A stretch of 64,000 nucleotides of DNA from Alkalinema sp. FACHB-956 (GTDB lineage Bacteria > Cyanobacteriota > Cyanobacteriia > Leptolyngbyales > Leptolyngbyaceae), in NCBI RefSeq assembly GCF_014697025.1, contig NZ_JACJRC010000013.1, positions 1 to 64,000 on the forward strand, read 5' to 3'. The notes under the pieces were generated by a model. The model was not told the DNA's origin. It was given only the letters and a program-made list of their open reading frames with translations, and did not search any database. Shown one piece after another: positions 1 to 64,000 of the stretch. A program made the position numbers and the translations under genes. The stretch's first letter is position 1. Every line of letters begins with the position of its first letter.

Positions 1-1
1 T

Positions 2-115
2 AGCATTGTGCGCCAATTAGCTTACCGTACCATTCCACAGGGCATTCGTGCACTCACCAATCAGCTCCACAAGGTCTATTCCATACTCACTCATGGCTTT
101 TCTCCCCCTAAATGA
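2..115 (+). CDS. C-terminal end of a truncated, unidentified protein
   Basis: Frame 2 is open from the window edge to a TGA at 113-115 and encodes 37 residues beginning SIVRQLAYRTIPQG and ending THGFSPPK. The mix of residues looks protein-like, and the G/C-tract repeat starts a few bases after the stop. I do not recognise the family. With so short a fragment this could also be chance open frame, because the opposite strand also holds a 25-codon ATG-started frame here. Confidence 0.35.
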   Translation, partial: SIVRQLAYRTIPQGIRALTNQLHKVYSILTHGFSPPK

Positions 116-126
116 AACCACCCTAC

Positions 127-257
127 TAGCCCCCCTTAAAAAAGGGGGAACCGGAAAAGATGTATTCAAAGTCCCCCTTTTGTAGCTCTGCTTCCCGCAG
201 GGTAGGGGGATTTAGGGGGATCGAACACGCGCGATCGACTTTTTGACCAATACTGCA
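127..257. repeat. G/C-tract dispersed repeat, copy 1 (with nested module)
   Basis: Copy 1 reads: C-run plus TTAAAAAA plus G-run, then GGAACCGGAAAAGATGTATTC, then CCCCCTTTT, then a nested module (GTAGCTCTGCTTCCCGCAG), then AGGGGGATTTAGGGGGATCG, then CGCGCGATCGA and TTGACCAATACTGC. The same blocks recur at 686-770, 776-842, 911-993 and, shortened, 2790-2841. The C-runs and G-runs can pair, so each copy could fold into a long hairpin. No transposase is linked to it. Confidence 0.8.
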
Positions 258-316
258 CGGAGAAGTTGAGGAATTTTGGGCATCCTGAATTTAGCTGGTT
301 TGCGGTGATCTAGGGT

Positions 317-763
317 ATGTCCAAATTGAGTACAACTGATTTCCATTTGCCCTATAACCCGGAGCTTGTATTTCCTGCTAAGGAAATGCGGAAGAACCCA
401 ACTCCGGCTGAAAAGAAGCTGTGGCAAGAGTTTCTACGAGATTCGGAATTTCGTTTTTTACGACAACTCCCGATCGATCACTTTATTGTCGATTTCTATT
501 GTGCCAAGTTGGGTTTAGTCATTGAGGTAGATGGGAGTGGTCATTTTACAGAGCAAGGAAAAGCCCACGACCAGGAAAGAACACAGATTTTAGAAGGATA
601 TGGATTAACAGTCGTGAGATTTACGAATGAAGAAGTTTTGAATGATTTCGAGAACGTACGCCAAACCATCACTAAAATCCTATCAAAGTCCCCCTTTTGT
701 AGCTCTGCTTCCCGAAGGGTAGGGGGATTTAGGGGGATCGAACACGCGCGATTGACGTTATGA
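317..763 (+). CDS. DUF559-family endonuclease-like protein
   Basis: This 148-residue protein belongs to the DUF559 / very-short-patch-repair-like PD-(D/E)XK fold. The core is seen at about residues 56-75: a FIVDFYC strand followed by LVIEVDGSGH, which carries the expected Asp and Glu-x-Asp residues. The N-terminal MRKNPTPAEKKLW stretch is typical of the family. Function is inferred to be a DNA endonuclease, but no substrate can be assigned. The last roughly 25 codons (from base 686) are read through a G/C-tract repeat copy (SKSPFCSSASRRVGG...), so the natural C-terminus near ITKIL has been replaced or extended by repeat sequence. The gene sits alone between repeat copies, with no methyltransferase partner in view. 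Confidence 0.8.
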   Translation: MSKLSTTDFHLPYNPELVFPAKEMRKNPTPAEKKLWQEFLRDSEFRFLRQLPIDHFIVDFYCAKLGLVIEVDGSGHFTEQGKAHDQERTQILEGYGLTVVRFTNEEVLNDFENVRQTITKILSKSPFCSSASRRVGGFRGIEHARLTL

Positions 764-770
764 CCAATAT
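686..770. repeat. G/C-tract dispersed repeat, copy 2 (with nested module)
   Basis: It has the same block order as the right half of copy 1, including the nested GTAGCTCTGCTTCCCG module (here followed by AAGGGTAG instead of CAGGGTAG), then AGGGGGATTTAGGGGGATCGAAC and a GACGTTATGACCAATA tail. It overlaps the 3' end of the DUF559 gene and supplies its last codons. Confidence 0.8.
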
Positions 771-775
771 TAACA

Positions 776-842
776 AGTCCCCCTTTTGAAGGGGGATTTA
801 GGGGGATCGAACATGCGCGATCGACGTTATGACCAATACTGC
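776..842. repeat. G/C-tract dispersed repeat, copy 3 (without nested module)
   Basis: CCCCCTTTTGAAGGGGGATTTAGGGGG followed by ATCGAACATGCGCGATCG and the GACGTTATGACCAATA tail. It lies in near-tandem with copy 2 but lacks the nested GTAGCTCTGCTTCCC module, which defines the empty form of the element. Confidence 0.8.
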
Positions 843-910
843 AATAGATACTCGACTAGCGTAAGGCTAAATGCTGGAATGCTTTGCTCATCTGCGTTGG
901 AGGGGTAGAT

Positions 911-993
911 CCCCCCTAGCCCCCCTTAAAAAAGGGGGAACCGGAAAAGATGTATTCAAAGTCCCCCTTTTTAAGGGGGATTTAGGGGGATCG
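911..993. repeat. G/C-tract dispersed repeat, copy 4 (without nested module)
   Basis: It contains the full left half seen in copy 1 (C-run, TTAAAAAA, G-run, GGAACCGGAAAAGATGTATTC) joined to CCCCCTTTTTAAGGGGGATTTAGGGGGATCGG with no nested module. A 73-codon open frame runs through it but is repeat-derived. Confidence 0.8.
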
Positions 994-1064
994 GAGCATT
1001 GTTATGTAGAAATCGTCGCAGTTACAAAAGTTGACAAATCTCTAGGACTGGCTCGTGCTACAGT

Positions 1065-2720
1065 TCACAAGTCTCTGCGCGAGAGAAGATAACACCAACC
1101 CAATGCACCTACCCCCTCCTCGTCGGCGTGTAAGTGAAGAGCACTCACATAAGCAGGTAATTCTCCGACGGGAGAATGAAGAGGATTTTTCTTGAGTTCG
1201 CTGTAGGACATGTATGATGTTGAATCTGCATTCTGCCATCCAACTTTAGCGCAAAAGTTATCCCACTCTTTCCCCATGCTCCTTGGGCTACCGCATTCAT
1301 GCCAGATTTTCTTCTGCATAGAAAATCCAAAATATCCCTTACTCGCATCCACCCAGAGTCGATCGATCATCAACAAATCTGCATAAGGAAACTTCTCTAA
1401 ATCTTCTAATTCCAGATATCTAAGCTTAGTCTGACCTGCAACTTCCAGCATGACTCGTAGAGTTTCCCGATCGGCCTCTTCCCACTTCCCTGCCTTCAAT
1501 AACTCACGCAACTTTTCATAGCTCACACCTTTTTCAGATTGCAGCGGAATTGTATCAATTGCGCTTACTGGCTCCGTGGCAGGCGTTGATGGCTCAGAAG
1601 GTTCCTGAACCTCCGGTGGTTTAGGTTTAGGCAACTCCTGAGACGACAACCGCTCGATCGTGCATTCCAAAATCTGCGCAGCATCCTCCTCAGTCAATGC
1701 TAATAAACTTCGATATTGCTCTAACCGTTTCTGTTCACGCTCTCCGAACGGATACCTATGTTGAACGGCTTTCTTTACTACTGCATAATATTTTGCTAAC
1801 TTAGATCTATATTCTCGAATTGGCTCTAAAACTTCATCTTCAATTTGTAGAGCAGTTACTATGTCTAACTTCAACTTAATCTGATATTCATCTAGGATTG
1901 GCCGACTAAAAATTTCATCAATTTCGCCCTCATCCTCCTGAACAATTCTTTCAACCTGTTTTCGGTATTGCACCAGCGGATCCCCCAGCGCCACCTTCGC
2001 AATCCGTAACTGATACCCTTCCCCCTTCGCAAAAATCTTAGGACTCATAGACGGAGCCTCTTCCTGCACCTTCCGACTCACGTACTGATGCAAGTGATCG
2101 ATCGTAATCTCATCGTTTTCTGCTGCCGCTGCTGCCCCCGTCCGCAACCCCTCCGTCAAATAATGGCCATAAACCGACAATTCCCCCCCATTCAATCGCT
2201 CAAAGGCATAATCCATTCCACTCGTCGAAGTCATCACCACCCGACCTTCCGCCCCGATCGCCGCCTCCACATCGATCGCGCCATCATCCATCGGCACCAA
2301 ATCCCCAAACGCCCCACTAAAGCAACAATTCAAAATCACAACTTGTCGCTTAGCTCGACTCGCTCCCATCCAACTGCTGACACTCTGCGCCGCGATCGCC
2401 GTCGTCGTGATCAACTTCTCCCCCACCTTCTGGGTATTCTTCATCGCAAAATGCAACCGACGATCGGCATCCTTCACCCCATGCCCCGCCAGAAATAGCA
2501 GCACAAAATCATCCTTAGCATGGCTCAAATACCACGTTTCGATCGTTGTCGCCAAGGTACTAGAATCCACATCCAAATGCATTTGCACATCATCAAAGCC
2601 ACCGATCTCTGGATTCTCCAACAACGCCTTCAACCCCTGCACATCATGGGGCGCAGACTTCAGCGGCTTAAATCCTTCTAGATACTGACCCGTCCCAATC
2701 AACAACGCCTTACGTGCCAT
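1065..2720 (-). CDS. Caspase-GUN4 fusion protein
   Basis: This is a 551-residue protein counted from the ATG at 2720. Upstream in-frame codons are read from the 2790-2841 repeat, and the MARKALLIG start matches the usual caspase beginning. Residues 1-250 form a C14 caspase (orthocaspase) domain with His80 in LFLAGHG and Cys133 in ILNCCFSG, so the dyad is intact. A helical, charged linker (about 255-395, DPLVQYRKQ...) of the kind common in cyanobacterial effector proteins follows. Residues about 398-551 are a GUN4-like domain (YEKLRELLKAGKWEEAD, then FPYADLLMIDRLW and YFGFSMQKKIW). GUN4 proper binds tetrapyrroles and activates Mg-chelatase; here it is probably a ligand or sensor domain, which is inference. 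The EACC1-like gene 159 bases upstream is probably the partner. Confidence 0.88.
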   Translation of the reverse strand: MARKALLIGTGQYLEGFKPLKSAPHDVQGLKALLENPEIGGFDDVQMHLDVDSSTLATTIETWYLSHAKDDFVLLFLAGHGVKDADRRLHFAMKNTQKVGEKLITTTAIAAQSVSSWMGASRAKRQVVILNCCFSGAFGDLVPMDDGAIDVEAAIGAEGRVVMTSTSGMDYAFERLNGGELSVYGHYLTEGLRTGAAAAAENDEITIDHLHQYVSRKVQEEAPSMSPKIFAKGEGYQLRIAKVALGDPLVQYRKQVERIVQEDEGEIDEIFSRPILDEYQIKLKLDIVTALQIEDEVLEPIREYRSKLAKYYAVVKKAVQHRYPFGEREQKRLEQYRSLLALTEEDAAQILECTIERLSSQELPKPKPPEVQEPSEPSTPATEPVSAIDTIPLQSEKGVSYEKLRELLKAGKWEEADRETLRVMLEVAGQTKLRYLELEDLEKFPYADLLMIDRLWVDASKGYFGFSMQKKIWHECGSPRSMGKEWDNFCAKVGWQNADSTSYMSYSELKKNPLHSPVGELPAYVSALHLHADEEGVGALGWCYLLSRRDL

Positions 2721-2789
2721 GACCTTACAAATAACAATTTCGATGAAGTCTCTATCAGTGTGGATCAGTTCCCTTTCTATACAGTTCAG

Positions 2790-2841
2790 TCCCCCCCTTC
2801 TTCTTGTTCCCCCTTTATTAAGGGGGGTTAGGGGGGATCCG
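2790..2841. repeat. G/C-tract dispersed repeat, copy 5 (shortened)
   Basis: A C-run, TTCTTCTTGTTCCCC, CTTTATTAAGG and GGGGTTAGGGGGGATCC lie between the EACC1-like gene and the caspase-GUN4 gene on the leftward transcript. It lacks the nested module and the CGCGCGATCG tail. The inverted C- and G-runs could form a hairpin inside the putative operon. Confidence 0.7.
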
Positions 2842-2879
2842 CCCACTTCGCAATCCACGCAATGATTCTGATTAACTTT

Positions 2880-3272
2880 CTATTTCGTTTGAATTAACTG
2901 CACCGTAAATGAATCCAGTTCTCTAATAGCCGCTATTTGTTGCTCTAGCTGTTCCTGCGTACGATATTCCAAATTAAATTCTCGATCGCCATTCTTATAA
3001 CTCAGCTTCAACACCGTATTCGGGCGCAAATTCCATAACCACTTCATCACCGCCAAAAGATTCGTCGCATTCACCTCCGCCTTCAAAATCCCTAACAAAA
3101 ACGCTGCTGCCCCAGACATCGCCCCTTCCGGCACATCCTCTTCCCGTGCCAGCCCAGCCTCCTCCGCCAAATCCTCCCGCAACTCTTCCGCCAGCCGCAG
3201 CGCATACGCTTCCATTTCTTCCGGTTCCAAATCCAAGCCAGCTTGATTCAAATCAATCAATACCTGCGCCAT
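2880..3272 (-). CDS. EACC1-like effector-associated protein
   Basis: About 130 residues from the ATG at 3272; an in-frame ATG also exists at 3302. I prefer 3272 because GGAG lies 9 bases upstream and a TATAAT at 3317-3312 is too close to 3302 to leave a leader. The protein has an acidic helical first half (LEPEEMEAYALRLAEELRE), a Gly/Ala-rich helix (MSGAAAFLLGILKAEV) and a C-terminal strand-rich segment ending LDSFTVQLIQTK. This layout matches, by my reading, the effector-associated constant component 1 family, small proteins repeatedly found next to caspase- or trypsin-like effectors in predicted conflict systems. The role is probably to recognise a trigger and engage the caspase encoded just downstream. 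Confidence 0.6.
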   Translation of the reverse strand: MAQVLIDLNQAGLDLEPEEMEAYALRLAEELREDLAEEAGLAREEDVPEGAMSGAAAFLLGILKAEVNATNLLAVMKWLWNLRPNTVLKLSYKNGDREFNLEYRTQEQLEQQIAAIRELDSFTVQLIQTK

Positions 3273-3311
3273 GCCAAAGCTCTCCAAGCCACTGCCTAAC
3301 ATTTTTGTCCG

Positions 3312-3317
3312 ATTATA
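3312..3317 (-). promoter_or_regulatory. Possible -10 box for the EACC1-caspase transcript
   Basis: A perfect TATAAT on the minus strand, 40 bases upstream of the preferred ATG. No convincing TTGACA is seen at the usual distance, so this is a weak call. The rightward CHASE2 cyclase gene starts at 3433, so the 3273-3432 interval would serve divergent transcription. Confidence 0.35.
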
Positions 3318-3432
3318 CTCTCACCTCCCCACTAATCCGGGAGACTTACCCCCACCCTCCTCTCCCCCTCCTTGCACAAACCGGATTCTCCCTGGGCATC
3401 TTGTAAAGAACAGTAAAACACCTTCAAACTCC

Positions 3433-5778
3433 ATGGGGAAATCACTACGCAAAGCAACCTGGCAATGGCGCGGCCTCCTACTCATCATCCCCGCCGTCAC
3501 CGCAAGCGTACTCGGACTACGCCTCTCCGGCAGACTCCAACCCCTAGAACTCATGTTCTACGACCAATTCATGCGCCTCCGCCCCGCCGAAACCCCCGAC
3601 CCCCGCATCCTCATCATCGGCATCACCGAAGCCGACCTCGCCCAAAAAGGCTGGCCCATCTCCGACTGCACCCTCGCCCGATCGCTCACCCAACTCAAAA
3701 CCCTCCAACCCACCGCGATCGGCCTCGACCTCTACCGCAACCTCCGCCAAAACTCCAGCCTTAGTAAATACCGCGACCCCTGCAAAGGCCAAGGCTACCA
3801 ACAACTCCAAAAACTCTTCGCCACCACCCCCAACCTCATCGGCATCGAAAAAGTCGGCAACGATCGCACCAGCGAACCCATCCCACCCCCCGAAACCCTC
3901 GCCAACCACAACCAAATCGCCGCCAACGACGTTCTCCTCGACCCCGACGGGCGCATCCGCCGTGGCCTCCTCTACCTCTACCCCGAAAACCGCGACGGCA
4001 TCGAAGGACTCGCCACCCGCCTCGCCACCCACTACCTCACCAGCCAAAACCTCACCCCCGACCCCAACGCCGAAATCCTCACCTTCAACACCCTCCCCCC
4101 CACCGTCTTCCCACCCCTCGAAGCCGACGACGGCAGCTACCAAAACATCGACGCCCAAGGCTACCAAATCCTAATTAACTATCGCGGCAAAGCCCAAAAC
4201 TTCGATCGCGCCTCCCTCACCGAACTGCTCAACGGCCAACTCACCCCCGATCGCGTCCAAGGCCGCATCGTCCTGATCGGAGCCGTCGCCTCCAGCCTCA
4301 ACGATAGCTTCATGACCCCTTACGACAGCGGCTTTGCCGAATCCGCCGTCAAAACCCCCGGTGTCGAAATCCACGCCCACCTCACCAGCCAACTCCTCAG
4401 CACCGTCCTCGATCGGCGATCGGGCATCCACTTCTGGCCCGACTGGCTAGAAACCCTCTGGATCATTGCCTGGATCAGCCTCGGCGCAATCCTCACCTGG
4501 TACTGGCGCTACACCAAACCCCGCCAAGCCCCCGTCCGCATTTTCGTGCTCGTCGGCCTCGGTTGCAGCCTTATCCTAGGAAGTTACTGGGCCTTTTGCC
4601 TCGGCTGGTGGGTGCCCGTCCTGCCCAGCGGCCTGGGCTACACCATCGCCATCCTCGTCATCACCAGCTACCTCGCCCGCCGCGCCGCCGACATCCGCAA
4701 AACCTTTGGCCGCTACCTCACCGACGAAGTCGTCACCCAACTCCTGGAAACCCCCGAAGGCTTGAAACTCGGCGGAGAACGGCGACAAATCACCCTGCTC
4801 ATGGCTGACCTGCGCGGCTTTTCCGCTGCCGCCGAACAGCAACCCCCCGAAAACGTCCTCGCCTTCCTGAACCGCTACCTGGAATGCATGACCGATGTCA
4901 TCACCCGCTACCAAGGCACGATCGATGAATTCATGGGCGACGGCATTTTAGTCATGTTTGGTGCCCCCACCCAGCGCCCCGACGATGCCGATCGGGCCAT
5001 TGCCTGTGCGATCGCCATGCAACAAGCGATCGCGCAAGTCAACCAATTCAGCCATCTCATCGGCCTCAATCAAGTGGAAATGGGCATCGGCATCACCACC
5101 GGCGAAGTCGTCGTCGGCAACATCGGCTCCGCCAAACGCGCCAAATACGGCGTCGTCGGCAGTCACATCAACCTGACCGCCCGCATCGAATCCCAAACCG
5201 TCGGCGGCCAAATCCTGATCTCCGAAGCCACCCGTGCCCTGGTTGTCCCCCAACTCAGCCTCGGCCAACAATTGCAGATCCACACCAAAGGCTTCTCCCA
5301 ACCCGTCACCCTCCACGAAGTCCTGGGCATTGGTGCCCCCTACCACCTGCAACTGGAAAATACCTTAGAACCCCCGATCGCCCTGCCCCAGCCGATCGCC
5401 GTGGAATACATGGTGCTGGATGGAAAAGCGATCGAAGAAACCGCCAGTTCTGCCGAAATCCTCGCCCTCTCTGACCACGAGATCGATCTTTACAGTGAGC
5501 GATCGCTGGAACCCTTACTAAACCTGAAGCTGAACCTACTGACCCCCGATCGCAGCGCCGACTTCTACGCCAAAGTCCAAGGCGCGATCGGCCCCCACAC
5601 CTATCGCCTGCGCTTGACCTTCCTGCCCCCCGCCGTCGAAACGCTGCTGACCGCCACACCCACCCGCCAGAGTTCCGCGCCTAATCCCGCAGATAGTCAA
5701 TCCACTGCTCCACCACCGAGGGCGAACCGTACCACAGCCCCGCACTCTTGGGCGCATGACGCACGCCCTCCAGCGTAA
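3433..5778 (+). CDS. CHASE2-domain adenylate/guanylate cyclase
   Basis: A membrane class III nucleotidyl cyclase of 781 residues from the ATG at 3433. A TM helix at about 12-31 is followed by an extracytoplasmic CHASE2 sensor (about 35-330), three closely spaced TM helices (about 338-358, 367-388, 392-415) and a catalytic domain from about 450. Metal-binding aspartates are visible: Asp459 in LLMADLRGF and Asp503 in FMGDGILVMFG. After the cyclase there is a PilZ-like or unassigned beta-rich segment (about 640-740). The product is probably cAMP made in response to an external signal. The last roughly 33 codons run into the convergent lipase gene and encode a Ser/Thr/Pro/Arg tail that looks non-native. 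Codons in the first 1.3 kb end almost always in C, unlike the neighbours. Confidence 0.9.
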   Translation: MGKSLRKATWQWRGLLLIIPAVTASVLGLRLSGRLQPLELMFYDQFMRLRPAETPDPRILIIGITEADLAQKGWPISDCTLARSLTQLKTLQPTAIGLDLYRNLRQNSSLSKYRDPCKGQGYQQLQKLFATTPNLIGIEKVGNDRTSEPIPPPETLANHNQIAANDVLLDPDGRIRRGLLYLYPENRDGIEGLATRLATHYLTSQNLTPDPNAEILTFNTLPPTVFPPLEADDGSYQNIDAQGYQILINYRGKAQNFDRASLTELLNGQLTPDRVQGRIVLIGAVASSLNDSFMTPYDSGFAESAVKTPGVEIHAHLTSQLLSTVLDRRSGIHFWPDWLETLWIIAWISLGAILTWYWRYTKPRQAPVRIFVLVGLGCSLILGSYWAFCLGWWVPVLPSGLGYTIAILVITSYLARRAADIRKTFGRYLTDEVVTQLLETPEGLKLGGERRQITLLMADLRGFSAAAEQQPPENVLAFLNRYLECMTDVITRYQGTIDEFMGDGILVMFGAPTQRPDDADRAIACAIAMQQAIAQVNQFSHLIGLNQVEMGIGITTGEVVVGNIGSAKRAKYGVVGSHINLTARIESQTVGGQILISEATRALVVPQLSLGQQLQIHTKGFSQPVTLHEVLGIGAPYHLQLENTLEPPIALPQPIAVEYMVLDGKAIEETASSAEILALSDHEIDLYSERSLEPLLNLKLNLLTPDRSADFYAKVQGAIGPHTYRLRLTFLPPAVETLLTATPTRQSSAPNPADSQSTAPPPRANRTTAPHSWAHDARPPA

Positions 5779-6385
5779 TATTCTCCGCTCCCGCCAAGTG
5801 CGCCGACTCCACCGGCGTAATGCCATCCCCCCAACAATCTCCCCGCCCGCAGGTCAGCTCATAGCTGCTGTAGGCCAGCCATTGCCCCAACCGTTTCTCG
5901 CCATAAACCGATCGACCCGCCACACAGACATAGCGCACCGTCGGTTCAAAGGCTCCGGGATAGCTGGTATTAACAAAGTCCAAATTCTTACGAGTCCAGC
6001 GCTCCTGGCTGGTGTGGGGCGTTCCCAAGGTAATCAGGCGATGCACCCATTGGTGGGCCTGCCAGCACTGCACCGATCCCGCTGGCTCCGGGTGAATGTC
6101 GTAAGCCTTGGCCCCGAGGTAAATCCGAGCGATCCAGCCTCCCGCTGAATGGCCTACCAGATTGACTTCCGCCGTATTAAACCGCTGGCGCACGTCCTGC
6201 ACCGTCCGATCGATCTGGTCAATAATGGGGCGAATCGATCGTCCCCCCAGCGTCGGAACCCAGTCCCATTTCGTTAACGGCACCGTCACCGTGGGAATAC
6301 TAAATTGGCTGAGAAGTTGCTCAAATGCTTGGTATTCCGTCGCAGGTGCGAAATATCCTGGCACAATAACGGTGGGTAGCATCAT
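5681..6385 (-). CDS. Alpha/beta-hydrolase (lipase/esterase-like)
   Basis: A 234-residue protein with the VIVPGYF oxyanion-hole region near the N-terminus and a nucleophile elbow GHSAGG with Ser80. The acid and base residues are likely in the VESAHLAG and VRHAP region near the C-terminus. It resembles cyanobacterial and plant lipase-like proteins with a short lid. The substrate is not predictable, and no signal peptide is seen. Its 3' end overlaps the 3' end of the convergent cyclase gene by 98 bases. The C-terminus VVEQWIDYLRD looks natural, so the overlap was probably created by the cyclase gene losing its stop. Confidence 0.8.
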   Translation of the reverse strand: MMLPTVIVPGYFAPATEYQAFEQLLSQFSIPTVTVPLTKWDWVPTLGGRSIRPIIDQIDRTVQDVRQRFNTAEVNLVGHSAGGWIARIYLGAKAYDIHPEPAGSVQCWQAHQWVHRLITLGTPHTSQERWTRKNLDFVNTSYPGAFEPTVRYVCVAGRSVYGEKRLGQWLAYSSYELTCGRGDCWGDGITPVESAHLAGAENITLEGVRHAPKSAGLWYGSPSVVEQWIDYLRD

Positions 6386-6828
6386 CTCGATCGGGCGAAT
6401 TAAGGTAATGGGTTTATCGGTGATGGGATCGGCCTTAATGGCGTCAGCCCTGCCGTATCACCCACTACCGACATGCGTTCACTCTAGAAAGCCATGGTGA
6501 AGCAAGGTGCTGTATGGCAAATTGCGTCATGGCTCTCAGTCAAAAGTGGACAGTAATTGTCCTCTCTTAAATATTAGAGCAAGTTAACACAACTTTACAC
6601 CTGTTCATAATTCTGTAACGCTTAACTCTGCAACTTTTTGAGGAACTATACAGATCACCCTACTTTTCGTAGAAAGGAATCCTATAGAGGAATCCTTGCA
6701 AGGATTGGCAGTTGTTAGTTTCCCTGTTGCAGTCTCTCACAGTGTTATTTAATGATGCGGCTCTGACCTATGCAGTTCTGGTTATTGTGTTGTGAAAATC
6801 GTCTTGTTGTCTGTGGAGAGGCTACCCC
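6386..6828. other. Intergenic region upstream of cobI
   Basis: There is no convincing gene in 443 bases between the divergent lipase and cobI genes. It contains a perfect 16-base palindrome AATCCTTGCAAGGATT at 6691-6706, preceded by a direct repeat of AGGAATCCT (6676-6684 and 6689-6697). This is a possible regulator site or short hairpin. I looked for a cobalamin riboswitch signature before cobI and did not recognise one. Confidence 0.5.
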
Positions 6829-7638
6829 GTGGGATTAGGGACACTATACGGAGTTGGGGTTGGGCCCAGTGATCCCGAACTAATTACGATCAAAGGACTG
6901 CGGCGAATTGTCAAAACACCGATCGTGGCGTTTCCGGCGGGGCTGAATGGCAAGCTGGGAGTGGCCGAGGCGATCGTGCAGCCTTGGTTACACGCCCACC
7001 AGGTGCGGTTGCCGTTGCACTGTCCCTCTGTGCAGCCAGACTATGCCCAATCCGCCTATGCCCAGCCAGCCTACGCCCAGCTAGCCTCTCCGCAGCCATT
7101 CCAGGCACGACCACAGAGTCCCCTTGACACCGCCTGGAAATCCGCAGCCCAAAAGATTCTCCCCTACCTAGAAGCGGGCCAGGATGTGGTGTTCATCGCA
7201 GAGGGGGACATCAGCTTTTACAGTACGTTTACCTACCTGGCCCAGGCGATCAAAACGGCCCAACCCTTCGCCCCGATCGAAACCATTCCCGGCATTTGCT
7301 CCCCTTTGGCCGCAGCAGCGGAACTGGGACTCCCCTTGACGTTGCAAGGGCAGCGCCTTGCCGTGCTACCCACCATCGATTCGGTTGCAGAATTGGAAAC
7401 CGCCTTGAAATGGGCTGATGTGGTGGTTTTAATGAATATCAGCTCGGTCTATGCCGAGGTTTGGGATGTCCTGAAGCATCACAGCTTATTGGAACAGAGC
7501 TACGTGGTCGAACGGGCGACGGCTGCCTCCCAGCGGGTCTATGACCATTTGCAGGATTGGCCCAACCTGAAGCTCCCTTATTTTTCCTTGATGATTGTCA
7601 AAATACGGGAGAATCCGGGAGCGCGGGAGGATCGGTAG
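6829..7638 (+). CDS. cobI: Precorrin-2 C20-methyltransferase
   Basis: A SAM-dependent methyltransferase of the cobalamin corrin-ring pathway (CobI/CbiL) that methylates C-20 of precorrin-2 or its cobalt form. Residues 1-20 carry the tetrapyrrole-methylase start LYGVGVGPSDPELIT, and IAEGDISFYSTF (about 124-135) and IPGICSPLAAAAELG are the conserved SAM-binding and active-site motifs. The start is GTG at 6829, with GGAGAGG upstream. Residues about 66-97 hold an unusual Tyr-Ala-Gln/Pro-rich insert (YAQ repeated three times), which breaks the usual spacing. The gene stands alone, with no other cob gene in the window. Confidence 0.9.
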   Translation: MGLGTLYGVGVGPSDPELITIKGLRRIVKTPIVAFPAGLNGKLGVAEAIVQPWLHAHQVRLPLHCPSVQPDYAQSAYAQPAYAQLASPQPFQARPQSPLDTAWKSAAQKILPYLEAGQDVVFIAEGDISFYSTFTYLAQAIKTAQPFAPIETIPGICSPLAAAAELGLPLTLQGQRLAVLPTIDSVAELETALKWADVVVLMNISSVYAEVWDVLKHHSLLEQSYVVERATAASQRVYDHLQDWPNLKLPYFSLMIVKIRENPGAREDR

Positions 7639-7674
7639 GAGAGAGTGGGTGGATCTTGGGATCGCTCAAGGAGA

Positions 7675-7739
7675 AGGGTAGGAGGGTAAAAGAGAAAGAG
7701 TAAGAGGGTAGAGGGGTAGAAGAGTAGGAGGGTAGCAGG
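7675..7739. repeat. Purine-rich octanucleotide tandem repeat
   Basis: About eight degenerate copies of an 8-base unit close to AGGGTAGA, beginning 37 bases after the cobI stop. The cobI 3' end itself (CGGTAGGAG around the TAG stop) resembles the unit. The G-rich strand could affect transcript structure. Confidence 0.75.
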
Positions 7740-8021
7740 TTGGGTGGGCTGAGTGAGTCTTGTCTAATCCCTGAATGCTCTGAGATCGGCAACTTTTTCT
7801 CCTGGGATCTCGTCATCGGAGATGATCTCAACGATCGCCTCAATGACCCAGATACCTAAATTTTTAAGGCAAAGGATCATTGATCGAATCTGCCTTTAGA
7901 ATGCAATCAGGCTCGATCGATAGCTCTCTTTTGGACGATGTTCTTGTCTAAATTTCCGATCTAGCAGTAGGCTTGTTAACCGTCGGTTCACCTTGTTGCC
8001 CACTTCGCGATAGACCACTTA

Positions 8022-8128
8022 GCAATTGTCCAGTTCGCAACTGTCAAGCTTGCAACTGTCAAGTTCACGATTGTTAAGTTCGCAGTTATAGATCTCGTAC
8101 TATAGCGTTCGCGTACTATAGCGTTCTC
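8022..8128. repeat. 15-16 bp tandem repeat upstream of TonB-like gene
   Basis: Five degenerate 15-base units (GCAATTGTCCAGTTC, GCAACTGTCAAGCTT, GCAACTGTCAAGTTC, ACGATTGTTAAGTTC, GCAGTTATAGATCTC) are followed by two 16-base units (GTACTATAGCGTTCGC and GTACTATAGCGTTCTC). The array ends 36 bases before the ATG at 8165 and so covers the likely promoter and leader. Confidence 0.85.
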
Positions 8129-8164
8129 GTTGCTGTCCTATTTCCCCGGAGGATCCACGCTACC

Positions 8165-9385
8165 ATGACCCACCTCAATTCACCGTGGTTAAATTCTGAA
8201 CACATGGTGACGTTAGTTACGGAAGTTGCGAAACAACCGATGACGATCGCGATGGTGGCTTCGATCGGGGCCCATGGGTTGTTTTTGCTGGGCTTGCCAG
8301 CTATCACCGCCAGTCAACCCAAGGACAATACGCGCACGGTGGGCGTTGTTGCCCTGACTCCGGAAGAAATGGCCCAGTTGCCCAGCACCAACAGCACGAT
8401 GATGATGCCCCAGGGGAATCCGCTCTCCCCTTTGCCGCCGACTGGGAATTCGTTTTCGTTTCCCCAGCAACCCAACACCACACCCCCCCAGCCCGATAAC
8501 TTACTTGGCTCAACGGGCGGTATCGGCACCGATCCGAATTCAATTTACTCCCTACCAAATCTAGGGATCTCCAGTGGTGGCATGGATTTTAGCAATGCCT
8601 TCCCGCCGCGATCGAGTAGCAATTCGGTTTCAGACCGAGATCGTCCATCCGCTACGGACAATCAGCCCAAAAATATTCAGCAGTCTGAGGTTCAGATCAG
8701 TCACGATGACGCCTCTCAGGAAGATAAATCTCAAAACGATTCCCAAAAAACACCCCCCAACACCCCCCCGTCGCCGCTAACCTCCGCCAATCCAACCCAG
8801 CAGCAGATCGCAGCCAACCAGACTCCTAATAATAATCCGCCTGCGGGTGCCAATCCCTCCGGCCCGACTCCCCTCCCACCCGATGGTGGCCCTACCGTTC
8901 CTGCCAGAATGTCGTCGGCCACTGAAGAGCTACTAAAGAAGCAACAGGAATATCAACGCATTGCCGCTTCCTACAAGGCCGATGGCGCTAAGGATAAGCA
9001 AGGTGAACTCACCAGAGCGGGCGGCTTGTTTTTAAGTACGCTGAAGCCAGAAGTCCTGACTAAATATGTTGAGGCGAACGGAGGCACCTTTCCTAAGATC
9101 GCGGAGCCAACCTTTGAACGCCACAATACGCCCTTAATCTACCCATTTCCCGCCACCTATAAGCTGCCTAACTTCCAGTTTGACCAGCCTGTGAAAGTCT
9201 CTGGCCTTGTCGGAGCAGATGGCAAGTTAGATCCGGAGACCCTTTATGTTTTGAAGGGAACCGGCTACGACGATTTGGATGCGATCGCGATCGAGGAAAT
9301 GAAAACTAAGCAGTTTCCCGCCACCGGACAGTTGACCTATCGCATTGTTGAGTTCTATTTTGCACCCCGTCAGCAGGTGGGCTGA
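8165..9385 (+). CDS. TonB-like energy-transducer family protein
   Basis: A 406-residue protein with one N-terminal membrane anchor (about 27-47, IAMVASIGAHGLFLLGL). A long Pro/Asn/Gln/Ser-rich region (about 75-255) would span the periplasm. The C-terminal domain of about 95 residues is TonB-like: FDQPVKVSGLVGADGKL, then DDLDAIAIEEMKTKQFPA and a final beta strand. It probably couples the inner membrane to an outer-membrane receptor, or is a structural relative. No exbB/exbD or receptor gene is nearby. The start is supported by GGAGG 12 bases upstream. The two downstream genes run in the same direction but are separated by more than 90 bases. Confidence 0.75.
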   Translation: MTHLNSPWLNSEHMVTLVTEVAKQPMTIAMVASIGAHGLFLLGLPAITASQPKDNTRTVGVVALTPEEMAQLPSTNSTMMMPQGNPLSPLPPTGNSFSFPQQPNTTPPQPDNLLGSTGGIGTDPNSIYSLPNLGISSGGMDFSNAFPPRSSSNSVSDRDRPSATDNQPKNIQQSEVQISHDDASQEDKSQNDSQKTPPNTPPSPLTSANPTQQQIAANQTPNNNPPAGANPSGPTPLPPDGGPTVPARMSSATEELLKKQQEYQRIAASYKADGAKDKQGELTRAGGLFLSTLKPEVLTKYVEANGGTFPKIAEPTFERHNTPLIYPFPATYKLPNFQFDQPVKVSGLVGADGKLDPETLYVLKGTGYDDLDAIAIEEMKTKQFPATGQLTYRIVEFYFAPRQQVG

Positions 9386-9498
9386 TCGCAAATTTCCTAG
9401 ACCGCACCGCATAGACGCTGCATAAATCGATCGCCTGTCCCCTATGGAAGAACTGTCAGCTTACCCAATGCTTCAGTTCACCCTTAGGAGACAGCAAG

Positions 9499-10440
9499 AT
9501 GAAGACCTCCAACCTGCTCAACCTCGCCCTGGCCCTGTCCGTTGTAACCACGATCGCCCTGCCCGCTACTAGCAAACCCGCAGCGGCTCAACCCACTGCT
9601 ACCAGCCAAACCAGCCGCACCAACGGCGTCATTCCCCAAAGCGCAGGGGTCGTCATCCAACTGCCTGCCAACATGGTGGTAGACGTGGGCCAAAAGCAAG
9701 ACATGCCCTACACCGTGCCCCTGGCACAGCCCATCTATGACCTGCAAGGCAACGAAGTGATTCCCGCCCAAGCCCCCGTCAGCATCAAGATTAAACCCGA
9801 AAATGGCGGCGCGAAAATTGTGGCAGAGTCGATCGTGGTTCGCGGTCAAATCGTTCCCATCATTGCTGCGACTGCCGTCATCCCAGGCCGCACGGTTACG
9901 GAACAAACAGGCGAACAACGGGCCAGAGAAAACAGCGCCGTCATGGGTAATCTGTTTGGAGCCATTGGCGGGTCGATCGCGCCGGTGTCCAAGCGAGGCA
10001 ATGCCTTTGAGCACATGGGCATGATTGGTGGTGCTGTGGGCATCCTGAGTGGCTTAAGTTCTCCCCGGAACTATCGGATTGTGGAACTGTCCAGCGGAAC
10101 CGTCTATGTGCTGCAATTGCAATCCGCTGTCACGCTACCGACCTTGGCTATGGCTCCCCAGAATAATTCACAATCCTCCCAAGCAGGTAACACCGACGAG
10201 CAAACAGCCAACCAACCCAAATTCGACTTCCAAAACGTGGCGCAATACACGAATGGGTTAGAAAATGTGCTGAAAGCCTTCAAGGATGGCAAAATGTCCC
10301 TCAGCGAAGCCCGCCGGATTATCATCGCCGCTGACACCTACGCCACCCAAAGCCTGCAACCCCGCCTCTATCCCCCCGCTGGCATTCGTCGCCAAGTTCT
10401 GCAATTCTTTGATTACACCTACGAAATCGATCGCAAGTAG
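9499..10440 (+). CDS. Exported protein of unknown function
   Basis: A 313-residue protein with a clear Sec signal peptide (residues 1-31, cleavage near SKPAAAQP). The mature part begins with a VIQLPANMVVDVGQKQDMPYT strand region. A middle Gly-rich stretch (MGNLFGAIGGSIAP and MIGGAVGILSGLSS) resembles glycine-zipper segments that insert in membranes, and a helical C-terminal half contains NGLENVLKAFKDGKMSLSEA. I do not recognise a named family. The position between a TonB-like protein and a giant caspase/WD40 protein hints at the cell envelope but proves nothing. Confidence 0.6.
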   Translation: MKTSNLLNLALALSVVTTIALPATSKPAAAQPTATSQTSRTNGVIPQSAGVVIQLPANMVVDVGQKQDMPYTVPLAQPIYDLQGNEVIPAQAPVSIKIKPENGGAKIVAESIVVRGQIVPIIAATAVIPGRTVTEQTGEQRARENSAVMGNLFGAIGGSIAPVSKRGNAFEHMGMIGGAVGILSGLSSPRNYRIVELSSGTVYVLQLQSAVTLPTLAMAPQNNSQSSQAGNTDEQTANQPKFDFQNVAQYTNGLENVLKAFKDGKMSLSEARRIIIAADTYATQSLQPRLYPPAGIRRQVLQFFDYTYEIDRK

Positions 10441-10532
10441 TCTCCCCTGTCAGAATGATATCGAGTGATCCATTGCATCTCCCCTCCTCACAATAACTCC
10501 AGCTATCTTTCCACGCTGTCCTGTGCTGTCCT

Positions 10533-13500
10533 ATGCCCCGCGCCGTTAGCTCTTCCCAACCCAAATCCAACAATCAGCCTGCAAAACTGTGGATGCTTCT
10601 GATTGGCGTCAATGAATACCAAGATGCAACTTTGCCAGCGCTTCAGTATTCCGCGATCGATTGTCAGAGTTTGGGAGATGTCCTAACTGAAGTGGTTTCT
10701 TCCTCATTTGCGGCCTGTGACGCTAGCATTTACCACGATTTTGCTGAACAGCTTCCCGTTGTCGCTCCTATCCAGCAAAGTCTGCTGAAAATCCAACAGC
10801 AAGCCAACGCCCAAGACACCGTTCTCATCTACTTTTCCGGCCACGGGGTTCTCGCTGGAACCCAGCAGGAAGCGGTGCTGTGTTTACACGATACGGATCT
10901 CGATCGACCCAGTGAAACAGGACTGTCCATTCACGCCCTCTTGCAAACCCTATCCGCCTGTGCTGCCCACCAACAAATTATTTGGCTCGATGCCTGTCAC
11001 AGTGGCGGCATGACCCTGCGCGGTTTACCCATCAATCCCGCAGCCCAATTGGTCGATGTCTTGCAAAAGCAGGTGAAAAAAAGTCAGGGGCTGTATGCAC
11101 TACTCTCCTGCGATCGATCGCAGCAATCCTGGGAATTTCCGGAACTGGGCCATGGCATTTTCACCTATTTCCTGATGAAAGGGTTGCGGGGAGAGGCGGC
11201 CAATGCCCACGGGTTGATTGATGTAGATAGCTTATATAAATATATCTATCATCAAACCCTACGCTACGTTGATCAAACCAATCAACAATTGCGCTTAGTC
11301 AATCAGCAAAAACGCAGTCGGGGGGAATCGAAATTACAGGCGGAATATCCACTGCAAACGCCGAAACGCATTGTGGAAGGCATTGGGGAATTTATTCTAG
11401 CGAAATCGCCCATTTATCTGACAACCCAAGCCATCGCCCACACCCAGCTCAGCCGACGGGCGCTCATCATCGACGGCTTCAACCACCAAAACGCAGCACT
11501 GGAGTTCAGTAAGTTACTCAGCCATGCCGGACAATTTGAGGTGGAATATTATCCCAAACCAGGACAGGACTGGAGCGACATTAAAACTACGATCGCTCAA
11601 CAGTTAGAAACTATTCCTCCGAATACTGAGAATCATTCCACGCTATTACTCTACCTACGCGGTCAGATTCTGAATCAAGAAGATGGGGAAGCCTCTTTAA
11701 TACTGGGAGAAACGGGGGAAATCAGCCGATCGTGGCTACGGCAATACCTACGACAACACCCAGAACATCAGCAAATGATTATTCTGGATTGTCCCAAGAG
11801 TAATTTAGATGATTGCAATTTAGAAGCTTGGGTTGAGGACTTACAGCACGAGCAGGGACGCGGTCAATGCATTCTTGCAGCGCAGTCTCCCGTGGAGAAT
11901 TCAGCCCTTTTTGCCCAGGCATTACAGGAAACCTTAAGCACGATCGATCCGCAAAAGGGACTGTCGGCAGCCGGATGGGTTACCCACCTGCAACAGGCAT
12001 TGGCTGGAATGACGCCCTTGCGGGTCTGGCTATCGGGAACGCGGGGCATTCTGGAAATTATTCCGGAACAAATCACATTAACGACGCGATCGGGAATTGA
12101 TTTAGGCGTTTGTCCCTACCTGGGATTGCGCGCCTTTAGTGAACGGGAAACGCAATACTTCTACGGTCGGGAAAGTGTAGTCGAACAATTACTCAATGAA
12201 TTGGTGAAGCAGCCGGTTCTGGCGATCGTGGGTGCTTCCGGTAGCGGGAAATCCTCTGTCATGCAAGCGGGACTGATTCCCCAACTGCGCCGAGGCCAAT
12301 ATATTCCCAATAGCGATCGCTGGCAGATCGTACAAATGCGTCCTGGCGATCGACCCATTACCGCCCTCAGCCGTAGCCTCGCCCACGGGAGCCGGAATGC
12401 CACCAACCAGAATGCCGCTAACCAATACGCGCCAGAGCAAATTGAAGGCGTGCTCTACCAAGGGGTAGAAGGCTGGGTGTACTGGCTGCGATCGCAAACG
12501 GAACCGCTGACGGTACTGGCGATCGATCAGTTTGAGGAATTGTTTACGCTAGCCGATGAATTGGAACGCCAACGGTTTATTGAATTAATCACGGGGGCGG
12601 TGGAATATGCCAGCGATCGCTTCAAATTAGTTTTTACAATTCGCGCAGACTTTATTGCCGCCTGTTTGGAATTGCCGGAACTCGCCCCACTGGTTCAGAA
12701 ACACAGCGTTCTGGTTCCCGCCTGCCTCAGCGAAGAGGATTACCGCCGCGTCATCACCCAACCCGCTGAGCAAGTCGGTTTGCGCGTTGAGCCGGAATTG
12801 ATTGAAGTGTTGCTTCAGGAACTCGATCGTACGACGGGAGACTTGCCGCTGTTGCAATTTGTGCTGGAAGAACTGTGGCATTACCGCAGCGAGGGACAAT
12901 TAACCCTGCAAAGTTATCAGCAACAAATTGGTGGATTGCGGGGCGTGTTAGAAACCAAGGCCCAAGCGGTCTATGATGCCCTCTCACCGGACGAGCAAGC
13001 CTGTGCCCGTTGGATTTTTCTCAATTTAACGCAAGTTGGTGAGAGTACAGAAGATACCCGTCGCCGCATTCGTCGATCGACCTTGGCAGTGACCAAGTAT
13101 GCGCCAGATCTGGTGGAACGGACGCTAAAAGCCTTAACCACTGCGCAGTTGATTACGATCGATTCTGCCCTAGATTCCTCTACAACTCTATTACCAGAAA
13201 CCCCAGAAGCGGATACTGTCCCGCAGTTATCCACAGCTGTAGAGTCTGAATCGCCTATTCTTTCTAGCCCTGAACCACGCTCTGAAACTTGGCCTGAAAC
13301 CTGGCCTGAAACCACGATCGAAGTCACCCATGAAATCCTGATTCGCCACTGGTCAACGCTGCGGTGGTGGCTAGATGAAAATAGAAGCCGACTGAAGTCG
13401 CAACGACAAATCGAACAATCGGCACAACAATGGCAACAACATGATTACAAACCAGAATTCCTACTACGGGGTGTACGTTTAGCGCAGGCGGAAGAACTCT

Positions 13501-15767
13501 ACATTAATTACACCGATGAGCTAACCAGCCTGACCCAGGAATTTGTTGAAACGTCGATCGAAGCTCGCGATCGGGAAATGATTGAAACGCGGAAACGTCT
13601 ACGCAGAGCCCAGATCGCCGTGGCTTTGATTGGAAGTTTAGGGGTTTGTGCGTTGGGCTTTGCGGGACTGGCATCCTGGCGACAACGGACAGCACAATTG
13701 CGGGAAATTGATGCACTAACGGCCAGTTCCGAAGCTTTACTCAATGACAACCAACAGATCGAAGCCGTTACCGATGGGTTGAAAGCAGGCACGTTATGGC
13801 AAAGCTTAGAAACCAGTTGGCTCAAGTTTCTCCCCTTACCAGGGGACTTGCGTATGAAGGTTGTAACAACGCTACAACAAGCCCTCAGCCGCACTCAGGA
13901 GATCAATCGGATTACCAGTGAGCAGTCGGTCAATGCAGTTACGAGTAATACTCAAGGCAATCTCATTTGGTTCGCTGGCGATGATGGAAAGATTATACAA
14001 TACAGCCTTGCAGATAGTCTCAGCGCCGACCAGCGCAGTCAGCCGATCGCACACCTTGGCGATCGCATTCAAGCTATCCAACTCAGCCCCGATCAACAAT
14101 GGCTCGCCAGTGCATTGAGTAATGGCACGATCGATCTACGGCGAGTCACAGATCGAGAGGCCGTAACGCTGCAAGGCCATAGCGACTGGGTGACGGATGT
14201 GCAGTGGAGTCCCGATGGTCAGCAGTTGGTCAGTGCCAGCCGGGATGGAACGGTGCGCCTGTGGAATCGCCAACGGCAGCAGGCTATGTGGATTGGCCAG
14301 TGGATTGGCAAGGGGCATAAAGGCTGGGTCAATTGTGTTCAGTTTCTTAATGCTCGGCAAATCCTTTCCGGTGGCGAAGATGGGACTGTACGATTATGGT
14401 CGATCGAAGGCAAATTAATCAAAACCTGGAAGGCTCATACTGACCGGATTACCGCCATTGCAATTCGTCCCAATCAAGCAGAGTTTCTGACTGCCAGCGC
14501 CGATCGTACGATTAAGCGGTGGGATCGTAATGGCAAGCTACTACAAACCTATGAAGGGCATCGCGATCAGGTTAATGATTTGAGTTGGCAACGGAATGGC
14601 CGTTCTTTTGTCAGTGCGGGGAGCGATCGGAAAATCATCTTCTGGTCAGCAACTGGAGAAATGCAAACAAGTCTTCAAGGAAGCCGGGAAGAAATTAAAC
14701 AGGTTCATTGGATGCCTGATGGCAAAACATTCTTGAGCAGTGGCTCAGATAAATTGGTGCGCGTTTGGCAGATGGCCGATCATCCTGGCGATCGCGTCCC
14801 CATGCCCCTCTCTTCCATTCCCGCTGTTACCTTCCTGCCCGATCGACCCGCCCTGCTTGCCACGACCCAGGATAAAGTCGTTTCGGAATTTTCCCTACGA
14901 TCGACCCCAAACTCGCAACGATTGCTAGCTTCTCCCATTCCTCGGATCACAACTCAAAATTTGATTACAAGCTTAAGCGTCAGTAAAAACGGAAACACCA
15001 TCATCACGAGTGATATCCAAGGCCATCTATTCACGTTTCAAGCCGATGGCCGATTGCAATTGCAGCGATCGATCTCTCCTCAGCGCATCAATACCGTCCA
15101 AATCAGTCCCGATGGCTCAACGATCGCCAGTGCTGGGGTCGATCGAACCATTACCCTCAGCCGTGCGACGACCCTCGAACCGGTTGCGACCCTATCTGGT
15201 CATAGCGATGAAATCAAAGCCCTACAATTCAGTCCCAATGGTCACTGGTTGGCTTCCGCAGGCAGCGATCGACAGATCAAACTGTGGAATCTGGCCGATC
15301 GTAGCCGTCAGACCTTGGGGAGCCATTCTTTGGAAGTCTCCAGTCTCGCCTTTAGTCCCGATAGCCAGTGGTTAGCTGCGGGCAGTTGGGATAATACGAT
15401 TCAGGTGTGGAACTTGACCACTCGTCGATCGATCAAATTAACAGGCCATAGCCATGGCATCACCAGTTTGAATTTCAGTCCCGATGGCCAGACGTTACTA
15501 TCCAGCAGCCAAGACGGCACGGTCAAACTCTGGAATCCCTACACCGGTAATCTGATTAAAACACTGATCAATCAAGGCGATAGTCTCCAAAAGGGTTGGT
15601 TAAATCCTAGCGGTGACGTATTGGCGATCGCTGGCGAGCAGTCGGGTTTGACGGTTTGGAACTGGAATCTTAATAGCTTAGTGAATCAAGGCTGCGATCG
15701 ACTCTCGACCTACCTCCGCAGCCAACCAACCACATCCAACACGATCGGCCGCTGCCAAGCTCGATAA
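10533..15767 (+). CDS. Tandem caspase - nSTAND - WD40 protein
   Basis: A giant signal-transduction NTPase of 1744 residues. Residues 18-270 form an active-type caspase domain with His104 (YFSGHG) and Cys155 (LDACHSGG). Residues about 308-510 repeat the same fold in degenerate form: LLLYLRGQ places Gln378 at the His position, and IILDCPKSN places Pro421 at the Cys position. Residues 528-1000 are an nSTAND-type NTPase starting YLGLRAFSE, with Walker A GASGSGKSS (567-575). One TM helix (about 1025-1047) follows, and then WD40 repeats from about 1120 to the end, enough for two propellers. By analogy to known caspase-STAND proteins, the WD40 part would sense a trigger and the caspase part would be released to cut proteins. 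The natural target is unknown. Confidence 0.92.
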   Translation: MPRAVSSSQPKSNNQPAKLWMLLIGVNEYQDATLPALQYSAIDCQSLGDVLTEVVSSSFAACDASIYHDFAEQLPVVAPIQQSLLKIQQQANAQDTVLIYFSGHGVLAGTQQEAVLCLHDTDLDRPSETGLSIHALLQTLSACAAHQQIIWLDACHSGGMTLRGLPINPAAQLVDVLQKQVKKSQGLYALLSCDRSQQSWEFPELGHGIFTYFLMKGLRGEAANAHGLIDVDSLYKYIYHQTLRYVDQTNQQLRLVNQQKRSRGESKLQAEYPLQTPKRIVEGIGEFILAKSPIYLTTQAIAHTQLSRRALIIDGFNHQNAALEFSKLLSHAGQFEVEYYPKPGQDWSDIKTTIAQQLETIPPNTENHSTLLLYLRGQILNQEDGEASLILGETGEISRSWLRQYLRQHPEHQQMIILDCPKSNLDDCNLEAWVEDLQHEQGRGQCILAAQSPVENSALFAQALQETLSTIDPQKGLSAAGWVTHLQQALAGMTPLRVWLSGTRGILEIIPEQITLTTRSGIDLGVCPYLGLRAFSERETQYFYGRESVVEQLLNELVKQPVLAIVGASGSGKSSVMQAGLIPQLRRGQYIPNSDRWQIVQMRPGDRPITALSRSLAHGSRNATNQNAANQYAPEQIEGVLYQGVEGWVYWLRSQTEPLTVLAIDQFEELFTLADELERQRFIELITGAVEYASDRFKLVFTIRADFIAACLELPELAPLVQKHSVLVPACLSEEDYRRVITQPAEQVGLRVEPELIEVLLQELDRTTGDLPLLQFVLEELWHYRSEGQLTLQSYQQQIGGLRGVLETKAQAVYDALSPDEQACARWIFLNLTQVGESTEDTRRRIRRSTLAVTKYAPDLVERTLKALTTAQLITIDSALDSSTTLLPETPEADTVPQLSTAVESESPILSSPEPRSETWPETWPETTIEVTHEILIRHWSTLRWWLDENRSRLKSQRQIEQSAQQWQQHDYKPEFLLRGVRLAQAEELYINYTDELTSLTQEFVETSIEARDREMIETRKRLRRAQIAVALIGSLGVCALGFAGLASWRQRTAQLREIDALTASSEALLNDNQQIEAVTDGLKAGTLWQSLETSWLKFLPLPGDLRMKVVTTLQQALSRTQEINRITSEQSVNAVTSNTQGNLIWFAGDDGKIIQYSLADSLSADQRSQPIAHLGDRIQAIQLSPDQQWLASALSNGTIDLRRVTDREAVTLQGHSDWVTDVQWSPDGQQLVSASRDGTVRLWNRQRQQAMWIGQWIGKGHKGWVNCVQFLNARQILSGGEDGTVRLWSIEGKLIKTWKAHTDRITAIAIRPNQAEFLTASADRTIKRWDRNGKLLQTYEGHRDQVNDLSWQRNGRSFVSAGSDRKIIFWSATGEMQTSLQGSREEIKQVHWMPDGKTFLSSGSDKLVRVWQMADHPGDRVPMPLSSIPAVTFLPDRPALLATTQDKVVSEFSLRSTPNSQRLLASPIPRITTQNLITSLSVSKNGNTIITSDIQGHLFTFQADGRLQLQRSISPQRINTVQISPDGSTIASAGVDRTITLSRATTLEPVATLSGHSDEIKALQFSPNGHWLASAGSDRQIKLWNLADRSRQTLGSHSLEVSSLAFSPDSQWLAAGSWDNTIQVWNLTTRRSIKLTGHSHGITSLNFSPDGQTLLSSSQDGTVKLWNPYTGNLIKTLINQGDSLQKGWLNPSGDVLAIAGEQSGLTVWNWNLNSLVNQGCDRLSTYLRSQPTTSNTIGRCQAR

Positions 15768-15935
15768 AGCCTGATGATCAGCGATGCTTCAACTTACGAT
15801 CAACGAGACAGGGAACTTCCTGAGATTAAATAATTTTGCTAGGACAGAAGATTAAGGATATTTACAGTATTTGAATTTTATAGACAATTACATGTTTTTA
15901 CAATACTATGATCTTGTAGAGATCTTGAGATTCCT

Positions 15936-16292
15936 ATGCCGAAGTCGAAGAAAGAAGATCAAGAACCTGATATTGCGAGGTTATCCGCGATCGATGAGGA
16001 CGTGCTGACGGTCTTATTGGGACGAGAGTTGTATGGGTTGGAAATCTTGGATGAGCTGAATCCAGGACGTCCAATGCCATTACGGTTTGGCAGCTTGTAC
16101 CCTGCCCTCAACCGCTTAGAGAAAAAAGGCTTTGTGAGTTGGCGCTGGGGCGACGAAGTGGACGAATCAGGGGGCGCGCGCCGCAAGTATTACAAAGTGA
16201 CAGGCTTGGGGGCGACAGCGCTCAACGCAGTCCAGAGCTATCGGATGGCGCTGGCACAAAGGGCCACCGCCGGAGCTGGTTTAGTGCTCTGA
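15936..16292 (+). CDS. PadR-family transcriptional regulator
   Basis: This 118-residue winged-helix protein has the PadR core: DEDVLTVLLGRELYGLEILDEL, then RFGSLYPALNRLEKKGFVSW as recognition helix and wing, then RRKYYKVTGLG. The dimerisation C-terminus is short (AQRATAGAGLVL), so it is a minimal PadR. It is followed 58 bases later by the HEAT-repeat gene, with which it may form an operon that it controls. The upstream 168 bases are A+T rich and hold a loose inverted pair, ACAGTATT near 15864 and AATACTAT near 15903, which could be an operator. Confidence 0.85.
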   Translation: MPKSKKEDQEPDIARLSAIDEDVLTVLLGRELYGLEILDELNPGRPMPLRFGSLYPALNRLEKKGFVSWRWGDEVDESGGARRKYYKVTGLGATALNAVQSYRMALAQRATAGAGLVL

Positions 16293-16350
16293 GGATTGCC
16301 GCTTAACAGTACAGAGTTTTGAAATTAGCAAAATTGAGTGGGTCATTACG

Positions 16351-17952
16351 ATGCAAATAGACGATGAAAGTCGGAAACAATTAGCAAAATTTTGGCGCAG
16401 AAAACTGTGGTTAGGAATAGCCGTGATCGGAACGTTAGGCATTGCGGCTTGGCGAATCAGTTCAGTACAGGCCCGTTATGATGATGTCTTAGTCCAAGAA
16501 AGTCGCAATTTGCCAGACAAAGTTTACCAGGAGTTGATTCAGGAAATTAGGCAAGGAATTCCCAATCAGCCAATTTTTTGGGAAACGGATGATTTCAAAA
16601 AAAATCAAACTTGTAGCAGCATTAACCTACTGGGTTCCCTTGGCGATCGCCGTGCAATTCCTGAACTCAAAAAACTGATGGAAGATGAAATGAACCATGT
16701 GAGGAATTGTGGTGGTAATATCCTCGATAAAAGTATTTATCTAGCAGCCGCTTTAGCATTAAGTAACTTTGAGGATGAAAATACATTCTCCTATTTGAAG
16801 CAATCATTAGCCAGCCTTCCCTCATCACGAATACTTAATTTACAAAGAGAGTTTCATCGGAGAGAACGTCTAATTCTCAAACAGCCAACTTTTAATTGGA
16901 ATGACAAACAAAATGTAGCGCTTCTGAAAAGTCCCTTCCCAAGGTTTCTGGAGCCGTCAGAGCATGACACGATTAATCAGAAAATAATTCGATCGCTACA
17001 ATTTCCAGGCGTAGTCGATGAAAATCGAGCACAGAAATATCAACAATTAGAATCAAAAGCCTTGACGAAGCAACAAAAAGAGCAGTTGGTAGAAGAGTTA
17101 TTCATCAGCAATTTTGTACAGTTGCTGTTTCAACATCAGCAAAATAATCTTCTCGATATAGCTGCACAATATGGTAGCAAGGGTAATTTAAAAGCATTTG
17201 AGACATTGCTGTCCTTACTCCCGAAATCAACTCAAACGTTAACTCCATTTGAGAAAAGCACTAGACAATCTATCCTAAATAGGATGTTGGGACTCTCTGC
17301 TATTCCTCAATTTAGGCCATCAATTCTAAAATTTCTTAGATCTCAAAACTTTCAAGATAATGATTTTGCCAACCTTTACTGTGTAGCTCTTGCCGCTGAC
17401 CAAACAGGCCAAATCGCAAGTGAATTACTATTAAAACGAGTCAATTCTGGAAAACTTCCAGAATTTAATGACGGGATGAAATCGTGTAAAGGTGATTTTC
17501 CAGTCAATGTTTTGGTGAATCAACTAACTCCATTACTCAGCGATCGGAATTCTAATATCAGAAATAGTGCAGCCTCTGCATTAGGGTTTATTGGTGATCC
17601 CAGTGCAATTCCAGCAGTACTTCAGGCATTCAAAAAGCTCCCACGTTATTCCTTCAAGGATGCACCTTTAGAGAATACTTTAGATCCAGACTTATTTGTT
17701 GATGGAAAATCTTATAAACTATTTTTGAAGGTGCTACGAGAATTAGGCTATAGTGCAACCCTTGCAGATACTTGGAATGACCAAGAAAAACAGGATGCGA
17801 TCGTCGTTCTTAAAAAAGCATTAGACCAACCCGATTCGCCGCGCACCAACATAGACAATTCTCGTGCATATATTGGTTACTGTCGGTTGGCATCTGCGTT
17901 AGCTGACCTTGGTATTTCAGACTATTTAGAATCAATGTTTTGCAAAAGCTAA
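16351..17952 (+). CDS. HEAT-repeat membrane protein, N-terminal part
   Basis: 533 residues with a short basic N-terminus, one TM helix (about 18-35, LWLGIAVIGTLGIAAW) and helical HEAT/Armadillo-like repeats; the clearest is LLSDRNSNIRNSAASALGFIGDPSAIP. Codon use is more A+T rich than the genes before it. The frame closes at TAA 17950-17952 just after LESMFCKS. From 17930 onward the +1 frame is open and continues as AKAKDYAAHLKLEI straight into the next entry, so this looks like the front part of one gene with a one-base insertion in TTTT (17938-17941). The role is probably as a membrane-anchored scaffold. Confidence 0.8.
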   Translation: MQIDDESRKQLAKFWRRKLWLGIAVIGTLGIAAWRISSVQARYDDVLVQESRNLPDKVYQELIQEIRQGIPNQPIFWETDDFKKNQTCSSINLLGSLGDRRAIPELKKLMEDEMNHVRNCGGNILDKSIYLAAALALSNFEDENTFSYLKQSLASLPSSRILNLQREFHRRERLILKQPTFNWNDKQNVALLKSPFPRFLEPSEHDTINQKIIRSLQFPGVVDENRAQKYQQLESKALTKQQKEQLVEELFISNFVQLLFQHQQNNLLDIAAQYGSKGNLKAFETLLSLLPKSTQTLTPFEKSTRQSILNRMLGLSAIPQFRPSILKFLRSQNFQDNDFANLYCVALAADQTGQIASELLLKRVNSGKLPEFNDGMKSCKGDFPVNVLVNQLTPLLSDRNSNIRNSAASALGFIGDPSAIPAVLQAFKKLPRYSFKDAPLENTLDPDLFVDGKSYKLFLKVLRELGYSATLADTWNDQEKQDAIVVLKKALDQPDSPRTNIDNSRAYIGYCRLASALADLGISDYLESMFCKS

Positions 17953-17986
17953 GGATTATGCCGCTCATCTCAAACTGGAGATATCC

Positions 17987-19165
17987 TTGCCATCTGTATA
18001 TACAATGTTCCATCCAGGATATAAAATTAGTCAACTAGACTTGGTTTTTAAGAGCTTCCTCGATTCAAGTGACCATAGTGTGTATATATTAAATTTATTA
18101 CGAACCTACGCTCTTCAAAATCCAGATGTTGAAGTTAGACGAGCATCACTTTTTGCTTGGATAGGACAAGGTAATCTTCCTAAAATCTATACTAGTCATT
18201 TAATCAAAGCCCTCAAAGACCCTGATGAATTTGTTCGCTCAATGGCAGCATTTTATCTGAGTAACGATCTGAATACCAGTGGTGGTAGTGATCTTGAAAT
18301 CGAGCAGGCCTTGACAGATGCCCTCAATGACGAAAATAAATACGTCAAGCTACATGCTCATAAAGGATTATTGAAAAAGATTAGCTATCAAAAATCCTAT
18401 GCTTTAAAGCTACTTGAAAAATCACAGAAATCACAAATTAAAGTTTCATCCGACGACCTGGAAATTATCGCAACTCTTATTTCAAAGGATGAACTACAAG
18501 ATTCTCGAATTGCTCCACTGATAATTTCACAGTTGAGATCCCTGAATGTTGCCAAAGATATTCCTGTAGAAGATTGGTACCAAAGTAGTTTACGTGAACT
18601 ACCAGGAGGTCTTGCTAGAAGAAGCACTCCTCCTACTGCTGATGACAATGCCAGTATCAAATTCAACGCAGTGGGAATACTCAAGCGTTTAGCCGATCGT
18701 AATCTTCTTACAGACACCGATCGTCAGGCTTTGTTACCCATTGTGATGTCTATTAACAAGCAGTACGAGAGCTATGTAGGTCGTATTCAAATTGTCAAAT
18801 TGATTCGCCAAATCAATCAATCTGCCACTTCAGATCCAATCGCTCAACAACGCACCCAATGGTTCTTTTACATCGAAGCCGGATTGTTGGGTCTTGTGGG
18901 TTTGACGAGCCTCAGCCTCCTCTTGATCAATCTCCGTTTGCGCAATCCTTTCCCCTTCTTTTGGTCAGGCTATCTGATTTTTCCAGAAGAAGTCATAGCG
19001 GAATTGATCGCACTCGTTCAACGTCGCCACGCTGAAAAGGTTCCTCAATGGCGAATCAGACTCGAAATTATCTATGAAGTTCTCCTACTGCTTTGGGCTT
19101 TTCAGATTGTTATCCGAATTGACAATATCAAACTGCCTCCAGGAGGAAATCGATCGGCTAAGTGA
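17987..19165 (+). CDS. HEAT-repeat membrane protein, C-terminal part
   Basis: 392 residues from a doubtful TTG. The same frame is open back to 17930, and the peptide before the TTG (AKAKDYAAHLKLEISL) looks coding, so the true start is probably the ATG at 16351 after correcting one base. More HEAT repeats (PDVEVRRASLFAWIGQG, KDPDEFVRSMAAFYLSNDL, NDENKYVKLHAHKGLLKK) are followed by two TM helices (about residues 294-322 and 359-378) and a conserved-looking cytosolic segment between them. The joined protein would be about 940 residues with helices at both ends of a large HEAT domain. Confidence 0.75.
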   Translation: MPSVYTMFHPGYKISQLDLVFKSFLDSSDHSVYILNLLRTYALQNPDVEVRRASLFAWIGQGNLPKIYTSHLIKALKDPDEFVRSMAAFYLSNDLNTSGGSDLEIEQALTDALNDENKYVKLHAHKGLLKKISYQKSYALKLLEKSQKSQIKVSSDDLEIIATLISKDELQDSRIAPLIISQLRSLNVAKDIPVEDWYQSSLRELPGGLARRSTPPTADDNASIKFNAVGILKRLADRNLLTDTDRQALLPIVMSINKQYESYVGRIQIVKLIRQINQSATSDPIAQQRTQWFFYIEAGLLGLVGLTSLSLLLINLRLRNPFPFFWSGYLIFPEEVIAELIALVQRRHAEKVPQWRIRLEIIYEVLLLLWAFQIVIRIDNIKLPPGGNRSAK

Positions 19166-19233
19166 ACCACCAACACCAGCCGTCTGACTAACCACGATCG
19201 TGGGCTGAGTAAGCTTTTAATGTGATTCTGAGC

Positions 19234-20196
19234 TTAACGAGGCACCGTCACTTGATTCAGTAAACCTTGAATCACGGCATCAATGCTTAAACCATCCAAC
19301 TGAGCCTCTGGACGAAGAATCAGGCGATGGCGTAGCAGCGGAACTGCGATCGCCTTCACATCATCCGGCGTCACGAACTCCCGGTTAGCTAACCAAGCCT
19401 GTACCTTACTCGCCTGCAACCATGCCACCGCCGATCGCGGAGATGCCCCCAGGGCAATATCTGGATGTTTACGCGATCGTTGAACGATCGATAGCAAGTA
19501 GTCTAAAACATTTTCCTGAATCTTTACGTTGTGAATCAATTTCCGGGCCTCCAGAATTTGCGAGACTGTAGTCATCGGTTTTAATTTTGCTAAATCTAAA
19601 CGTTTTGCTTGGAATCCAGCTTGTGTATTCAATAGCATTTTCTTTTCCGAACTCGGATCAGGGTAATCCACCATCAGTTTGAAAAGAAAGCGATCGAGCT
19701 GCGCTTCCGGCAAGGGATAGGTACCCTCAAATTCCAAGGAGTTTTGCGTCGCAATCACCCAGAATAATTCAGAAAGTGCTAGAGTTTGCCCATCCAGCGT
19801 CACCTGTTGTTCTTCCATCGCTTCCAACAATGCCGATTGCGTTTTAGGCGGGGTACGATTGATTTCATCGGCTAGAAGAATCTGGGTAAAAATTGGGCCT
19901 TGCTTTAACGTAAAACTGCGCGTATTCAAATCAAAAATATTTGTCCCTAGGATATCCGAAGGCAAAACATCCGGCGTTAACTGAATTCGACGGAAGTCCG
20001 CTTGAATCAGCTGCGAGAGAACCCGCGCCAACAGCGTTTTTCCCGTTCCCGGCACCCCTTCCAAAATCACATGGCCCCCCGCGAGCAGCGCGATCAGCAA
20101 TTGGTGCGCGATCGCATCCTGCCCCACAACCACTTGGCTGAGCATTTGTTCTAGGCGAGAAAAGACAGGATTCATTCCAGATTGCATTTCAGACAT
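19234..20196 (-). CDS. MoxR-family AAA+ ATPase
   Basis: A 320-residue MoxR ATPase of the usual length, with Walker A GVPGTGKT (47-54), Walker B LLADEINR (about 108-115), a sensor-1 ATQN motif and an arginine-finger region near PLPEAQLDRF. MoxR proteins act as chaperone-like activators of partner proteins, classically with DUF58 and DUF4129/transglutaminase partners. Here the upstream genes are DUF4350-like, DUF4129-like and a degenerate caspase, all leftward. No DUF58 gene is present. The leader holds four copies of GGTAAATCAC immediately before the ATG. Confidence 0.92.
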   Translation of the reverse strand: MSEMQSGMNPVFSRLEQMLSQVVVGQDAIAHQLLIALLAGGHVILEGVPGTGKTLLARVLSQLIQADFRRIQLTPDVLPSDILGTNIFDLNTRSFTLKQGPIFTQILLADEINRTPPKTQSALLEAMEEQQVTLDGQTLALSELFWVIATQNSLEFEGTYPLPEAQLDRFLFKLMVDYPDPSSEKKMLLNTQAGFQAKRLDLAKLKPMTTVSQILEARKLIHNVKIQENVLDYLLSIVQRSRKHPDIALGASPRSAVAWLQASKVQAWLANREFVTPDDVKAIAVPLLRHRLILRPEAQLDGLSIDAVIQGLLNQVTVPR

Positions 20197-20197
20197 T

Positions 20198-20241
20198 GTG
20201 ATTTACCGTGTACGTGATTTACCGTGATTTACCGTGATTTA
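20198..20241. repeat. 10-bp tandem repeat in the moxR leader
   Basis: Read on the minus strand, three full copies and one partial copy of GGTAAATCAC, with one 6-base interruption (GTACAC), end one base before the moxR ATG. They would lie in the mRNA leader and take the place of a recognisable Shine-Dalgarno sequence. Confidence 0.8.
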
Positions 20242-20301
20242 TGCGAGAGTAATTGACCAGAACTTTATTTCTTGACAGCTTGTTGAACAGGATTTTTGCC
20301 T

Positions 20302-20329
20302 ATGATTTACAATCGTGGATTTACGATCG
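20302..20329. repeat. 14-bp duplication across the DUF4350 stop codon
   Basis: ATGATTTACAATCG (20302-20315) and TGGATTTACGATCG (20316-20329) are adjacent, 11 of 14 identical. The second copy holds the stop codon (TAA on the minus strand, 20321-20323), and the first copy repeats that TAA 14 bases downstream, in another frame. Confidence 0.65.
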
Positions 20330-21499
20330 CGATCGATCGAGCATTTTCCGAACCTGCGACCATTTTTGCAACCAGAACAACACATCGGATTCCCGCTTGA
20401 GGGAAGCACGGGGATGGAGTAAGGGTTGGAGATCCGTTGGCGATCGCCCCGTTTGATTTTGCCACATCGTCATTAGCTCTTGTTCATTAGCCATCTCTCC
20501 TGATAATCCTAATTGTCGTTGCAAATGGGCTTTCTCAGCATTGCCAATCACCTGTTCAACAAATTCATAACTCCCTGCTTTTTGTAATACCCCAGCCATT
20601 GCCTGAATGTAGACTTGACTATTATTGACAGGAGGATTAGGGATAGGACGCACAGCCCCAAAGCGGCGATTTTTAGCATAAACCAGGATCCCAACCACTA
20701 CAAATCCTTGGATCACCACCAGAAGAAACGGCGTAGAAGTCAGATAGCCAATCAGATCACCGCGCGTTTCCTTTTCTCGAGTGACTGCATCTTTATAGCC
20801 ATGGAGATATTCATCCATCCAAATCCGATCGGGCTTTTTTCCCACCAACTGCGCAAGGTATGCATAGTTAGCAGGTTGATCCTGGTAGGCATTGGCTGCT
20901 AAATAGGGCGTTGTAACGCGGATAATTTCACCCTTTCCACGCCTTTCACGGATCACAATGCCACCATAGCGATCGCCCAGTACCACCGGGTTGCCCAGGG
21001 CCTCTTTTAGATCCTCTCTGGGCGGGGAATCGCCTGAACGGGGCCGCAATCGTCGAGTGGTGGCAATTTTAACCGTGCCTGCGGGTGTGGCATGGGACGA
21101 CCAAAACGGAGCCTCCGTCGCCTTTCCCTGCTGTGCCAAGATGACTAACCGATTCCCCTGACTGACCCAAGCAATTAAATCACTGGGAATGGACTTGTCC
21201 GATCGCTCACCATAGACTTGCAGAAACGTTGCTGGGGTAGGCGAATTTGATCGCAATTCAGACGCCGTTAAATTACGATAGGGCTGTTGCCAGCGCTCGA
21301 TCGTGACACCCTGCTGCTGCATATAGGCATACCAACCTGCATAGCCATCGGGAGAACGCCCATAGGAAGAACCATCCATTAGTCGATTGGTCGGAGCTAA
21401 AAACAGAATCCCTAAGAGAAGCACCAAAAACAGCCCTGCAATCCACATCCACTGTCGCTTGGAAAGCCCTTGGGAAATATCTTTACCAACCAAATTCAT
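20321..21499 (-). CDS. DUF4350-domain membrane protein
   Basis: A 392-residue protein from the ATG at 21499. A TM helix at about 18-36 is followed by an extracytoplasmic domain that begins PDGYAGWYAYMQQQGV, typical of the DUF4350 family and with a Rossmann-like LVILAQQG segment. A second TM helix (about 258-277) and a cytosolic helical tail (ELMTMWQNQTGRSP) complete it. It is a standard partner of MoxR ATPases. Function is unknown, though the family is often linked to cell-envelope or stress complexes. It lies between DUF4129-like and moxR genes and is probably co-transcribed with them. Confidence 0.82.
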   Translation of the reverse strand: MNLVGKDISQGLSKRQWMWIAGLFLVLLLGILFLAPTNRLMDGSSYGRSPDGYAGWYAYMQQQGVTIERWQQPYRNLTASELRSNSPTPATFLQVYGERSDKSIPSDLIAWVSQGNRLVILAQQGKATEAPFWSSHATPAGTVKIATTRRLRPRSGDSPPREDLKEALGNPVVLGDRYGGIVIRERRGKGEIIRVTTPYLAANAYQDQPANYAYLAQLVGKKPDRIWMDEYLHGYKDAVTREKETRGDLIGYLTSTPFLLVVIQGFVVVGILVYAKNRRFGAVRPIPNPPVNNSQVYIQAMAGVLQKAGSYEFVEQVIGNAEKAHLQRQLGLSGEMANEQELMTMWQNQTGRSPTDLQPLLHPRASLKRESDVLFWLQKWSQVRKMLDRSRS

Positions 21500-21578
21500 A
21501 ATGAACAACCTAAATCAACTGTAAGCAAGGAGAGATATACAATCAATCAGAACAGTAATAATCTTTGAGCCACAATCT

Positions 21579-22286
21579 TTAACGCTCCGTTTTTAACAAG
21601 CTCAACTGATCTACCACCGTTTGATAGGCTTGTTGACACTTGAGAAAAATCGGTTCTGAGGCGATCGCTTGTTCATAGCAGATCTGTTCATGTACCTGAA
21701 TCAACGTTTGGCAAGCTTCCATTGTGCGGGGTGTACGCAACGTAGTCAGCAACCGTAAATACTCACCATCGGTGCGACTGGTTTCTAAGGGAATCATTTG
21801 CCGATCGCTCAATTGCTGGAGCATGGCCATATATAAGGCTCGACAGCCTTCCGCATAGTTGTGCTGCGTTTGGTAAGTTTGCGCAAGTTTGTACCAGTCT
21901 GCGGCGGATTTGGGACTGTCTGTCCGATCGCTTTGGAAGCTTGCAGGGGAGCGATCTCGCTGTCGTTTCGCCCAATAGGGATCTAACCACCGCACAACCC
22001 ACCACAATATCCAAAGAATAAAACTGATCACCACTAGCCAAAACAACACTTCCCAAACCTGCGAGGGCACGACCGGCAGCTTGGGTCCCTCTGGAATGGT
22101 CGGCGATCGCCAACCCGCGGTTTGCACCTCCAGCCATTCTGAAAAGCGCTGCGTCCACTGGCGAAATTGCCAAGCAGGATTACTTTTTTCCAAAGGGGCA
22201 GCTAGCAGGGGAGGTAGTCCCCATGGGAAGGCATGAAATCCCCATAGGTCAGTTACGAAGGGCATTGTGGGTTCCAGCATGTCCAT
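21579..22286 (-). CDS. DUF4129-domain membrane protein
   Basis: 235 residues from the ATG at 22286, chosen because it lies 19 bases after the stop of the upstream caspase gene and has AGGAGGA upstream. An earlier in-frame codon at 22397 would overlap that gene. There is one strong TM helix (about 87-109, VLFWLVVISFILWILWWVV) with a cytosolic C-terminal helical domain (ADWYKLAQTYQTQHNYAEGCRALYM, then TDGEYLRLL), characteristic of DUF4129. The domain is normally fused to transglutaminases or linked to MoxR. It likely forms the membrane part of a complex with the DUF4350 protein and MoxR. Confidence 0.82.
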   Translation of the reverse strand: MDMLEPTMPFVTDLWGFHAFPWGLPPLLAAPLEKSNPAWQFRQWTQRFSEWLEVQTAGWRSPTIPEGPKLPVVPSQVWEVLFWLVVISFILWILWWVVRWLDPYWAKRQRDRSPASFQSDRTDSPKSAADWYKLAQTYQTQHNYAEGCRALYMAMLQQLSDRQMIPLETSRTDGEYLRLLTTLRTPRTMEACQTLIQVHEQICYEQAIASEPIFLKCQQAYQTVVDQLSLLKTER

Positions 22287-22305
22287 CCCCTGTGCAAAGC
22301 TCCTC

Positions 22306-23814
22306 CTATCGTACTCGTTGCTGCCATTGTCCGATCGCCTGCTGTGCAGCCTGCCCCCAGGTGGGTTGCGCCTTGGGAATTCGTTGCGCTGTGGCAATGG
22401 CCGCTCGAAAATTGCCCTGAATGGCTTGCTGTTCCGCCAATTCCAGCAAGTCGCGACACCAGCGATCGATTTGTTGTTGAGCCAAGGGATAGGCCGGATC
22501 CTGGGGAGAAATTTGCTGGGCTCGCGCGATCGCCCGACTCACCGCCGCTGGATTAATAGGCGTGATAGAACCTTGGGCCTCGGCCAGAATGCGTCCTCCG
22601 GAACTGGCGATCGGCCAGAATGGAGGGGTGAGGGAGGTCGGCGGGGTCGGCGGGGTCGAAGCTGGAGGATCGGCGGCCATGGGAGCACGGGCCAAGGAGG
22701 GAGAGGGGACTGATTTGGCAGAATTCTCGGACGATCGTTCCTCCACCCTAGGCTCTAGAGCAGGCCGTCCCCATTGGACTAACCCCCAACCCAACAGGAT
22801 TAACCCGATTAATCCTAGCAGCCAGCCCCACGGCGATCTTCTCAACGGTTGAGAGAGCTGCTGGGCAGGGTGTTCTACCCATTCTCGATCAGTCAGTTCA
22901 GCAGCCTTCCCAGTCATGTACGTCTCTACAGATTGTCCAGAAGAGGGTTCAGGAGATCGTTCAGGAGATCGCTCAGGGGAATGCGGAGTCATCAATTCTT
23001 CCCCAGCGGACAAACCCGGTTGCAACATGGGTAATCGCATCAGCGAGGGCACGATCGGCGGAACTTGCCAGCGCTCTAACTGTTCTGGCGTAGCAATGAT
23101 GCTCGGTTCTTGGAGCGGTCGCGTGACATGCTGCCCCAGTTCCGGTAGCCGCACCCGTAGTAGCTTCGCCCATTCAGATAACGGCTGCCCCGCCGCCGAT
23201 CGCAAGCTTTCTAACACAGCAAGGGTAAAGACGCCCTGCCCCATCATGGGAGACTCGTAGGAAAATTGCTGGGGCTGGCAAGAAAGCACCGTCGCAATGC
23301 CAAATTCCCGTGCAAGCTGGGCCGTGTGCTTTCCCAGGTGAGGAATGCTACTGGAGAGTTCCGGGCTTGCTCTGCGAACGGATTGGCTACGGTTGATATC
23401 GAGGAGCACCACCGTGCGATCGGTCGGTAAGGTTTTGAGCGTGGCAAACAGCGTCTTGAGGCTGAACCAGGTGTCCGGTGGGTAGGCAGGATTAGCCTCG
23501 ATCGGCAGTAGATAGTCCTCCTGATGCCACAGATCCCCATAACCACTAAAAAAGAACCAGAGCGAATCCCCCGCTCCGATGCGTTGCTTGCGTAGAACAT
23601 CCAGCCACTGTTCCAACGTAGGCCGATCGGGATAGGTGGAATAGCCCAGATGCAGGGGCGATGCCTCAGTCATTAACAAAACTTGATCCTGGGGCACCCC
23701 AGCGGTTTGGATAAACCAATCGGCGATCGCTTGGGCGTCCTGCTGGGCACATTGTAAGGGTTGTAACAGCTGATAGTGGTTAATGCCCACTGCCATCACC
23801 CAAACTTTGCTCAT
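22306..23814 (-). CDS. Catalytically degenerate caspase (YN dyad), membrane-anchored
   Basis: A 502-residue protein. Residues 1-245 have the full caspase fold order (VWVMAVGINHYQ start, FFFSGYG and VVLLDINRSQS strands, TVLSCQPQQFSYE). The catalytic His is Tyr92 and the catalytic Cys is Asn141, so it should not be a protease. Cyanobacterial caspases with Tyr in place of His are an established class. A Ser/Pro/Glu-rich linker, a TM helix (about 330-352, WGWLLGLIGLILLGWGL) and an extracytoplasmic helical, Gln-rich repeat region follow. It is the first gene of the leftward set with DUF4129, DUF4350 and moxR (19-80 bp spacing). It is probably a binding or regulatory subunit of that membrane complex, which is inference. 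Confidence 0.85.
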   Translation of the reverse strand: MSKVWVMAVGINHYQLLQPLQCAQQDAQAIADWFIQTAGVPQDQVLLMTEASPLHLGYSTYPDRPTLEQWLDVLRKQRIGAGDSLWFFFSGYGDLWHQEDYLLPIEANPAYPPDTWFSLKTLFATLKTLPTDRTVVLLDINRSQSVRRASPELSSSIPHLGKHTAQLAREFGIATVLSCQPQQFSYESPMMGQGVFTLAVLESLRSAAGQPLSEWAKLLRVRLPELGQHVTRPLQEPSIIATPEQLERWQVPPIVPSLMRLPMLQPGLSAGEELMTPHSPERSPERSPEPSSGQSVETYMTGKAAELTDREWVEHPAQQLSQPLRRSPWGWLLGLIGLILLGWGLVQWGRPALEPRVEERSSENSAKSVPSPSLARAPMAADPPASTPPTPPTSLTPPFWPIASSGGRILAEAQGSITPINPAAVSRAIARAQQISPQDPAYPLAQQQIDRWCRDLLELAEQQAIQGNFRAAIATAQRIPKAQPTWGQAAQQAIGQWQQRVR

Positions 23815-24005
23815 GACAAATCTCCCGAACGGTTTGGTGGCTCTCGCACTATTATGGGGCTGTTAGCGATTCCGATCGCGATTTTTCTCCCGAATTCCGA
23901 CCCTCAGTCTCTAACGATTTGGTCTAAACCCAGACCCTAGCTTGGGTGGAGAGGGAGTGGTTGGTTGAGTCATACTGCGTCCAGTTGAGGTCAAGTTGAG
24001 TCCCT

Positions 24006-24620
24006 ATGCTAAATCCCCTACGCAATCGCTTGTTTAAACAATCTGTTAATCGGCGTGATCGATCGGTTGATCGGCCTGCCTTGCGGTCTCTGACCCAGGG
24101 TGTTCTGGGTTTGAGCCTGGTGATGGGAACGGTGACAACCCTGGGAATTGTGCCAACTCTAGTGACCGCTCCAGCAGCCCAAGCCTTTACCGCACGGTTG
24201 GATGTCAGCCTCGATCGGATGACCAATGAAGCCTACACCGCGTTTATGCGACGGGCCGAGCTCGTGGCTCGGGCAGCGGCTCAACGAACGTTCGATCGAG
24301 ATATTCTTGCCAGTTCCGTGGTGATTCATATCCTGGGGCGTAACCAAGGGGCAGAGGCTCCGGTGTTGACCTTGGAAGTCACCCGCGACAACTGGCGTAA
24401 ACGTCCGGATACTCGGACTTGGGCGACTTATTATCGGACAGCCAATGCTTTGTTGGGCTTTTCATCCAGTCCAACGGATGCCCCCTTTGTACCACCCGCG
24501 GCCAATGCTCCGTTTCCAGTGATTCCCGCGTCGGCTCCCCCCGTGCCCAACGCCTCCCCGGAGCCCAACGCACCCAGTGACCCGATCTCGGTACCGCCGA
24601 GTTCTAGTGATGTTAGGTAG
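24006..24620 (+). CDS. Exported protein with Pro-rich tail
   Basis: A 204-residue protein with an arginine-rich N-terminus, then a hydrophobic signal segment (about 32-50) and a probable cleavage site after PAAQAF. The mature core (about 60-150: TARLDVSLDRMTNEAYTAF, then ASSVVIHILGRNQG, then VLTLEVTRDNWRKRP) looks like a conserved small periplasmic domain that I cannot name. The last 50 residues are Pro/Ser/Ala-rich with several NAP and PNA motifs. It is divergent from the degenerate caspase gene, and the two share a 190-base upstream region. Confidence 0.6.
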   Translation: MLNPLRNRLFKQSVNRRDRSVDRPALRSLTQGVLGLSLVMGTVTTLGIVPTLVTAPAAQAFTARLDVSLDRMTNEAYTAFMRRAELVARAAAQRTFDRDILASSVVIHILGRNQGAEAPVLTLEVTRDNWRKRPDTRTWATYYRTANALLGFSSSPTDAPFVPPAANAPFPVIPASAPPVPNASPEPNAPSDPISVPPSSSDVR

Positions 24621-24877
24621 AAATGTTCAAACGTGCGGGACGTGCAAGCGTGCAGGATGTGTCAGCCTGTGGAACGTTCAGAAATGCGAGATGGGCTTTT
24701 CGCGCGTTGCTGTTCAGGGAGTATTGCGTAGAGTTTTACTCCCCCTAGGGGAACTGCGTACCCATAAAAAATGCAGGCCGCCCCTTGCACAGGATTCGCA
24801 GGGCAGCCCGATCGCAGGGGTCAGTAGCGTCTATTGTTCGGTTTGTCTGAGCCTGCTGAAGGGAGCCGTTGCCCATT

Positions 24878-24932
24878 GGCAGGTGTAACTTAGTGGCAGG
24901 TGTAACTTAGCGGCTGGTGTAACTTAGCGGCT
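24878..24932. repeat. 17-bp tandem repeat containing the rpsU stop codon
   Basis: Three copies of a 17-base unit close to GGCAGGTGTAACTTAGC plus four bases, overlapping the 3' end of rpsU. Each unit carries the TTA that reads as TAA on the minus strand, so the rpsU stop (24924-24926) is repeated at 24907-24909 and 24890-24892. A 17-base period puts the three stops in three different frames. Confidence 0.85.
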
Positions 24933-25115
24933 ACGGAACCGTTGTCTATTCTGTTTATGCTTCGCTAACGCCTTCCGCTTTTCCTTTTCCAGCGGAGTTT
25001 CAAAATGGCGCTTCTTTCTCATATCTTGAAAGATTCCTGCCCTAGAAACCTGGCGCTTGAACCGTCGCAATGCCGATTCAATTCCCTCATTTTCACCCAA
25101 GATAATTTGAGCCAT
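24924..25115 (-). CDS. rpsU: 30S ribosomal protein S21
   Basis: A 63-residue S21, the usual length, starting [19 protein letters not shown] and ending in a basic tail ([10 protein letters not shown]). The start at 25115 is supported by AGGAGGAG 8 bases upstream. S21 helps select start sites on mRNA. The gene follows the RNA-binding protein gene on the same strand, a linkage well known in cyanobacteria, with a terminator-like hairpin between them. Its stop codon lies within a 17-bp tandem repeat. Confidence 0.95.
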
Positions 25116-25156
25116 GCTGCCAGTCTCCTCCTGTTGAGTAATCATCGTCTGAAACG

Positions 25157-25208
25157 AAAAATAACAAAACCTCTTGCAGAGTGGCGCAGTTGCTCAGATC
25201 TGCAAGAG
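25157..25208 (-). terminator. Hairpin terminator/attenuator between rbp and rpsU
   Basis: A perfect 10-bp stem, CTCTTGCAGA (25171-25180) with TCTGCAAGAG (25199-25208). On the minus strand it is followed by GTTTTGTTATTTTT (25170-25157). The position 42 bases before the rpsU ATG suits partial termination of the rbp transcript, with read-through into rpsU. Confidence 0.8.
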
Positions 25209-25288
25209 ACTCTGATATTTTTAAGCTTGACGCAGGGATGATGAATGCTGCGTTTTGGATAAGCCAGGACTGATCTTCGAGTTCCCGT

Positions 25289-25328
25289 TATACCTAGGCT
25301 GTATATCTAGGCTGTATACCTATGGCTG
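25289..25328. repeat. 13-bp tandem repeat downstream of rbp
   Basis: TATACCTAGGCTG, TATATCTAGGCTG and TATACCTATGGCTG in tandem, 53 bases after the rbp stop and upstream of the rbp-rpsU hairpin. Confidence 0.8.
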
Positions 25329-25380
25329 TCGTGGATAACTTGATGACTCTATCCCAGCTAGGTATAGTCAGCGGGTTGAT

Positions 25381-25686
25381 CTAGTAACGACGATCGCGGC
25401 GGCCACCCCCGTTGCCCCAACCGCCAGAAGAGGGGCTCCGTTCTTCGCGGGGTTTTGCCTTGTTGACTTTTAAATCCCGTCCCATCCACTCAGCCCCATC
25501 CAATGCTTCGATCGCGACATCTTCTTCCGCAGAAGTTGCCATTTCTACAAAGGCAAATCCCCGAAAGCGTCCGGTTTCCCGATCGGTGGGCAACTGAACA
25601 CGTTTAACCACGCCATATTCCGCAAATGTGCGCTCCAAGTCTTCTTGAGTCACTTGGTAGGAGAGGTTACCAACGTAAATCGACAT
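25381..25686 (-). CDS. RRM-type RNA-binding protein (cyanobacterial Rbp)
   Basis: 101 residues from the ATG at 25686; the longer in-frame reading has no better start. A single RRM domain has RNP2 IYVGNLSY (3-10) and RNP1 RGFAFVEM (about 42-49). A short Gly/Arg-rich tail (GGWGNGGGRRDRR) is typical of cold-induced cyanobacterial Rbp proteins. It binds RNA and is thought to act in cold adaptation or mRNA localisation. The leader from the upstream terminator to the ATG is about 225 bases, long enough for post-transcriptional control. rpsU follows. Confidence 0.93.
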   Translation of the reverse strand: MSIYVGNLSYQVTQEDLERTFAEYGVVKRVQLPTDRETGRFRGFAFVEMATSAEEDVAIEALDGAEWMGRDLKVNKAKPREERSPSSGGWGNGGGRRDRRY

Positions 25687-25912
25687 ATCTGAATCTCCGA
25701 AAATAAATACATGTAGAGAGGTTAAATTCGGAGAACCACGGTTGAACACTGTTGGGGTGAAGCAAATTTGAGTTCCAGAGCCGAAAAAATCATCTTTACG
25801 CCCTGACTATAACACAGGAAATCTCCAAGTTGGTGAATGAATCTCTAGGAATTCTCGGGGGCATCGGCTCCCCAGCGGAAGGGCGTCGCAAACCACCGCA
25901 TTAACAAGCCTC

Positions 25913-25952
25913 AAAAAAATCTTGGAGAATGATTTTGAGGCCATTCTCCAAG
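25913..25952 (-). terminator. Rho-independent terminator of the radical SAM gene
   Basis: A perfect 11-bp stem CTTGGAGAATG / CATTCTCCAAG (25921-25931 and 25942-25952), followed on the minus strand by ATTTTTTT. An overlapping alternative stem GCCTCAAAA / TTTTGAGGC (25908-25916 and 25933-25941) also exists. It lies between the radical SAM stop (26032) and the rbp leader. Confidence 0.88.
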
Positions 25953-25988
25953 GACCGACCTGCGGTGATGCATTGCCAGCCAGTGAGT

Positions 25989-26034
25989 TGATGACTGCAG
26001 CCTACAACAGCCTACAACAGCCTAAAGATGACTA
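25989..26034. repeat. 10-bp tandem repeat abutting the radical SAM stop
   Basis: Two exact copies of CCTACAACAG (26001-26020) and a third partial copy, flanked by GATGACTGCAG on the left and GATGACTACAC on the right. The right flank contains the stop codon of the radical SAM gene (TAG on the minus strand), so the array sits directly behind the stop. Confidence 0.75.
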
Positions 26035-27636
26035 CACCCCAACGCGATCGGGTAGGACGACGGTCGATACTTGGGTCACCAAATCACCATCGGGGGCCAT
26101 TGCCACCTGTTCTGCCAACTGGGCTTCAATCTGAGTCCGCACAATTTGCCGATATTCCAGAAAATGTTCCCCCAATGCACAAATACCCAAATACGGTTCC
26201 CACACCTTAGGATTGTGACGGATAATGCTGAATAAATAGAACCAAAAACGCCAGCGAGTTTTCCGAACGATGCCTTGCCGCCAACATAACGTGAGTAAGG
26301 CGCGAATGTTAACCCAATTCACTTGGCGGACTCGACTGGGACACACCGGAGCCCCCAACTTTAGAAAGTGGCGGTAGGTGCGATCGAGATAGGCCATGGG
26401 ATCATACAATCGCCAAAAAGCATCCACATATTCCTGCGCAATGTCTTCGATCGGGCGCGTGGGCACAAAATTCATCAAGGTTGTTTGATTCATTCCCGAC
26501 GCATTGCGTTCTGGGTCAACCAAGCGATTTTCCCGGTTGAGCCGATGCCACAAGGCCGTATCCGGTAACGCCTGCAACATACTGAACATCGCGGTGGGAA
26601 TCGTTGTTTGCTCCACAAACCGGACAATGCGATCGCCCGCCCCAGATTGCTCCCCATCAAAGCCAATGATAAACCCGGCCATGACCCGCAGCCCGGACTG
26701 CACAATTTTCTCCACAGACTCCACCAGGGACGATCGGGTATTTTGGAACTTTTGTGTTAAAGCTAAGCTCGCTTCATCGGGTGTTTCAATCCCTAAAAAG
26801 ACGGCATTAAAATTACACGCGACCATTAAGTCCATCAATTCTTGATCGTTTGCAAGATCAATGGAGGCTTCTGTATTAAATCGAAAGGGATAGTTATAGG
26901 ATGCCATCCAAGATTGTAATTCCCGGAGTAATAACTTCACATTGCGTTTATTGCCAATGAAATTATCATCCACCATGAAAATACTACGTCGCCAGCCTAA
27001 TTCATACAATCGTTCCAATTCTGCCAGCAGTTGGCTGGGGGTCTTGGTGCGTGGCTTACGGCCATAGAGCACAATAATGTCACAGAATTCGCATTGAAAG
27101 GGGCAGCCCCGCGAAAATTGCACGGACATACTATCGTAGGCATCGAAGTCCAGCAAGTCAAAGCGCGGAATGGGCGTGGTCGTCACATCAGGTTTCTCTC
27201 CATCGGCGCGGAAGATCCCCGATCGCTCCCCCCGTTGAAGCGCTGCAACAAATTGCGGCAGCGTAATTTCCCCCTCATCTAGGATTAAAAAATCTGCTCC
27301 CGACGCGATCGCTTCTTGGGGGAGCGCAGTGGCATAGGGGCCACCCACGGCAACCAGTTTCTGGTACTGTTTGGCAATTTGAATTTGGGCTAGAAAATCG
27401 GCCTTTTGGACAATCATGGCAGAAAGGATCACCACATCGGCCCAATGCCAATCCGCTGATGGAACCTCGGTGACATTGTGATCGACCAGCTTAAATTCCC
27501 AGTCTTGGGGCAAAATTGCAGCAACGGTTGCCAATCCCAAAGGCGGTAACATCGCTTTACGATCGACCAGTTCCAAGGCTTTCTCAAAGGACCAAAAACT
27601 TTTTGGAAACTGGGGATAGATTAATAAAACCCGCAT
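26032..27636 (-). CDS. B12-binding-domain radical SAM protein
   Basis: A 534-residue protein. Residues 1-140 are a B12-binding-like Rossmann domain (VLLIYPQFP start, WADVVILSAM, VAVGGPYATA). The radical SAM core has Cys178, Cys182 and Cys185 (CPFQCEFC) for the 4Fe-4S cluster and a GIETPDEASL motif. The C-terminal 150 residues match the DUF4070-type extension found in enzymes acting on hopanoids, bacteriochlorophylls or related substrates. The B12 domain lacks an obvious DxHxxG, so cobalamin binding is uncertain. The natural substrate cannot be told from context, because the gene is monocistronic with its own terminator. Confidence 0.87.
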   Translation of the reverse strand: MRVLLIYPQFPKSFWSFEKALELVDRKAMLPPLGLATVAAILPQDWEFKLVDHNVTEVPSADWHWADVVILSAMIVQKADFLAQIQIAKQYQKLVAVGGPYATALPQEAIASGADFLILDEGEITLPQFVAALQRGERSGIFRADGEKPDVTTTPIPRFDLLDFDAYDSMSVQFSRGCPFQCEFCDIIVLYGRKPRTKTPSQLLAELERLYELGWRRSIFMVDDNFIGNKRNVKLLLRELQSWMASYNYPFRFNTEASIDLANDQELMDLMVACNFNAVFLGIETPDEASLALTQKFQNTRSSLVESVEKIVQSGLRVMAGFIIGFDGEQSGAGDRIVRFVEQTTIPTAMFSMLQALPDTALWHRLNRENRLVDPERNASGMNQTTLMNFVPTRPIEDIAQEYVDAFWRLYDPMAYLDRTYRHFLKLGAPVCPSRVRQVNWVNIRALLTLCWRQGIVRKTRWRFWFYLFSIIRHNPKVWEPYLGICALGEHFLEYRQIVRTQIEAQLAEQVAMAPDGDLVTQVSTVVLPDRVGV

Positions 27637-27893
27637 AGCACCTCAATTGGAATGCTGGGTGGACTTGACCTCCAGCTTAACGTGACCTGCTCCGTTCTGT
27701 GCCAGTGTTAAGGTTTTGTTGGGTTTTGGTGAGGTGAAATTCTGGCGTAATTTTGTGATTTCGTCGAAAAAGTGATCGCTTTTGGGCGGTTATATTCCGG
27801 TTAGAGGACTAGGGATGCAACGCACAAAGACAGTCATCGCGTCCCTTTGCCCTCTACAATGGGGATCAGATTCAGTCAAGCATCTTGTTTCCC

Positions 27894-29981
27894 ATGAAGC
27901 GGCGGGATTTTCTGTGGCGATCGAGTCAGGTACTCACGGGGGTGGGCCTGGGGCAAACTGTGCTAGCCCCAATCCTGTGGTCTCCCACCCCGGCTTGGGC
28001 GGATGTGATCGGCCCCACTCCCCTCAAACGGGCACTGCTCATTGGCATTAATCAATACCCAGACAGTGGCTTGAAGGGCTGCTTGACGGATTTGGATCTA
28101 CAACGGCAACTGTTGATCTATCGGTTGGGGTTTCCGCCGGAAAATATTGTGACCTTGGTGGATAATGCCGCGACCTCCGACGCGATCGCCGCTGCCATCC
28201 AGGATCATTTGGGTCATCAGGCCAACGGGAATACGATCGCCTGGATTCATTTCAGTGGCCTAGGATGTCTTGGCAAAACCGGACAGCCGACTTTGCTGAC
28301 CGCCAACCGAGGGGAACTGCCCCTAGAACAATTTGCACAGTGGTTATCAGCCCTACCCACAGATAAAATCACCACCATTCTGGATACCAGTTTCCAGTCC
28401 AGTGGCGAAGGGGTGCAGGGCAATGTGCGCCTGCGATCGCGCCCCCCCTTGGTCACCGCCAACTGGCCCGAGACTGAAGCAATCCCGTCTCCCGCCCTGC
28501 CCACGTTTCCCGGTCTTCTCTTAACCGCCACAAGGGCAATCCCACCGTCTACCGTACTATCGGGGCAGTCTGCCTTGCAGGGCGCAACGGAACTGGATTT
28601 TGCAACTTGGAGTGCAGGCCGGTTCACCTACGGACTGACCCAAGCCCTCTGGCAATCGGCCCCGAGCACCCCATTTCCAACCCTCTGGGCCATGACCCTC
28701 GCAGCCATGCAGCCCCAATTGCCGGACTGGACAGGGAGCAAGCTCAAAGAGAAAGCAGCAGGTCACCCATTTTCCCTGACCAACCCTGGGGCCATTGGCG
28801 TCATTACTGCCGTGAATCGAGAAACGGGGCTTGGCGAAACTTGGCTGGGGGGACTGCCATCGATGGTGCTCGACCCGTTAATGCCCCGATCGCTGTTTTC
28901 TGTACAATCAGCGGCGGGATTAGTGGGTCAAGTGCAAGTTCTCGAACGGACGGGACTGCGCGCCAAAGTGCGCTTTGTGGAAGCGGCCATGCCCTCTCAA
29001 CCGATGCCCCTTGCAGCGGGCCAATGGCTCCAGGAGTCTATTCGTGTTCTGCCCCGGCAACTGGAATTAACGATCGCCCTCGACCAGCATTTGACCAAAG
29101 TGGAACGGGTGGATGCGGTCAGTGCGTTATCTAATTTTCCCTACCTCACGGCCATTAATGCCGGAGAGGGAGCCGCTGACTGCCTGCTAGCCAAGGTGGA
29201 TGAGCCGGCCACCCAAGTTGCCCTGTTACCGAATGCACCGCTGTCGGAACTGGTGCTGCCAGTGGGCTATGGCCTCTTCACCCCGACCCAGGCTCCCATT
29301 CCCCATACCCAGGGAGATCGGGGTGAGGCCGTCAAGCTGGCCATTAAGCGCCTCTCACCTACCCTACAAACCCTCTTGGCCAAAAAAATTCTTCGCAGTA
29401 CAGAAAATATAACGGCCTCTCAACTCGCGCTCCGGGCAACGTTAGATCTGGTTTCGCCCAAAACCAAGCCGCTGATCCAACAAACGACGCAGGCCATCCA
29501 AGCAACCACGATCGAGCCCCTAGATAGTCCCACGGTACCTGCTGGAAGTCACCTGCAGTATCATCTGCAAAATTTGGGATCGCAAACGCTGTACTGGTTA
29601 TTGTTGGGTTGGGATAGTCGGCGCAATAGTTATTTGATTTTGCCTCCCCTCAATTCTAACTTTGCAGAAATTGCCCCCGGCCTAACGCAACCGTTGATGA
29701 GTAGCCCCGCCAATCCAGAATGGATCGTGCGCAATACGACAGGCATGGCCGAAGCTTTTTTGATTAGCAGTACCGCTCCGTTTACTCGCACCCAAACCTG
29801 TGTGTCCAGTGATCCAGATAATTTTCTGCAGGCCCTCGATCGCCCCTTGGAGATTGTTCAAGCCATCCTTCAGGATCTCCAGGCAGCCAGCCCAACCACC
29901 CAAAATCTCAACCCCACAGAAGCCGTTGCCCTCAATCACCAAACCTGGGCGACCTTGCGCTTTACCTATCACGTGGCGTAG
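27894..29981 (+). CDS. Tat-exported degenerate caspase (LS dyad)
   Basis: 695 residues from the ATG at 27894, with a twin-arginine signal peptide (KRRDFLW, hydrophobic stretch, cleavage near PAWA at about 36). Residues 43-300 have the caspase fold (RALLIGINQYP, IAWIHFSGLG, TTILDTSFQSSG), but Leu123 replaces the catalytic His and Ser166 the Cys, so proteolysis is not expected. The middle part contains a beta-rich repeat region. The C-terminus (LYWLLLGWDSRRNSYLIL and AEAFLISSTAPF) is DUF4384-like. Tat-exported, inactive caspases with Tyr/Ser dyads are common in cyanobacteria; Leu at the His site is less usual in my knowledge. The function is unknown, possibly binding or cell-surface signalling. 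Confidence 0.85.
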   Translation: MKRRDFLWRSSQVLTGVGLGQTVLAPILWSPTPAWADVIGPTPLKRALLIGINQYPDSGLKGCLTDLDLQRQLLIYRLGFPPENIVTLVDNAATSDAIAAAIQDHLGHQANGNTIAWIHFSGLGCLGKTGQPTLLTANRGELPLEQFAQWLSALPTDKITTILDTSFQSSGEGVQGNVRLRSRPPLVTANWPETEAIPSPALPTFPGLLLTATRAIPPSTVLSGQSALQGATELDFATWSAGRFTYGLTQALWQSAPSTPFPTLWAMTLAAMQPQLPDWTGSKLKEKAAGHPFSLTNPGAIGVITAVNRETGLGETWLGGLPSMVLDPLMPRSLFSVQSAAGLVGQVQVLERTGLRAKVRFVEAAMPSQPMPLAAGQWLQESIRVLPRQLELTIALDQHLTKVERVDAVSALSNFPYLTAINAGEGAADCLLAKVDEPATQVALLPNAPLSELVLPVGYGLFTPTQAPIPHTQGDRGEAVKLAIKRLSPTLQTLLAKKILRSTENITASQLALRATLDLVSPKTKPLIQQTTQAIQATTIEPLDSPTVPAGSHLQYHLQNLGSQTLYWLLLGWDSRRNSYLILPPLNSNFAEIAPGLTQPLMSSPANPEWIVRNTTGMAEAFLISSTAPFTRTQTCVSSDPDNFLQALDRPLEIVQAILQDLQAASPTTQNLNPTEAVALNHQTWATLRFTYHVA

Positions 29982-30649
29982 CGAGTCTGGCGTCCGGGGC
30001 TGGTGAATTCATCAGTTGAGCGATGCAACAACCCGTTCCCCCCGAGCCCATCGGTGGGGCTGTCCCCCTAAGCCCGCAGAAATGTGTCATCGAAAGACAG
30101 AGATGCCTCATCGAAAGACAATGTAGTGAGTTATTACAATCCATAGCAGCTAGCGGTTGCAGTCTGGGTAGAATAATGAAATCTATGTAAGGCGTGACAT
30201 GGAATCGTCTCCGTTGTGTTCGGGTTGCGTCGAGCGATGCTCCACGGTGGTTCTGCTGTAGTTCTGCGGCGGTTCTAGGGTGGTTTAACAGGGCTCCCCG
30301 TAATTTTACGATTGATGCTTCATGAATGATGGTTCATCGATCGAGGATGATGTCTATGTCCCTGCAATTTTGTCCTGATTGCTCTTTCCTGACGTACTTT
30401 TCTGACGTATTTGATTGATTGCACCCATGTTGCAACCATTGCACACACTCTAGTTCAATCGTAAAATCTGCATCGATCGAACGGCATTACGACCAACCAC
30501 CCGCGCGATGCGGGACATTAACTAAACCTCTCTTCAACGGTGTTGAGTGGGCTTTCCATGGAGAACCTGAATGCTTTTGAACCGAAGGCCAGGGGAAAAC
30601 CCAATGGATGGATGACGTACGTTGACCCTGATCCCTGGGAGGGCTCCCT
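29982..30649. other. Long intergenic region before the two-component cluster
   Basis: 668 bases without a convincing gene. A 13-base direct repeat TCATCGAAAGACA occurs at 30087 and 30108. The rest is mixed composition and presumably holds the promoter of the kinase cluster. I see no RNA gene signature. Confidence 0.5.
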
Positions 30650-32800
30650 GTGAGTGAAGTGATGAAAAATACCCAATTCAGCGAAATTGATCAACTACAA
30701 CAACACATTGCCACCCTAGAGCAACTGCAATTGATTTATGAACAGGAATCACTGAGGAAAACGCTACAGTTAGAGCAAGCCTTGCAGGCGTTACATGAAC
30801 AAAATCAATATCTTGGACAGATCTCACAACAGTTAACTGAACTTTCCACCTTTCAACAGGCCATTTTAGATAGTGCTAACTTTGCGATCATTTCTACGGA
30901 TTTGCAAGGCACGATTCAATCCTTTAATGTCTCAGCGGAACGGCTGTTAGGGTATCGAGCGGTGGAGGTGGTTGGGCAAGTTACGCCAGCAATCATTCAT
31001 GACTCCCAGGAAGTGCGCGATCGGGCTGAACGGCTCTCCGTGGAACTCAACACCCCGATCGAACCTGGTTTTGACGTCTTTGTCGCGAAGGCCAAGCGGG
31101 GACATGTCTCGGAGGAAGAGTGGACATATATCCGCAAGGATGGAACTCGCTTTCCTGTGGTGCTTTCCATTACCGCCATTCGCAATGCACACCAGGAGAT
31201 CACTGGTTTTTTGGGAATTGCCAAGGACATTACTGCGCAAAAGCAAGCGGAACGTAAGCTACAAGATATTAACGTTGCGTTAGAGCAAACCGCGATCGTG
31301 GCGATCACCGATGCCCAGGGAGTCATTACTTTTGCCAACGAGAAGTTTTGCGAAATTTCCCAATATCAGATCGAGGAATTGATTGGGAAAACTCACCAGA
31401 TTGTCAATTCAGGGTTCCATTCCCGCCAGTTTTTTACTGAAATGTGGCGCACGATCGCCCAAGGTAAAACTTGGCGCGGTGAAATCAAAAATCGAGCCAA
31501 AGATGGGTCTGCTTATTGGGTAGATACGACGATCGTTCCTTTTCTGGACGCCCAGGGGAGACCCTATCAATACCTCTCGATTCGTACCGATATCACCGCT
31601 AAGAAAGTTGCGGAAGCGGAGTTACAAACCCTCTCGTTGATTGCGAGTAAAACCGATAACGTTGCCATCGTCACCGATCCTAACGGTTATATCGAATGGA
31701 CCAACGATGGTTTCCACCGGGTCACGGGCTATCAGCTCCAGGAAGTGATTGGGCGTAAACCAGGGAGCTTTTTGCAAGGGCCGGAGACCTCCCAGACCAC
31801 CGTGGAGGCGATTCGGCAGGCCCTCGCCCAGGAGGTACCCTTTGCGGGGGAAATTTTGAACTATCACAAAGATGGCACCCCCTATTGGATTCTGTTGCAA
31901 ATCAATCCAATTTTTGATGAATCTGGCAGGTTAGCGCATTTCATCGCGATCGAGAGTGAAATTACCCAGCGCAAACAGATGGAATCGGATTTGCAAAAAG
32001 AAGTGGAAGAACGCCAACGGGCAGCCCAAGAGTTACATCAATTAGCGGAACAGCTAGAAATTAGCAACCGTGAACTCCAGGATTTTGCCTATGTCTCTTC
32101 CCACGATCTACAGGAACCCCTGCGTAAAATTCAGGCCTTTGGCGATCGCTTGAAGGCAACCTGCCAGGATTCATTGAACGAAAAAGGACAAGATTATTTA
32201 GAGCGCATGTTGAATGCGGCCAGTCGTGCCCAAGTATTAATTAATGATTTGTTAGACTTTTCACGGGTCACGACGAAGGGCCAGCCCTTTGAAGCAGTCA
32301 ACTTAACGGAGATCTTAGAAGGTGTACTGTCCGATCTAGAAATTCGCATTGAGCAAACGGCAGCCACGATCGATTGCGACCCCTTGCCGATCATCGAAGC
32401 CGATGCACTACAAATGCGCCAAATTCTGCAAAACTTACTGAGTAATGCGCTTAAGTTTCGACGTGAAGATATCGCCCCAAAAATTCAGGTGCGATCGCAA
32501 ATCCTCACCCAAGATAATCAAGATTGGTGTGAGTTACGAATTATCGATAACGGGATTGGCTTTGACCAAAAATACACCGATCGTATCTTCCACATTTTCC
32601 AACGCCTCCATGGACGGGGTAGTTATGAAGGCACGGGCATTGGCTTGGCAATCTGCCGTAAAATTGCAGAACGGCACGGCGGTACCTTAACGGCGGAAAG
32701 CCAGCCGGACCAAGGTGCAACCTTTATTTTCACCCTGCCCATGCAGGTGACGCCAACCTCTTTTCGCAACGCAGTCATTGAAGGAGATGATGATGCCTAA
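30650..32800 (+). CDS. Multi-PAS histidine kinase
   Basis: A 716-residue soluble kinase. The GTG at 30650 follows GGGAGGG; an ATG at 30662 is possible. A coiled coil (about 10-65) is followed by three PAS/PAC modules (about 70-200, 205-325, 330-450), a second coil and HisKA with phospho-acceptor His485 (SSHDLQEPLRK). The HATPase domain (about 590-700) has N box NLLSNALKFR, G1 DNGIGF and G2 GTGIGLAICRK. The H-box is of the type found in cyanobacterial phytochrome kinases that signal to short Rcp1-like regulators, and such a regulator overlaps the 3' end by 8 bases. The signal is unknown; PAS cofactors cannot be read from sequence alone. Confidence 0.93.
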   Translation: MSEVMKNTQFSEIDQLQQHIATLEQLQLIYEQESLRKTLQLEQALQALHEQNQYLGQISQQLTELSTFQQAILDSANFAIISTDLQGTIQSFNVSAERLLGYRAVEVVGQVTPAIIHDSQEVRDRAERLSVELNTPIEPGFDVFVAKAKRGHVSEEEWTYIRKDGTRFPVVLSITAIRNAHQEITGFLGIAKDITAQKQAERKLQDINVALEQTAIVAITDAQGVITFANEKFCEISQYQIEELIGKTHQIVNSGFHSRQFFTEMWRTIAQGKTWRGEIKNRAKDGSAYWVDTTIVPFLDAQGRPYQYLSIRTDITAKKVAEAELQTLSLIASKTDNVAIVTDPNGYIEWTNDGFHRVTGYQLQEVIGRKPGSFLQGPETSQTTVEAIRQALAQEVPFAGEILNYHKDGTPYWILLQINPIFDESGRLAHFIAIESEITQRKQMESDLQKEVEERQRAAQELHQLAEQLEISNRELQDFAYVSSHDLQEPLRKIQAFGDRLKATCQDSLNEKGQDYLERMLNAASRAQVLINDLLDFSRVTTKGQPFEAVNLTEILEGVLSDLEIRIEQTAATIDCDPLPIIEADALQMRQILQNLLSNALKFRREDIAPKIQVRSQILTQDNQDWCELRIIDNGIGFDQKYTDRIFHIFQRLHGRGSYEGTGIGLAICRKIAERHGGTLTAESQPDQGATFIFTLPMQVTPTSFRNAVIEGDDDA

Positions 32801-33248
32801 CAAAGGAAAAAGTATTACGATTCTGGTGGCCGAAGATGATGAGGACGATCGGTTTCTGATGCAAGAAGCATTAGAAGAAAATCGTCTGGCCAATGATCTC
32901 CATTTTGTCGTGGATGGGGAAGAGTTAATGGATTACTTGCTGCATCGAGGGGCCTATACCGATCCTAAAACAGCCCCCCGTCCCAGTCTGATCCTGCTGG
33001 ACTTGAACATGCCCCGCAAGGACGGGCGCGAAGCACTGAAGGAGATTAAAGCCGATCCCGATCTGAGGCAAATTCCCATTGTGGTGCTGACTACCTCCAA
33101 AGCCGAAGAAGATATTCTACGCACCTATGACCTAGGGGTCAGTTCTTTCATTGCCAAGCCTGTCGTGTTTGAATCCATGGTGCAAATTATGAAAATGTTG
33201 GGCACCTACTGGTTTGAAATTGTGGAATTGCCCGATCGGCTTGCCTAG
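32793..33248 (+). CDS. Rcp1-like single-domain response regulator
   Basis: 151 residues from the third ATG of ATGATGATG, chosen for 6-base spacing to AAGGAG; the start overlaps the kinase stop by 8 bases. A single receiver domain has acidic pair Glu14-Asp15-Asp16, phospho-acceptor Asp70 (LILLDLNMPRKDGRE) and a Lys in FIAKPVV. The length and the LNMPRKDG motif are typical of Rcp1-type regulators that pair with phytochrome-like kinases. Translational coupling makes the upstream kinase the likely partner. Confidence 0.93.
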   Translation: MPNKGKSITILVAEDDEDDRFLMQEALEENRLANDLHFVVDGEELMDYLLHRGAYTDPKTAPRPSLILLDLNMPRKDGREALKEIKADPDLRQIPIVVLTTSKAEEDILRTYDLGVSSFIAKPVVFESMVQIMKMLGTYWFEIVELPDRLA

Positions 33249-33300
33249 CGTGCCATGAATCTTTGGCACCCTGCATCGTTGAGTAAATCGCCCAGGAATT

Positions 33301-34626
33301 ATGACTGATTCAAACTCCCCCAGCCAACTGACCACTTGCGATTTAGCGCTGCAACAACAACTCACTCAGGCAACTTTACTGGCCTCCGTGCTGCAACGCA
33401 TTCGCAGTTCCCTGGATCTGGAGACGATTTTGACGACGATCGTCGAAGAAGTGAGGGAGTTTCTCCAGACCGATCGGGTGGTTGTTTTTCAAGTATTTAC
33501 CGATGGCACCAGCAAAGCCACTGCGGAATCCGTCGGGGAACCCTGGCGCAGTATTTTTGAAGTTGTCTTCCCCCCGGAAGCCTTTCCCCAGAGCTGCCAT
33601 GACAGTTATCTGAGCGGTAGAATTACTCGCATTTGCAATCGGGAACAGGCGAATATTGTGGATTGTATGCGCGGGTTTATGGCGACCTTTGAAGTACAGG
33701 CATGGCTCTCCATTCCCATTATTTTGGGCGATCGGCTATGGGGACTGATCCTAGCCCATCAGTGCTCTGAACCGCGCGAGTGGCAAGACTGGGAAGTGTC
33801 CTTCATGGGCCAATTGGCTAGACAACTCGAAATTCCCCTAGAGCAAGCAGAACTCTATCAACGTTTACAAATCGAGCTGGAGGAACGCAAAAAAGCAGAA
33901 GCAGAGTTACGGGACCTGACCGAACGGCTGGAACGTAGTAATAAGGAACTGGAAAGTTTTGCCTACGTGTCTTCCCACGATTTGCAGGAACCGCTGCGTA
34001 AAATTCAAGCCTTTGGCGATCGGCTCAAGAGTCGTGCAGGGGATTTACTCGACGAAAAAAGCCAGGACTACCTCCAGCGCATGTTAAGTGCAGCTAACCG
34101 AGCCCAGATCCTGATTGACAACCTGTTGACCTTTTCGCGTATCACGACCAAAATCCAACCCTTTACCGCAGTCAATTTACGGGAAGTCATTGATGGGGTT
34201 CTGTCGGATTTGGAAATTCGCATTGAAACCGTAGGCGGAACGGTTGAGGTGGGCGAATTACCTGTCATTGAGGCCGATGCCCAGCAAATGCGCCAACTCT
34301 TTCAAAATTTGTTAGGCAACGCCCTCAAGTTTTGCCGCGAGGGGGTGCCGCCGGTGGTGACCATCACCGCAACGGTGGAAAGCAACAAGGTGAAGATTGC
34401 TGTAGCCGATAATGGGATCGGATTTGAAGAAAAGTATCGCGATCGCATTTTTGAGGTGTTTCAACGCCTGCATGGTCGATCGGAGTACGAAGGCACGGGA
34501 ATCGGCCTCTCCATTTGCCGCAAAATCGTGGAACGCCATGGCGGCAAAATTGTCCCCTACAGCCAACCTGGGGCTGGGGCCACCTTTGTCATGACCTTGC
34601 CACTCCAACAGTCCGCATCGATGTAA
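33301..34626 (+). CDS. GAF-domain histidine kinase (phytochrome-like)
   Basis: A 441-residue kinase. A GAF domain (about 35-185) of the phytochrome/cyanobacteriochrome type ends with LWGLILAHQCSEPREWQ. A Cys in IVDCMRGF lies at the canonical bilin-attachment spacing (eight residues before F, as in CH....LL.F), but the usual next His is Met, so chromophore binding is doubtful. The DxCF position has no Cys. A coiled coil, HisKA with His226 (SSHDLQEPLRK) and HATPase with NLLGNALKF and DNGIGF follow. The transmitter is nearly the same as in the first kinase, which suggests duplication within the cluster and a shared regulator. Confidence 0.9.
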   Translation: MTDSNSPSQLTTCDLALQQQLTQATLLASVLQRIRSSLDLETILTTIVEEVREFLQTDRVVVFQVFTDGTSKATAESVGEPWRSIFEVVFPPEAFPQSCHDSYLSGRITRICNREQANIVDCMRGFMATFEVQAWLSIPIILGDRLWGLILAHQCSEPREWQDWEVSFMGQLARQLEIPLEQAELYQRLQIELEERKKAEAELRDLTERLERSNKELESFAYVSSHDLQEPLRKIQAFGDRLKSRAGDLLDEKSQDYLQRMLSAANRAQILIDNLLTFSRITTKIQPFTAVNLREVIDGVLSDLEIRIETVGGTVEVGELPVIEADAQQMRQLFQNLLGNALKFCREGVPPVVTITATVESNKVKIAVADNGIGFEEKYRDRIFEVFQRLHGRSEYEGTGIGLSICRKIVERHGGKIVPYSQPGAGATFVMTLPLQQSASM

Positions 34627-34797
34627 TAAGAAATTTCTAGTAGAAGCGTCATTTTCTGGGTTATGACCTAGGCTGATCGGTGTAGATTGCCGTGGTCTGT
34701 GGGTTATCGTGGCTTACGGCTGATTGTCATCTAGTTGTCCATCTTTTGTCTCCATGATTGAAGTCATAACCTTTCTGCTGTCCCGACGAGTTGATCT

Positions 34798-35919
34798 ATG
34801 GCTACAGAGATTTGTCGAGTTCTATTAGTCGATGACGATGAAGACGACTACATTGTCACCCGCGACTTTTTGAGTGAGGCGGAGCAGGTTGGGTTTAAAC
34901 TCACTTGGGTGGATAACTACAACGCTGGGCTGGCAGAAATCAGCCAAAATCGTCATGATGTTTACCTGTTTGATTTTCGCCTAGGAAAAGAAAATGGCCT
35001 AGAGCTTTTGCAGGCTGCCTTACAAATGGGGTGTCAAAAGCCAATTATCCTGCTGACGGGGGTTGGGGATCACGATATTGATCAGAAGGTGATGGCTGCG
35101 GGAGCCTCGGACTACTTGGTCAAGGGGACAACTTTAAGTGCGACCCTATTGGAACGGTCCATCCTGCATGCGATCGAACGCAAGCGATCGGAACTGCGCC
35201 AAAACCAGCTTGTGGCAGAGTTGGCGATCGCCAACCAAGAACTCAAAGATTTTGCCTACATCGTTTCCCACGATCTCAAAGCGCCCCTACGGGGCATTGC
35301 CTCCTTGGCGGACTGGCTGGTGAGGGATTACGGCGATCAGCTGGATGATGAGGGCCAAGAAATGCTGCAACTGATGCGAGGTCGGGTGCGGCGCATGGGA
35401 GATCTCATTGATGGAGTCTTGCAGTATTCTCGGGTAGGGCGCGTCCGGGATGAAAAGACCGAAGTTGATCTGAACCAACTCCTAGCGGAGGTCATTGACA
35501 TCATTGCAGCGCCATCAGGGATTAAAATTGTCATTGAGACAGAACTACCAACGGTTTTCGTGGAACGCACCCGGATTCAGCAAGTCTTTCAAAATTTGAT
35601 TAGCAATGCGGTCAAATACATGGGTCACCCTGAAGGAACCATTCGGATCGGTCACACCCAGGAAGAGGACTTCTGGCAATTTTTTGTGGCAGATACGGGG
35701 ATTGGCATTGAGAAACGGCATTTTGATAAAGTATTTCAAATTTTCCAAACCCTAGTGCCTCGAGATAAGTCAGAAAGTACAGGGGTCGGCTTAGCCATTG
35801 TCAAAAAAATTGTTGAACTCTATGGTGGACACCTCTGGCTCACGTCCCAGGTGGGGCAGGGCAGCACGTTCTTCTTTACGCTTCCCTGCCATCTTCCTGA
35901 TTCCCATCTTGCCGATTGA
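34798..35919 (+). CDS. Receiver-histidine kinase hybrid
   Basis: 373 residues, with a receiver domain first (LLVDDDEDDYIV, phospho-acceptor Asp59 in YLFDFRLG), a coiled coil, then HisKA with His158 (VSHDLKAPLRG) and HATPase with NLISNAVKY and DTGIGI. The receiver-first order means that phosphorylation from another kinase can gate this kinase. The downstream receiver gene starts 6 bases after its stop and is the likely output. Confidence 0.92.
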   Translation: MATEICRVLLVDDDEDDYIVTRDFLSEAEQVGFKLTWVDNYNAGLAEISQNRHDVYLFDFRLGKENGLELLQAALQMGCQKPIILLTGVGDHDIDQKVMAAGASDYLVKGTTLSATLLERSILHAIERKRSELRQNQLVAELAIANQELKDFAYIVSHDLKAPLRGIASLADWLVRDYGDQLDDEGQEMLQLMRGRVRRMGDLIDGVLQYSRVGRVRDEKTEVDLNQLLAEVIDIIAAPSGIKIVIETELPTVFVERTRIQQVFQNLISNAVKYMGHPEGTIRIGHTQEEDFWQFFVADTGIGIEKRHFDKVFQIFQTLVPRDKSESTGVGLAIVKKIVELYGGHLWLTSQVGQGSTFFFTLPCHLPDSHLAD

Positions 35920-35925
35920 GGATGT

Positions 35926-36339
35926 ATGAACAGTTCTGACCCCATTTTGCTCGTAGAAGACGATCGTATTGATGTGCTAAATGTCAAACGCGGATTGCGA
36001 GAGATTCAGGCCGCCAATCCCTTACATGTCGTCGAAGATGGCGAAGCTGCGTTAGAGTTTCTACGGAACCCCCAGAATCCCAAACCTGCTCTAATTCTAT
36101 TAGATTTAAATATGCCTCGGATGAATGGGTTAGAGTTACTTCAGGTGCTCAAACACGATCCGGGATTGCAAACCATTCCAGTCATTATTCTCACAACGTC
36201 CCAAGAGGACAAGGATCGACGAGAAAGTTTTCAACTGAATGCCGCAGGATACATGGTTAAACCCTTAGATTATGAGGACTTTGTCGAAATTCTTCAGGCC
36301 ATCTATCGCTATTGGTGCCTGAGCCAATCCCCGAGCTAG
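35926..36339 (+). CDS. Single-domain response regulator
   Basis: 137 residues with a receiver domain only: LLVEDDRIDV, phospho-acceptor Asp60 (LILLDLNMPRMNGLE), a Thr in ILTTS and a Lys in MVKPLDYEDF. It is another Rcp1-type regulator, separated from the preceding kinase by 6 bases, and so probably its partner. Confidence 0.92.
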   Translation: MNSSDPILLVEDDRIDVLNVKRGLREIQAANPLHVVEDGEAALEFLRNPQNPKPALILLDLNMPRMNGLELLQVLKHDPGLQTIPVIILTTSQEDKDRRESFQLNAAGYMVKPLDYEDFVEILQAIYRYWCLSQSPS

Positions 36340-36445
36340 ATTGGCGGATCGTGGGTTGCGTATTATCCTACTTTTAACGAATCAATGATTTTCTCTGCTC
36401 GATTATTTCGCACTTAACTTTTCGCAATTCCATCGCCCAACTACT

Positions 36446-39400
36446 ATGAGCCCTGTTGCTGCTCCGTCCATCAAAGTCCTTCTCGTCGAAGATGATGTCA
36501 TTGATCAGTTGGCATTTACTCGTTGCGTCAAGCAGACCTTTCTTCCCTACCAATATACAGTAGCAACTTCTCTGGCGGAAGCCCAATCCATCTTAGAGTG
36601 CCACTCCTTTGATGTGGCAATTTTGGATTTTCACTTGGGGGATGGAACAGCCTTAGAACTGGTGGAACAAGTGCAGTCCCATAAGCTACCCTTCATTATT
36701 GCAACGGGGAGCGGTGATGAAGAAATTGCTGTGCGGTTAATGCAGCATGGCGCTTATGATTACCTAATTAAAGATCCCGATCGCCACTATTTAAAAATAT
36801 TATCCACTACAGTTGATAAGGCGATCGCTCGCAAGCAAGCGGAAGAACAAATTCAATTACTCACCCATGCTGTTCAGCATGTTCGTGATGGGATTTATAT
36901 TGCGGATCAAGATCATCGTTTAGTGTTTATTAATGAATCTCTGGGAAGCATTTGCAACTGTTCTCCAGAGGTTGTTATTGGACAACCCATTCAAAAACTC
37001 AATCAACCAGCCCTGACCCAGCTAGTTACAACAATGACGGCAGATTTTTCTGGGTTGTCATCGGATAGAGAAGTTGCAATTGCTGCCCCCAATGGGGAGC
37101 TGACTCCGATGTTACTGTCGGAATCCTACTTGGTTCAACCCGGTGATCAGTACCTCCGCATTGGCATTCTGCGCAATATCAGTTCGCTCAAACAGGTGGA
37201 ACAGGATCTCCGCATTGCCCAGGAAAACTTAGAACACAAAGTCGCTGAACGAACCGCCCAACTCCAACAAGCCAACCGCGCCTTAGAAGACCTGAATACG
37301 GAACTGGAACATCGGGTTGCGCTGCGGACGGCGGAATTACAAGAGCGGGAAGCGCAACTTCAGGATTTTCTGGATAATGCTAACGATTTGATTCAAAGTG
37401 TTCAGCTTGACACGAGTTGTTTGGAATATGTCAATAAGGCTTGGCGGAAAACCTTGGGCTATACCGAGGCTGATGTGCAGACAATGACGCTGTTGGATGT
37501 GCTACATCCCACTTGCCACTTGTACTATCAAGACATCGTTGCAGCCATGCGATCGGGATCTTTGTCCAATATTGAACAGGTGGAACTCACGTTTATCACG
37601 AAAGACCACCGTAAGGTCTTGGTAGAAGGCAGTATTAACTGTCGTTACGTGGGTGATCAACCTGTGGCGACCCGTGCAATTTTGCGAGATATTACCGATC
37701 GCCGCCAAGCGGAACAAGCCTTGCAAAACAGCGAAAAATTTTTGGATTCCATCATCGAGAATATTCCAGATATGATTTTCGTGAAGGATGCCCAGGACTT
37801 ACGATTCATCCGGTTTAATAAAGCGGGGGAAGAGCTTCTAGGCTATTCTCGGGAAGAATTATTGGGTAACAACGACTATGACTTTTTTCCCCAGGATGAA
37901 GCCGATCAATTTACTGCCCAAGACCGAGCTATTTTAGCGTCTCACCAGGTTCCAGAACCGTTGGAGAATAAAATCCATACCCGTCACCAAGGCGTGCGGT
38001 TTCTCCATACCAAAAAATTAGCCATTACCGATGAAGAGGGCAATCCCCAATATTTATTAGGCATTTCCGAAGATGTCACCGATCGCAAGCAAATTGAGCA
38101 GGCTATGAACCGCCAGTTAGCAGCCATAGAGGCCGCGATCGATGGCATTGCCATTTTACAAGACAATACTTATATCTATCTCAATCAAGCCCATTTATCT
38201 CTGTTTGGCTATGAGCAGACCGAAGAACTGTTGGGCAAAACGTGGCAAGTAATCTACAGTTCCCAGGAAATCGATCGGTTCCAGCAAGAGATATTTCCGA
38301 CTTTAGAACGCGATCGATCCTGGCAGGGGGAAGCGATCGCCACCCGCAAAGATGGCACCCAATTTGCAGAGGGACTGTCCTTAACGTTAACCGACGAAGG
38401 CTTACTGATTTGTGTCTGTCGAGATATCAGCGATCGTAAACAGTATGAAGTGCAGTTGCAGCAAACCAATGAACAACTTGCCCGAGCCACGCGGTTAAAG
38501 GATGAGTTTCTAGCGAACATGAGCCACGAACTCCGGACGCCCCTCAATGCAATTTTGGGCATGACGGAAGGCTTACAAGATTCAGTATTTGGTGAAATCA
38601 ATCCCTTACAACTCAAAGCTCTAAAAACGATCGAACGCAGTAGCAATCACTTACTGGAATTAATTAACGATATTCTGGATCTCGCTAAAATTGAAGCAGG
38701 ACAAGTTACGCTCGAGTATTCTGCCACCAAAATCAATCAGCTTTGCCAATCCAGCCTGGTCTTCATTCGGCAACAAGCTTTAAAAAAACAAATCCAACTC
38801 CAAGTAACCGTGCCTGAGGGCCTGCCAAATCTATGGGTGGATGAACGGCGAATGCGCCAGGTCCTGATTAACCTGCTCACAAACGCCGTGAAATTTACAC
38901 CGGATGGGGGGAGCATTACCTTAGAAGTTAGTCTGGTACCACCAACCGGAACGAGGCCACTTGCCGAAATTCAATTTGCAGTCATTGACACTGGAATTGG
39001 GATTGCCCCCGAAAATGTCAAAAAGCTCTTCCAACCATTTATTCAAGTAGACAGTGCTTTAAATCGCCAATACCAGGGCACCGGACTGGGACTCTCCTTA
39101 GTCAAACGAATTGTGGAAATGCATGGTGGAGAAGTGGGCCTCCAAAGTCAAGTGGGGGTCGGCAGTCGGTTTACCATTACCCTACCGCTCACGGAGGGTA
39201 CGCCACCCTTCACGCCCCTAGAAGCCGATGCCACCCTCGAATTTCTCCTACCGGAAGCCGCCGCGATCGCGTGGACGGCTCCTTGCATTTTATTAGCAGA
39301 AGATAATGAAGCCAATATTGAAACGATGGTGAGTTATTTGACGGCCAAAGGGTATGAGGTAATTGTGGCCAATCGGGGGCAGGATGTGGTTCCCCTAGCA

Positions 39401-39670
39401 CAAGCCGAACGCCCAGATTTAATTTTGATGGATGTGCAAATGCCGGAGGTGGATGGGTTAGCAGCGATTCAGCAAATTCGCCAGATTCCTGAACTCGCTA
39501 CACTTCCGATCGTGGCACTCACCGCATTGGCCATGGCGGACGATCGGGAGCGCTGCCTCAATGCAGGAGCCAATGATTACTTGACTAAACCCGTCAAGCT
39601 AAAACAGTTGGTCGTAACAATTCAGCACTGGTTAGCGCAGACCCGATCGGCCCCGACTTCAGACCCATGA
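36446..39670 (+). CDS. REC-PAS-kinase-REC hybrid sensor
   Basis: A large 1074-residue soluble hybrid kinase. N-terminal receiver with Asp61 (DVAILDFHLGDG), PAS (about 135-240), a long coiled coil (about 245-310), three more PAS/PAC modules (about 310-670), HisKA with His694 (NMSHELRTPLN), HATPase with NLLTNAVKF and DTGIGIAPENV, and C-terminal receiver with Asp996 (DLILMDVQMPEVDG). The second receiver allows a phosphorelay. Unlike the three upstream kinases, its H-box is of the ordinary type. Its stop codon lies in a 22-bp imperfect duplication. Confidence 0.93.
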   Translation: MSPVAAPSIKVLLVEDDVIDQLAFTRCVKQTFLPYQYTVATSLAEAQSILECHSFDVAILDFHLGDGTALELVEQVQSHKLPFIIATGSGDEEIAVRLMQHGAYDYLIKDPDRHYLKILSTTVDKAIARKQAEEQIQLLTHAVQHVRDGIYIADQDHRLVFINESLGSICNCSPEVVIGQPIQKLNQPALTQLVTTMTADFSGLSSDREVAIAAPNGELTPMLLSESYLVQPGDQYLRIGILRNISSLKQVEQDLRIAQENLEHKVAERTAQLQQANRALEDLNTELEHRVALRTAELQEREAQLQDFLDNANDLIQSVQLDTSCLEYVNKAWRKTLGYTEADVQTMTLLDVLHPTCHLYYQDIVAAMRSGSLSNIEQVELTFITKDHRKVLVEGSINCRYVGDQPVATRAILRDITDRRQAEQALQNSEKFLDSIIENIPDMIFVKDAQDLRFIRFNKAGEELLGYSREELLGNNDYDFFPQDEADQFTAQDRAILASHQVPEPLENKIHTRHQGVRFLHTKKLAITDEEGNPQYLLGISEDVTDRKQIEQAMNRQLAAIEAAIDGIAILQDNTYIYLNQAHLSLFGYEQTEELLGKTWQVIYSSQEIDRFQQEIFPTLERDRSWQGEAIATRKDGTQFAEGLSLTLTDEGLLICVCRDISDRKQYEVQLQQTNEQLARATRLKDEFLANMSHELRTPLNAILGMTEGLQDSVFGEINPLQLKALKTIERSSNHLLELINDILDLAKIEAGQVTLEYSATKINQLCQSSLVFIRQQALKKQIQLQVTVPEGLPNLWVDERRMRQVLINLLTNAVKFTPDGGSITLEVSLVPPTGTRPLAEIQFAVIDTGIGIAPENVKKLFQPFIQVDSALNRQYQGTGLGLSLVKRIVEMHGGEVGLQSQVGVGSRFTITLPLTEGTPPFTPLEADATLEFLLPEAAAIAWTAPCILLAEDNEANIETMVSYLTAKGYEVIVANRGQDVVPLAQAERPDLILMDVQMPEVDGLAAIQQIRQIPELATLPIVALTALAMADDRERCLNAGANDYLTKPVKLKQLVVTIQHWLAQTRSAPTSDP

Positions 39671-39697
39671 TTCCCCAACTTCAGGCCCGTGATCCGC
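39654..39697. repeat. 22-bp duplication across the hybrid-kinase stop codon
   Basis: CGACTTCAGACCCATGATTCCC (39654-39675) and CAACTTCAGGCCCGTGATCCGC (39676-39697) are adjacent copies, 17 of 22 identical. The TGA stop at 39668-39670 is repeated 22 bases later, in another frame. Confidence 0.75.
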
Positions 39698-39703
39698 AGT
39701 CGG

Positions 39704-39754
39704 CCTTTCTCAAGCTAGAACCTTCTCAATCCTAGAACTTTCTCAATCTACGCC
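39704..39754. repeat. 17-bp tandem repeat across the aroC stop codon
   Basis: Three near copies: CCTTTCTCAAGCTAGAA, CCTTCTCAATCCTAGAA and CTTTCTCAATCTACGCC. On the minus strand each carries TTGAG, so the aroC TGA stop (39743-39745) is followed by further TGA triplets at 39726-39728 and 39710-39712. Confidence 0.8.
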
Positions 39755-40828
39755 GCATTGCCCCCGTTGCCGCAATAGATGATCACACAGCACTAAGGCC
39801 ACCATCGCTTCCACCATGGGAACCGCACGGGGGAGTACACAGGGATCATGGCGACCCTTAGCAGACAGCGTCGTTTCTTGACCGTCTTTACTCACGGTTT
39901 GTTGTTCTTTACGAATCGTTGCCGTAGGTTTAAAGGCTACCCGAATCACAATATTTTCGCCGTTGGAAATGCCACCCTGAATCCCCCCCGATCGATTGGT
40001 CATGGTGCGAATCCGATCGCCCTCCATGTAGAAAGCATCGTTATGCTCACTTCCGGTCATCAGCGTGCCAGCAAACCCCGAGCCAATTTCAAAGCCTTTG
40101 CTAGCGGGCAGCGACATGACCGCTTTGGCTAAATCAGCTTCTAGCTTGTCAAACACAGGCTCACCCAGTCCCAACGGAACCCGCCGCGCCACACATTCCA
40201 CCACACCCCCGAGGGAATCCCCTGAATCCCGCGCCTGCTCAATCCGCTCAATCATGCGATCGGCCATTTCTCCATCGGGACAGCGGACAATGTTGCTTTC
40301 CACTTGCTCAAGGGTGACGGTGGCATCGTCTACATGGGCTTCTAAGTCTTTAATGCGCTTGACGTAGCCGATAATTTCGACCCCGGCCATTTCCTGGAGA
40401 ATCTTCTTGGCGATCGCCCCCGCCGCCACCCGTCCGATCGTTTCCCGCGCCGACGATCGGCCCCCACCGGCCACCGCTCGGATCCCGTACTTGGCGTCAT
40501 AGGTGGCATCCGCATGGGATGGGCGATACTTCACCTGCATATCGCCGTAGTCCTGGGAGCGGTGGTCTTTGTTCCGCACCAGAATGGCAATGGGCGTGCC
40601 CAAGGTTTGACCGTCCAAAACCCCGGAGAGAATTTCGCAGGTGTCTTCTTCCTTGCGGGGGGTGCTGATTTTGCTCTGGCCCGGACGACGGCGATCGAGC
40701 TCAAACTGAATCTCCTCAGTGGAAATCTGCACCTTGGGTGGACAGCCATCCACAACGACACCAACGCCTCCCCCGTGGGATTCTCCAAACGTTGTAATTC
40801 GAAACAGATGACCGAATGTGCTACCCAT
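39743..40828 (-). CDS. aroC: Chorismate synthase
   Basis: 361 residues from the ATG at 40828, the family length. It catalyses the last shikimate-pathway step, turning EPSP into chorismate with reduced FMN. Signature motifs are [14 protein letters not shown] near the N-terminus, [14 protein letters not shown] in the middle and [18 protein letters not shown] near the C-terminus. Codons upstream of this ATG look non-coding. The gene is monocistronic and convergent with the hybrid kinase; the two stops are 73 bases apart, each inside its own tandem duplication. Confidence 0.96.
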
Positions 40829-41126
40829 AGCGAACCTTGTTGCAGCTTGTTTTCCGAAGTTTTTGGAGCTTCGATCGTACCTGAAAATGGGTGCTGAATC
40901 CGGTGGTTTCCAGGTAGAACTCGTAAAAAGCAATCCAGTGAGGGGAAGATTGCACTGTGTCTAAAACTTCTCCAAATTCACCCTTAACGGTGAACTCGGT
41001 TCTTAGAGCAAGACATTAGCTTCGGTCAAAGAACCCAGCTAAATGAACAACCTAACTCAAACAGAAGCAGGGAGGTTGAAGCACCTACCAGATAAAGCGA
41101 GTATACCAACAGTAAAAACTTAAGAA

Positions 41127-41198
41127 TGGGTCGCCTGGGATTCGAACCCAAGACCAATCGGTTAAAAGCCGAGTGCTCTACCGCTGAGCTAGCGACCC
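41127..41198 (-). tRNA. tRNA-Lys (TTT)
   Basis: A 72-nt cloverleaf on the minus strand with a 7-bp acceptor stem GGGTCGC/GCGACCC, D arm AGCTCAGCGGTAGAGC, anticodon loop CTTTTAA giving anticodon TTT, T arm TTGGGTTCGAATCCCAG and discriminator A. No CCA is encoded. Confidence 0.97.
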
Positions 41199-41422
41199 TT
41201 GATTCTGCAATTTGTTTTGCAGTTCAGTTTGGCAATGCGTTTTTCCCGCGCTCGCCTTAGTGATAATAACACAACCCTCCCAGGATTTGGCAAGGGGGTA
41301 CACCAAAAAAAGTTTTAGAGTCCCTTGAAGGAGTGATCTATTAGTCTTTTCAGAAAGCAAAGTTTGCTAGGCAGGCCCCCCTCAGTAAGATAGATATCTC
41401 TTGCCAAGATTCATAGCGGGAT

Positions 41423-42745
41423 ATGCGCCACAATTTGGGAGCCGAATCTGCTTTTGAGCAGGGAATGCGTCTTTGTAAAGCAGGACTCTACGAAGACGCG
41501 ATCGTTTACTTTGACCGAGCCATTCACCAACGACCCGACTGGTATGTTCTGTGGTACGAGCAGGGTAAGGCATTCATGCAGGCCGGAGCTGCAACTGAGG
41601 CGATCGCCAGTTTTAAGGAAGTGTTGGCCATTCGGGAAGACTTTGAACCCGCTTGGAATCACTTGGGGAAAACCTTGGCCGCCCAAGGACGCTATGAGGA
41701 GGCTATTACCAGCTACGATCGAGCACTAGCCTTTAATCGCCATAGCTATAAAACCTGGTACAACCGAGGCAATGCGCTGATGAAGCTCAACGCGCTGGAA
41801 GATGCCATCCATAGCTACGAGCAAACCCTGCAACTACGACCGGACTATGCCGAAGCTTGGTACAACCGAGCGATCGCCCAGACCCATCTAGGGCAGCTCG
41901 AAGCAGCATTATCCAGTTATGAGAGTGCGCTCAAGTTTCGTCCACACTTTTCCAATGCCCATTACAATGCGGGCAATCTATACCAACGATTAGGCCAGTA
42001 TGAGGAGGCGCTGGTTAAGTACAACCGCGTTTTGGAAATCAAGACCAATTTGCCTCAAGTCTGGTTGAATCGAGCCAATGTGCTGCGTAAATTGGGGTTT
42101 CACGAAGAAGCGCTAGATAGTTACGATCGCGCCTTGGCCTTGGATGATCAGCTAGCGGAAGTGTGGTATCACCGAGGCAAAACCCTGGAAACGCTCTATC
42201 AACCAGAAGCCGCGATCGCCAGTTACACCCGTGCCTTAGAACTTTTACCCAGCTTGGCAGAAGGTTGGTATATCCGAGGCTGCTTGCGGCAACGGTTAGG
42301 GGACTTTGAAGCGGCGGTGCAGGATTTTGACCAAGCGATCGCAAACCGTCGAGATTTCAGTGTCGCTTGGACAGCACGGGGCAATGCCTTACAAAAGTTA
42401 AGTCGCTATGATGAAGCGATCGCGAGTTTTGATCAAGCCTTGGCTATCGATGGGGATGATTTAGAAACTTGGTATCGTCGAGGCAGAGCCTTGGATTATT
42501 TAAATCGCAATGAAGCGGCGATCGCGAGTTATGGCAAGGTGCTGGCTCTAAATCCCCGGTGTGATAAAGCCTGGTACAGCCGAGGGGTGTCCTTGAGTCA
42601 TCTCGGACATTACCAAGAGGCATTGACTAGCTTTGATAAGGCGCTGAGTATCAACCCCAATTTTGTGGATGCAGAAAGTCGCAGACGGATCACCTTGAAT
42701 CAGTTACAACATCAGGCTGAACTTGTACATCGCCACGAGGGGTAA
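41423..42745 (+). CDS. TPR-repeat protein
   Basis: 440 residues made almost entirely of about 12 tetratricopeptide repeats of 34 residues (for example YEEAITSYDRALAFN and ALEDAIHSYEQTLQL), beginning at residue 5. There is no signal peptide or TM helix, so it is probably a cytosolic protein-protein interaction scaffold. The start ATG at 41423 is the only one giving the first repeat. The neighbours (tRNA-Lys, Rrf2 regulator) give no functional hint. Confidence 0.88.
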   Translation: MRHNLGAESAFEQGMRLCKAGLYEDAIVYFDRAIHQRPDWYVLWYEQGKAFMQAGAATEAIASFKEVLAIREDFEPAWNHLGKTLAAQGRYEEAITSYDRALAFNRHSYKTWYNRGNALMKLNALEDAIHSYEQTLQLRPDYAEAWYNRAIAQTHLGQLEAALSSYESALKFRPHFSNAHYNAGNLYQRLGQYEEALVKYNRVLEIKTNLPQVWLNRANVLRKLGFHEEALDSYDRALALDDQLAEVWYHRGKTLETLYQPEAAIASYTRALELLPSLAEGWYIRGCLRQRLGDFEAAVQDFDQAIANRRDFSVAWTARGNALQKLSRYDEAIASFDQALAIDGDDLETWYRRGRALDYLNRNEAAIASYGKVLALNPRCDKAWYSRGVSLSHLGHYQEALTSFDKALSINPNFVDAESRRRITLNQLQHQAELVHRHEG

Positions 42746-42782
42746 TGGGGAATATTGGCCCAGCAACCCGATCACACTGAAT

Positions 42783-42811
42783 CTATCCAATTGAGCTATC
42801 CAATTGAGCTA
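42783..42811. repeat. 13-bp tandem repeat containing the Rrf2 stop codon
   Basis: Two copies of CTATCCAATTGAG (42783-42795, 42796-42808) and then CTA. On the minus strand this reads TAG three times at 13-base spacing; the first TAG (42811-42809) is the stop of the Rrf2 gene. The 13-base period puts a TAG in all three frames. Confidence 0.88.
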
Positions 42812-43252
42812 TACGATAAAACTCGCTTCTGCCCCTTGGGAGGCTTGCCAACTGCGAGCGTCATAATAGAGATCCTCAAGGCTAATACTATACAGAGCAT
42901 CCCGCATTTTTTGATGGAGTCGATTCCAGACAGCAAACGTGACCCAATCTTCGGCTTGGGCCTCATCCCGCACCTGACGCGGTAGGGGTTCGATCGTTTC
43001 TCCCACTGCTGCTAAAATTTGCCCCAGGGTAATGTGGGTGGGGGATTGGGCCAGTTGGTAGCCGCCTTGGGCACCCCGAATCGCATTAACTAAGCCCGCT
43101 TTGCGCAGTTCGATTAACAGTTTTTCGAGGTAGGGGGCTGGCAGGTCTTGCCGTTGGGCGATCGCGTTGACGGAGGCAGGGCCATAGTTGGGCTGGAGGG
43201 TCAAGTCGAGTAAGGCTTTGACACTGTAGTGACCACGGGTTGTCAGTTTCAT
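42809..43252 (-). CDS. Rrf2-family transcriptional regulator
   Basis: A 147-residue winged-helix protein with MKLTTRGHYSVKALLDL, recognition helix QDLPAPYLEKLLIELRKAGLV and wing AIRGAQGGYQLAQ. The three cysteines that bind the Fe-S cluster in IscR-type members are absent, so it is not an IscR-like iron-sulfur sensor. It may sense another ligand or be constitutive. It is divergent from queG by 144 bases. Its stop codon is embedded in a 13-bp tandem repeat. Confidence 0.9.
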   Translation of the reverse strand: MKLTTRGHYSVKALLDLTLQPNYGPASVNAIAQRQDLPAPYLEKLLIELRKAGLVNAIRGAQGGYQLAQSPTHITLGQILAAVGETIEPLPRQVRDEAQAEDWVTFAVWNRLHQKMRDALYSISLEDLYYDARSWQASQGAEASFIV

Positions 43253-43396
43253 ACCTAGGAAATTCGCAATCTATTGATTGTTTGCTTGTCCAATTTTGTT
43301 TGTCCAACTGATTTTAAATTCGCTAATCAATAATCCTATGCAGGATCGTTATCCTGTAACATTATCGGTTACCCAACCCCCGATCGCTGTGATGTT

Positions 43397-44410
43397 ATGG
43401 CTGTGAATAAACCTTTGGATGTGACGAATGCCATTAAGCAGAAAGCGTTAGATCTAGGATTTCATAAAGTGGGCATTGTGCGGGTGGCGGATTGGGCTGG
43501 AGTGGAACCGGAAGGGTTGCGATCGTGGTTGGCCAAGGGCTACCAAGCAGAAATGGCTTGGATGGCAGCCAGTAAACGGCAGAATGTCTATGAAATTTTG
43601 CCCACGGTGAAATCGATCGTCTGTGTGGCCATGAATTACTACACCCCTCACCAGCGACCCTCGGGGGCCGAGTATGGCAAAATTTCCCGCTACGGTTGGG
43701 GCCGGGACTACCACAAGGTCTTGCACAAGCGCCTTAAAGCCCTGTCCCTATGGCTAGAAGCACAAACTTGGTTAGAGACCCAAAATGAGAGGATTCAAAC
43801 CCGTTACTATGCCGATACTGGGCCGATTCAAGATAAGGTCTGGGCCGAGCGGGCAGGCATCGGGTGGATTGCCAAAAATAGTAATGTGATTACCCGCGAA
43901 TATGGTTCCTGGGTCTTTCTAGGTGAGGTTTTAACAAACTTAGATTTAACGCCCGATCGACCGCATACGCAGCATTGTGGTACCTGTACCCGTTGCATTG
44001 ATGCCTGTCCAACGGCAGCAATTACGGAACCGTTTGTCGTAGATGCCAATCGGTGTATTGCTTACCATACGATCGAGAATCGTAGGGAGGAATTACCCGA
44101 GCATATTGCCCATCATCTCCAAGGCTGGGTTGCGGGCTGTGATATTTGCCAAGATGTCTGTCCTTGGAATCAACGCTTTGCCCAGGAAACAGACATTCCT
44201 GACTTTCAGCCCTATCCAGACAATATCGCGCCTAAACTACAAGATTTAGCCCAGATTAATGCGGCAGAGTACGATCGGCGTTTTCCCGCTTCAGCCCTAC
44301 GCAGAATTAAGCCTGAGATGTGGCGGAGAAACGCCCGCGCCAACCTAGAATTTAGTGACTTGCATGATAGCAGCCCTAAACCACAGGCATACCACACAGA
44401 TAATGAGTAG
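43397..44410 (+). CDS. queG: Epoxyqueuosine reductase
   Basis: A 337-residue QueG that reduces epoxyqueuosine to queuosine at the tRNA wobble base, using cobalamin and two 4Fe-4S clusters. The clusters are seen as [12 protein letters not shown] (from about residue 194) and [10 protein letters not shown] (about 248). The conserved RYYADTGPI... and AGIGWIAKN motifs are present. Length and motif order are normal. It needs B12, which links it loosely to cobI in this window. Confidence 0.95.
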
Positions 44411-44884
44411 CAGACAACATGCTTTTCTACTTACGATTTACTATAATCTCATACGGATTTACTTCTGTATAAAGTATAGATAAACTTTCCTAATTATTCT
44501 CTAGCCTGGTCATAAAATCCACCTAGAATCTAAGTAGAAATGACGACTAGGAATGACATGCCGTCATCGCAAGATTACAGGGATTTACGAGCTTCTACCT
44601 AGGTGCATTACAGGCTACCAAAGCAGTAAGTAGTTTGACAGACAGTTTGTCAGATAGTTTGAAGTACGAAATGACAAAAGTCTTTGGCTCATTCTAATCC
44701 CTCACCAGTTGAGAGGGAAAGTTTGATCAGTCACCCAAAATATCAGAGGGATTGCATCGATTAAGCCTACTTAATTTGTATGGCAACTCTGTTAAAGCAT
44801 TACTGTATTCCGGTAGCCTACTGAATTCAATCATGCGTTGATTGTTGATCAACAAACCATTCATTTACTTAGGTGGGTAAAACA
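44411..44884. other. Intergenic region upstream of the PTPA-CTERM gene
   Basis: 474 bases with no gene. It contains three tandem 12-base units close to AGTTTGACAGAC (44632-44667) and a perfect 14-base palindrome TTGTTGATCAACAA (44842-44855) ending 29 bases before the ATG. The palindrome is well placed for a dimeric regulator. Confidence 0.6.
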
Positions 44885-45535
44885 ATGAATTTCAAAGGTT
44901 TGGGTCTAAGTACATTAGCAGCAGTGGCAACTTTGGCAGTTGCTTCCATCACAGCCTCTCCTGTGGAAGCAGCAACATTTACCTACGACTTTTCAGGTGG
45001 CCCGCTGATCCCCAGTATCTATAACTTCTCAGGCTCTGCTCCCTTAACTAGCGTGACTGCAAATAGCGGTAGTGTTGTTTGGAGGCCGAACGGACTTGGA
45101 ATTTGGCAAGGCGGTTTGGATTCCTTAGAAGTTGACGGGTTGGGCACCAACGAGATTCTCAATTTGACCTTCAATCAGACGGTCAGAATTATCTCTGCTA
45201 CTTTCAGTAGGGTTGGCATTAATGTTCCTGTTTTAGATCCCAATGGTAACGACGATTTCCGTCTATTAGTTGATGGAGTACAGGTTCTAACTGCTGATAT
45301 TCCTGGCGGTAATCTTCTCGATTTGGGTACTGGTACCTATAACTTCTCTTCCCTGATTGCCCAAGGTTCAACTTTAGGCTTTGGTGTGATTAATCGTGGT
45401 GATGACTATCTGTTGACTAATCTGACCGTTGAAACTATTCCCACTCCAGCCATGCTACCTGGCTTAATTGGGATGGGGGTTGTCGCTCTGCGCAAGCGGA
45501 AAGGAGCGAAAGCAGCATCTGAACAGAGCTGCTAA
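44885..45535 (+). CDS. PTPA-CTERM surface-sorted protein
   Basis: 216 residues from the ATG at 44885, with GGTGGG upstream; an in-frame GTG at 44873 is less likely. A Sec signal peptide (about 1-29, cleavage near PVEAA), a beta-rich mature domain with no named family, and a C-terminal tripartite sorting signal: PTPA motif, hydrophobic helix MLPGLIGMGVVAL and basic RKRKGAK. Such proteins are processed by exosortase-like enzymes and are exported to the cell surface or sheath. No exosortase gene is in the window. Confidence 0.85.
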   Translation: MNFKGLGLSTLAAVATLAVASITASPVEAATFTYDFSGGPLIPSIYNFSGSAPLTSVTANSGSVVWRPNGLGIWQGGLDSLEVDGLGTNEILNLTFNQTVRIISATFSRVGINVPVLDPNGNDDFRLLVDGVQVLTADIPGGNLLDLGTGTYNFSSLIAQGSTLGFGVINRGDDYLLTNLTVETIPTPAMLPGLIGMGVVALRKRKGAKAASEQSC

Positions 45536-45581
45536 ATTGATCGGGGACTAATGCCTGATCAATTCCAATGACTGATCACTG

Positions 45582-45628
45582 GGCTACTGTAGGTAGGAGC
45601 AATTTATTTCCTACTACAGTAGCCTTTT
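45582..45628 (+). terminator. Rho-independent terminator of the PTPA-CTERM gene
   Basis: A long stem GGCTACTGTA(G)GTAGGA / TCCTACTACAGTAGCC with one bulged base and an 8-9 base loop, followed by TTTTGTGTTTT. Confidence 0.88.
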
Positions 45629-45742
45629 GTGTTTTGGTCGCAAGAAATCATTGAGCTGATAGATCAATCACAAAGTCAATCCCCCCCAAAGCAGATACCC
45701 AGGTTAATCTCAATTTCCTTTTTCTTGCTCGATCTGCACCAA

Positions 45743-47242
45743 TTACCACCAGTCGGCCAAATCCCGATCGCCCAGCAACTGCTCAGCCAGTTTGATGCCC
45801 TCTTCCCGCGTGGCAATTTTTCCCTCAGCGCGGGCTAGTTGGAGCGCGGCTAAGAGCTTACCAATTCTAGGACTCGGCGGAATTTTGAGTGCCATCATCA
45901 AATCCTGACCCGTCAGTAACGGTTGGGGATGGGCCACCGGATCGTTGGCATCTAAAAAGCGATCGATCATCGCTGCCATCCCATTCAAGGGAATCCCGAT
46001 GGCAATCGCCATCAGCGCGATCGCAGGAAAAACCGCACCAACCCCCTGGAAAAAGAAATATTGCTGGGCCAAGGACCACTGTTCCAAATTTGGATCCGCT
46101 TGCAACTCCGGCAAATACTTCAGCACAGTCATCACGGCCTGAATTTCCGCACGGCTATACTTCAACTTCCACAATTGGGCCTCCGCTGCGGTTAGATCAC
46201 TAGGCAAGAGGCTCGCCAGTTTCGCCGTAGTCACCCAAGTTCGGGTACTGCCGGAGGCTTCCGGTTCCTTTTCTGCTGCTTTGCCGGAGGCACTGGTGCG
46301 AATCCGTTGCTGCAAAATGCCGTAAAACCCAGGCCACTCTTCCTTGAGCCGCCGTAATGTTTGATCGATCGCCGCAACCTGGGTGAGTCCCATTGCAGTC
46401 GCATCGGGGAACCAAGCTTGCAACAATCCATCCTCCCAAGCCCCGTGGAGGCGCGGCGTACCCCGCCGGGAACTCAGCAGGTAGTTCAACTCCGACTGCA
46501 CCCGTTCCGCTGCAATGCGGGCTAAATTCGGTGCAAGCTGACGAATCACTTGTTGGGTTTCGCCATCCACCTGAAAACCCAGTTGAGCAGCTTGGCGATA
46601 GGCCCGGAGGAGACGTAGCGGATCCTCAGCTAAATTTTCCGGCGCGATCATCCGCAACAGCCCCCGTTCCAGATCCTGGCAACCCTGCAAAGGATCCAAA
46701 AGCTCCAAGGTGTGGGGATTGTAGGCGATCGCATTAATCGTAAAATCCCGACGGCGCAAATCTTCTTCCAAGGTGTCTCCCACCTGCTGGGCAAAGTCTG
46801 CCGTCCCTTGTTTAAACACCACGCGGGCAATTTGTCGTTCCGTATCCAACAGGACAAACCCGGCCTTGTAATGACGGGCGATCGCCCGAGCCGTTTCCAC
46901 TGCTCCTTCTGGCAAAACAAAATCGAGATCTAGATAGTCAGAATGGCGCTCCAAAAGCGCATCACGCACACTCCCCCCCACCAAACAAGCAGAACTGGGG
47001 AGCCATGCCAAATCAAAGGGCCATGTCTTTGGGGATAATGCCGAAGAACCCAAAGTGTGCTCTTGCAAAACAGTTACAGAAGGAGTCAAATTCAGCCACC
47101 CTTTCAGTGAAGTAATAGACGCTAGATCAACCGACTCGGGCCCAAATAGCCCCCTGTACGGTCTGAATGGAGTCAGAGCGATCGCAGCGTGGCGATCGAA
47201 GAACCCGTACAACAGTCTTGGACGATCCTCGGACACACCCAA
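45743..47242 (-). CDS. CCA tRNA nucleotidyltransferase / poly(A) polymerase family
   Basis: A class II nucleotidyltransferase of 499 residues if started at the TTG at 47242. Residues 1-75 may be leader, because the conserved part begins near LPSSACLVGGSVRDALL. The catalytic aspartates are in DYLDLDFVLP, the RRDFTINAIAY and EDPLRLLRAYR motifs are present, and a helical C-terminal body follows. It adds CCA (or only part of it, with a second enzyme) to tRNA 3' ends. That activity is needed here because the tRNA-Lys gene does not encode CCA. It is divergent from ycf34. Confidence 0.88.
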   Translation of the reverse strand: MGVSEDRPRLLYGFFDRHAAIALTPFRPYRGLFGPESVDLASITSLKGWLNLTPSVTVLQEHTLGSSALSPKTWPFDLAWLPSSACLVGGSVRDALLERHSDYLDLDFVLPEGAVETARAIARHYKAGFVLLDTERQIARVVFKQGTADFAQQVGDTLEEDLRRRDFTINAIAYNPHTLELLDPLQGCQDLERGLLRMIAPENLAEDPLRLLRAYRQAAQLGFQVDGETQQVIRQLAPNLARIAAERVQSELNYLLSSRRGTPRLHGAWEDGLLQAWFPDATAMGLTQVAAIDQTLRRLKEEWPGFYGILQQRIRTSASGKAAEKEPEASGSTRTWVTTAKLASLLPSDLTAAEAQLWKLKYSRAEIQAVMTVLKYLPELQADPNLEQWSLAQQYFFFQGVGAVFPAIALMAIAIGIPLNGMAAMIDRFLDANDPVAHPQPLLTGQDLMMALKIPPSPRIGKLLAALQLARAEGKIATREEGIKLAEQLLGDRDLADWW

Positions 47243-47364
47243 AAATCCATGCGGCTGCTGATGAATAATTTCTGTGCCTGCGTTAGATTATCAGAAAAGC
47301 CTTACGGTTCAGCGCGTCTTTTTACCGATGTTATTCCCATTGTGCGTTAGGGAGAGGTTGGACG

Positions 47365-47613
47365 ATGTGTATTTGCGTAAATTGCCAGTATGTCGATCGT
47401 TGTACCACCTACCATGCGGTGGAAGCCCAGCATCAGCAGCCCCATCTGACCGAGTCTCCAGACTTTGAGGCCACGGAACCCACGATTAATGTCAACATTC
47501 GGGAACAAGTCGATTACATCGAAATGGAATGGGACGTTGTTGGATGTCTCAGCTTTGTAGCGGATCAAGGAAAATGGTCACGGCTGCGTCCCGGTGAACT
47601 GATCCCCACCTAG
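47365..47613 (+). CDS. ycf34: Ycf34 family protein
   Basis: An 82-residue protein with MCICVNCQYVDRCTTYHAVE, then PTINVNIREQ and WDVVGCLSF. The four conserved cysteines (C2, C4, C7, C13) match Ycf34, an iron-sulfur-binding protein conserved in cyanobacteria and red-algal plastids and linked to photosynthetic electron transport. The start is supported by GGAGAGG 10 bases upstream. It is a short monocistronic gene followed by a 13-bp tandem repeat. Confidence 0.93.
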   Translation: MCICVNCQYVDRCTTYHAVEAQHQQPHLTESPDFEATEPTINVNIREQVDYIEMEWDVVGCLSFVADQGKWSRLRPGELIPT

Positions 47614-47649
47614 CGATCGCCACCCAACAGACTTCCAATTCACAGATCC

Positions 47650-47688
47650 ACAACCAAGACCTACAACCAAGACCTACAACCAAGACCC
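47650..47688. repeat. 13-bp tandem repeat downstream of ycf34
   Basis: Three copies of ACAACCAAGACCT in tandem (the last ending in C), in the 305-base gap between ycf34 and the TPR gene. Nothing else is recognised in that gap apart from the leader of the next gene. Confidence 0.85.
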
Positions 47689-47918
47689 GTAACAAAGTGT
47701 CGTTGATGGGGATCGAACTGGGCATATTGACAACAAGCTTTGACAGCTCAACTAACCACCGTTGCTTCAAGCGGTGTGTTTGAAGGCGAGGGCAAGAAAA
47801 GTCGAGAATTTTAAACTTCTTGCTAAGCAACTGTGGCTGGGGAACTTCTACGGGGGAAGACTCTGTCTATCAGTTTCTGTCCGAGTTCATCTGTCCCACG
47901 TTCGAACCATTCAGCGCC

Positions 47919-49427
47919 ATGAGCACTCAAAATACTGCCCAGCGTAAACTTCTGGGCTATGTGACTTTCCTGAGCTTCGTTACACCTCTGGTTGGCTTCG
48001 CGGCACCCAGTTTCGCCCAATCTGTGCCCCAATCCGTTGAGACGGCAGATACCTTAATAGCAGATACCTTAACATCGGTCGCTGCGACCTCCACCTCACC
48101 CGTCGCAACCCCTTCTTCTACGCCCACTGCCCCCAATCCGGATGTAGTGGCCGCCCAATCTTTTTTCCAGCAAGCGGAAAAAGATGCCCAAAAGAAAGAA
48201 TTTGTCGCTGCATTAACGAACTATAACCAAGCTATCCAACGCTATCCCAATTACAGTTCGGCCTATGTCGGACGGGGCACTGTGCGGATGCAGATGGGCG
48301 ATCGCGCGGCGGCGATGCAGGACTTGAATCAAGCGATCGATTTGGATCCCGGTAATGCAGTGGCCTATGCCCAGCGGGCCAATCTCCGATATCAAATGGG
48401 TGAGTCATCGGCAGCGCTAGAGGACTGGACAGAGGCCCTAAAGCGCAATCCTAATTTGATGATGGCCCAGGTCAATGTTGGCTATGCCCATGCCCAATCT
48501 GGCGATTTACCCAAAGCCTTGGCGGAGTTGGATGCCGTCCTACAGGCCCAGCCCAATAACGTGGCTGCGTTGGTGAATCGTGGCTATGTCCGTTCCCAAC
48601 TGGGCGATCGGGAAGGCGCATTGAACGACCTGAACCAAGCCATTCAGCTTCAAGGAAACTTTGCGGAAGCCTACCTGAATCGGGGTATGGTTTACCACAA
48701 GGCAGGGCAACTGGAACAGGCTGTACAAGACTTCACAAAGGCACTCCAGCATAAGCCTGACTATGCAGCCGCCTTTTACAACCGTGCCCTCAGTTATACC
48801 CTCCAGAAAAAATTTGATTTAGCAGCAGCGGATCTCAGCAAAGTCGTTGAGTTGAAGCCAGACCACGCCGATGCGTTGTTCCAGCGGGGCAGTTTGTACT
48901 TGATGGCGGGCAATCAATCCGCTGCCATTCGGGACTTTGAGCAGGTGCTGAAACTCCGGCCCGATGACGCCGCAGCCTACAAAGCGATCGCGGACATCCG
49001 GATGCAATTGGGGGATACCCAAGGGGCACTGGCGGACTACAGCCGTGCTTTGCAGCATGATTCCACTTTGGCCGATGCCTATGCGAGCCGGGCCCAGGCT
49101 TACCAGAAGTTGGGCAATATGGCGGGGGCGGTGAATGACTACACCCAGGCGATCGCCCTCAACACCAGCGATGCCAATGCCTTTTTCCAACGGGGGAAAG
49201 CACGGCAGATGGCAGGAGATAGCATGGGAGCCATAGCAGACTATACCGAGGCGCTTCGGCTCAATCCCAAGCAAGCGGATGCCTATTTTGAACGGGGTAA
49301 GTTAATGACCCAGGCAGGGCAAGCAGGGGCAGCCCGATCGGACTTCAAGCAAGCGGCGGATCTGTACCTGCAAACCAACCAGCCGGAAGGATACCGTCAA
49401 GTGATTGCTTGGTTGCAACGGCGATAG
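47919..49427 (+). CDS. Exported TPR-repeat protein
   Basis: 502 residues from the ATG at 47919, which gives an N-terminal signal peptide (about 1-33, hydrophobic LGYVTFLSFVTPLVGFAA and a SFAQ cleavage site). After a Ser/Thr/Pro/Ala linker come about 11 TPR units of 34 residues (for example GDRAAAMQDLNQAIDLDP), running to the C-terminus. It is probably periplasmic and acts as a binding scaffold. A bidirectional terminator follows, shared with convergent tpiA. Confidence 0.85.
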   Translation: MSTQNTAQRKLLGYVTFLSFVTPLVGFAAPSFAQSVPQSVETADTLIADTLTSVAATSTSPVATPSSTPTAPNPDVVAAQSFFQQAEKDAQKKEFVAALTNYNQAIQRYPNYSSAYVGRGTVRMQMGDRAAAMQDLNQAIDLDPGNAVAYAQRANLRYQMGESSAALEDWTEALKRNPNLMMAQVNVGYAHAQSGDLPKALAELDAVLQAQPNNVAALVNRGYVRSQLGDREGALNDLNQAIQLQGNFAEAYLNRGMVYHKAGQLEQAVQDFTKALQHKPDYAAAFYNRALSYTLQKKFDLAAADLSKVVELKPDHADALFQRGSLYLMAGNQSAAIRDFEQVLKLRPDDAAAYKAIADIRMQLGDTQGALADYSRALQHDSTLADAYASRAQAYQKLGNMAGAVNDYTQAIALNTSDANAFFQRGKARQMAGDSMGAIADYTEALRLNPKQADAYFERGKLMTQAGQAGAARSDFKQAADLYLQTNQPEGYRQVIAWLQRR

Positions 49428-49479
49428 GTGAACTCTGGAGTACACGATCGCGCGATCGAATCCCATTAAACACTGAACA

Positions 49480-49517
49480 AAAACCCCTCAAGATTTCACC
49501 GGATCCTGGGGGGTTTT
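49480..49517. terminator. Bidirectional terminator between TPR gene and tpiA
   Basis: AAAACCCC (49480-49487) pairs with GGGGTTTT (49510-49517). T-rich tracts flank it on both strands, so it can stop transcripts of both convergent genes. Confidence 0.75.
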
Positions 49518-49567
49518 CAGTTCACAAGTTTTTTTCAGTTCACAAGTTTTTTTCAGTTCACAAAGTT
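49514..49567. repeat. 18-bp tandem repeat downstream of tpiA
   Basis: Three copies of TTTTCAGTTCACAAGTTT (the third with one extra A). The T-run of the terminator is also the start of the first copy. The array begins 20 bases from the tpiA stop. Confidence 0.88.
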
Positions 49568-49586
49568 TTTGAAGTTTACAGCGCGG

Positions 49587-50312
49587 TTACTGATAGTTGA
49601 CGATGCGGGCAAAACTGTTAGCTTCTAGACTAGCCCCCCCGACCAGAGCCCCATCAATTTCTGGTTGCGCCATGATCTCGTCGATGTTATCCGGCTTAAC
49701 GGAGCCACCATACTGAATCGTCACATCGGGATTGCTGAGCTTGCTCCGAATTAATCCAATGACACGATTGGCTTCATCGGCAGCGCAGGTATCACCCGTC
49801 CCGATCGCCCAAATGGGTTCGTAGGCAATCACAAGGTGCGTCTGGTCTACACCGATTAAATCCTTGGCTAACTGGTCAAAAATGACCGTTTCTGTTTCGC
49901 CTGCATCCCGTTGTTGCTTGGTTTCGCCGACGCAGAGAATCGGGGTTAATCCCGCTTTTTGGGCAGCCCGCAGCCGGAAGTTCACCGTTTCATCCGTTTC
50001 ACCGAAGTATTGGCGACGTTCGCTATGGCCGACAACAACGTAGCGAACCCCAATCTCGACCAACATCGGGGCAGAGATTTCGCCCGTAAATGCGCCGCTG
50101 TCTTCCCAGTGGACGTTCTGAGCCCCAACTTGGATCCGACCGCCATGGAGGGTTTTGGACAGCACGGAGAGGTCGGTAAAGGGGACGCAAAGGATGATTT
50201 CTCGATCGCTGGGGGCTTCATCAACGAGTGGCTTAAACCCTTGCACAAACTCAAGCGTTTCGGCTTGGGTTTTAAACATCTTCCAATTGCCAGCCAGAAT
50301 AATTTTTCGCAC
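49587..50312 (-). CDS. tpiA: Triosephosphate isomerase
   Basis: A 241-residue TIM barrel that interconverts glyceraldehyde 3-phosphate and dihydroxyacetone phosphate in the Calvin cycle and glycolysis. The catalytic residues are Lys11 (GNWKM), His95 (VVGHSERR) and Glu164 ([11 protein letters not shown]), and the phosphate-binding YGGSV and GALVGGAS motifs are present. Length is normal. Confidence 0.97.
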
Positions 50313-50398
50313 GGGTGACTTCGTAGGCTACTACACAAAATTCCTCAATTAGTCTACAAGGTTTGGGGGGACACCGTGTGCAGTGTTTACGATTTCTC

Positions 50399-51196
50399 CT
50401 AGGGCGTGGTCATGGCTTGCATCACAGCCGCTTGACCCACTTGGGCATAGAGGTCTTTGAGATGGGCTAGGAGGGCTTGGCGCTGTTCCGTAGAGATTTG
50501 ATCTTGGGGAAAAGGAATTTCCCCCAGGATATCTAGCAAGGTTTCGCCACTACTCGGCGCAATGACGACTAGAGAAGGATCCAATTGCTCGGTGTAATGC
50601 CAAAACTGTGCGATCGACCAGGGTTCGGCGGCGGGTTCGGGGGTGGGCGTGGGGGAGGATTCAGTTTGGCGGCGTTGGCGGAGGGCTTCTAGGATGCTAT
50701 CTTTGGTGCGACCTCGCAGTTGAAACAGCACGAAGGGATCTTCGCTAAAGCGATCGCCCAGGAGATAGTACACCGCACCGATATGTTTGCAGGGATTCAC
50801 CGGGTCGGGGCAGTTGCAATGGCTATGGATATCAAACTTGCTGAAGGGGAAGAGGCTAAGGCCGTTACTGATAAACACTTCTTCGATATTTTGGGGCATT
50901 TCGCCCGCCAGCAGCTTAGCGGAAAAGATGGCCCGATCGGCCATGGAATCGATGACAAATTCCCACTGCTCATCCGTGAAGGGATCCAGTTTTAGCTTGA
51001 CTTGATAGGGGTCTGGGGCAGTACCACGCACTTGGGCGGTGACGTTGGAGCCTTGGAAGTCGAGGTTAAGGACATGGCCTTCGCGCACATAGGTGCGGGC
51101 GCGGGCAAGCCGTTGCCGAAACCCAAAGGATTCCAACACATCGATCCAGCGTTGGGCCCACCATTCTCGACTGGGAAGGGTTTCATCGTGGAGCAT
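50399..51196 (-). CDS. SWIM zinc-finger protein
   Basis: A 265-residue protein with a SWIM zinc-binding motif CxCx(n)CxH: Cys127, Cys129, Cys136 and His138 (HCNCPDPVNPCKH). The N-terminal part (EWWAQRWIDVLESFGF, then ARTYVREGHV) is typical of the bacterial SWIM protein that is often linked to SNF2-type helicases, but no helicase is nearby here. The C-terminal part is Pro-rich and then helical. It may bind DNA or protein. Confidence 0.85.
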   Translation of the reverse strand: MLHDETLPSREWWAQRWIDVLESFGFRQRLARARTYVREGHVLNLDFQGSNVTAQVRGTAPDPYQVKLKLDPFTDEQWEFVIDSMADRAIFSAKLLAGEMPQNIEEVFISNGLSLFPFSKFDIHSHCNCPDPVNPCKHIGAVYYLLGDRFSEDPFVLFQLRGRTKDSILEALRQRRQTESSPTPTPEPAAEPWSIAQFWHYTEQLDPSLVVIAPSSGETLLDILGEIPFPQDQISTEQRQALLAHLKDLYAQVGQAAVMQAMTTP

Positions 51197-51439
51197 GGTT
51201 TTGTCCTGGGGAAAGGGACACGAAGCTGGATCGATCGTAGAAGATGCTAGGAATGGAACAACCAGTCCTTAACGCTTTTTTATATTGCTGATTCTTCCAG
51301 AGTAGACCTCCTGCATGAATCAAGAAGCCTGTGCCAGTTAAAAATTGAGTCAGCTTTTGGGTCGGGGTGCCCCCCTCATCTAGCTTTGCAAAGCCTTGAT
51401 AGACTCGAAATAATCTGCCCCATCTCCAATGATCAACAA

Positions 51440-51475
51440 GTACAATATGCATCCCTACTACTATATGCATTCCTA
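51440..51475. repeat. 18-bp duplication across the TOPRIM gene stop codon
   Basis: GTACAATATGCATCCCTA (51440-51457) and CTACTATATGCATTCCTA (51458-51475), about 14 of 18 identical. The second copy holds the stop (TAG on minus, 51475-51473), and the first repeats that TAG 18 bases downstream, in frame. Confidence 0.72.
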
Positions 51476-52114
51476 CAGGCCATAGAGTGTCTTAAACCAA
51501 CCAACAAAATCCTGGGTTTGAGGATGTTGAGGATCCAAAATTCGCCTTTGCAGTGCAGTATGTAATTGCTGACCTGGCTCATCTTGCCATGCCAACCAAG
51601 TATGAATATTCGCCTTATCCTGCTGAAGTGTTTTAAAAGGAGCACCCTGGACTTTAGCTTCCGTAACAGCAGATTGGGCATATTGCCAAACGGGATCAGT
51701 AGACTCTATGCAGTTTGATAAAAAAGTTTCTATCATGCCACGCAATTGATTATCCGGCATCATCCACACGCCAAATTGAATACCTGTTTGCGTTGTGTGA
51801 ATTAATCCTTGTGATGGAAGCGTTTTTGGCATGTCTGCAATACTTTTTGCGCAAGCCGCCTGCAAACTTTGCCATCGTGCAGCAGGATTTTCATCTGCAT
51901 CCACCACAATCCCTATTACCTGAAGCCCACTCGCTTGAAGCCTCGTCGCAATTCGCTTTGCATCAATTAATCGATCGTATCCCCCAACTTCTTCAATATG
52001 AATCGGTGGATTGCGTAATGGCCAAGGGATATGATTGGCTTCCGCAAGTTCAGCAATTACAAAAACATCTTGCTTCCCTTCAACAAACAGTATTTTCGGA
52101 TGTTGATTAGCCAT
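51473..52114 (-). CDS. TOPRIM/DUF3226-like putative nuclease
   Basis: A 213-residue protein with the TOPRIM metal-binding layout: Glu12 in FVEGKQD and Asp72-x-Asp74 in VVDADENP, with IEEVGGYDRLI between. It fits DUF3226, related to the TOPRIM part of OLD-family nucleases. It begins 3 bases after the stop of the AAA ATPase gene upstream on the same strand, so the two are translationally coupled and probably work as a complex. By analogy with OLD, Gabija and PARIS-type pairs it could cut nucleic acid once the ATPase signals; this is inference. The stop codon is in an 18-bp duplication. Confidence 0.8.
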   Translation of the reverse strand: MANQHPKILFVEGKQDVFVIAELAEANHIPWPLRNPPIHIEEVGGYDRLIDAKRIATRLQASGLQVIGIVVDADENPAARWQSLQAACAKSIADMPKTLPSQGLIHTTQTGIQFGVWMMPDNQLRGMIETFLSNCIESTDPVWQYAQSAVTEAKVQGAPFKTLQQDKANIHTWLAWQDEPGQQLHTALQRRILDPQHPQTQDFVGWFKTLYGL

Positions 52115-52117
52115 TCC

Positions 52118-53215
52118 CTAACGAACCTCAATCCCTTCTTCCACCGCGATCGCCATTTGTTGCGAATCAAATGTTACCGAAGATGACTTCGCTTTTTCAA
52201 TGCGGTGAATCATGATTTCATTCTCTCCAGCCATTTCCGATTCCGCCATTTCCGCCAGACTCTCCCAACAATCTCGGCTATGGGTGGTTGCAAACACTTG
52301 CACATTAAGTTTTTGTGCCGTTTTCCAGATCATCTTCCACATATCTAACATGGCTGTGAAATGCAGCCCTGTATCAATCTCATCCACTAATAGAATGCCA
52401 CCTTTAGTACACACAACACTTAGCGCCAAACCCAACATGCGCCAGATGCCATCACCCATACTACCGATCGGAAGAGGTTGCTGCTCATCGCGTCGCTTAA
52501 TAACGAAACCTCCACGTTTTGCAGAAACCATACGATCAATCCCCAAGGAGGCAATTCTCTCAATTTTGGGATCAATAGTTTGCAGCGCTTGAACAATATT
52601 ATCTTCTTCAGGTGTGAGAACAACTTGGTCGAAAAGCTCAATCATTTGAGGAATCAGCAATGAAGATGAAGTAATAAACTGCACCTTAATAGATGAACTT
52701 TTTATAGGCTTAATTCGCATCCTTCTGGAGTAGTCTGAGCGAATTCCTCCATCAGCAGATAACGGAATCTTAAGTTCTTCTCTGTCTCCATTGAAAGACC
52801 AGGTCAAAACCAGTTCTACATCACGAGTCAGTTCTTCATCAACCAGATCAACCAAAAGAGTTTCTTGCTTGAATTCATGAATTTCAATTTTTGCAACTAA
52901 TTCTTCAGCAGATCCATCTGTCATCACCGAAATTGTAAAAGATTGATCTAGTACTAACTCATGCCCATGAAATAAATGTCTAATATCTAGTTCTCGACTA
53001 CCACTTCGTTCTTCTGTGCGAGAAACCTCACCTCTTTCTACCATCGTTTGTGTGACAGAGGCTAAATTAGCTCGTGATTGTAAAAGTTGAATTGCTTCTA
53101 AGATTGAGGTTTTACCACTATTATTTTCGCCGACCAACAAGTTAATTCGTCCAAGCTGTGTCAGCTCGAATGATTTAAAGCTTCGGAAATTCTCGACTTT
53201 AAGCGATTTGAGCAT
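52118..53215 (-). CDS. AAA15/OLD-like ATPase
   Basis: 365 residues from the ATG at 53215 (MLKSLKVENFRSF), the usual beginning of SMC/RecF-like AAA ATPases; 24 extra codons upstream look non-native. Walker A is GENNSGKTS (29-37), and the ABC-type signature/Walker B region GGILLVDEIDTGLHF lies at about 268-282 with a following D-loop and His in ATTHSRDCWE. The insert between them (about 80-230) is unique-looking and may sense the trigger. It forms a two-gene unit with the downstream TOPRIM protein. Composition is more A+T rich than in neighbouring genes, which would fit horizontal gain. Confidence 0.85.
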   Translation of the reverse strand: MLKSLKVENFRSFKSFELTQLGRINLLVGENNSGKTSILEAIQLLQSRANLASVTQTMVERGEVSRTEERSGSRELDIRHLFHGHELVLDQSFTISVMTDGSAEELVAKIEIHEFKQETLLVDLVDEELTRDVELVLTWSFNGDREELKIPLSADGGIRSDYSRRMRIKPIKSSSIKVQFITSSSLLIPQMIELFDQVVLTPEEDNIVQALQTIDPKIERIASLGIDRMVSAKRGGFVIKRRDEQQPLPIGSMGDGIWRMLGLALSVVCTKGGILLVDEIDTGLHFTAMLDMWKMIWKTAQKLNVQVFATTHSRDCWESLAEMAESEMAGENEIMIHRIEKAKSSSVTFDSQQMAIAVEEGIEVR

Positions 53216-53287
53216 TGGCTCCCGACCTAAATAGCACCTTCGTTTTGGTGAGTTCGCTAACAACATCTTGATTGTAGCAATGCCCAT

Positions 53288-53330
53288 ACAAAAAGCACGA
53301 TCGAGTTCTTTTGGGATCTCGATCGTGCTT
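53288..53330 (-). terminator. Terminator between groEL and the AAA gene
   Basis: A perfect 13-bp stem AAGCACGATCGAG / CTCGATCGTGCTT (53293-53305 and 53318-53330) with a 12-base loop. On the minus strand it is followed by TTTTTG. On that strand groEL ends at 53382, so this stops the groESL transcript and insulates the AAA gene. Confidence 0.88.
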
Positions 53331-53381
53331 CATAATTCAGCCTAAAACGTTAAACAACGCTTTCAGACTCGTGACTTGGAA

Positions 53382-55019
<1,638 letters not shown>

Positions 55020-55154
55020 TCAAGTCTTGTCTACTTCTGAAGGGTCAATAAAAAGCGGAAAAATGCAATTGAGGACTTGAGAATTGGGAATTGAGAATTC
55101 GAAACGTAGATTCTCCTTTCCGTCTTCTCCAGTACCGATTTACTTGCCGATTGA

Positions 55155-55466
55155 CTACTGCACAACGGCCAGGATGTCACGCTCAGTCAACAGAACGTAG
55201 TCGTCGCCACCCAGCTTGATGTCGGTGCCAGCGTACTTGGAGTACAGGACTTTGTCGCCCACTTTGACTTCCAGTTCTTGGCGAGAACCGTCATCATTGC
55301 GCTTACCGGGGCCAACTTGCACGACTTCACCGACTTGAGGCTTTTCCTTAGCGTTGTCGGGCAGGATGATGCCGCCAGCAGTCTTCTCTTCTGCTTCCGA
55401 CACCTTCACAAAAACGCGATCGCCTAAGGGTTGAACAGTAGACACGCTCAAAGATACGGCTGCCAT
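55155..55466 (-). CDS. groS: Co-chaperonin GroES
   Basis: A 103-residue HSP10 that caps the GroEL ring. The mobile loop [23 protein letters not shown] and the beta-barrel [10 protein letters not shown] and [12 protein letters not shown] are seen. It is the first gene of groES-groEL, controlled by the CIRCE site 217 bases upstream. Confidence 0.97.
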
Positions 55467-55682
55467 ACAAAGTCTCCAAACTCTCTATAATCTTGTGCAA
55501 ACAATAACGTTCACAGAGTGCGGTGACAGGCTCAAGTTCCAACTCGCTCAGACGAATATTCAGTTCAACTGCGTCTGTTCAAGAAGGTCAATTCCTGCGG
55601 GTCACACCTGTGGACGATGACTGGAAATTGGGACTTGGATTCAGTCCCCGACTACCCAGTCTATCGGAGTTTGGACTCAAAA

Positions 55683-55709
55683 TTAGCACTCCCAACTCCT
55701 GAGTGCTAA
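55683..55709 (-). promoter_or_regulatory. CIRCE operator (HrcA site)
   Basis: A perfect inverted repeat TTAGCACTC - 9 bases - GAGTGCTAA, identical to the CIRCE consensus bound by the repressor HrcA. It lies upstream of groES and indicates heat-shock control of groESL. No hrcA gene is in the window. Confidence 0.97.
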
Positions 55710-56627
55710 TTTAACGAAGCTTGATGTTCGATGCAACTGCGTAAACTGTACGGCTTCCCGAACTGAGCGATCGGCGTTCTAGGGCAGTGGGCCTGAGTGT
55801 AGGTCACGGGTTTCGGTTACGCCCCTGTTTAGGGACTGACTTGGATCAGTCATTTAGGGTCTTCAATCAGCGCATTCATTCAGTTCACTTAATCAGTTGA
55901 CTCAACCCGTTCATCAAAATTGTCCAATTTAGGGCTGAAATTAGCTCGGTTTACAGTTCCCTATTTCTTTCCCAGTAGGTTTATGTAGTTTCCGTAAAGA
56001 TACGCCCATCCCCAGGACATACACCGAGGCCCCTGTGATATTAATTACGTATGGCTTCTATGAGGTTGATTTCAACTCCGTCAATTCTCTGAATAGGCTT
56101 GGAGTCGTGAAAAAAACTTCTTAGCAGACAACTGAGTGTAGCAAAGGCGTAGGGTGAGTAATTGCTTACCCTATTTTTTTTGTGTTTGAGCGTGGCTAGT
56201 TCGCGGGGGCGTTGCTCACCGGCTGGACGATAGCCTTGAAATGAAACCCCTTCCAGCCCAGCCAGCAGGCGATCCATCTCGTTACCCGCCCCGAACAATT
56301 CCCTGCGAATCTTCCCTGGCAATCCTCTCGCCTGAGGGGCCGTTCACCCGCAGATTCCCTCACCAAAATTTTCTATTTCTGCAAAAAATGTTGTATGTAA
56401 AGACACGTTGGGCACAATGCTTAAAAGAGATATAGCTTCTATAAAGTCTACGTGTAACTACTGGCAGCTATGTGATTAATGTGTCATCTTTTAAACAGGA
56501 AATACGGAATTCATCCGAACTATTTTTAGGATTGCTCCCGCCCCCAGAGCCTCTGCCTACATCTCTTCCTTCGGGAAAAGATTTCACACGAAACCATTCA
56601 GTTGATCGTTGCAAGAGGAGCATGACC
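55710..56627. other. Long intergenic region with an orphan terminator
   Basis: About 920 bases between the groESL control region and the PEP-CTERM gene. No convincing gene is seen. A 93-codon minus-strand frame at 56041-56322 has no recognisable family and is rejected. A strong rightward terminator at 56150-56181 has no upstream gene on that strand, so a small RNA gene somewhere in 55716-56149 is possible. Confidence 0.45.
56150..56181 (+). terminator. Orphan rho-independent terminator
   Basis: TAGGGTGAG - 6 bases - CTTACCCTA followed by eight T residues. One G-T pair lies in the stem. No coding gene on the plus strand ends before it. Confidence 0.75.
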
Positions 56628-57431
56628 ATGAGTTACAAATTTTCCTGGATTATCGCTAGCAGCCTGTTCGCCACCCTAGCGTCGATCGCCCCCGCCCAAG
56701 CCTTCACGACCTTTACGTTTAATACCAGCTACTCCCCCAAGCCAGCGGATCCAACAAAAGATATTAAGTTAGAGTCTGTCACATTGGGTGACACTACTGT
56801 TAGTTCTTTTAACTTGGTAAACCGCGCAAACATTTTGGTTAACAATCTGCCCGCCCAGCCCGGTCAATCGGTGCAAGGCCCTGGCAGCAGCGATGCAGGC
56901 ACCAATACCGGCTCCGATCCGCTCTTGCCGGAAGGCCCCGTGGTCGAAAGTCCGACGGAAGCCAATATTGTGGCGAGCTTAGGTAACCTCAACCTCAATA
57001 GCATCATTGATACCGAAGATAAGTGGGGTACCTCCAGCTTCAACTTGTTCTTCGATCAGCCTTCGGATCACTTCTTCCTCTATGAGCGGGGAATGAACAG
57101 TGATTTGTTGGTGGAAGCGATCGATGCATCGGGCAATTTGCTGGGTGAGTCCTTCAAAATCACCCGCGATTTGTGGACGAGTGCAGGTTACTCCATCATG
57201 ACCCACGAAATTGCGGATCAACCGAAGCCGCAAGCGGTAGGTTCCTTCGGCCTCAGAACCAAAACCACGATCGCAGGTTTGCGACTCACCAGCTTCAACA
57301 GCAATCCCAACAGTTTCAATGGGCCAGACTATAAAGTTGTGGCTGCGAAGGTGCCCGAACCCACTGTGCTGCTGGGTCTAGCCATGGCAGGCGGCAGCTT
57401 ACCGCTACTGCGTCGTCGGAAGCTGGCTTAG
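56628..57431 (+). CDS. PEP-CTERM surface-sorted protein
   Basis: 267 residues from the ATG at 56628, which has AGGAG at proper spacing; the ATG at 56622 is too close to it. A Sec signal peptide (about 1-24, cleavage after PAQAF), a beta-rich mature part with an Asp/Pro/Thr-rich segment, and the C-terminal signal PEPTVLLGLAMAGGSLPLL followed by RRRK. This is the second exosortase-type substrate in the window; its sequence is unrelated to the one at 44885. It is likely exported or anchored to the cell surface, and the function is unknown. Confidence 0.85.
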   Translation: MSYKFSWIIASSLFATLASIAPAQAFTTFTFNTSYSPKPADPTKDIKLESVTLGDTTVSSFNLVNRANILVNNLPAQPGQSVQGPGSSDAGTNTGSDPLLPEGPVVESPTEANIVASLGNLNLNSIIDTEDKWGTSSFNLFFDQPSDHFFLYERGMNSDLLVEAIDASGNLLGESFKITRDLWTSAGYSIMTHEIADQPKPQAVGSFGLRTKTTIAGLRLTSFNSNPNSFNGPDYKVVAAKVPEPTVLLGLAMAGGSLPLLRRRKLA

Positions 57432-57529
57432 TTTCTCAATTCTTTTCGGCCTGTCGTCTTGATGTTCCCTGTGTTTGTTTTGATTGCCTAATCTGTTGTA
57501 TTTCGCCTGCTGTCAGTAGTTTATTGGAC

Positions 57530-57601
57530 TTCAACATCGGTTCAAAATTCAACATCAGTTCAAAGTTCAATATCAGTTCAAAGTTCAATATCAGTTCAAA
57601 A
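57530..57601. repeat. 18-bp tandem repeat downstream of the PEP-CTERM gene
   Basis: Four perfectly phased 18-base units (TTCAACATCGGTTCAAAA, TTCAACATCAGTTCAAAG, TTCAATATCAGTTCAAAG, TTCAATATCAGTTCAAAA). They lie in the 369-base gap between the PEP-CTERM gene and the arsenic operon's 3' end. No other feature is evident in the gap. Confidence 0.92.
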
Positions 57602-57800
57602 TAGGAGGTGGGCTAGGCTACGGAATCCCACTGGAGAGTAGCAGGTGTTCAAAGCTAAAACGATAGCATGAGCCTTGCATGATCGCCCTTCAGGGGACGG
57701 TCTACAGTTTGGATTCCGTATGCCACTTATCAATGGATCATCAATAACGCATCAATTTGAGCAACGTGAATGATCGCGATGATGAGATATCGAACATTCA

Positions 57801-58955
57801 TCACTGCGAAGAACGGGAGGAGATACAGCGCGGATCGAGTAGGGTCGCTTTTTCCGGTTCGCGCGGAAACCATGCGGCGGTTCGTTTACAGACCTCCACT
57901 AGCATCAGCATAACCGGGACTTCGATTAGCACACCGACCACGGTTGCCAGAGCAGCGCCCGAGTTGAGTCCAAATAACATTACAGCCGTTGCGATCGCGA
58001 CTTCAAAATGATTGCTTGCCCCAATCAATGCCGCCGGAGCCGCATCCTCATAGGATAATCGCAGCTTTAATGCTGCCACATAGGAAATCAGAAAAATAAA
58101 GTTGGTTTGTAGAAACAATGGAACTGCAATCAATAAAATGTGCAAGGGATTGTTAACAATCAGCTCTCCTTTGAACGCAAACAATAAAATCAGCGTAATC
58201 AATAGCGCAGAAATGGCAGCGGGATTGAGGTACTTGAGGAATTTTTGCTCAAACCAAACACGTCCCTTGTGTCGCAAAATCCAGTACCGGGAGTACATTC
58301 CAGCGATCAAGGGTAAGCCTACATAGATCGCAACCGAAAGCGCGATCGTTTGCCAAGGAACGACGAGATCATTAGCAGCTAGTAACCACCGCCCTAACGG
58401 TGCATACAAAAACAGCATCGCCAGAGAGTTCACAGCGACCATCACTAAGGTATGACCTTGATTGCCGTAGGAGAGATAGCCCCACATCAAGACCATTGCG
58501 GTACAGGGTGCAATCCCTAGCAAAATTGCGCCTGCAATGTAGGAATTGGACAGGGCAATTTCCGTTCCGCGAATCATCTCCGTTCCGCCAATCAGAGGGC
58601 GGAATAGGCCCCCCAGAAACAGTTGAGCAAATAACACCATCGTAAACGGCTTGATCAACCAGTTCACGACCAGCGTCAGAATCACAGGTTTGGGAGTGCG
58701 GACGGCTTGCTTGGCCTGGGAAAAGTCAATTTTGACCATGATGGGATACATCATGAAGAACAGGCAAATCGCGATCGGAATCGACACCTGATAAATGCTC
58801 ATTGCATCTAGGGTCGTTGCGATCGTTGGAAACAGTCGTCCCAGGACAATTCCAATCCCAATACAGAGAAAGACCCAACCCGTCAGATATTTCTCAAAGA
58901 AACTAAGATGACTTCCCGCCTGTATTGGGGGCGTCGATCGAGGATGAATACCCAT
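57801..58955 (-). CDS. ACR3-type arsenite efflux transporter
   Basis: 384 residues from the ATG at 58955, which starts 4 bases after the arsJ stop and has GGAG upstream. It is a ten-helix BASS-superfamily transporter that exports arsenite with the proton gradient. The conserved essential Cys is in [15 protein letters not shown], and the other family motifs [18 protein letters not shown] and SNHFEVAIA are present. It is the last gene of the arsenic operon. The C-terminal tail after [10 protein letters not shown] is short and variable. Confidence 0.94.
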
Positions 58956-58959
58956 TTGC

Positions 58960-60222
58960 TTAATCTCCACCTTTTGCTTTCCAGGCAATGGCTTTATTGG
59001 GGCGGGGCGTTGGCAATTTCAAGGAAATCAATGCAGCCGCTAAAACAAACGCCGCTGAGGTCCATAAGCATCCCACCAGTCCGGCCCATTGATAGATCAA
59101 GCCTGATAGAACCGTGCCAGCGAGCCGTCCGCCGGAGTTAGCCATGTAGTAAAATCCAACGTTCAACGCAACCTTATCGTCGTCGGTGTACGCCAGAACG
59201 AGGTAAGAGTGAACGGCAGAGTTGAAGGCAAACACCACCCCAAATAACATTAAGCCCACCACGATCGCATAGTTGGGATTGATGCCAGCAATCAGCGCGA
59301 TCGCAATCAGCGCCGGAACTACGGTTAACGCAAACGTCCAAAATCGAATCGTACTGGTCGAAGGTGGACGACCTGAGCCAAATCGTTTAATTAGGGTTGG
59401 GGCAGAGGACTGAATGATGCCATAGCCAATCACCCACAGGGCCATAAATGCACCGACTTGATAGAACGACCACCCCAATGGCCCGCGCAGAAAGACGGGT
59501 AAGCCAACGACAAACCAGATATCCCTGGAACCAAACAGAAAGAATCGTGCGGCTGATAAAACGTTGATTTCGCGACTCTTAGAAAATAGTTGGTTAAACT
59601 TCACCTTCGCTTTGATTTTGCCCATACCCCTCGGTAACATCCAGCCGGTGAACATGAGCACAAACAGCCCGCCCGCCATCAGCCAGAGTGAACTCACAAA
59701 CCCGATCGACGCGAGTAATACAGCGCCTAGGAAAAAGCCCACCCCTTTCAGGGCATTCTTTGATCCCGTCAGAATTGCGACCCACTTGAAGAGTGACGAT
59801 TGCGCATCCTGCGGCACCACCAATCGGATCGCACTCTTGGAACTCATTTTAGTTAGGTCTTTGGCAATGCCCGAAAAAGCTTGCGACACCATCACGTAAC
59901 CCACCGCAAACCATTGCGCCCAGTTGCGATCGAGAAACGATAACATCACCAGCGCAAAGATTTGTAGCCCAATCCCAGCGTAGAGCGTGACCTTCAGCCC
60001 AAGTTGTGATCCGATCCAACCGCCTAGAAAATTAGTGACAACGCCAAACACTTCGTAAAACAGGAACAGAAACGCAACCTGTAACGGGGAGTAGCCAATC
60101 TCATAGAAATAGAGCAGGACAAGCAGTCTGAGCGCACCATCGGTAATCGTGAACCCCCAGTAGGCCAGCGTCACGAGAATGTAGTTTTTGAGATTGGCAC
60201 TAGAAGCCGTGGTAGAAGACAT
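58960..60222 (-). CDS. arsJ: ArsJ organoarsenical efflux MFS transporter
   Basis: A 420-residue major-facilitator protein with 11-12 TM helices, beginning [21 protein letters not shown], a hallmark of ArsJ. ArsJ exports 1-arseno-3-phosphoglycerate, made by a GAPDH that uses arsenate instead of phosphate; that GAPDH is encoded just upstream (60 bases). Together they form the arsenate-resistance route established in other bacteria. ACR3 follows 4 bases later and covers arsenite. Confidence 0.93.
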
Positions 60223-60239
60223 AGAGTTACTTCAGACGG

Positions 60240-60282
60240 GTTAGTTCAAGCGAGTTAGTTCAAGCAGGTTAGTTCAAGCAAG

Positions 60283-60295
<13 letters not shown>
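60240..60295. repeat. 14-bp tandem repeat containing the GAPDH stop codon
   Basis: Four 14-base units close to GTTAGTTCAAGCAG, running from the arsJ leader into the last codons of the GAPDH gene. Each unit holds the TTA that reads TAA on the minus strand, so the GAPDH stop (60283-60285) is repeated three more times (60269-60271, 60255-60257, 60241-60243), covering all three frames. Confidence 0.9.
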
Positions 60296-61293
<998 letters not shown>

Positions 61294-61485
61294 GTGGTTT
61301 ACCCTGAGAAATTGCCGCTATATATCAATTTAATTTAGTGTAAACCCCAAGGCTAATCTTTTCAAGGAATTAATATCAATACTCTTGAGAAGAATACATC
61401 TAAAAAAATTGTTTAATTCCCAAGAATAATTGTTGGTTGGCTAGCTGGTTGGTTAGCTGGCTGGCTGGCTGGCTCAAGTGAGCTT

Positions 61486-62577
61486 CTAGAATACGGCTTG
61501 CTTCCGCAGCAATTCACTGATGGTTAAATCTGGCTGCGGCACCCCCTCAAACACAGTTCCGACTTTGCCCTGGGAGAAGTGCAGATTCGTCAAGCGATAG
61601 CCCTCATCCGGCAGTGGGATGTAGCCAACCTGCGGAACCAGTTGTTTCGCATTGTTGAGGTAGTAGGTCACAAAGGCTTGCAGTTCCGGCTTGTGTTGAA
61701 CCGCAACGATGTTGACGTAAATGAATAGGGGACGAGAGAAGGGGCGATATTGGGCTTTTTCCACCGTTTCTCGTGAGGGCAACACTGCGCCTCGGCCCTT
61801 CCCCGGATCAACCGCTAAGGCTTTGAGTTGGCTGTGCTTGGCTTCATAGTAAGCAAGACCAAAGTAGCCCAGGGCATTCGGGTCTTTCAGCACACCTGCG
61901 ACCAGTTCATTGTCATTTTCACTAGCGGTATAGTCTGTCCGGCTTGCTTTGGGATCCCCGATCGTCACTTCGTTGAAGTAATCAAACGTTCCAGAATCTT
62001 TGCCTGCACCATACAGCTTGAGCGGTCGATCGGGATAGGAAGCACGAATCTGATTCCAGTTGGTGATTTTTCCCTGGGCAGCCGATTCCCAAATTTTCTT
62101 CAGTTCTGCGACTGTGATATCGTTTGCCCAAGTGTTTTGCGGATTCACGACCACGGTGAGCGCATCGAAGGCGATCGGAAATTCATAGAAGCGAACACCC
62201 GCTTTTCCACAAGCTTCTATTTCTTCTTTGAGGATTGGACGAGACGCATTATTGATGTCCGTTTCACCCGCACAGAATTTCTTGAAACCGCCACCGGTTC
62301 CAGAAAATTTGAGGTCGATCGGTCCTGCTTTAGCATCGGTCGTTCTACGGTACTGCTTCACCATCAACTCAGAAATGGGAAACACCGTACTTGAGCCATC
62401 AATTTTGATACCGGGGGAAGGCGGCATCACAGGATTCTTCAGTCCTTGGGCCGCATTGGCTGCCTGGGTTTGAGCAGAGTCGGTGGCTGGATTGGAGGTA
62501 CACCCTGCGATGCTCAAGGCCATCACCATGCAGGCACCCAGCAGACGTTGGAAGGAAATGAATGTTTGAAGGGTCAT
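61486..62577 (-). CDS. PstS-like phosphate/arsenate-binding lipoprotein
   Basis: A 363-residue periplasmic binding protein of the PstS family with a lipobox LSIAGC (Cys26), then IDGSSTVFPISELM, SGTGGGFKKFC and the GAGKDSGTFDYF phosphate-binding loop. Family members bind phosphate tightly and reject arsenate to different degrees. No pstC/A/B genes are present, so this one may be a stand-alone binder or sensor within the arsenic operon. It lies between arsR and the GAPDH gene, and a CCAG/GGTT-rich stretch (61434-61475) separates it from the latter. Confidence 0.9.
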   Translation of the reverse strand: MTLQTFISFQRLLGACMVMALSIAGCTSNPATDSAQTQAANAAQGLKNPVMPPSPGIKIDGSSTVFPISELMVKQYRRTTDAKAGPIDLKFSGTGGGFKKFCAGETDINNASRPILKEEIEACGKAGVRFYEFPIAFDALTVVVNPQNTWANDITVAELKKIWESAAQGKITNWNQIRASYPDRPLKLYGAGKDSGTFDYFNEVTIGDPKASRTDYTASENDNELVAGVLKDPNALGYFGLAYYEAKHSQLKALAVDPGKGRGAVLPSRETVEKAQYRPFSRPLFIYVNIVAVQHKPELQAFVTYYLNNAKQLVPQVGYIPLPDEGYRLTNLHFSQGKVGTVFEGVPQPDLTISELLRKQAVF

Positions 62578-62704
62578 ATTTGAAATGTCATCGTGTATCT
62601 CACCAATGGAACAGTGAGGAATGCACTAATCATTTCAAGTAAATTTGATGTTTTCAAGTGTTCTATAAAACATCAAGCGTTAAGAATAGTAAAAACCTGC
62701 TGGA

Positions 62705-63034
62705 TTAAACGTCATCGCGACACTTCCGGGGGGGCAGGATGGGACTTAAGCGGCGAAATTCTGCTAAATACTGTTCTAAAACGACAAATTGAGCCAAATT
62801 CAAACTGTAGTAAACCCAGCGTCCTTCCTGTCTGGCCTGAACCAGCTGGGCTTCTTTGAGCGTCTTGAGGTGGAAGGAGAGCTTCGACTGGCTGACTTCG
62901 AGGGTTTCGCACAAATCACAAACGCAGAGTTCACGATCGCGCAGTAAATCTAACACCTGAACCCGTAAGGGATCAGAGAGCGCATGAAACCCGGCAACAA
63001 TCATATTTGATGAAAACTCAACAGTCTTTGGCAT
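62705..63034 (-). CDS. arsR: ArsR-family arsenic-responsive repressor
   Basis: 109 residues from the ATG at 63034; the in-frame TTG at 63037 is less likely. It is a winged-helix ArsR/SmtB protein with a recognition helix LEVSQSKLSFHLKTLKEAQLV and a metal site ELCVCDLC, giving Cys37, Cys39 and Cys42. The Cys-x-Cys-x2-Cys site fits the classical ArsR arsenite sensor. It heads the leftward operon of pstS, GAPDH, arsJ and ACR3, which it probably represses. The 120-base upstream stretch has no clear inverted operator that I could identify. Confidence 0.93.
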   Translation of the reverse strand: MPKTVEFSSNMIVAGFHALSDPLRVQVLDLLRDRELCVCDLCETLEVSQSKLSFHLKTLKEAQLVQARQEGRWVYYSLNLAQFVVLEQYLAEFRRLSPILPPRKCRDDV

Positions 63035-63108
63035 CAACTTTTCTCGAAATGATAGGAGGGTTAGTATTCTCAGTGTAGTCTGCCTTCAGAGCGATCGGGA
63101 ATCTGCAA

Positions 63109-63156
63109 AAGGATCGTCATCGGGAGGATTATAGGGATGGTCATCGAGATGGTCAT
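63109..63156. repeat. 12-bp tandem repeat downstream of the GCH II-like gene
   Basis: Four 12-base units (AAGGATCGTCAT, CGGGAGGATTAT, AGGGATGGTCAT, CGAGATGGTCAT), ending 4 bases beyond the stop of the gene at 63161. Confidence 0.82.
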
Positions 63157-63160
63157 TGCG

Positions 63161-64000
63161 CTAGGTAATCTTCGGTGATTCTAGGTGGCGACCTCTGATC
63201 TGTTGCAAATCTTCCGGTGTAGGAGTTTCTCCCACCGTGTAATAACCTGCGGCTTTTTTGGCTTCCATTTCGACCCAAGCATCCGCCGGAATGCGATCGT
63301 CCGGCAACGGCACCCGCTCTACGACCGTAATTCCCGACTCCACGATCGCCTGATACTTCATATCACTCATGGACACGAGGCGATCGATCCGTTGCACCCC
63401 TAACCAATGCAACACATCCGGCATCAACGCCTGAAACCGTGCGTCCTGCACCCCCGCCACACACTCCGTCCGCTCAAAATAACCATCGGCCCGATCGCCC
63501 GATCGTTTCCGCGCATTGTAAACCAGATATTTTGTTACCTCGCCCAGCGCCCGTCCTTCCTTGCGGAAATAGACCACCAAGCCCGTGCCCCCCGCCTGTG
63601 CTGTTTGAATACATTCCTCAATGCCATGCATCAGATAGGGCCGACAGGTGCAAATATCCGAGCCAAACACATCCGACCCATTGCACTCATCGTGGATGCG
63701 TACGGTTAAGGAGCGAGTCAAATCCCCGATCGCCGCCACCTCACCCAGAATATAAACCGTCGTCCCGCCGATCGGTGGCAACCAGATTTTCAAATCAGGC
63801 CGACTGATTAACTCCGGAAACATCCCCCCCGTTTGATGGTGCAACGCTTGGCGCAACGTCGCCTCCGCCACCCCCAGCCGTTCCGCCACCCCCGGCAAAT
63901 ACCACACCGGATCGATCGCCACCTTCGTTACCCGCACGTCCCCGGACTCCAGCAACCACAGACCATCCGGTTGCAACCGCCCCGCCGTCATCGCCTGCTG
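63161..64000 (-). CDS. GTP cyclohydrolase II-like protein (5' end outside window)
   Basis: At least 279 residues, with the frame still open at the window edge, so the N-terminus is missing. The C-terminal 200 residues match GTP cyclohydrolase II: zinc ligands in VRIHDECNGSD, then GSDICTCRPYL, and a GTP-binding RKEGRALGEVTKYL. The domain is separated from a shorter N-terminal part (VTKVAIDPVWYLPGVAERLG) that fits the GTP cyclohydrolase N-domain of RibA-like/URC1-type proteins rather than the DHBP synthase of cyanobacterial RibBA. It could be a pyrimidine-catabolism (Rut-independent, URC) enzyme or a second riboflavin-path protein; no partner gene is in view. Confidence 0.75.
   Translation of the reverse strand, partial: QQAMTAGRLQPDGLWLLESGDVRVTKVAIDPVWYLPGVAERLGVAEATLRQALHHQTGGMFPELISRPDLKIWLPPIGGTTVYILGEVAAIGDLTRSLTVRIHDECNGSDVFGSDICTCRPYLMHGIEECIQTAQAGGTGLVVYFRKEGRALGEVTKYLVYNARKRSGDRADGYFERTECVAGVQDARFQALMPDVLHWLGVQRIDRLVSMSDMKYQAIVESGITVVERVPLPDDRIPADAWVEMEAKKAAGYYTVGETPTPEDLQQIRGRHLESPKIT

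Follow-up and report, generated by a model that had tools for sequence, protein, structure and literature searches.

The window analysed here is a stretch of 64,000 nucleotides from the cyanobacterium Alkalinema sp. FACHB-956. Behind groES and groEL, and on the same strand, it encodes an SMC/OLD-type ABC ATPase followed by a DUF3226 TOPRIM protein (Table 1). The ATPase gene runs from the ATG at 53215 to the stop codon at 52118-52120 on the minus strand. A longer, mechanically called reading frame begins at 53287, right against the groEL terminator, and lacks support from homologues; we therefore regard ATG 53215 as the right start. An earlier reading of this DNA, made from the letters alone and referred to below as the sequence-only reading, had placed both open reading frames here on one and the same strand, with the correct start codon and only 3 nt between the ATPase stop (52118) and the TOPRIM start (52114). 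It had also described the genes as lower in G+C than their neighbors, and our figures bear this out (38 to 46% for the ATPase and 44% for the TOPRIM gene, versus 55% in groEL and in the SWIM-like gene). Elsewhere in the window, G+C falls to 38 to 40% at positions 16500 to 18800, compared to ~50% across most of its length, marking a possible further foreign stretch; positions 3000 to 6000 are likewise unusual in composition, with G+C near 60% and strong GC skew (down to -0.47).

Table 1. Positions and properties of the ATPase-TOPRIM pair, its sequence elements, and its neighbors (window coordinates, except for the last row)
Feature	Position	Strand	Remark
SMC/OLD-type ABC ATPase gene, 365 aa	52118..53215	-	PADLOC PDC-M38A-like; proposed sensor and regulator
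DUF3226 TOPRIM gene, 213 aa	51473..52114	-	PADLOC PDC-M38B-like; proposed nuclease effector
Walker A GENNSGKT, ATPase aa 29-36	53108..53131	-	G29, G34, and K35 kept in 105/105 pairs
ATPase segment V, aa 50-240	52496..53068	-	Seen in relatives, placed on the window by alignment; proposed trigger-sensing domain
ATPase C-terminal tail Glu-Val-Arg, aa 363-365	52121..52129	-	R365 in 105/105 pairs; proposed TOPRIM contact
GAGGT in tail codons (internal Shine-Dalgarno)	52125..52129	-	10 nt ahead of the TOPRIM ATG
groESL intrinsic terminator	53292..53331	-	Follows groEL, precedes the pair; stretch at -28.3 kcal/mol (z -5.2), then U-run
groEL	53382..55016	-	Same-strand upstream neighbor; synteny anchor
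groES	55155..55466	-	
SWIM-like gene	50399..51196	-	Downstream; adjoins the triose-phosphate isomerase gene; outside the system
XisH (PF08814), usually with XisI (PF08869), directly behind groEL	L253, L254, L255, L257, L259		Genus of G006; pair absent there

Sequence motifs, folds, and the shared gene boundary

Both proteins carry intact catalytic motifs. Besides Walker A, the ATPase has a signature-like SMGDG (aa 252 to 256), a Walker B motif ILLVDEID that includes D278 and E279, and an H-loop histidine, H312, while the active-site set of the TOPRIM protein consists of E12 and D72-A-D74. In Pfam, the ATPase matched AAA_15 (2e-28) and AAA_21 (3e-19); the TOPRIM gene matched DUF3226 (1.4e-69), and OLD-like_TOPRIM at 0.006, a value below that family's cut-off. 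We compared 105 nonidentical ATPase-TOPRIM pairs and found that G254, D278, and D72 were, like the Walker A residues, present in 105/105, followed closely by E12 and H312 (104/105), E279 (103/105), and D74 (100/105). The Walker A motif and the TOPRIM Glu/Asp-x-Asp set, both already recognized in the sequence-only reading, are thus intact and nearly invariant. The ATPase gene adjoins the DUF3226 gene in nearly all loci of relatives, usually 2 to 3 nt upstream of it, and given this adjacency together with the near invariance of the catalytic residues, the pairing is not due to chance.

The predicted TOPRIM structure (pLDDT 90.5) resembles PH0156 of Pyrococcus (2p62, Z 13.6) and the OLD TOPRIM domains (6nk8, Z 10.5; 6p74, Z 10.2), with weaker matches to retron Eco2 (Z 8.7) and AriB (Z 7.4). 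For the ATPase model (pLDDT 82.6), SMC and Rad50 heads, PtuA, GajA, and AriA all matched about equally, at Z scores of 17 to 19, and the fold alone therefore cannot decide between a repair and a defense function.

The boundary between the two genes is itself constrained. At 82/82 loci the ATPase ends in Glu-Val/Ile/Thr-Arg, and the invariant Arg365 is encoded by six different codons, which implies that the protein sequence is what is conserved at this position. The tail Glu, on the other hand, is encoded by GAG at 81/82 loci, although GAG makes up 30% of the Glu codons elsewhere in these genes. In the window, this GAG and the GT that follows form a GAGGT sequence ahead of the TOPRIM start, so that one short stretch both encodes the protein tail and provides the ribosome-binding site. 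With the Arg codon varied and the Glu codon nearly fixed, constraints on protein and on RNA both act on the tail, and a mere codon effect is ruled out as the origin of the Glu-Val-Arg ending. Because its ribosome-binding site lies within the codons of the last ATPase residues, the TOPRIM protein would be made in step with the ATPase. The Glu-Val-Arg tail was absent from ATPases encoded beside RloB, DUF4276, or DUF4435 proteins, the DUF4435 cases being from the same phylum. In divergent DUF3226 subfamilies (L027, L029, L028, L032, and similar loci), the ATPase tails are EVRW or VRGE-like.

Block exchange within the ATPase gene

Among close relatives, one segment of the ATPase between Walker A and the ABC signature, which we call V (aa ~50 to 245), is swapped as a single block. 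At the DNA level, identity falls from 91 to 97% outside the block to 44 to 59% within it, and the remainder of both genes is conserved. For example, G006 and G029, two genomes of the genus g7, share 98% identity in GroEL and 76% in the TOPRIM protein but only 46% in the ATPase, owing to a drop to 4 to 28% over aa ~60 to 180. The same profile was seen in DNA alignments from Microcystis, Pseudanabaena, and Dolichospermum: identity was ~90% or more at the gene start, mostly 31 to 60% at roughly nt 150 to 750, and about 90 to 99% from the end of V to the end of the TOPRIM gene. When we considered the 62 locus combinations, drawn from the 105 pairs, whose constant parts were at least 85% identical, V identity ranged from the twenties to the nineties and lay below 50% in 32 of them. 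In the 24 combinations in which V fell below 60% DNA identity, the mean was 53% in V versus 91% outside. Nine of 11 clusters, which are not strictly independent events, held two to five V types, and several V types persisted in most clusters at other thresholds.

The edges of the exchanged block recur at similar places. The left breakpoint lay at aa 42 to 59 in most cases and the right one at 244 to 250 in about half, that is, just after the Walker A helix and just ahead of the signature motif; these positions come from a method that assumes a single block of low identity, and the combinations L055/L058, L037/L038, and L042/L054 fit shorter or weaker blocks. Mosaic loci whose parents can be recognized were also found. 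L262 is 98% identical to L088 in V and 54% in TOPRIM, and to L058 it is 88% identical in TOPRIM and 33% in V, while L091 shares 97% of V with L080 and 97% of TOPRIM with L095. As a control, we made the same comparison, across those genome pairs, for RecF, which is a related ABC ATPase. The mean difference between core and V identity was 8.5 points for RecF versus 40.6 points for the ATPase of the pair; in the Microcystis-like genomes G149 and G286, for instance, V was 99% identical in RecF and 22% in the pair's ATPase. The blocks seen at the DNA level, the mosaics, and the RecF control together rule out fast evolution as the sole source of V divergence, and since several carriers are isolates, chimeric assembly of metagenome-derived genomes does not explain it either. 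We conclude that V is exchanged as a block between relatives.

A different pattern was found at the C terminus, where aa 341 to 365 track the TOPRIM allele rather than the rest of the ATPase. When two loci resemble each other in V but differ in TOPRIM, the identity of the last 25 ATPase residues drops with that of TOPRIM (88 to 64%, 88 to 56%, and 100 to 32%). This covariation may mean that the tail touches its partner, although linkage of adjacent DNA suffices to explain it. In Microcystis, L069 and L078 differ by a second exchanged block that spans the gene boundary (ATPase aa 341 to 365 and TOPRIM aa ~21 to 60), and both flanks of this block are near-identical DNA.

Genomic setting and distribution

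The groES-groEL-ATPase-TOPRIM order is common to four genomes from three genera, including G006 and G029 of one genus and G018 of another, even though the ATPases share only 46 to 59% identity and the TOPRIM proteins 50 to 76%. Four of the five carriers in the family have the pair behind groEL. Counterparts of the groESL terminator hairpin are present in relatives, and with this intrinsic terminator standing between groEL and the pair, the latter is probably transcribed from a promoter of its own. In the genus of G006, two species have the pair in the slot behind this terminator, four others have XisH-XisI there, and one more has XisH alone; murG lies farther downstream in G006, G033, G061, and G059. 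The groEL 3' site is therefore a slot for alternative two-gene units within a single genus. This empty-site comparison was made in genus g7, as no second genome of the window's own genus turned up and the region 3' of groEL is not the same from genus to genus; its variability throughout the family suggests an exchange hotspot. Stable positions occur elsewhere as well, behind metH in Pseudanabaena and behind alaS in part of the Nostocales. At the Pseudanabaena loci L045, L048, L071, and L073, the pair begins ~20 nt after metH on the same strand, in an operon-like arrangement with methionine synthase.

The pair is patchily distributed. It is present in 4 of the 34 other genomes of the family and in three of eight genomes of one genus, where one of the three copies is divergent, and DUF3226 as a whole occurs in 59 of 292 cyanobacterial genomes. 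Several of these genomes have two to five DUF3226 matches. The sequence-only reading had held that conservation throughout the lineage and homology to a housekeeping ATPase pair would speak against its defense interpretation; this is not what we found. Among the matches listed were homologues from other phyla, and small mobilizable plasmids and five viral contigs carried homologues as well. A tblastn search of 50,697 phage records returned no homologue, and a search of 5,426 Escherichia coli genomes with two homologues taken from plasmids gave no match. On the Acinetobacter plasmid pAHTJR2 (L035), the ATPase gene next to DUF3226 (2014-3175) is annotated in two pieces and is possibly broken, and a BrnT-BrnA toxin-antitoxin pair comes after it.

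The gene tree largely follows cyanobacterial groups, with one planctomycete metagenome-assembled genome (L040) nested within them through either transfer or mis-binning. A PADLOC scan of 139 neighbors of the pair and 139 genes from arbitrary places gave no clear defense-island signal; the excess was modest and came mostly from PDC-S03 (8 versus none listed). Uma2 genes are abundant near the pair (10 neighbors), and these are possibly the PDC-S03 matches. The sequence-only reading had taken the low G+C and isolated position to fit a mobile defense cassette. A recently inserted cassette of this kind must be given up on the basis of synteny and trees: groEL synteny extends across three genera, the tree follows lineage, stable positions recur, and neighbors show no clear defense-island signal. 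Taken together, synteny, slot alternatives, tree, and patchiness describe a pair that is old, loss-prone, and locally exchanged rather than a recent mobile island.

Proposed function and relation to known systems

Patchiness, the alternative occupants of the groEL slot, and exchange of the putative sensor segment point to a role in conflict; the sequence-only reading had suggested that the pair may be an antiphage or plasmid-limiting system. We favor, with moderate confidence, an interpretation in which the pair is a two-gene immune sensor-effector module, a split OLD or PARIS-like system whose V segment senses, whose ATPase holds the TOPRIM nuclease, and whose trigger releases it. In PARIS, the nuclease AriB, a TOPRIM protein, is held by the ATPase AriA and set free by a phage protein (PMC12409363; PMC11455837). 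By analogy, we propose the roles of V as sensor, of the tail as hold, and of TOPRIM as nuclease. The SMC-like ATPase would be both sensor and keeper, with a constant ATP-binding core and C-terminal part, and V would be an exchangeable domain that recognizes a trigger from a phage or mobile element. The conserved C-terminal tail of the ATPase would probably be what holds the TOPRIM protein. Binding of the trigger would change the state of the ATPase and release or activate TOPRIM as a metal-dependent nuclease, which may cleave DNA or tRNA and stop infection, probably by abortive infection. The stable chromosomal places of the cyanobacterial pairs, the fact that these mostly follow lineage, the lack of an evident enrichment in defense islands, and the negative search of the phage records count against an immune role.

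Recognition of a trigger would account for the exchange of V, and so would evasion of inhibitors or a nonimmune form of self-recognition. The pair could be immune but respond to a general trigger, such as the depletion of nucleotides or the DNA ends that have been proposed for Gabija, with V varying as a target of phage inhibitors or through recognition of partner or self proteins. Exchange alone does not tell which ligand V has, the GajA and OLD folds are close, and nucleotide sensing is reported for GajA (PMC8136825). We nevertheless consider a general trigger unlikely, given that replacement of a whole domain with clustered edges exceeds what point escape from inhibitors needs, and that PARIS, likewise composed of an ATPase and a TOPRIM protein, senses specific phage proteins by its ATPase (PMC12409363).

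Two further explanations dispense with phage sensing. The ATPase might restrain a toxic TOPRIM protein in a toxin-antitoxin-like or anti-plasmid module whose main task is to bar plasmids or the uptake of DNA, not phages; tight translational coupling of two genes, carriers among small plasmids, and a groEL slot shared with XisH-XisI would all suit such a module. Antitoxins usually do not have a swappable ATPase segment, however, and we consider this account improbable. It is very unlikely that the pair maintains or repairs the chromosome in the manner of RecF, Mre11-Rad50, or the archaeal OLD-type Cran1, and sits beside housekeeping genes for reasons of expression. Such a role would agree with the SMC/Rad50-like head, the stable positions behind groEL, metH, or alaS, and the largely vertical tree, and one OLD-family ATPase is known to act in the cell cycle (PMC12796447). 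Some 80% of cyanobacterial genomes nonetheless lack the pair, species of the same genus among them, it occurs on small plasmids, and its V exchange goes far beyond that of RecF in the same genomes.

Among bacterial immune systems, split ATPase-TOPRIM pairs form a class that keeps growing. Exchange of V is what a sensor engaged in an arms race would be expected to show. Some natural alleles, such as L091/L095 of Dolichospermum and L074/L078 of Microcystis, differ from each other in little but V and are ready-made chimeras that separate sensor from effector without engineering and point to residues worth testing. The family is present in about a fifth of cyanobacterial genomes, including the bloom formers Microcystis, Dolichospermum, and Aphanizomenon, whose phage defense is ecologically relevant. 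No mention of DUF3226 or PDC-M38 was found in the open-access papers that we searched, and the exchangeable segment V, the dual-use tail, and the presence of alternative units in the groEL slot appear to be new, none of them having been found described in those papers.

Profile comparison, which the sequence-only reading had named as a check, placed the pair with PDC-M38. The best PADLOC profiles were PDC-M38A for the ATPase (1e-88, residues 1 to 365 on profile positions 1 to 383) and PDC-M38B for the TOPRIM protein (8e-68); AbiLi (1e-51, full length) and AriA (7e-29) came well behind for the ATPase. Both window proteins match PDC-M38 over their full length and are adjacent in the same gene order, and by these matches the pair corresponds to the catalogued system, which PADLOC itself grades as a "candidate" without a mechanism. 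No NCBIfam model scored over its cut-off for the pair, and a PDB sequence search gave only weak relatives, all of the ATPase.

The likeness to OLD, PARIS, and Gabija put forward in the sequence-only reading stands as regards a split ATPase and TOPRIM with OLD/PARIS-like logic, given the PADLOC pair and the OLD-like TOPRIM fold; membership in PARIS or Gabija does not, since partner family and architecture rule out either label. Like PARIS, the window pair encodes an ABC ATPase and a TOPRIM protein as separate genes with similar ATPase folds (Z 17 to 18), and it may share the logic of a sensor and a held nuclease. AriB, however, is a DUF4435 protein, whereas the window TOPRIM belongs to DUF3226 and matches the AriB fold only weakly; Pfam gave no DUF4435 match in the TOPRIM gene, and none was found in the whole genome. 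The ATPase's fold match to AriA (Z 17.8) is similar to that with many ABC heads. With the class 1 and class 2 OLD proteins, the latter including GajA, the pair shares an ABC ATPase (Z 17.9 to GajA) and an OLD-like TOPRIM (Z 10 to 10.5), and a TOPRIM of this fold with its Glu and DxD residues (Z 10.2 to 10.5 to 6p74 and 6nk8) is the fold-level mark of the OLD superfamily. OLD proteins are single polypeptides, whereas the window system is made of two genes. Gabija includes a UvrD-like helicase, GajB, and class 3 OLD systems (retrons) include a reverse transcriptase and an ncRNA, but the neighbors of the window pair are groEL and the SWIM-like gene, with neither a helicase nor a reverse transcriptase next door. 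AbiL resembles the pair in that AbiLi is the second-best PADLOC profile of the ATPase, and differs in that the partner is a DUF3226 protein with no AbiLii match in PADLOC. RloB and DUF4276 gave no match in the whole genome. The pair is therefore a split OLD-like module that is, by partner family, neither PARIS, Gabija, nor AbiL.

Exchange of a recognition segment as a block between constant parts is also seen in the specificity subunits of type I restriction systems (HsdS) and in shuffled recognition modules of a similar kind. In the window family, the exchanged block sits inside an ABC ATPase, from Walker A to the signature. We speculate, and hold the idea to be evenly poised between right and wrong, that DUF3226-linked ATPases form a widespread family of innate immune receptors in which the whole Walker A-to-signature stretch serves as a plug-in domain for recognition, and that homologous recombination at conserved ATPase motifs shuffles this domain between species. 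The tail and TOPRIM would then make up a second exchangeable unit, the effector, and specificity and effector could be freely combined as in restriction specificity subunits.
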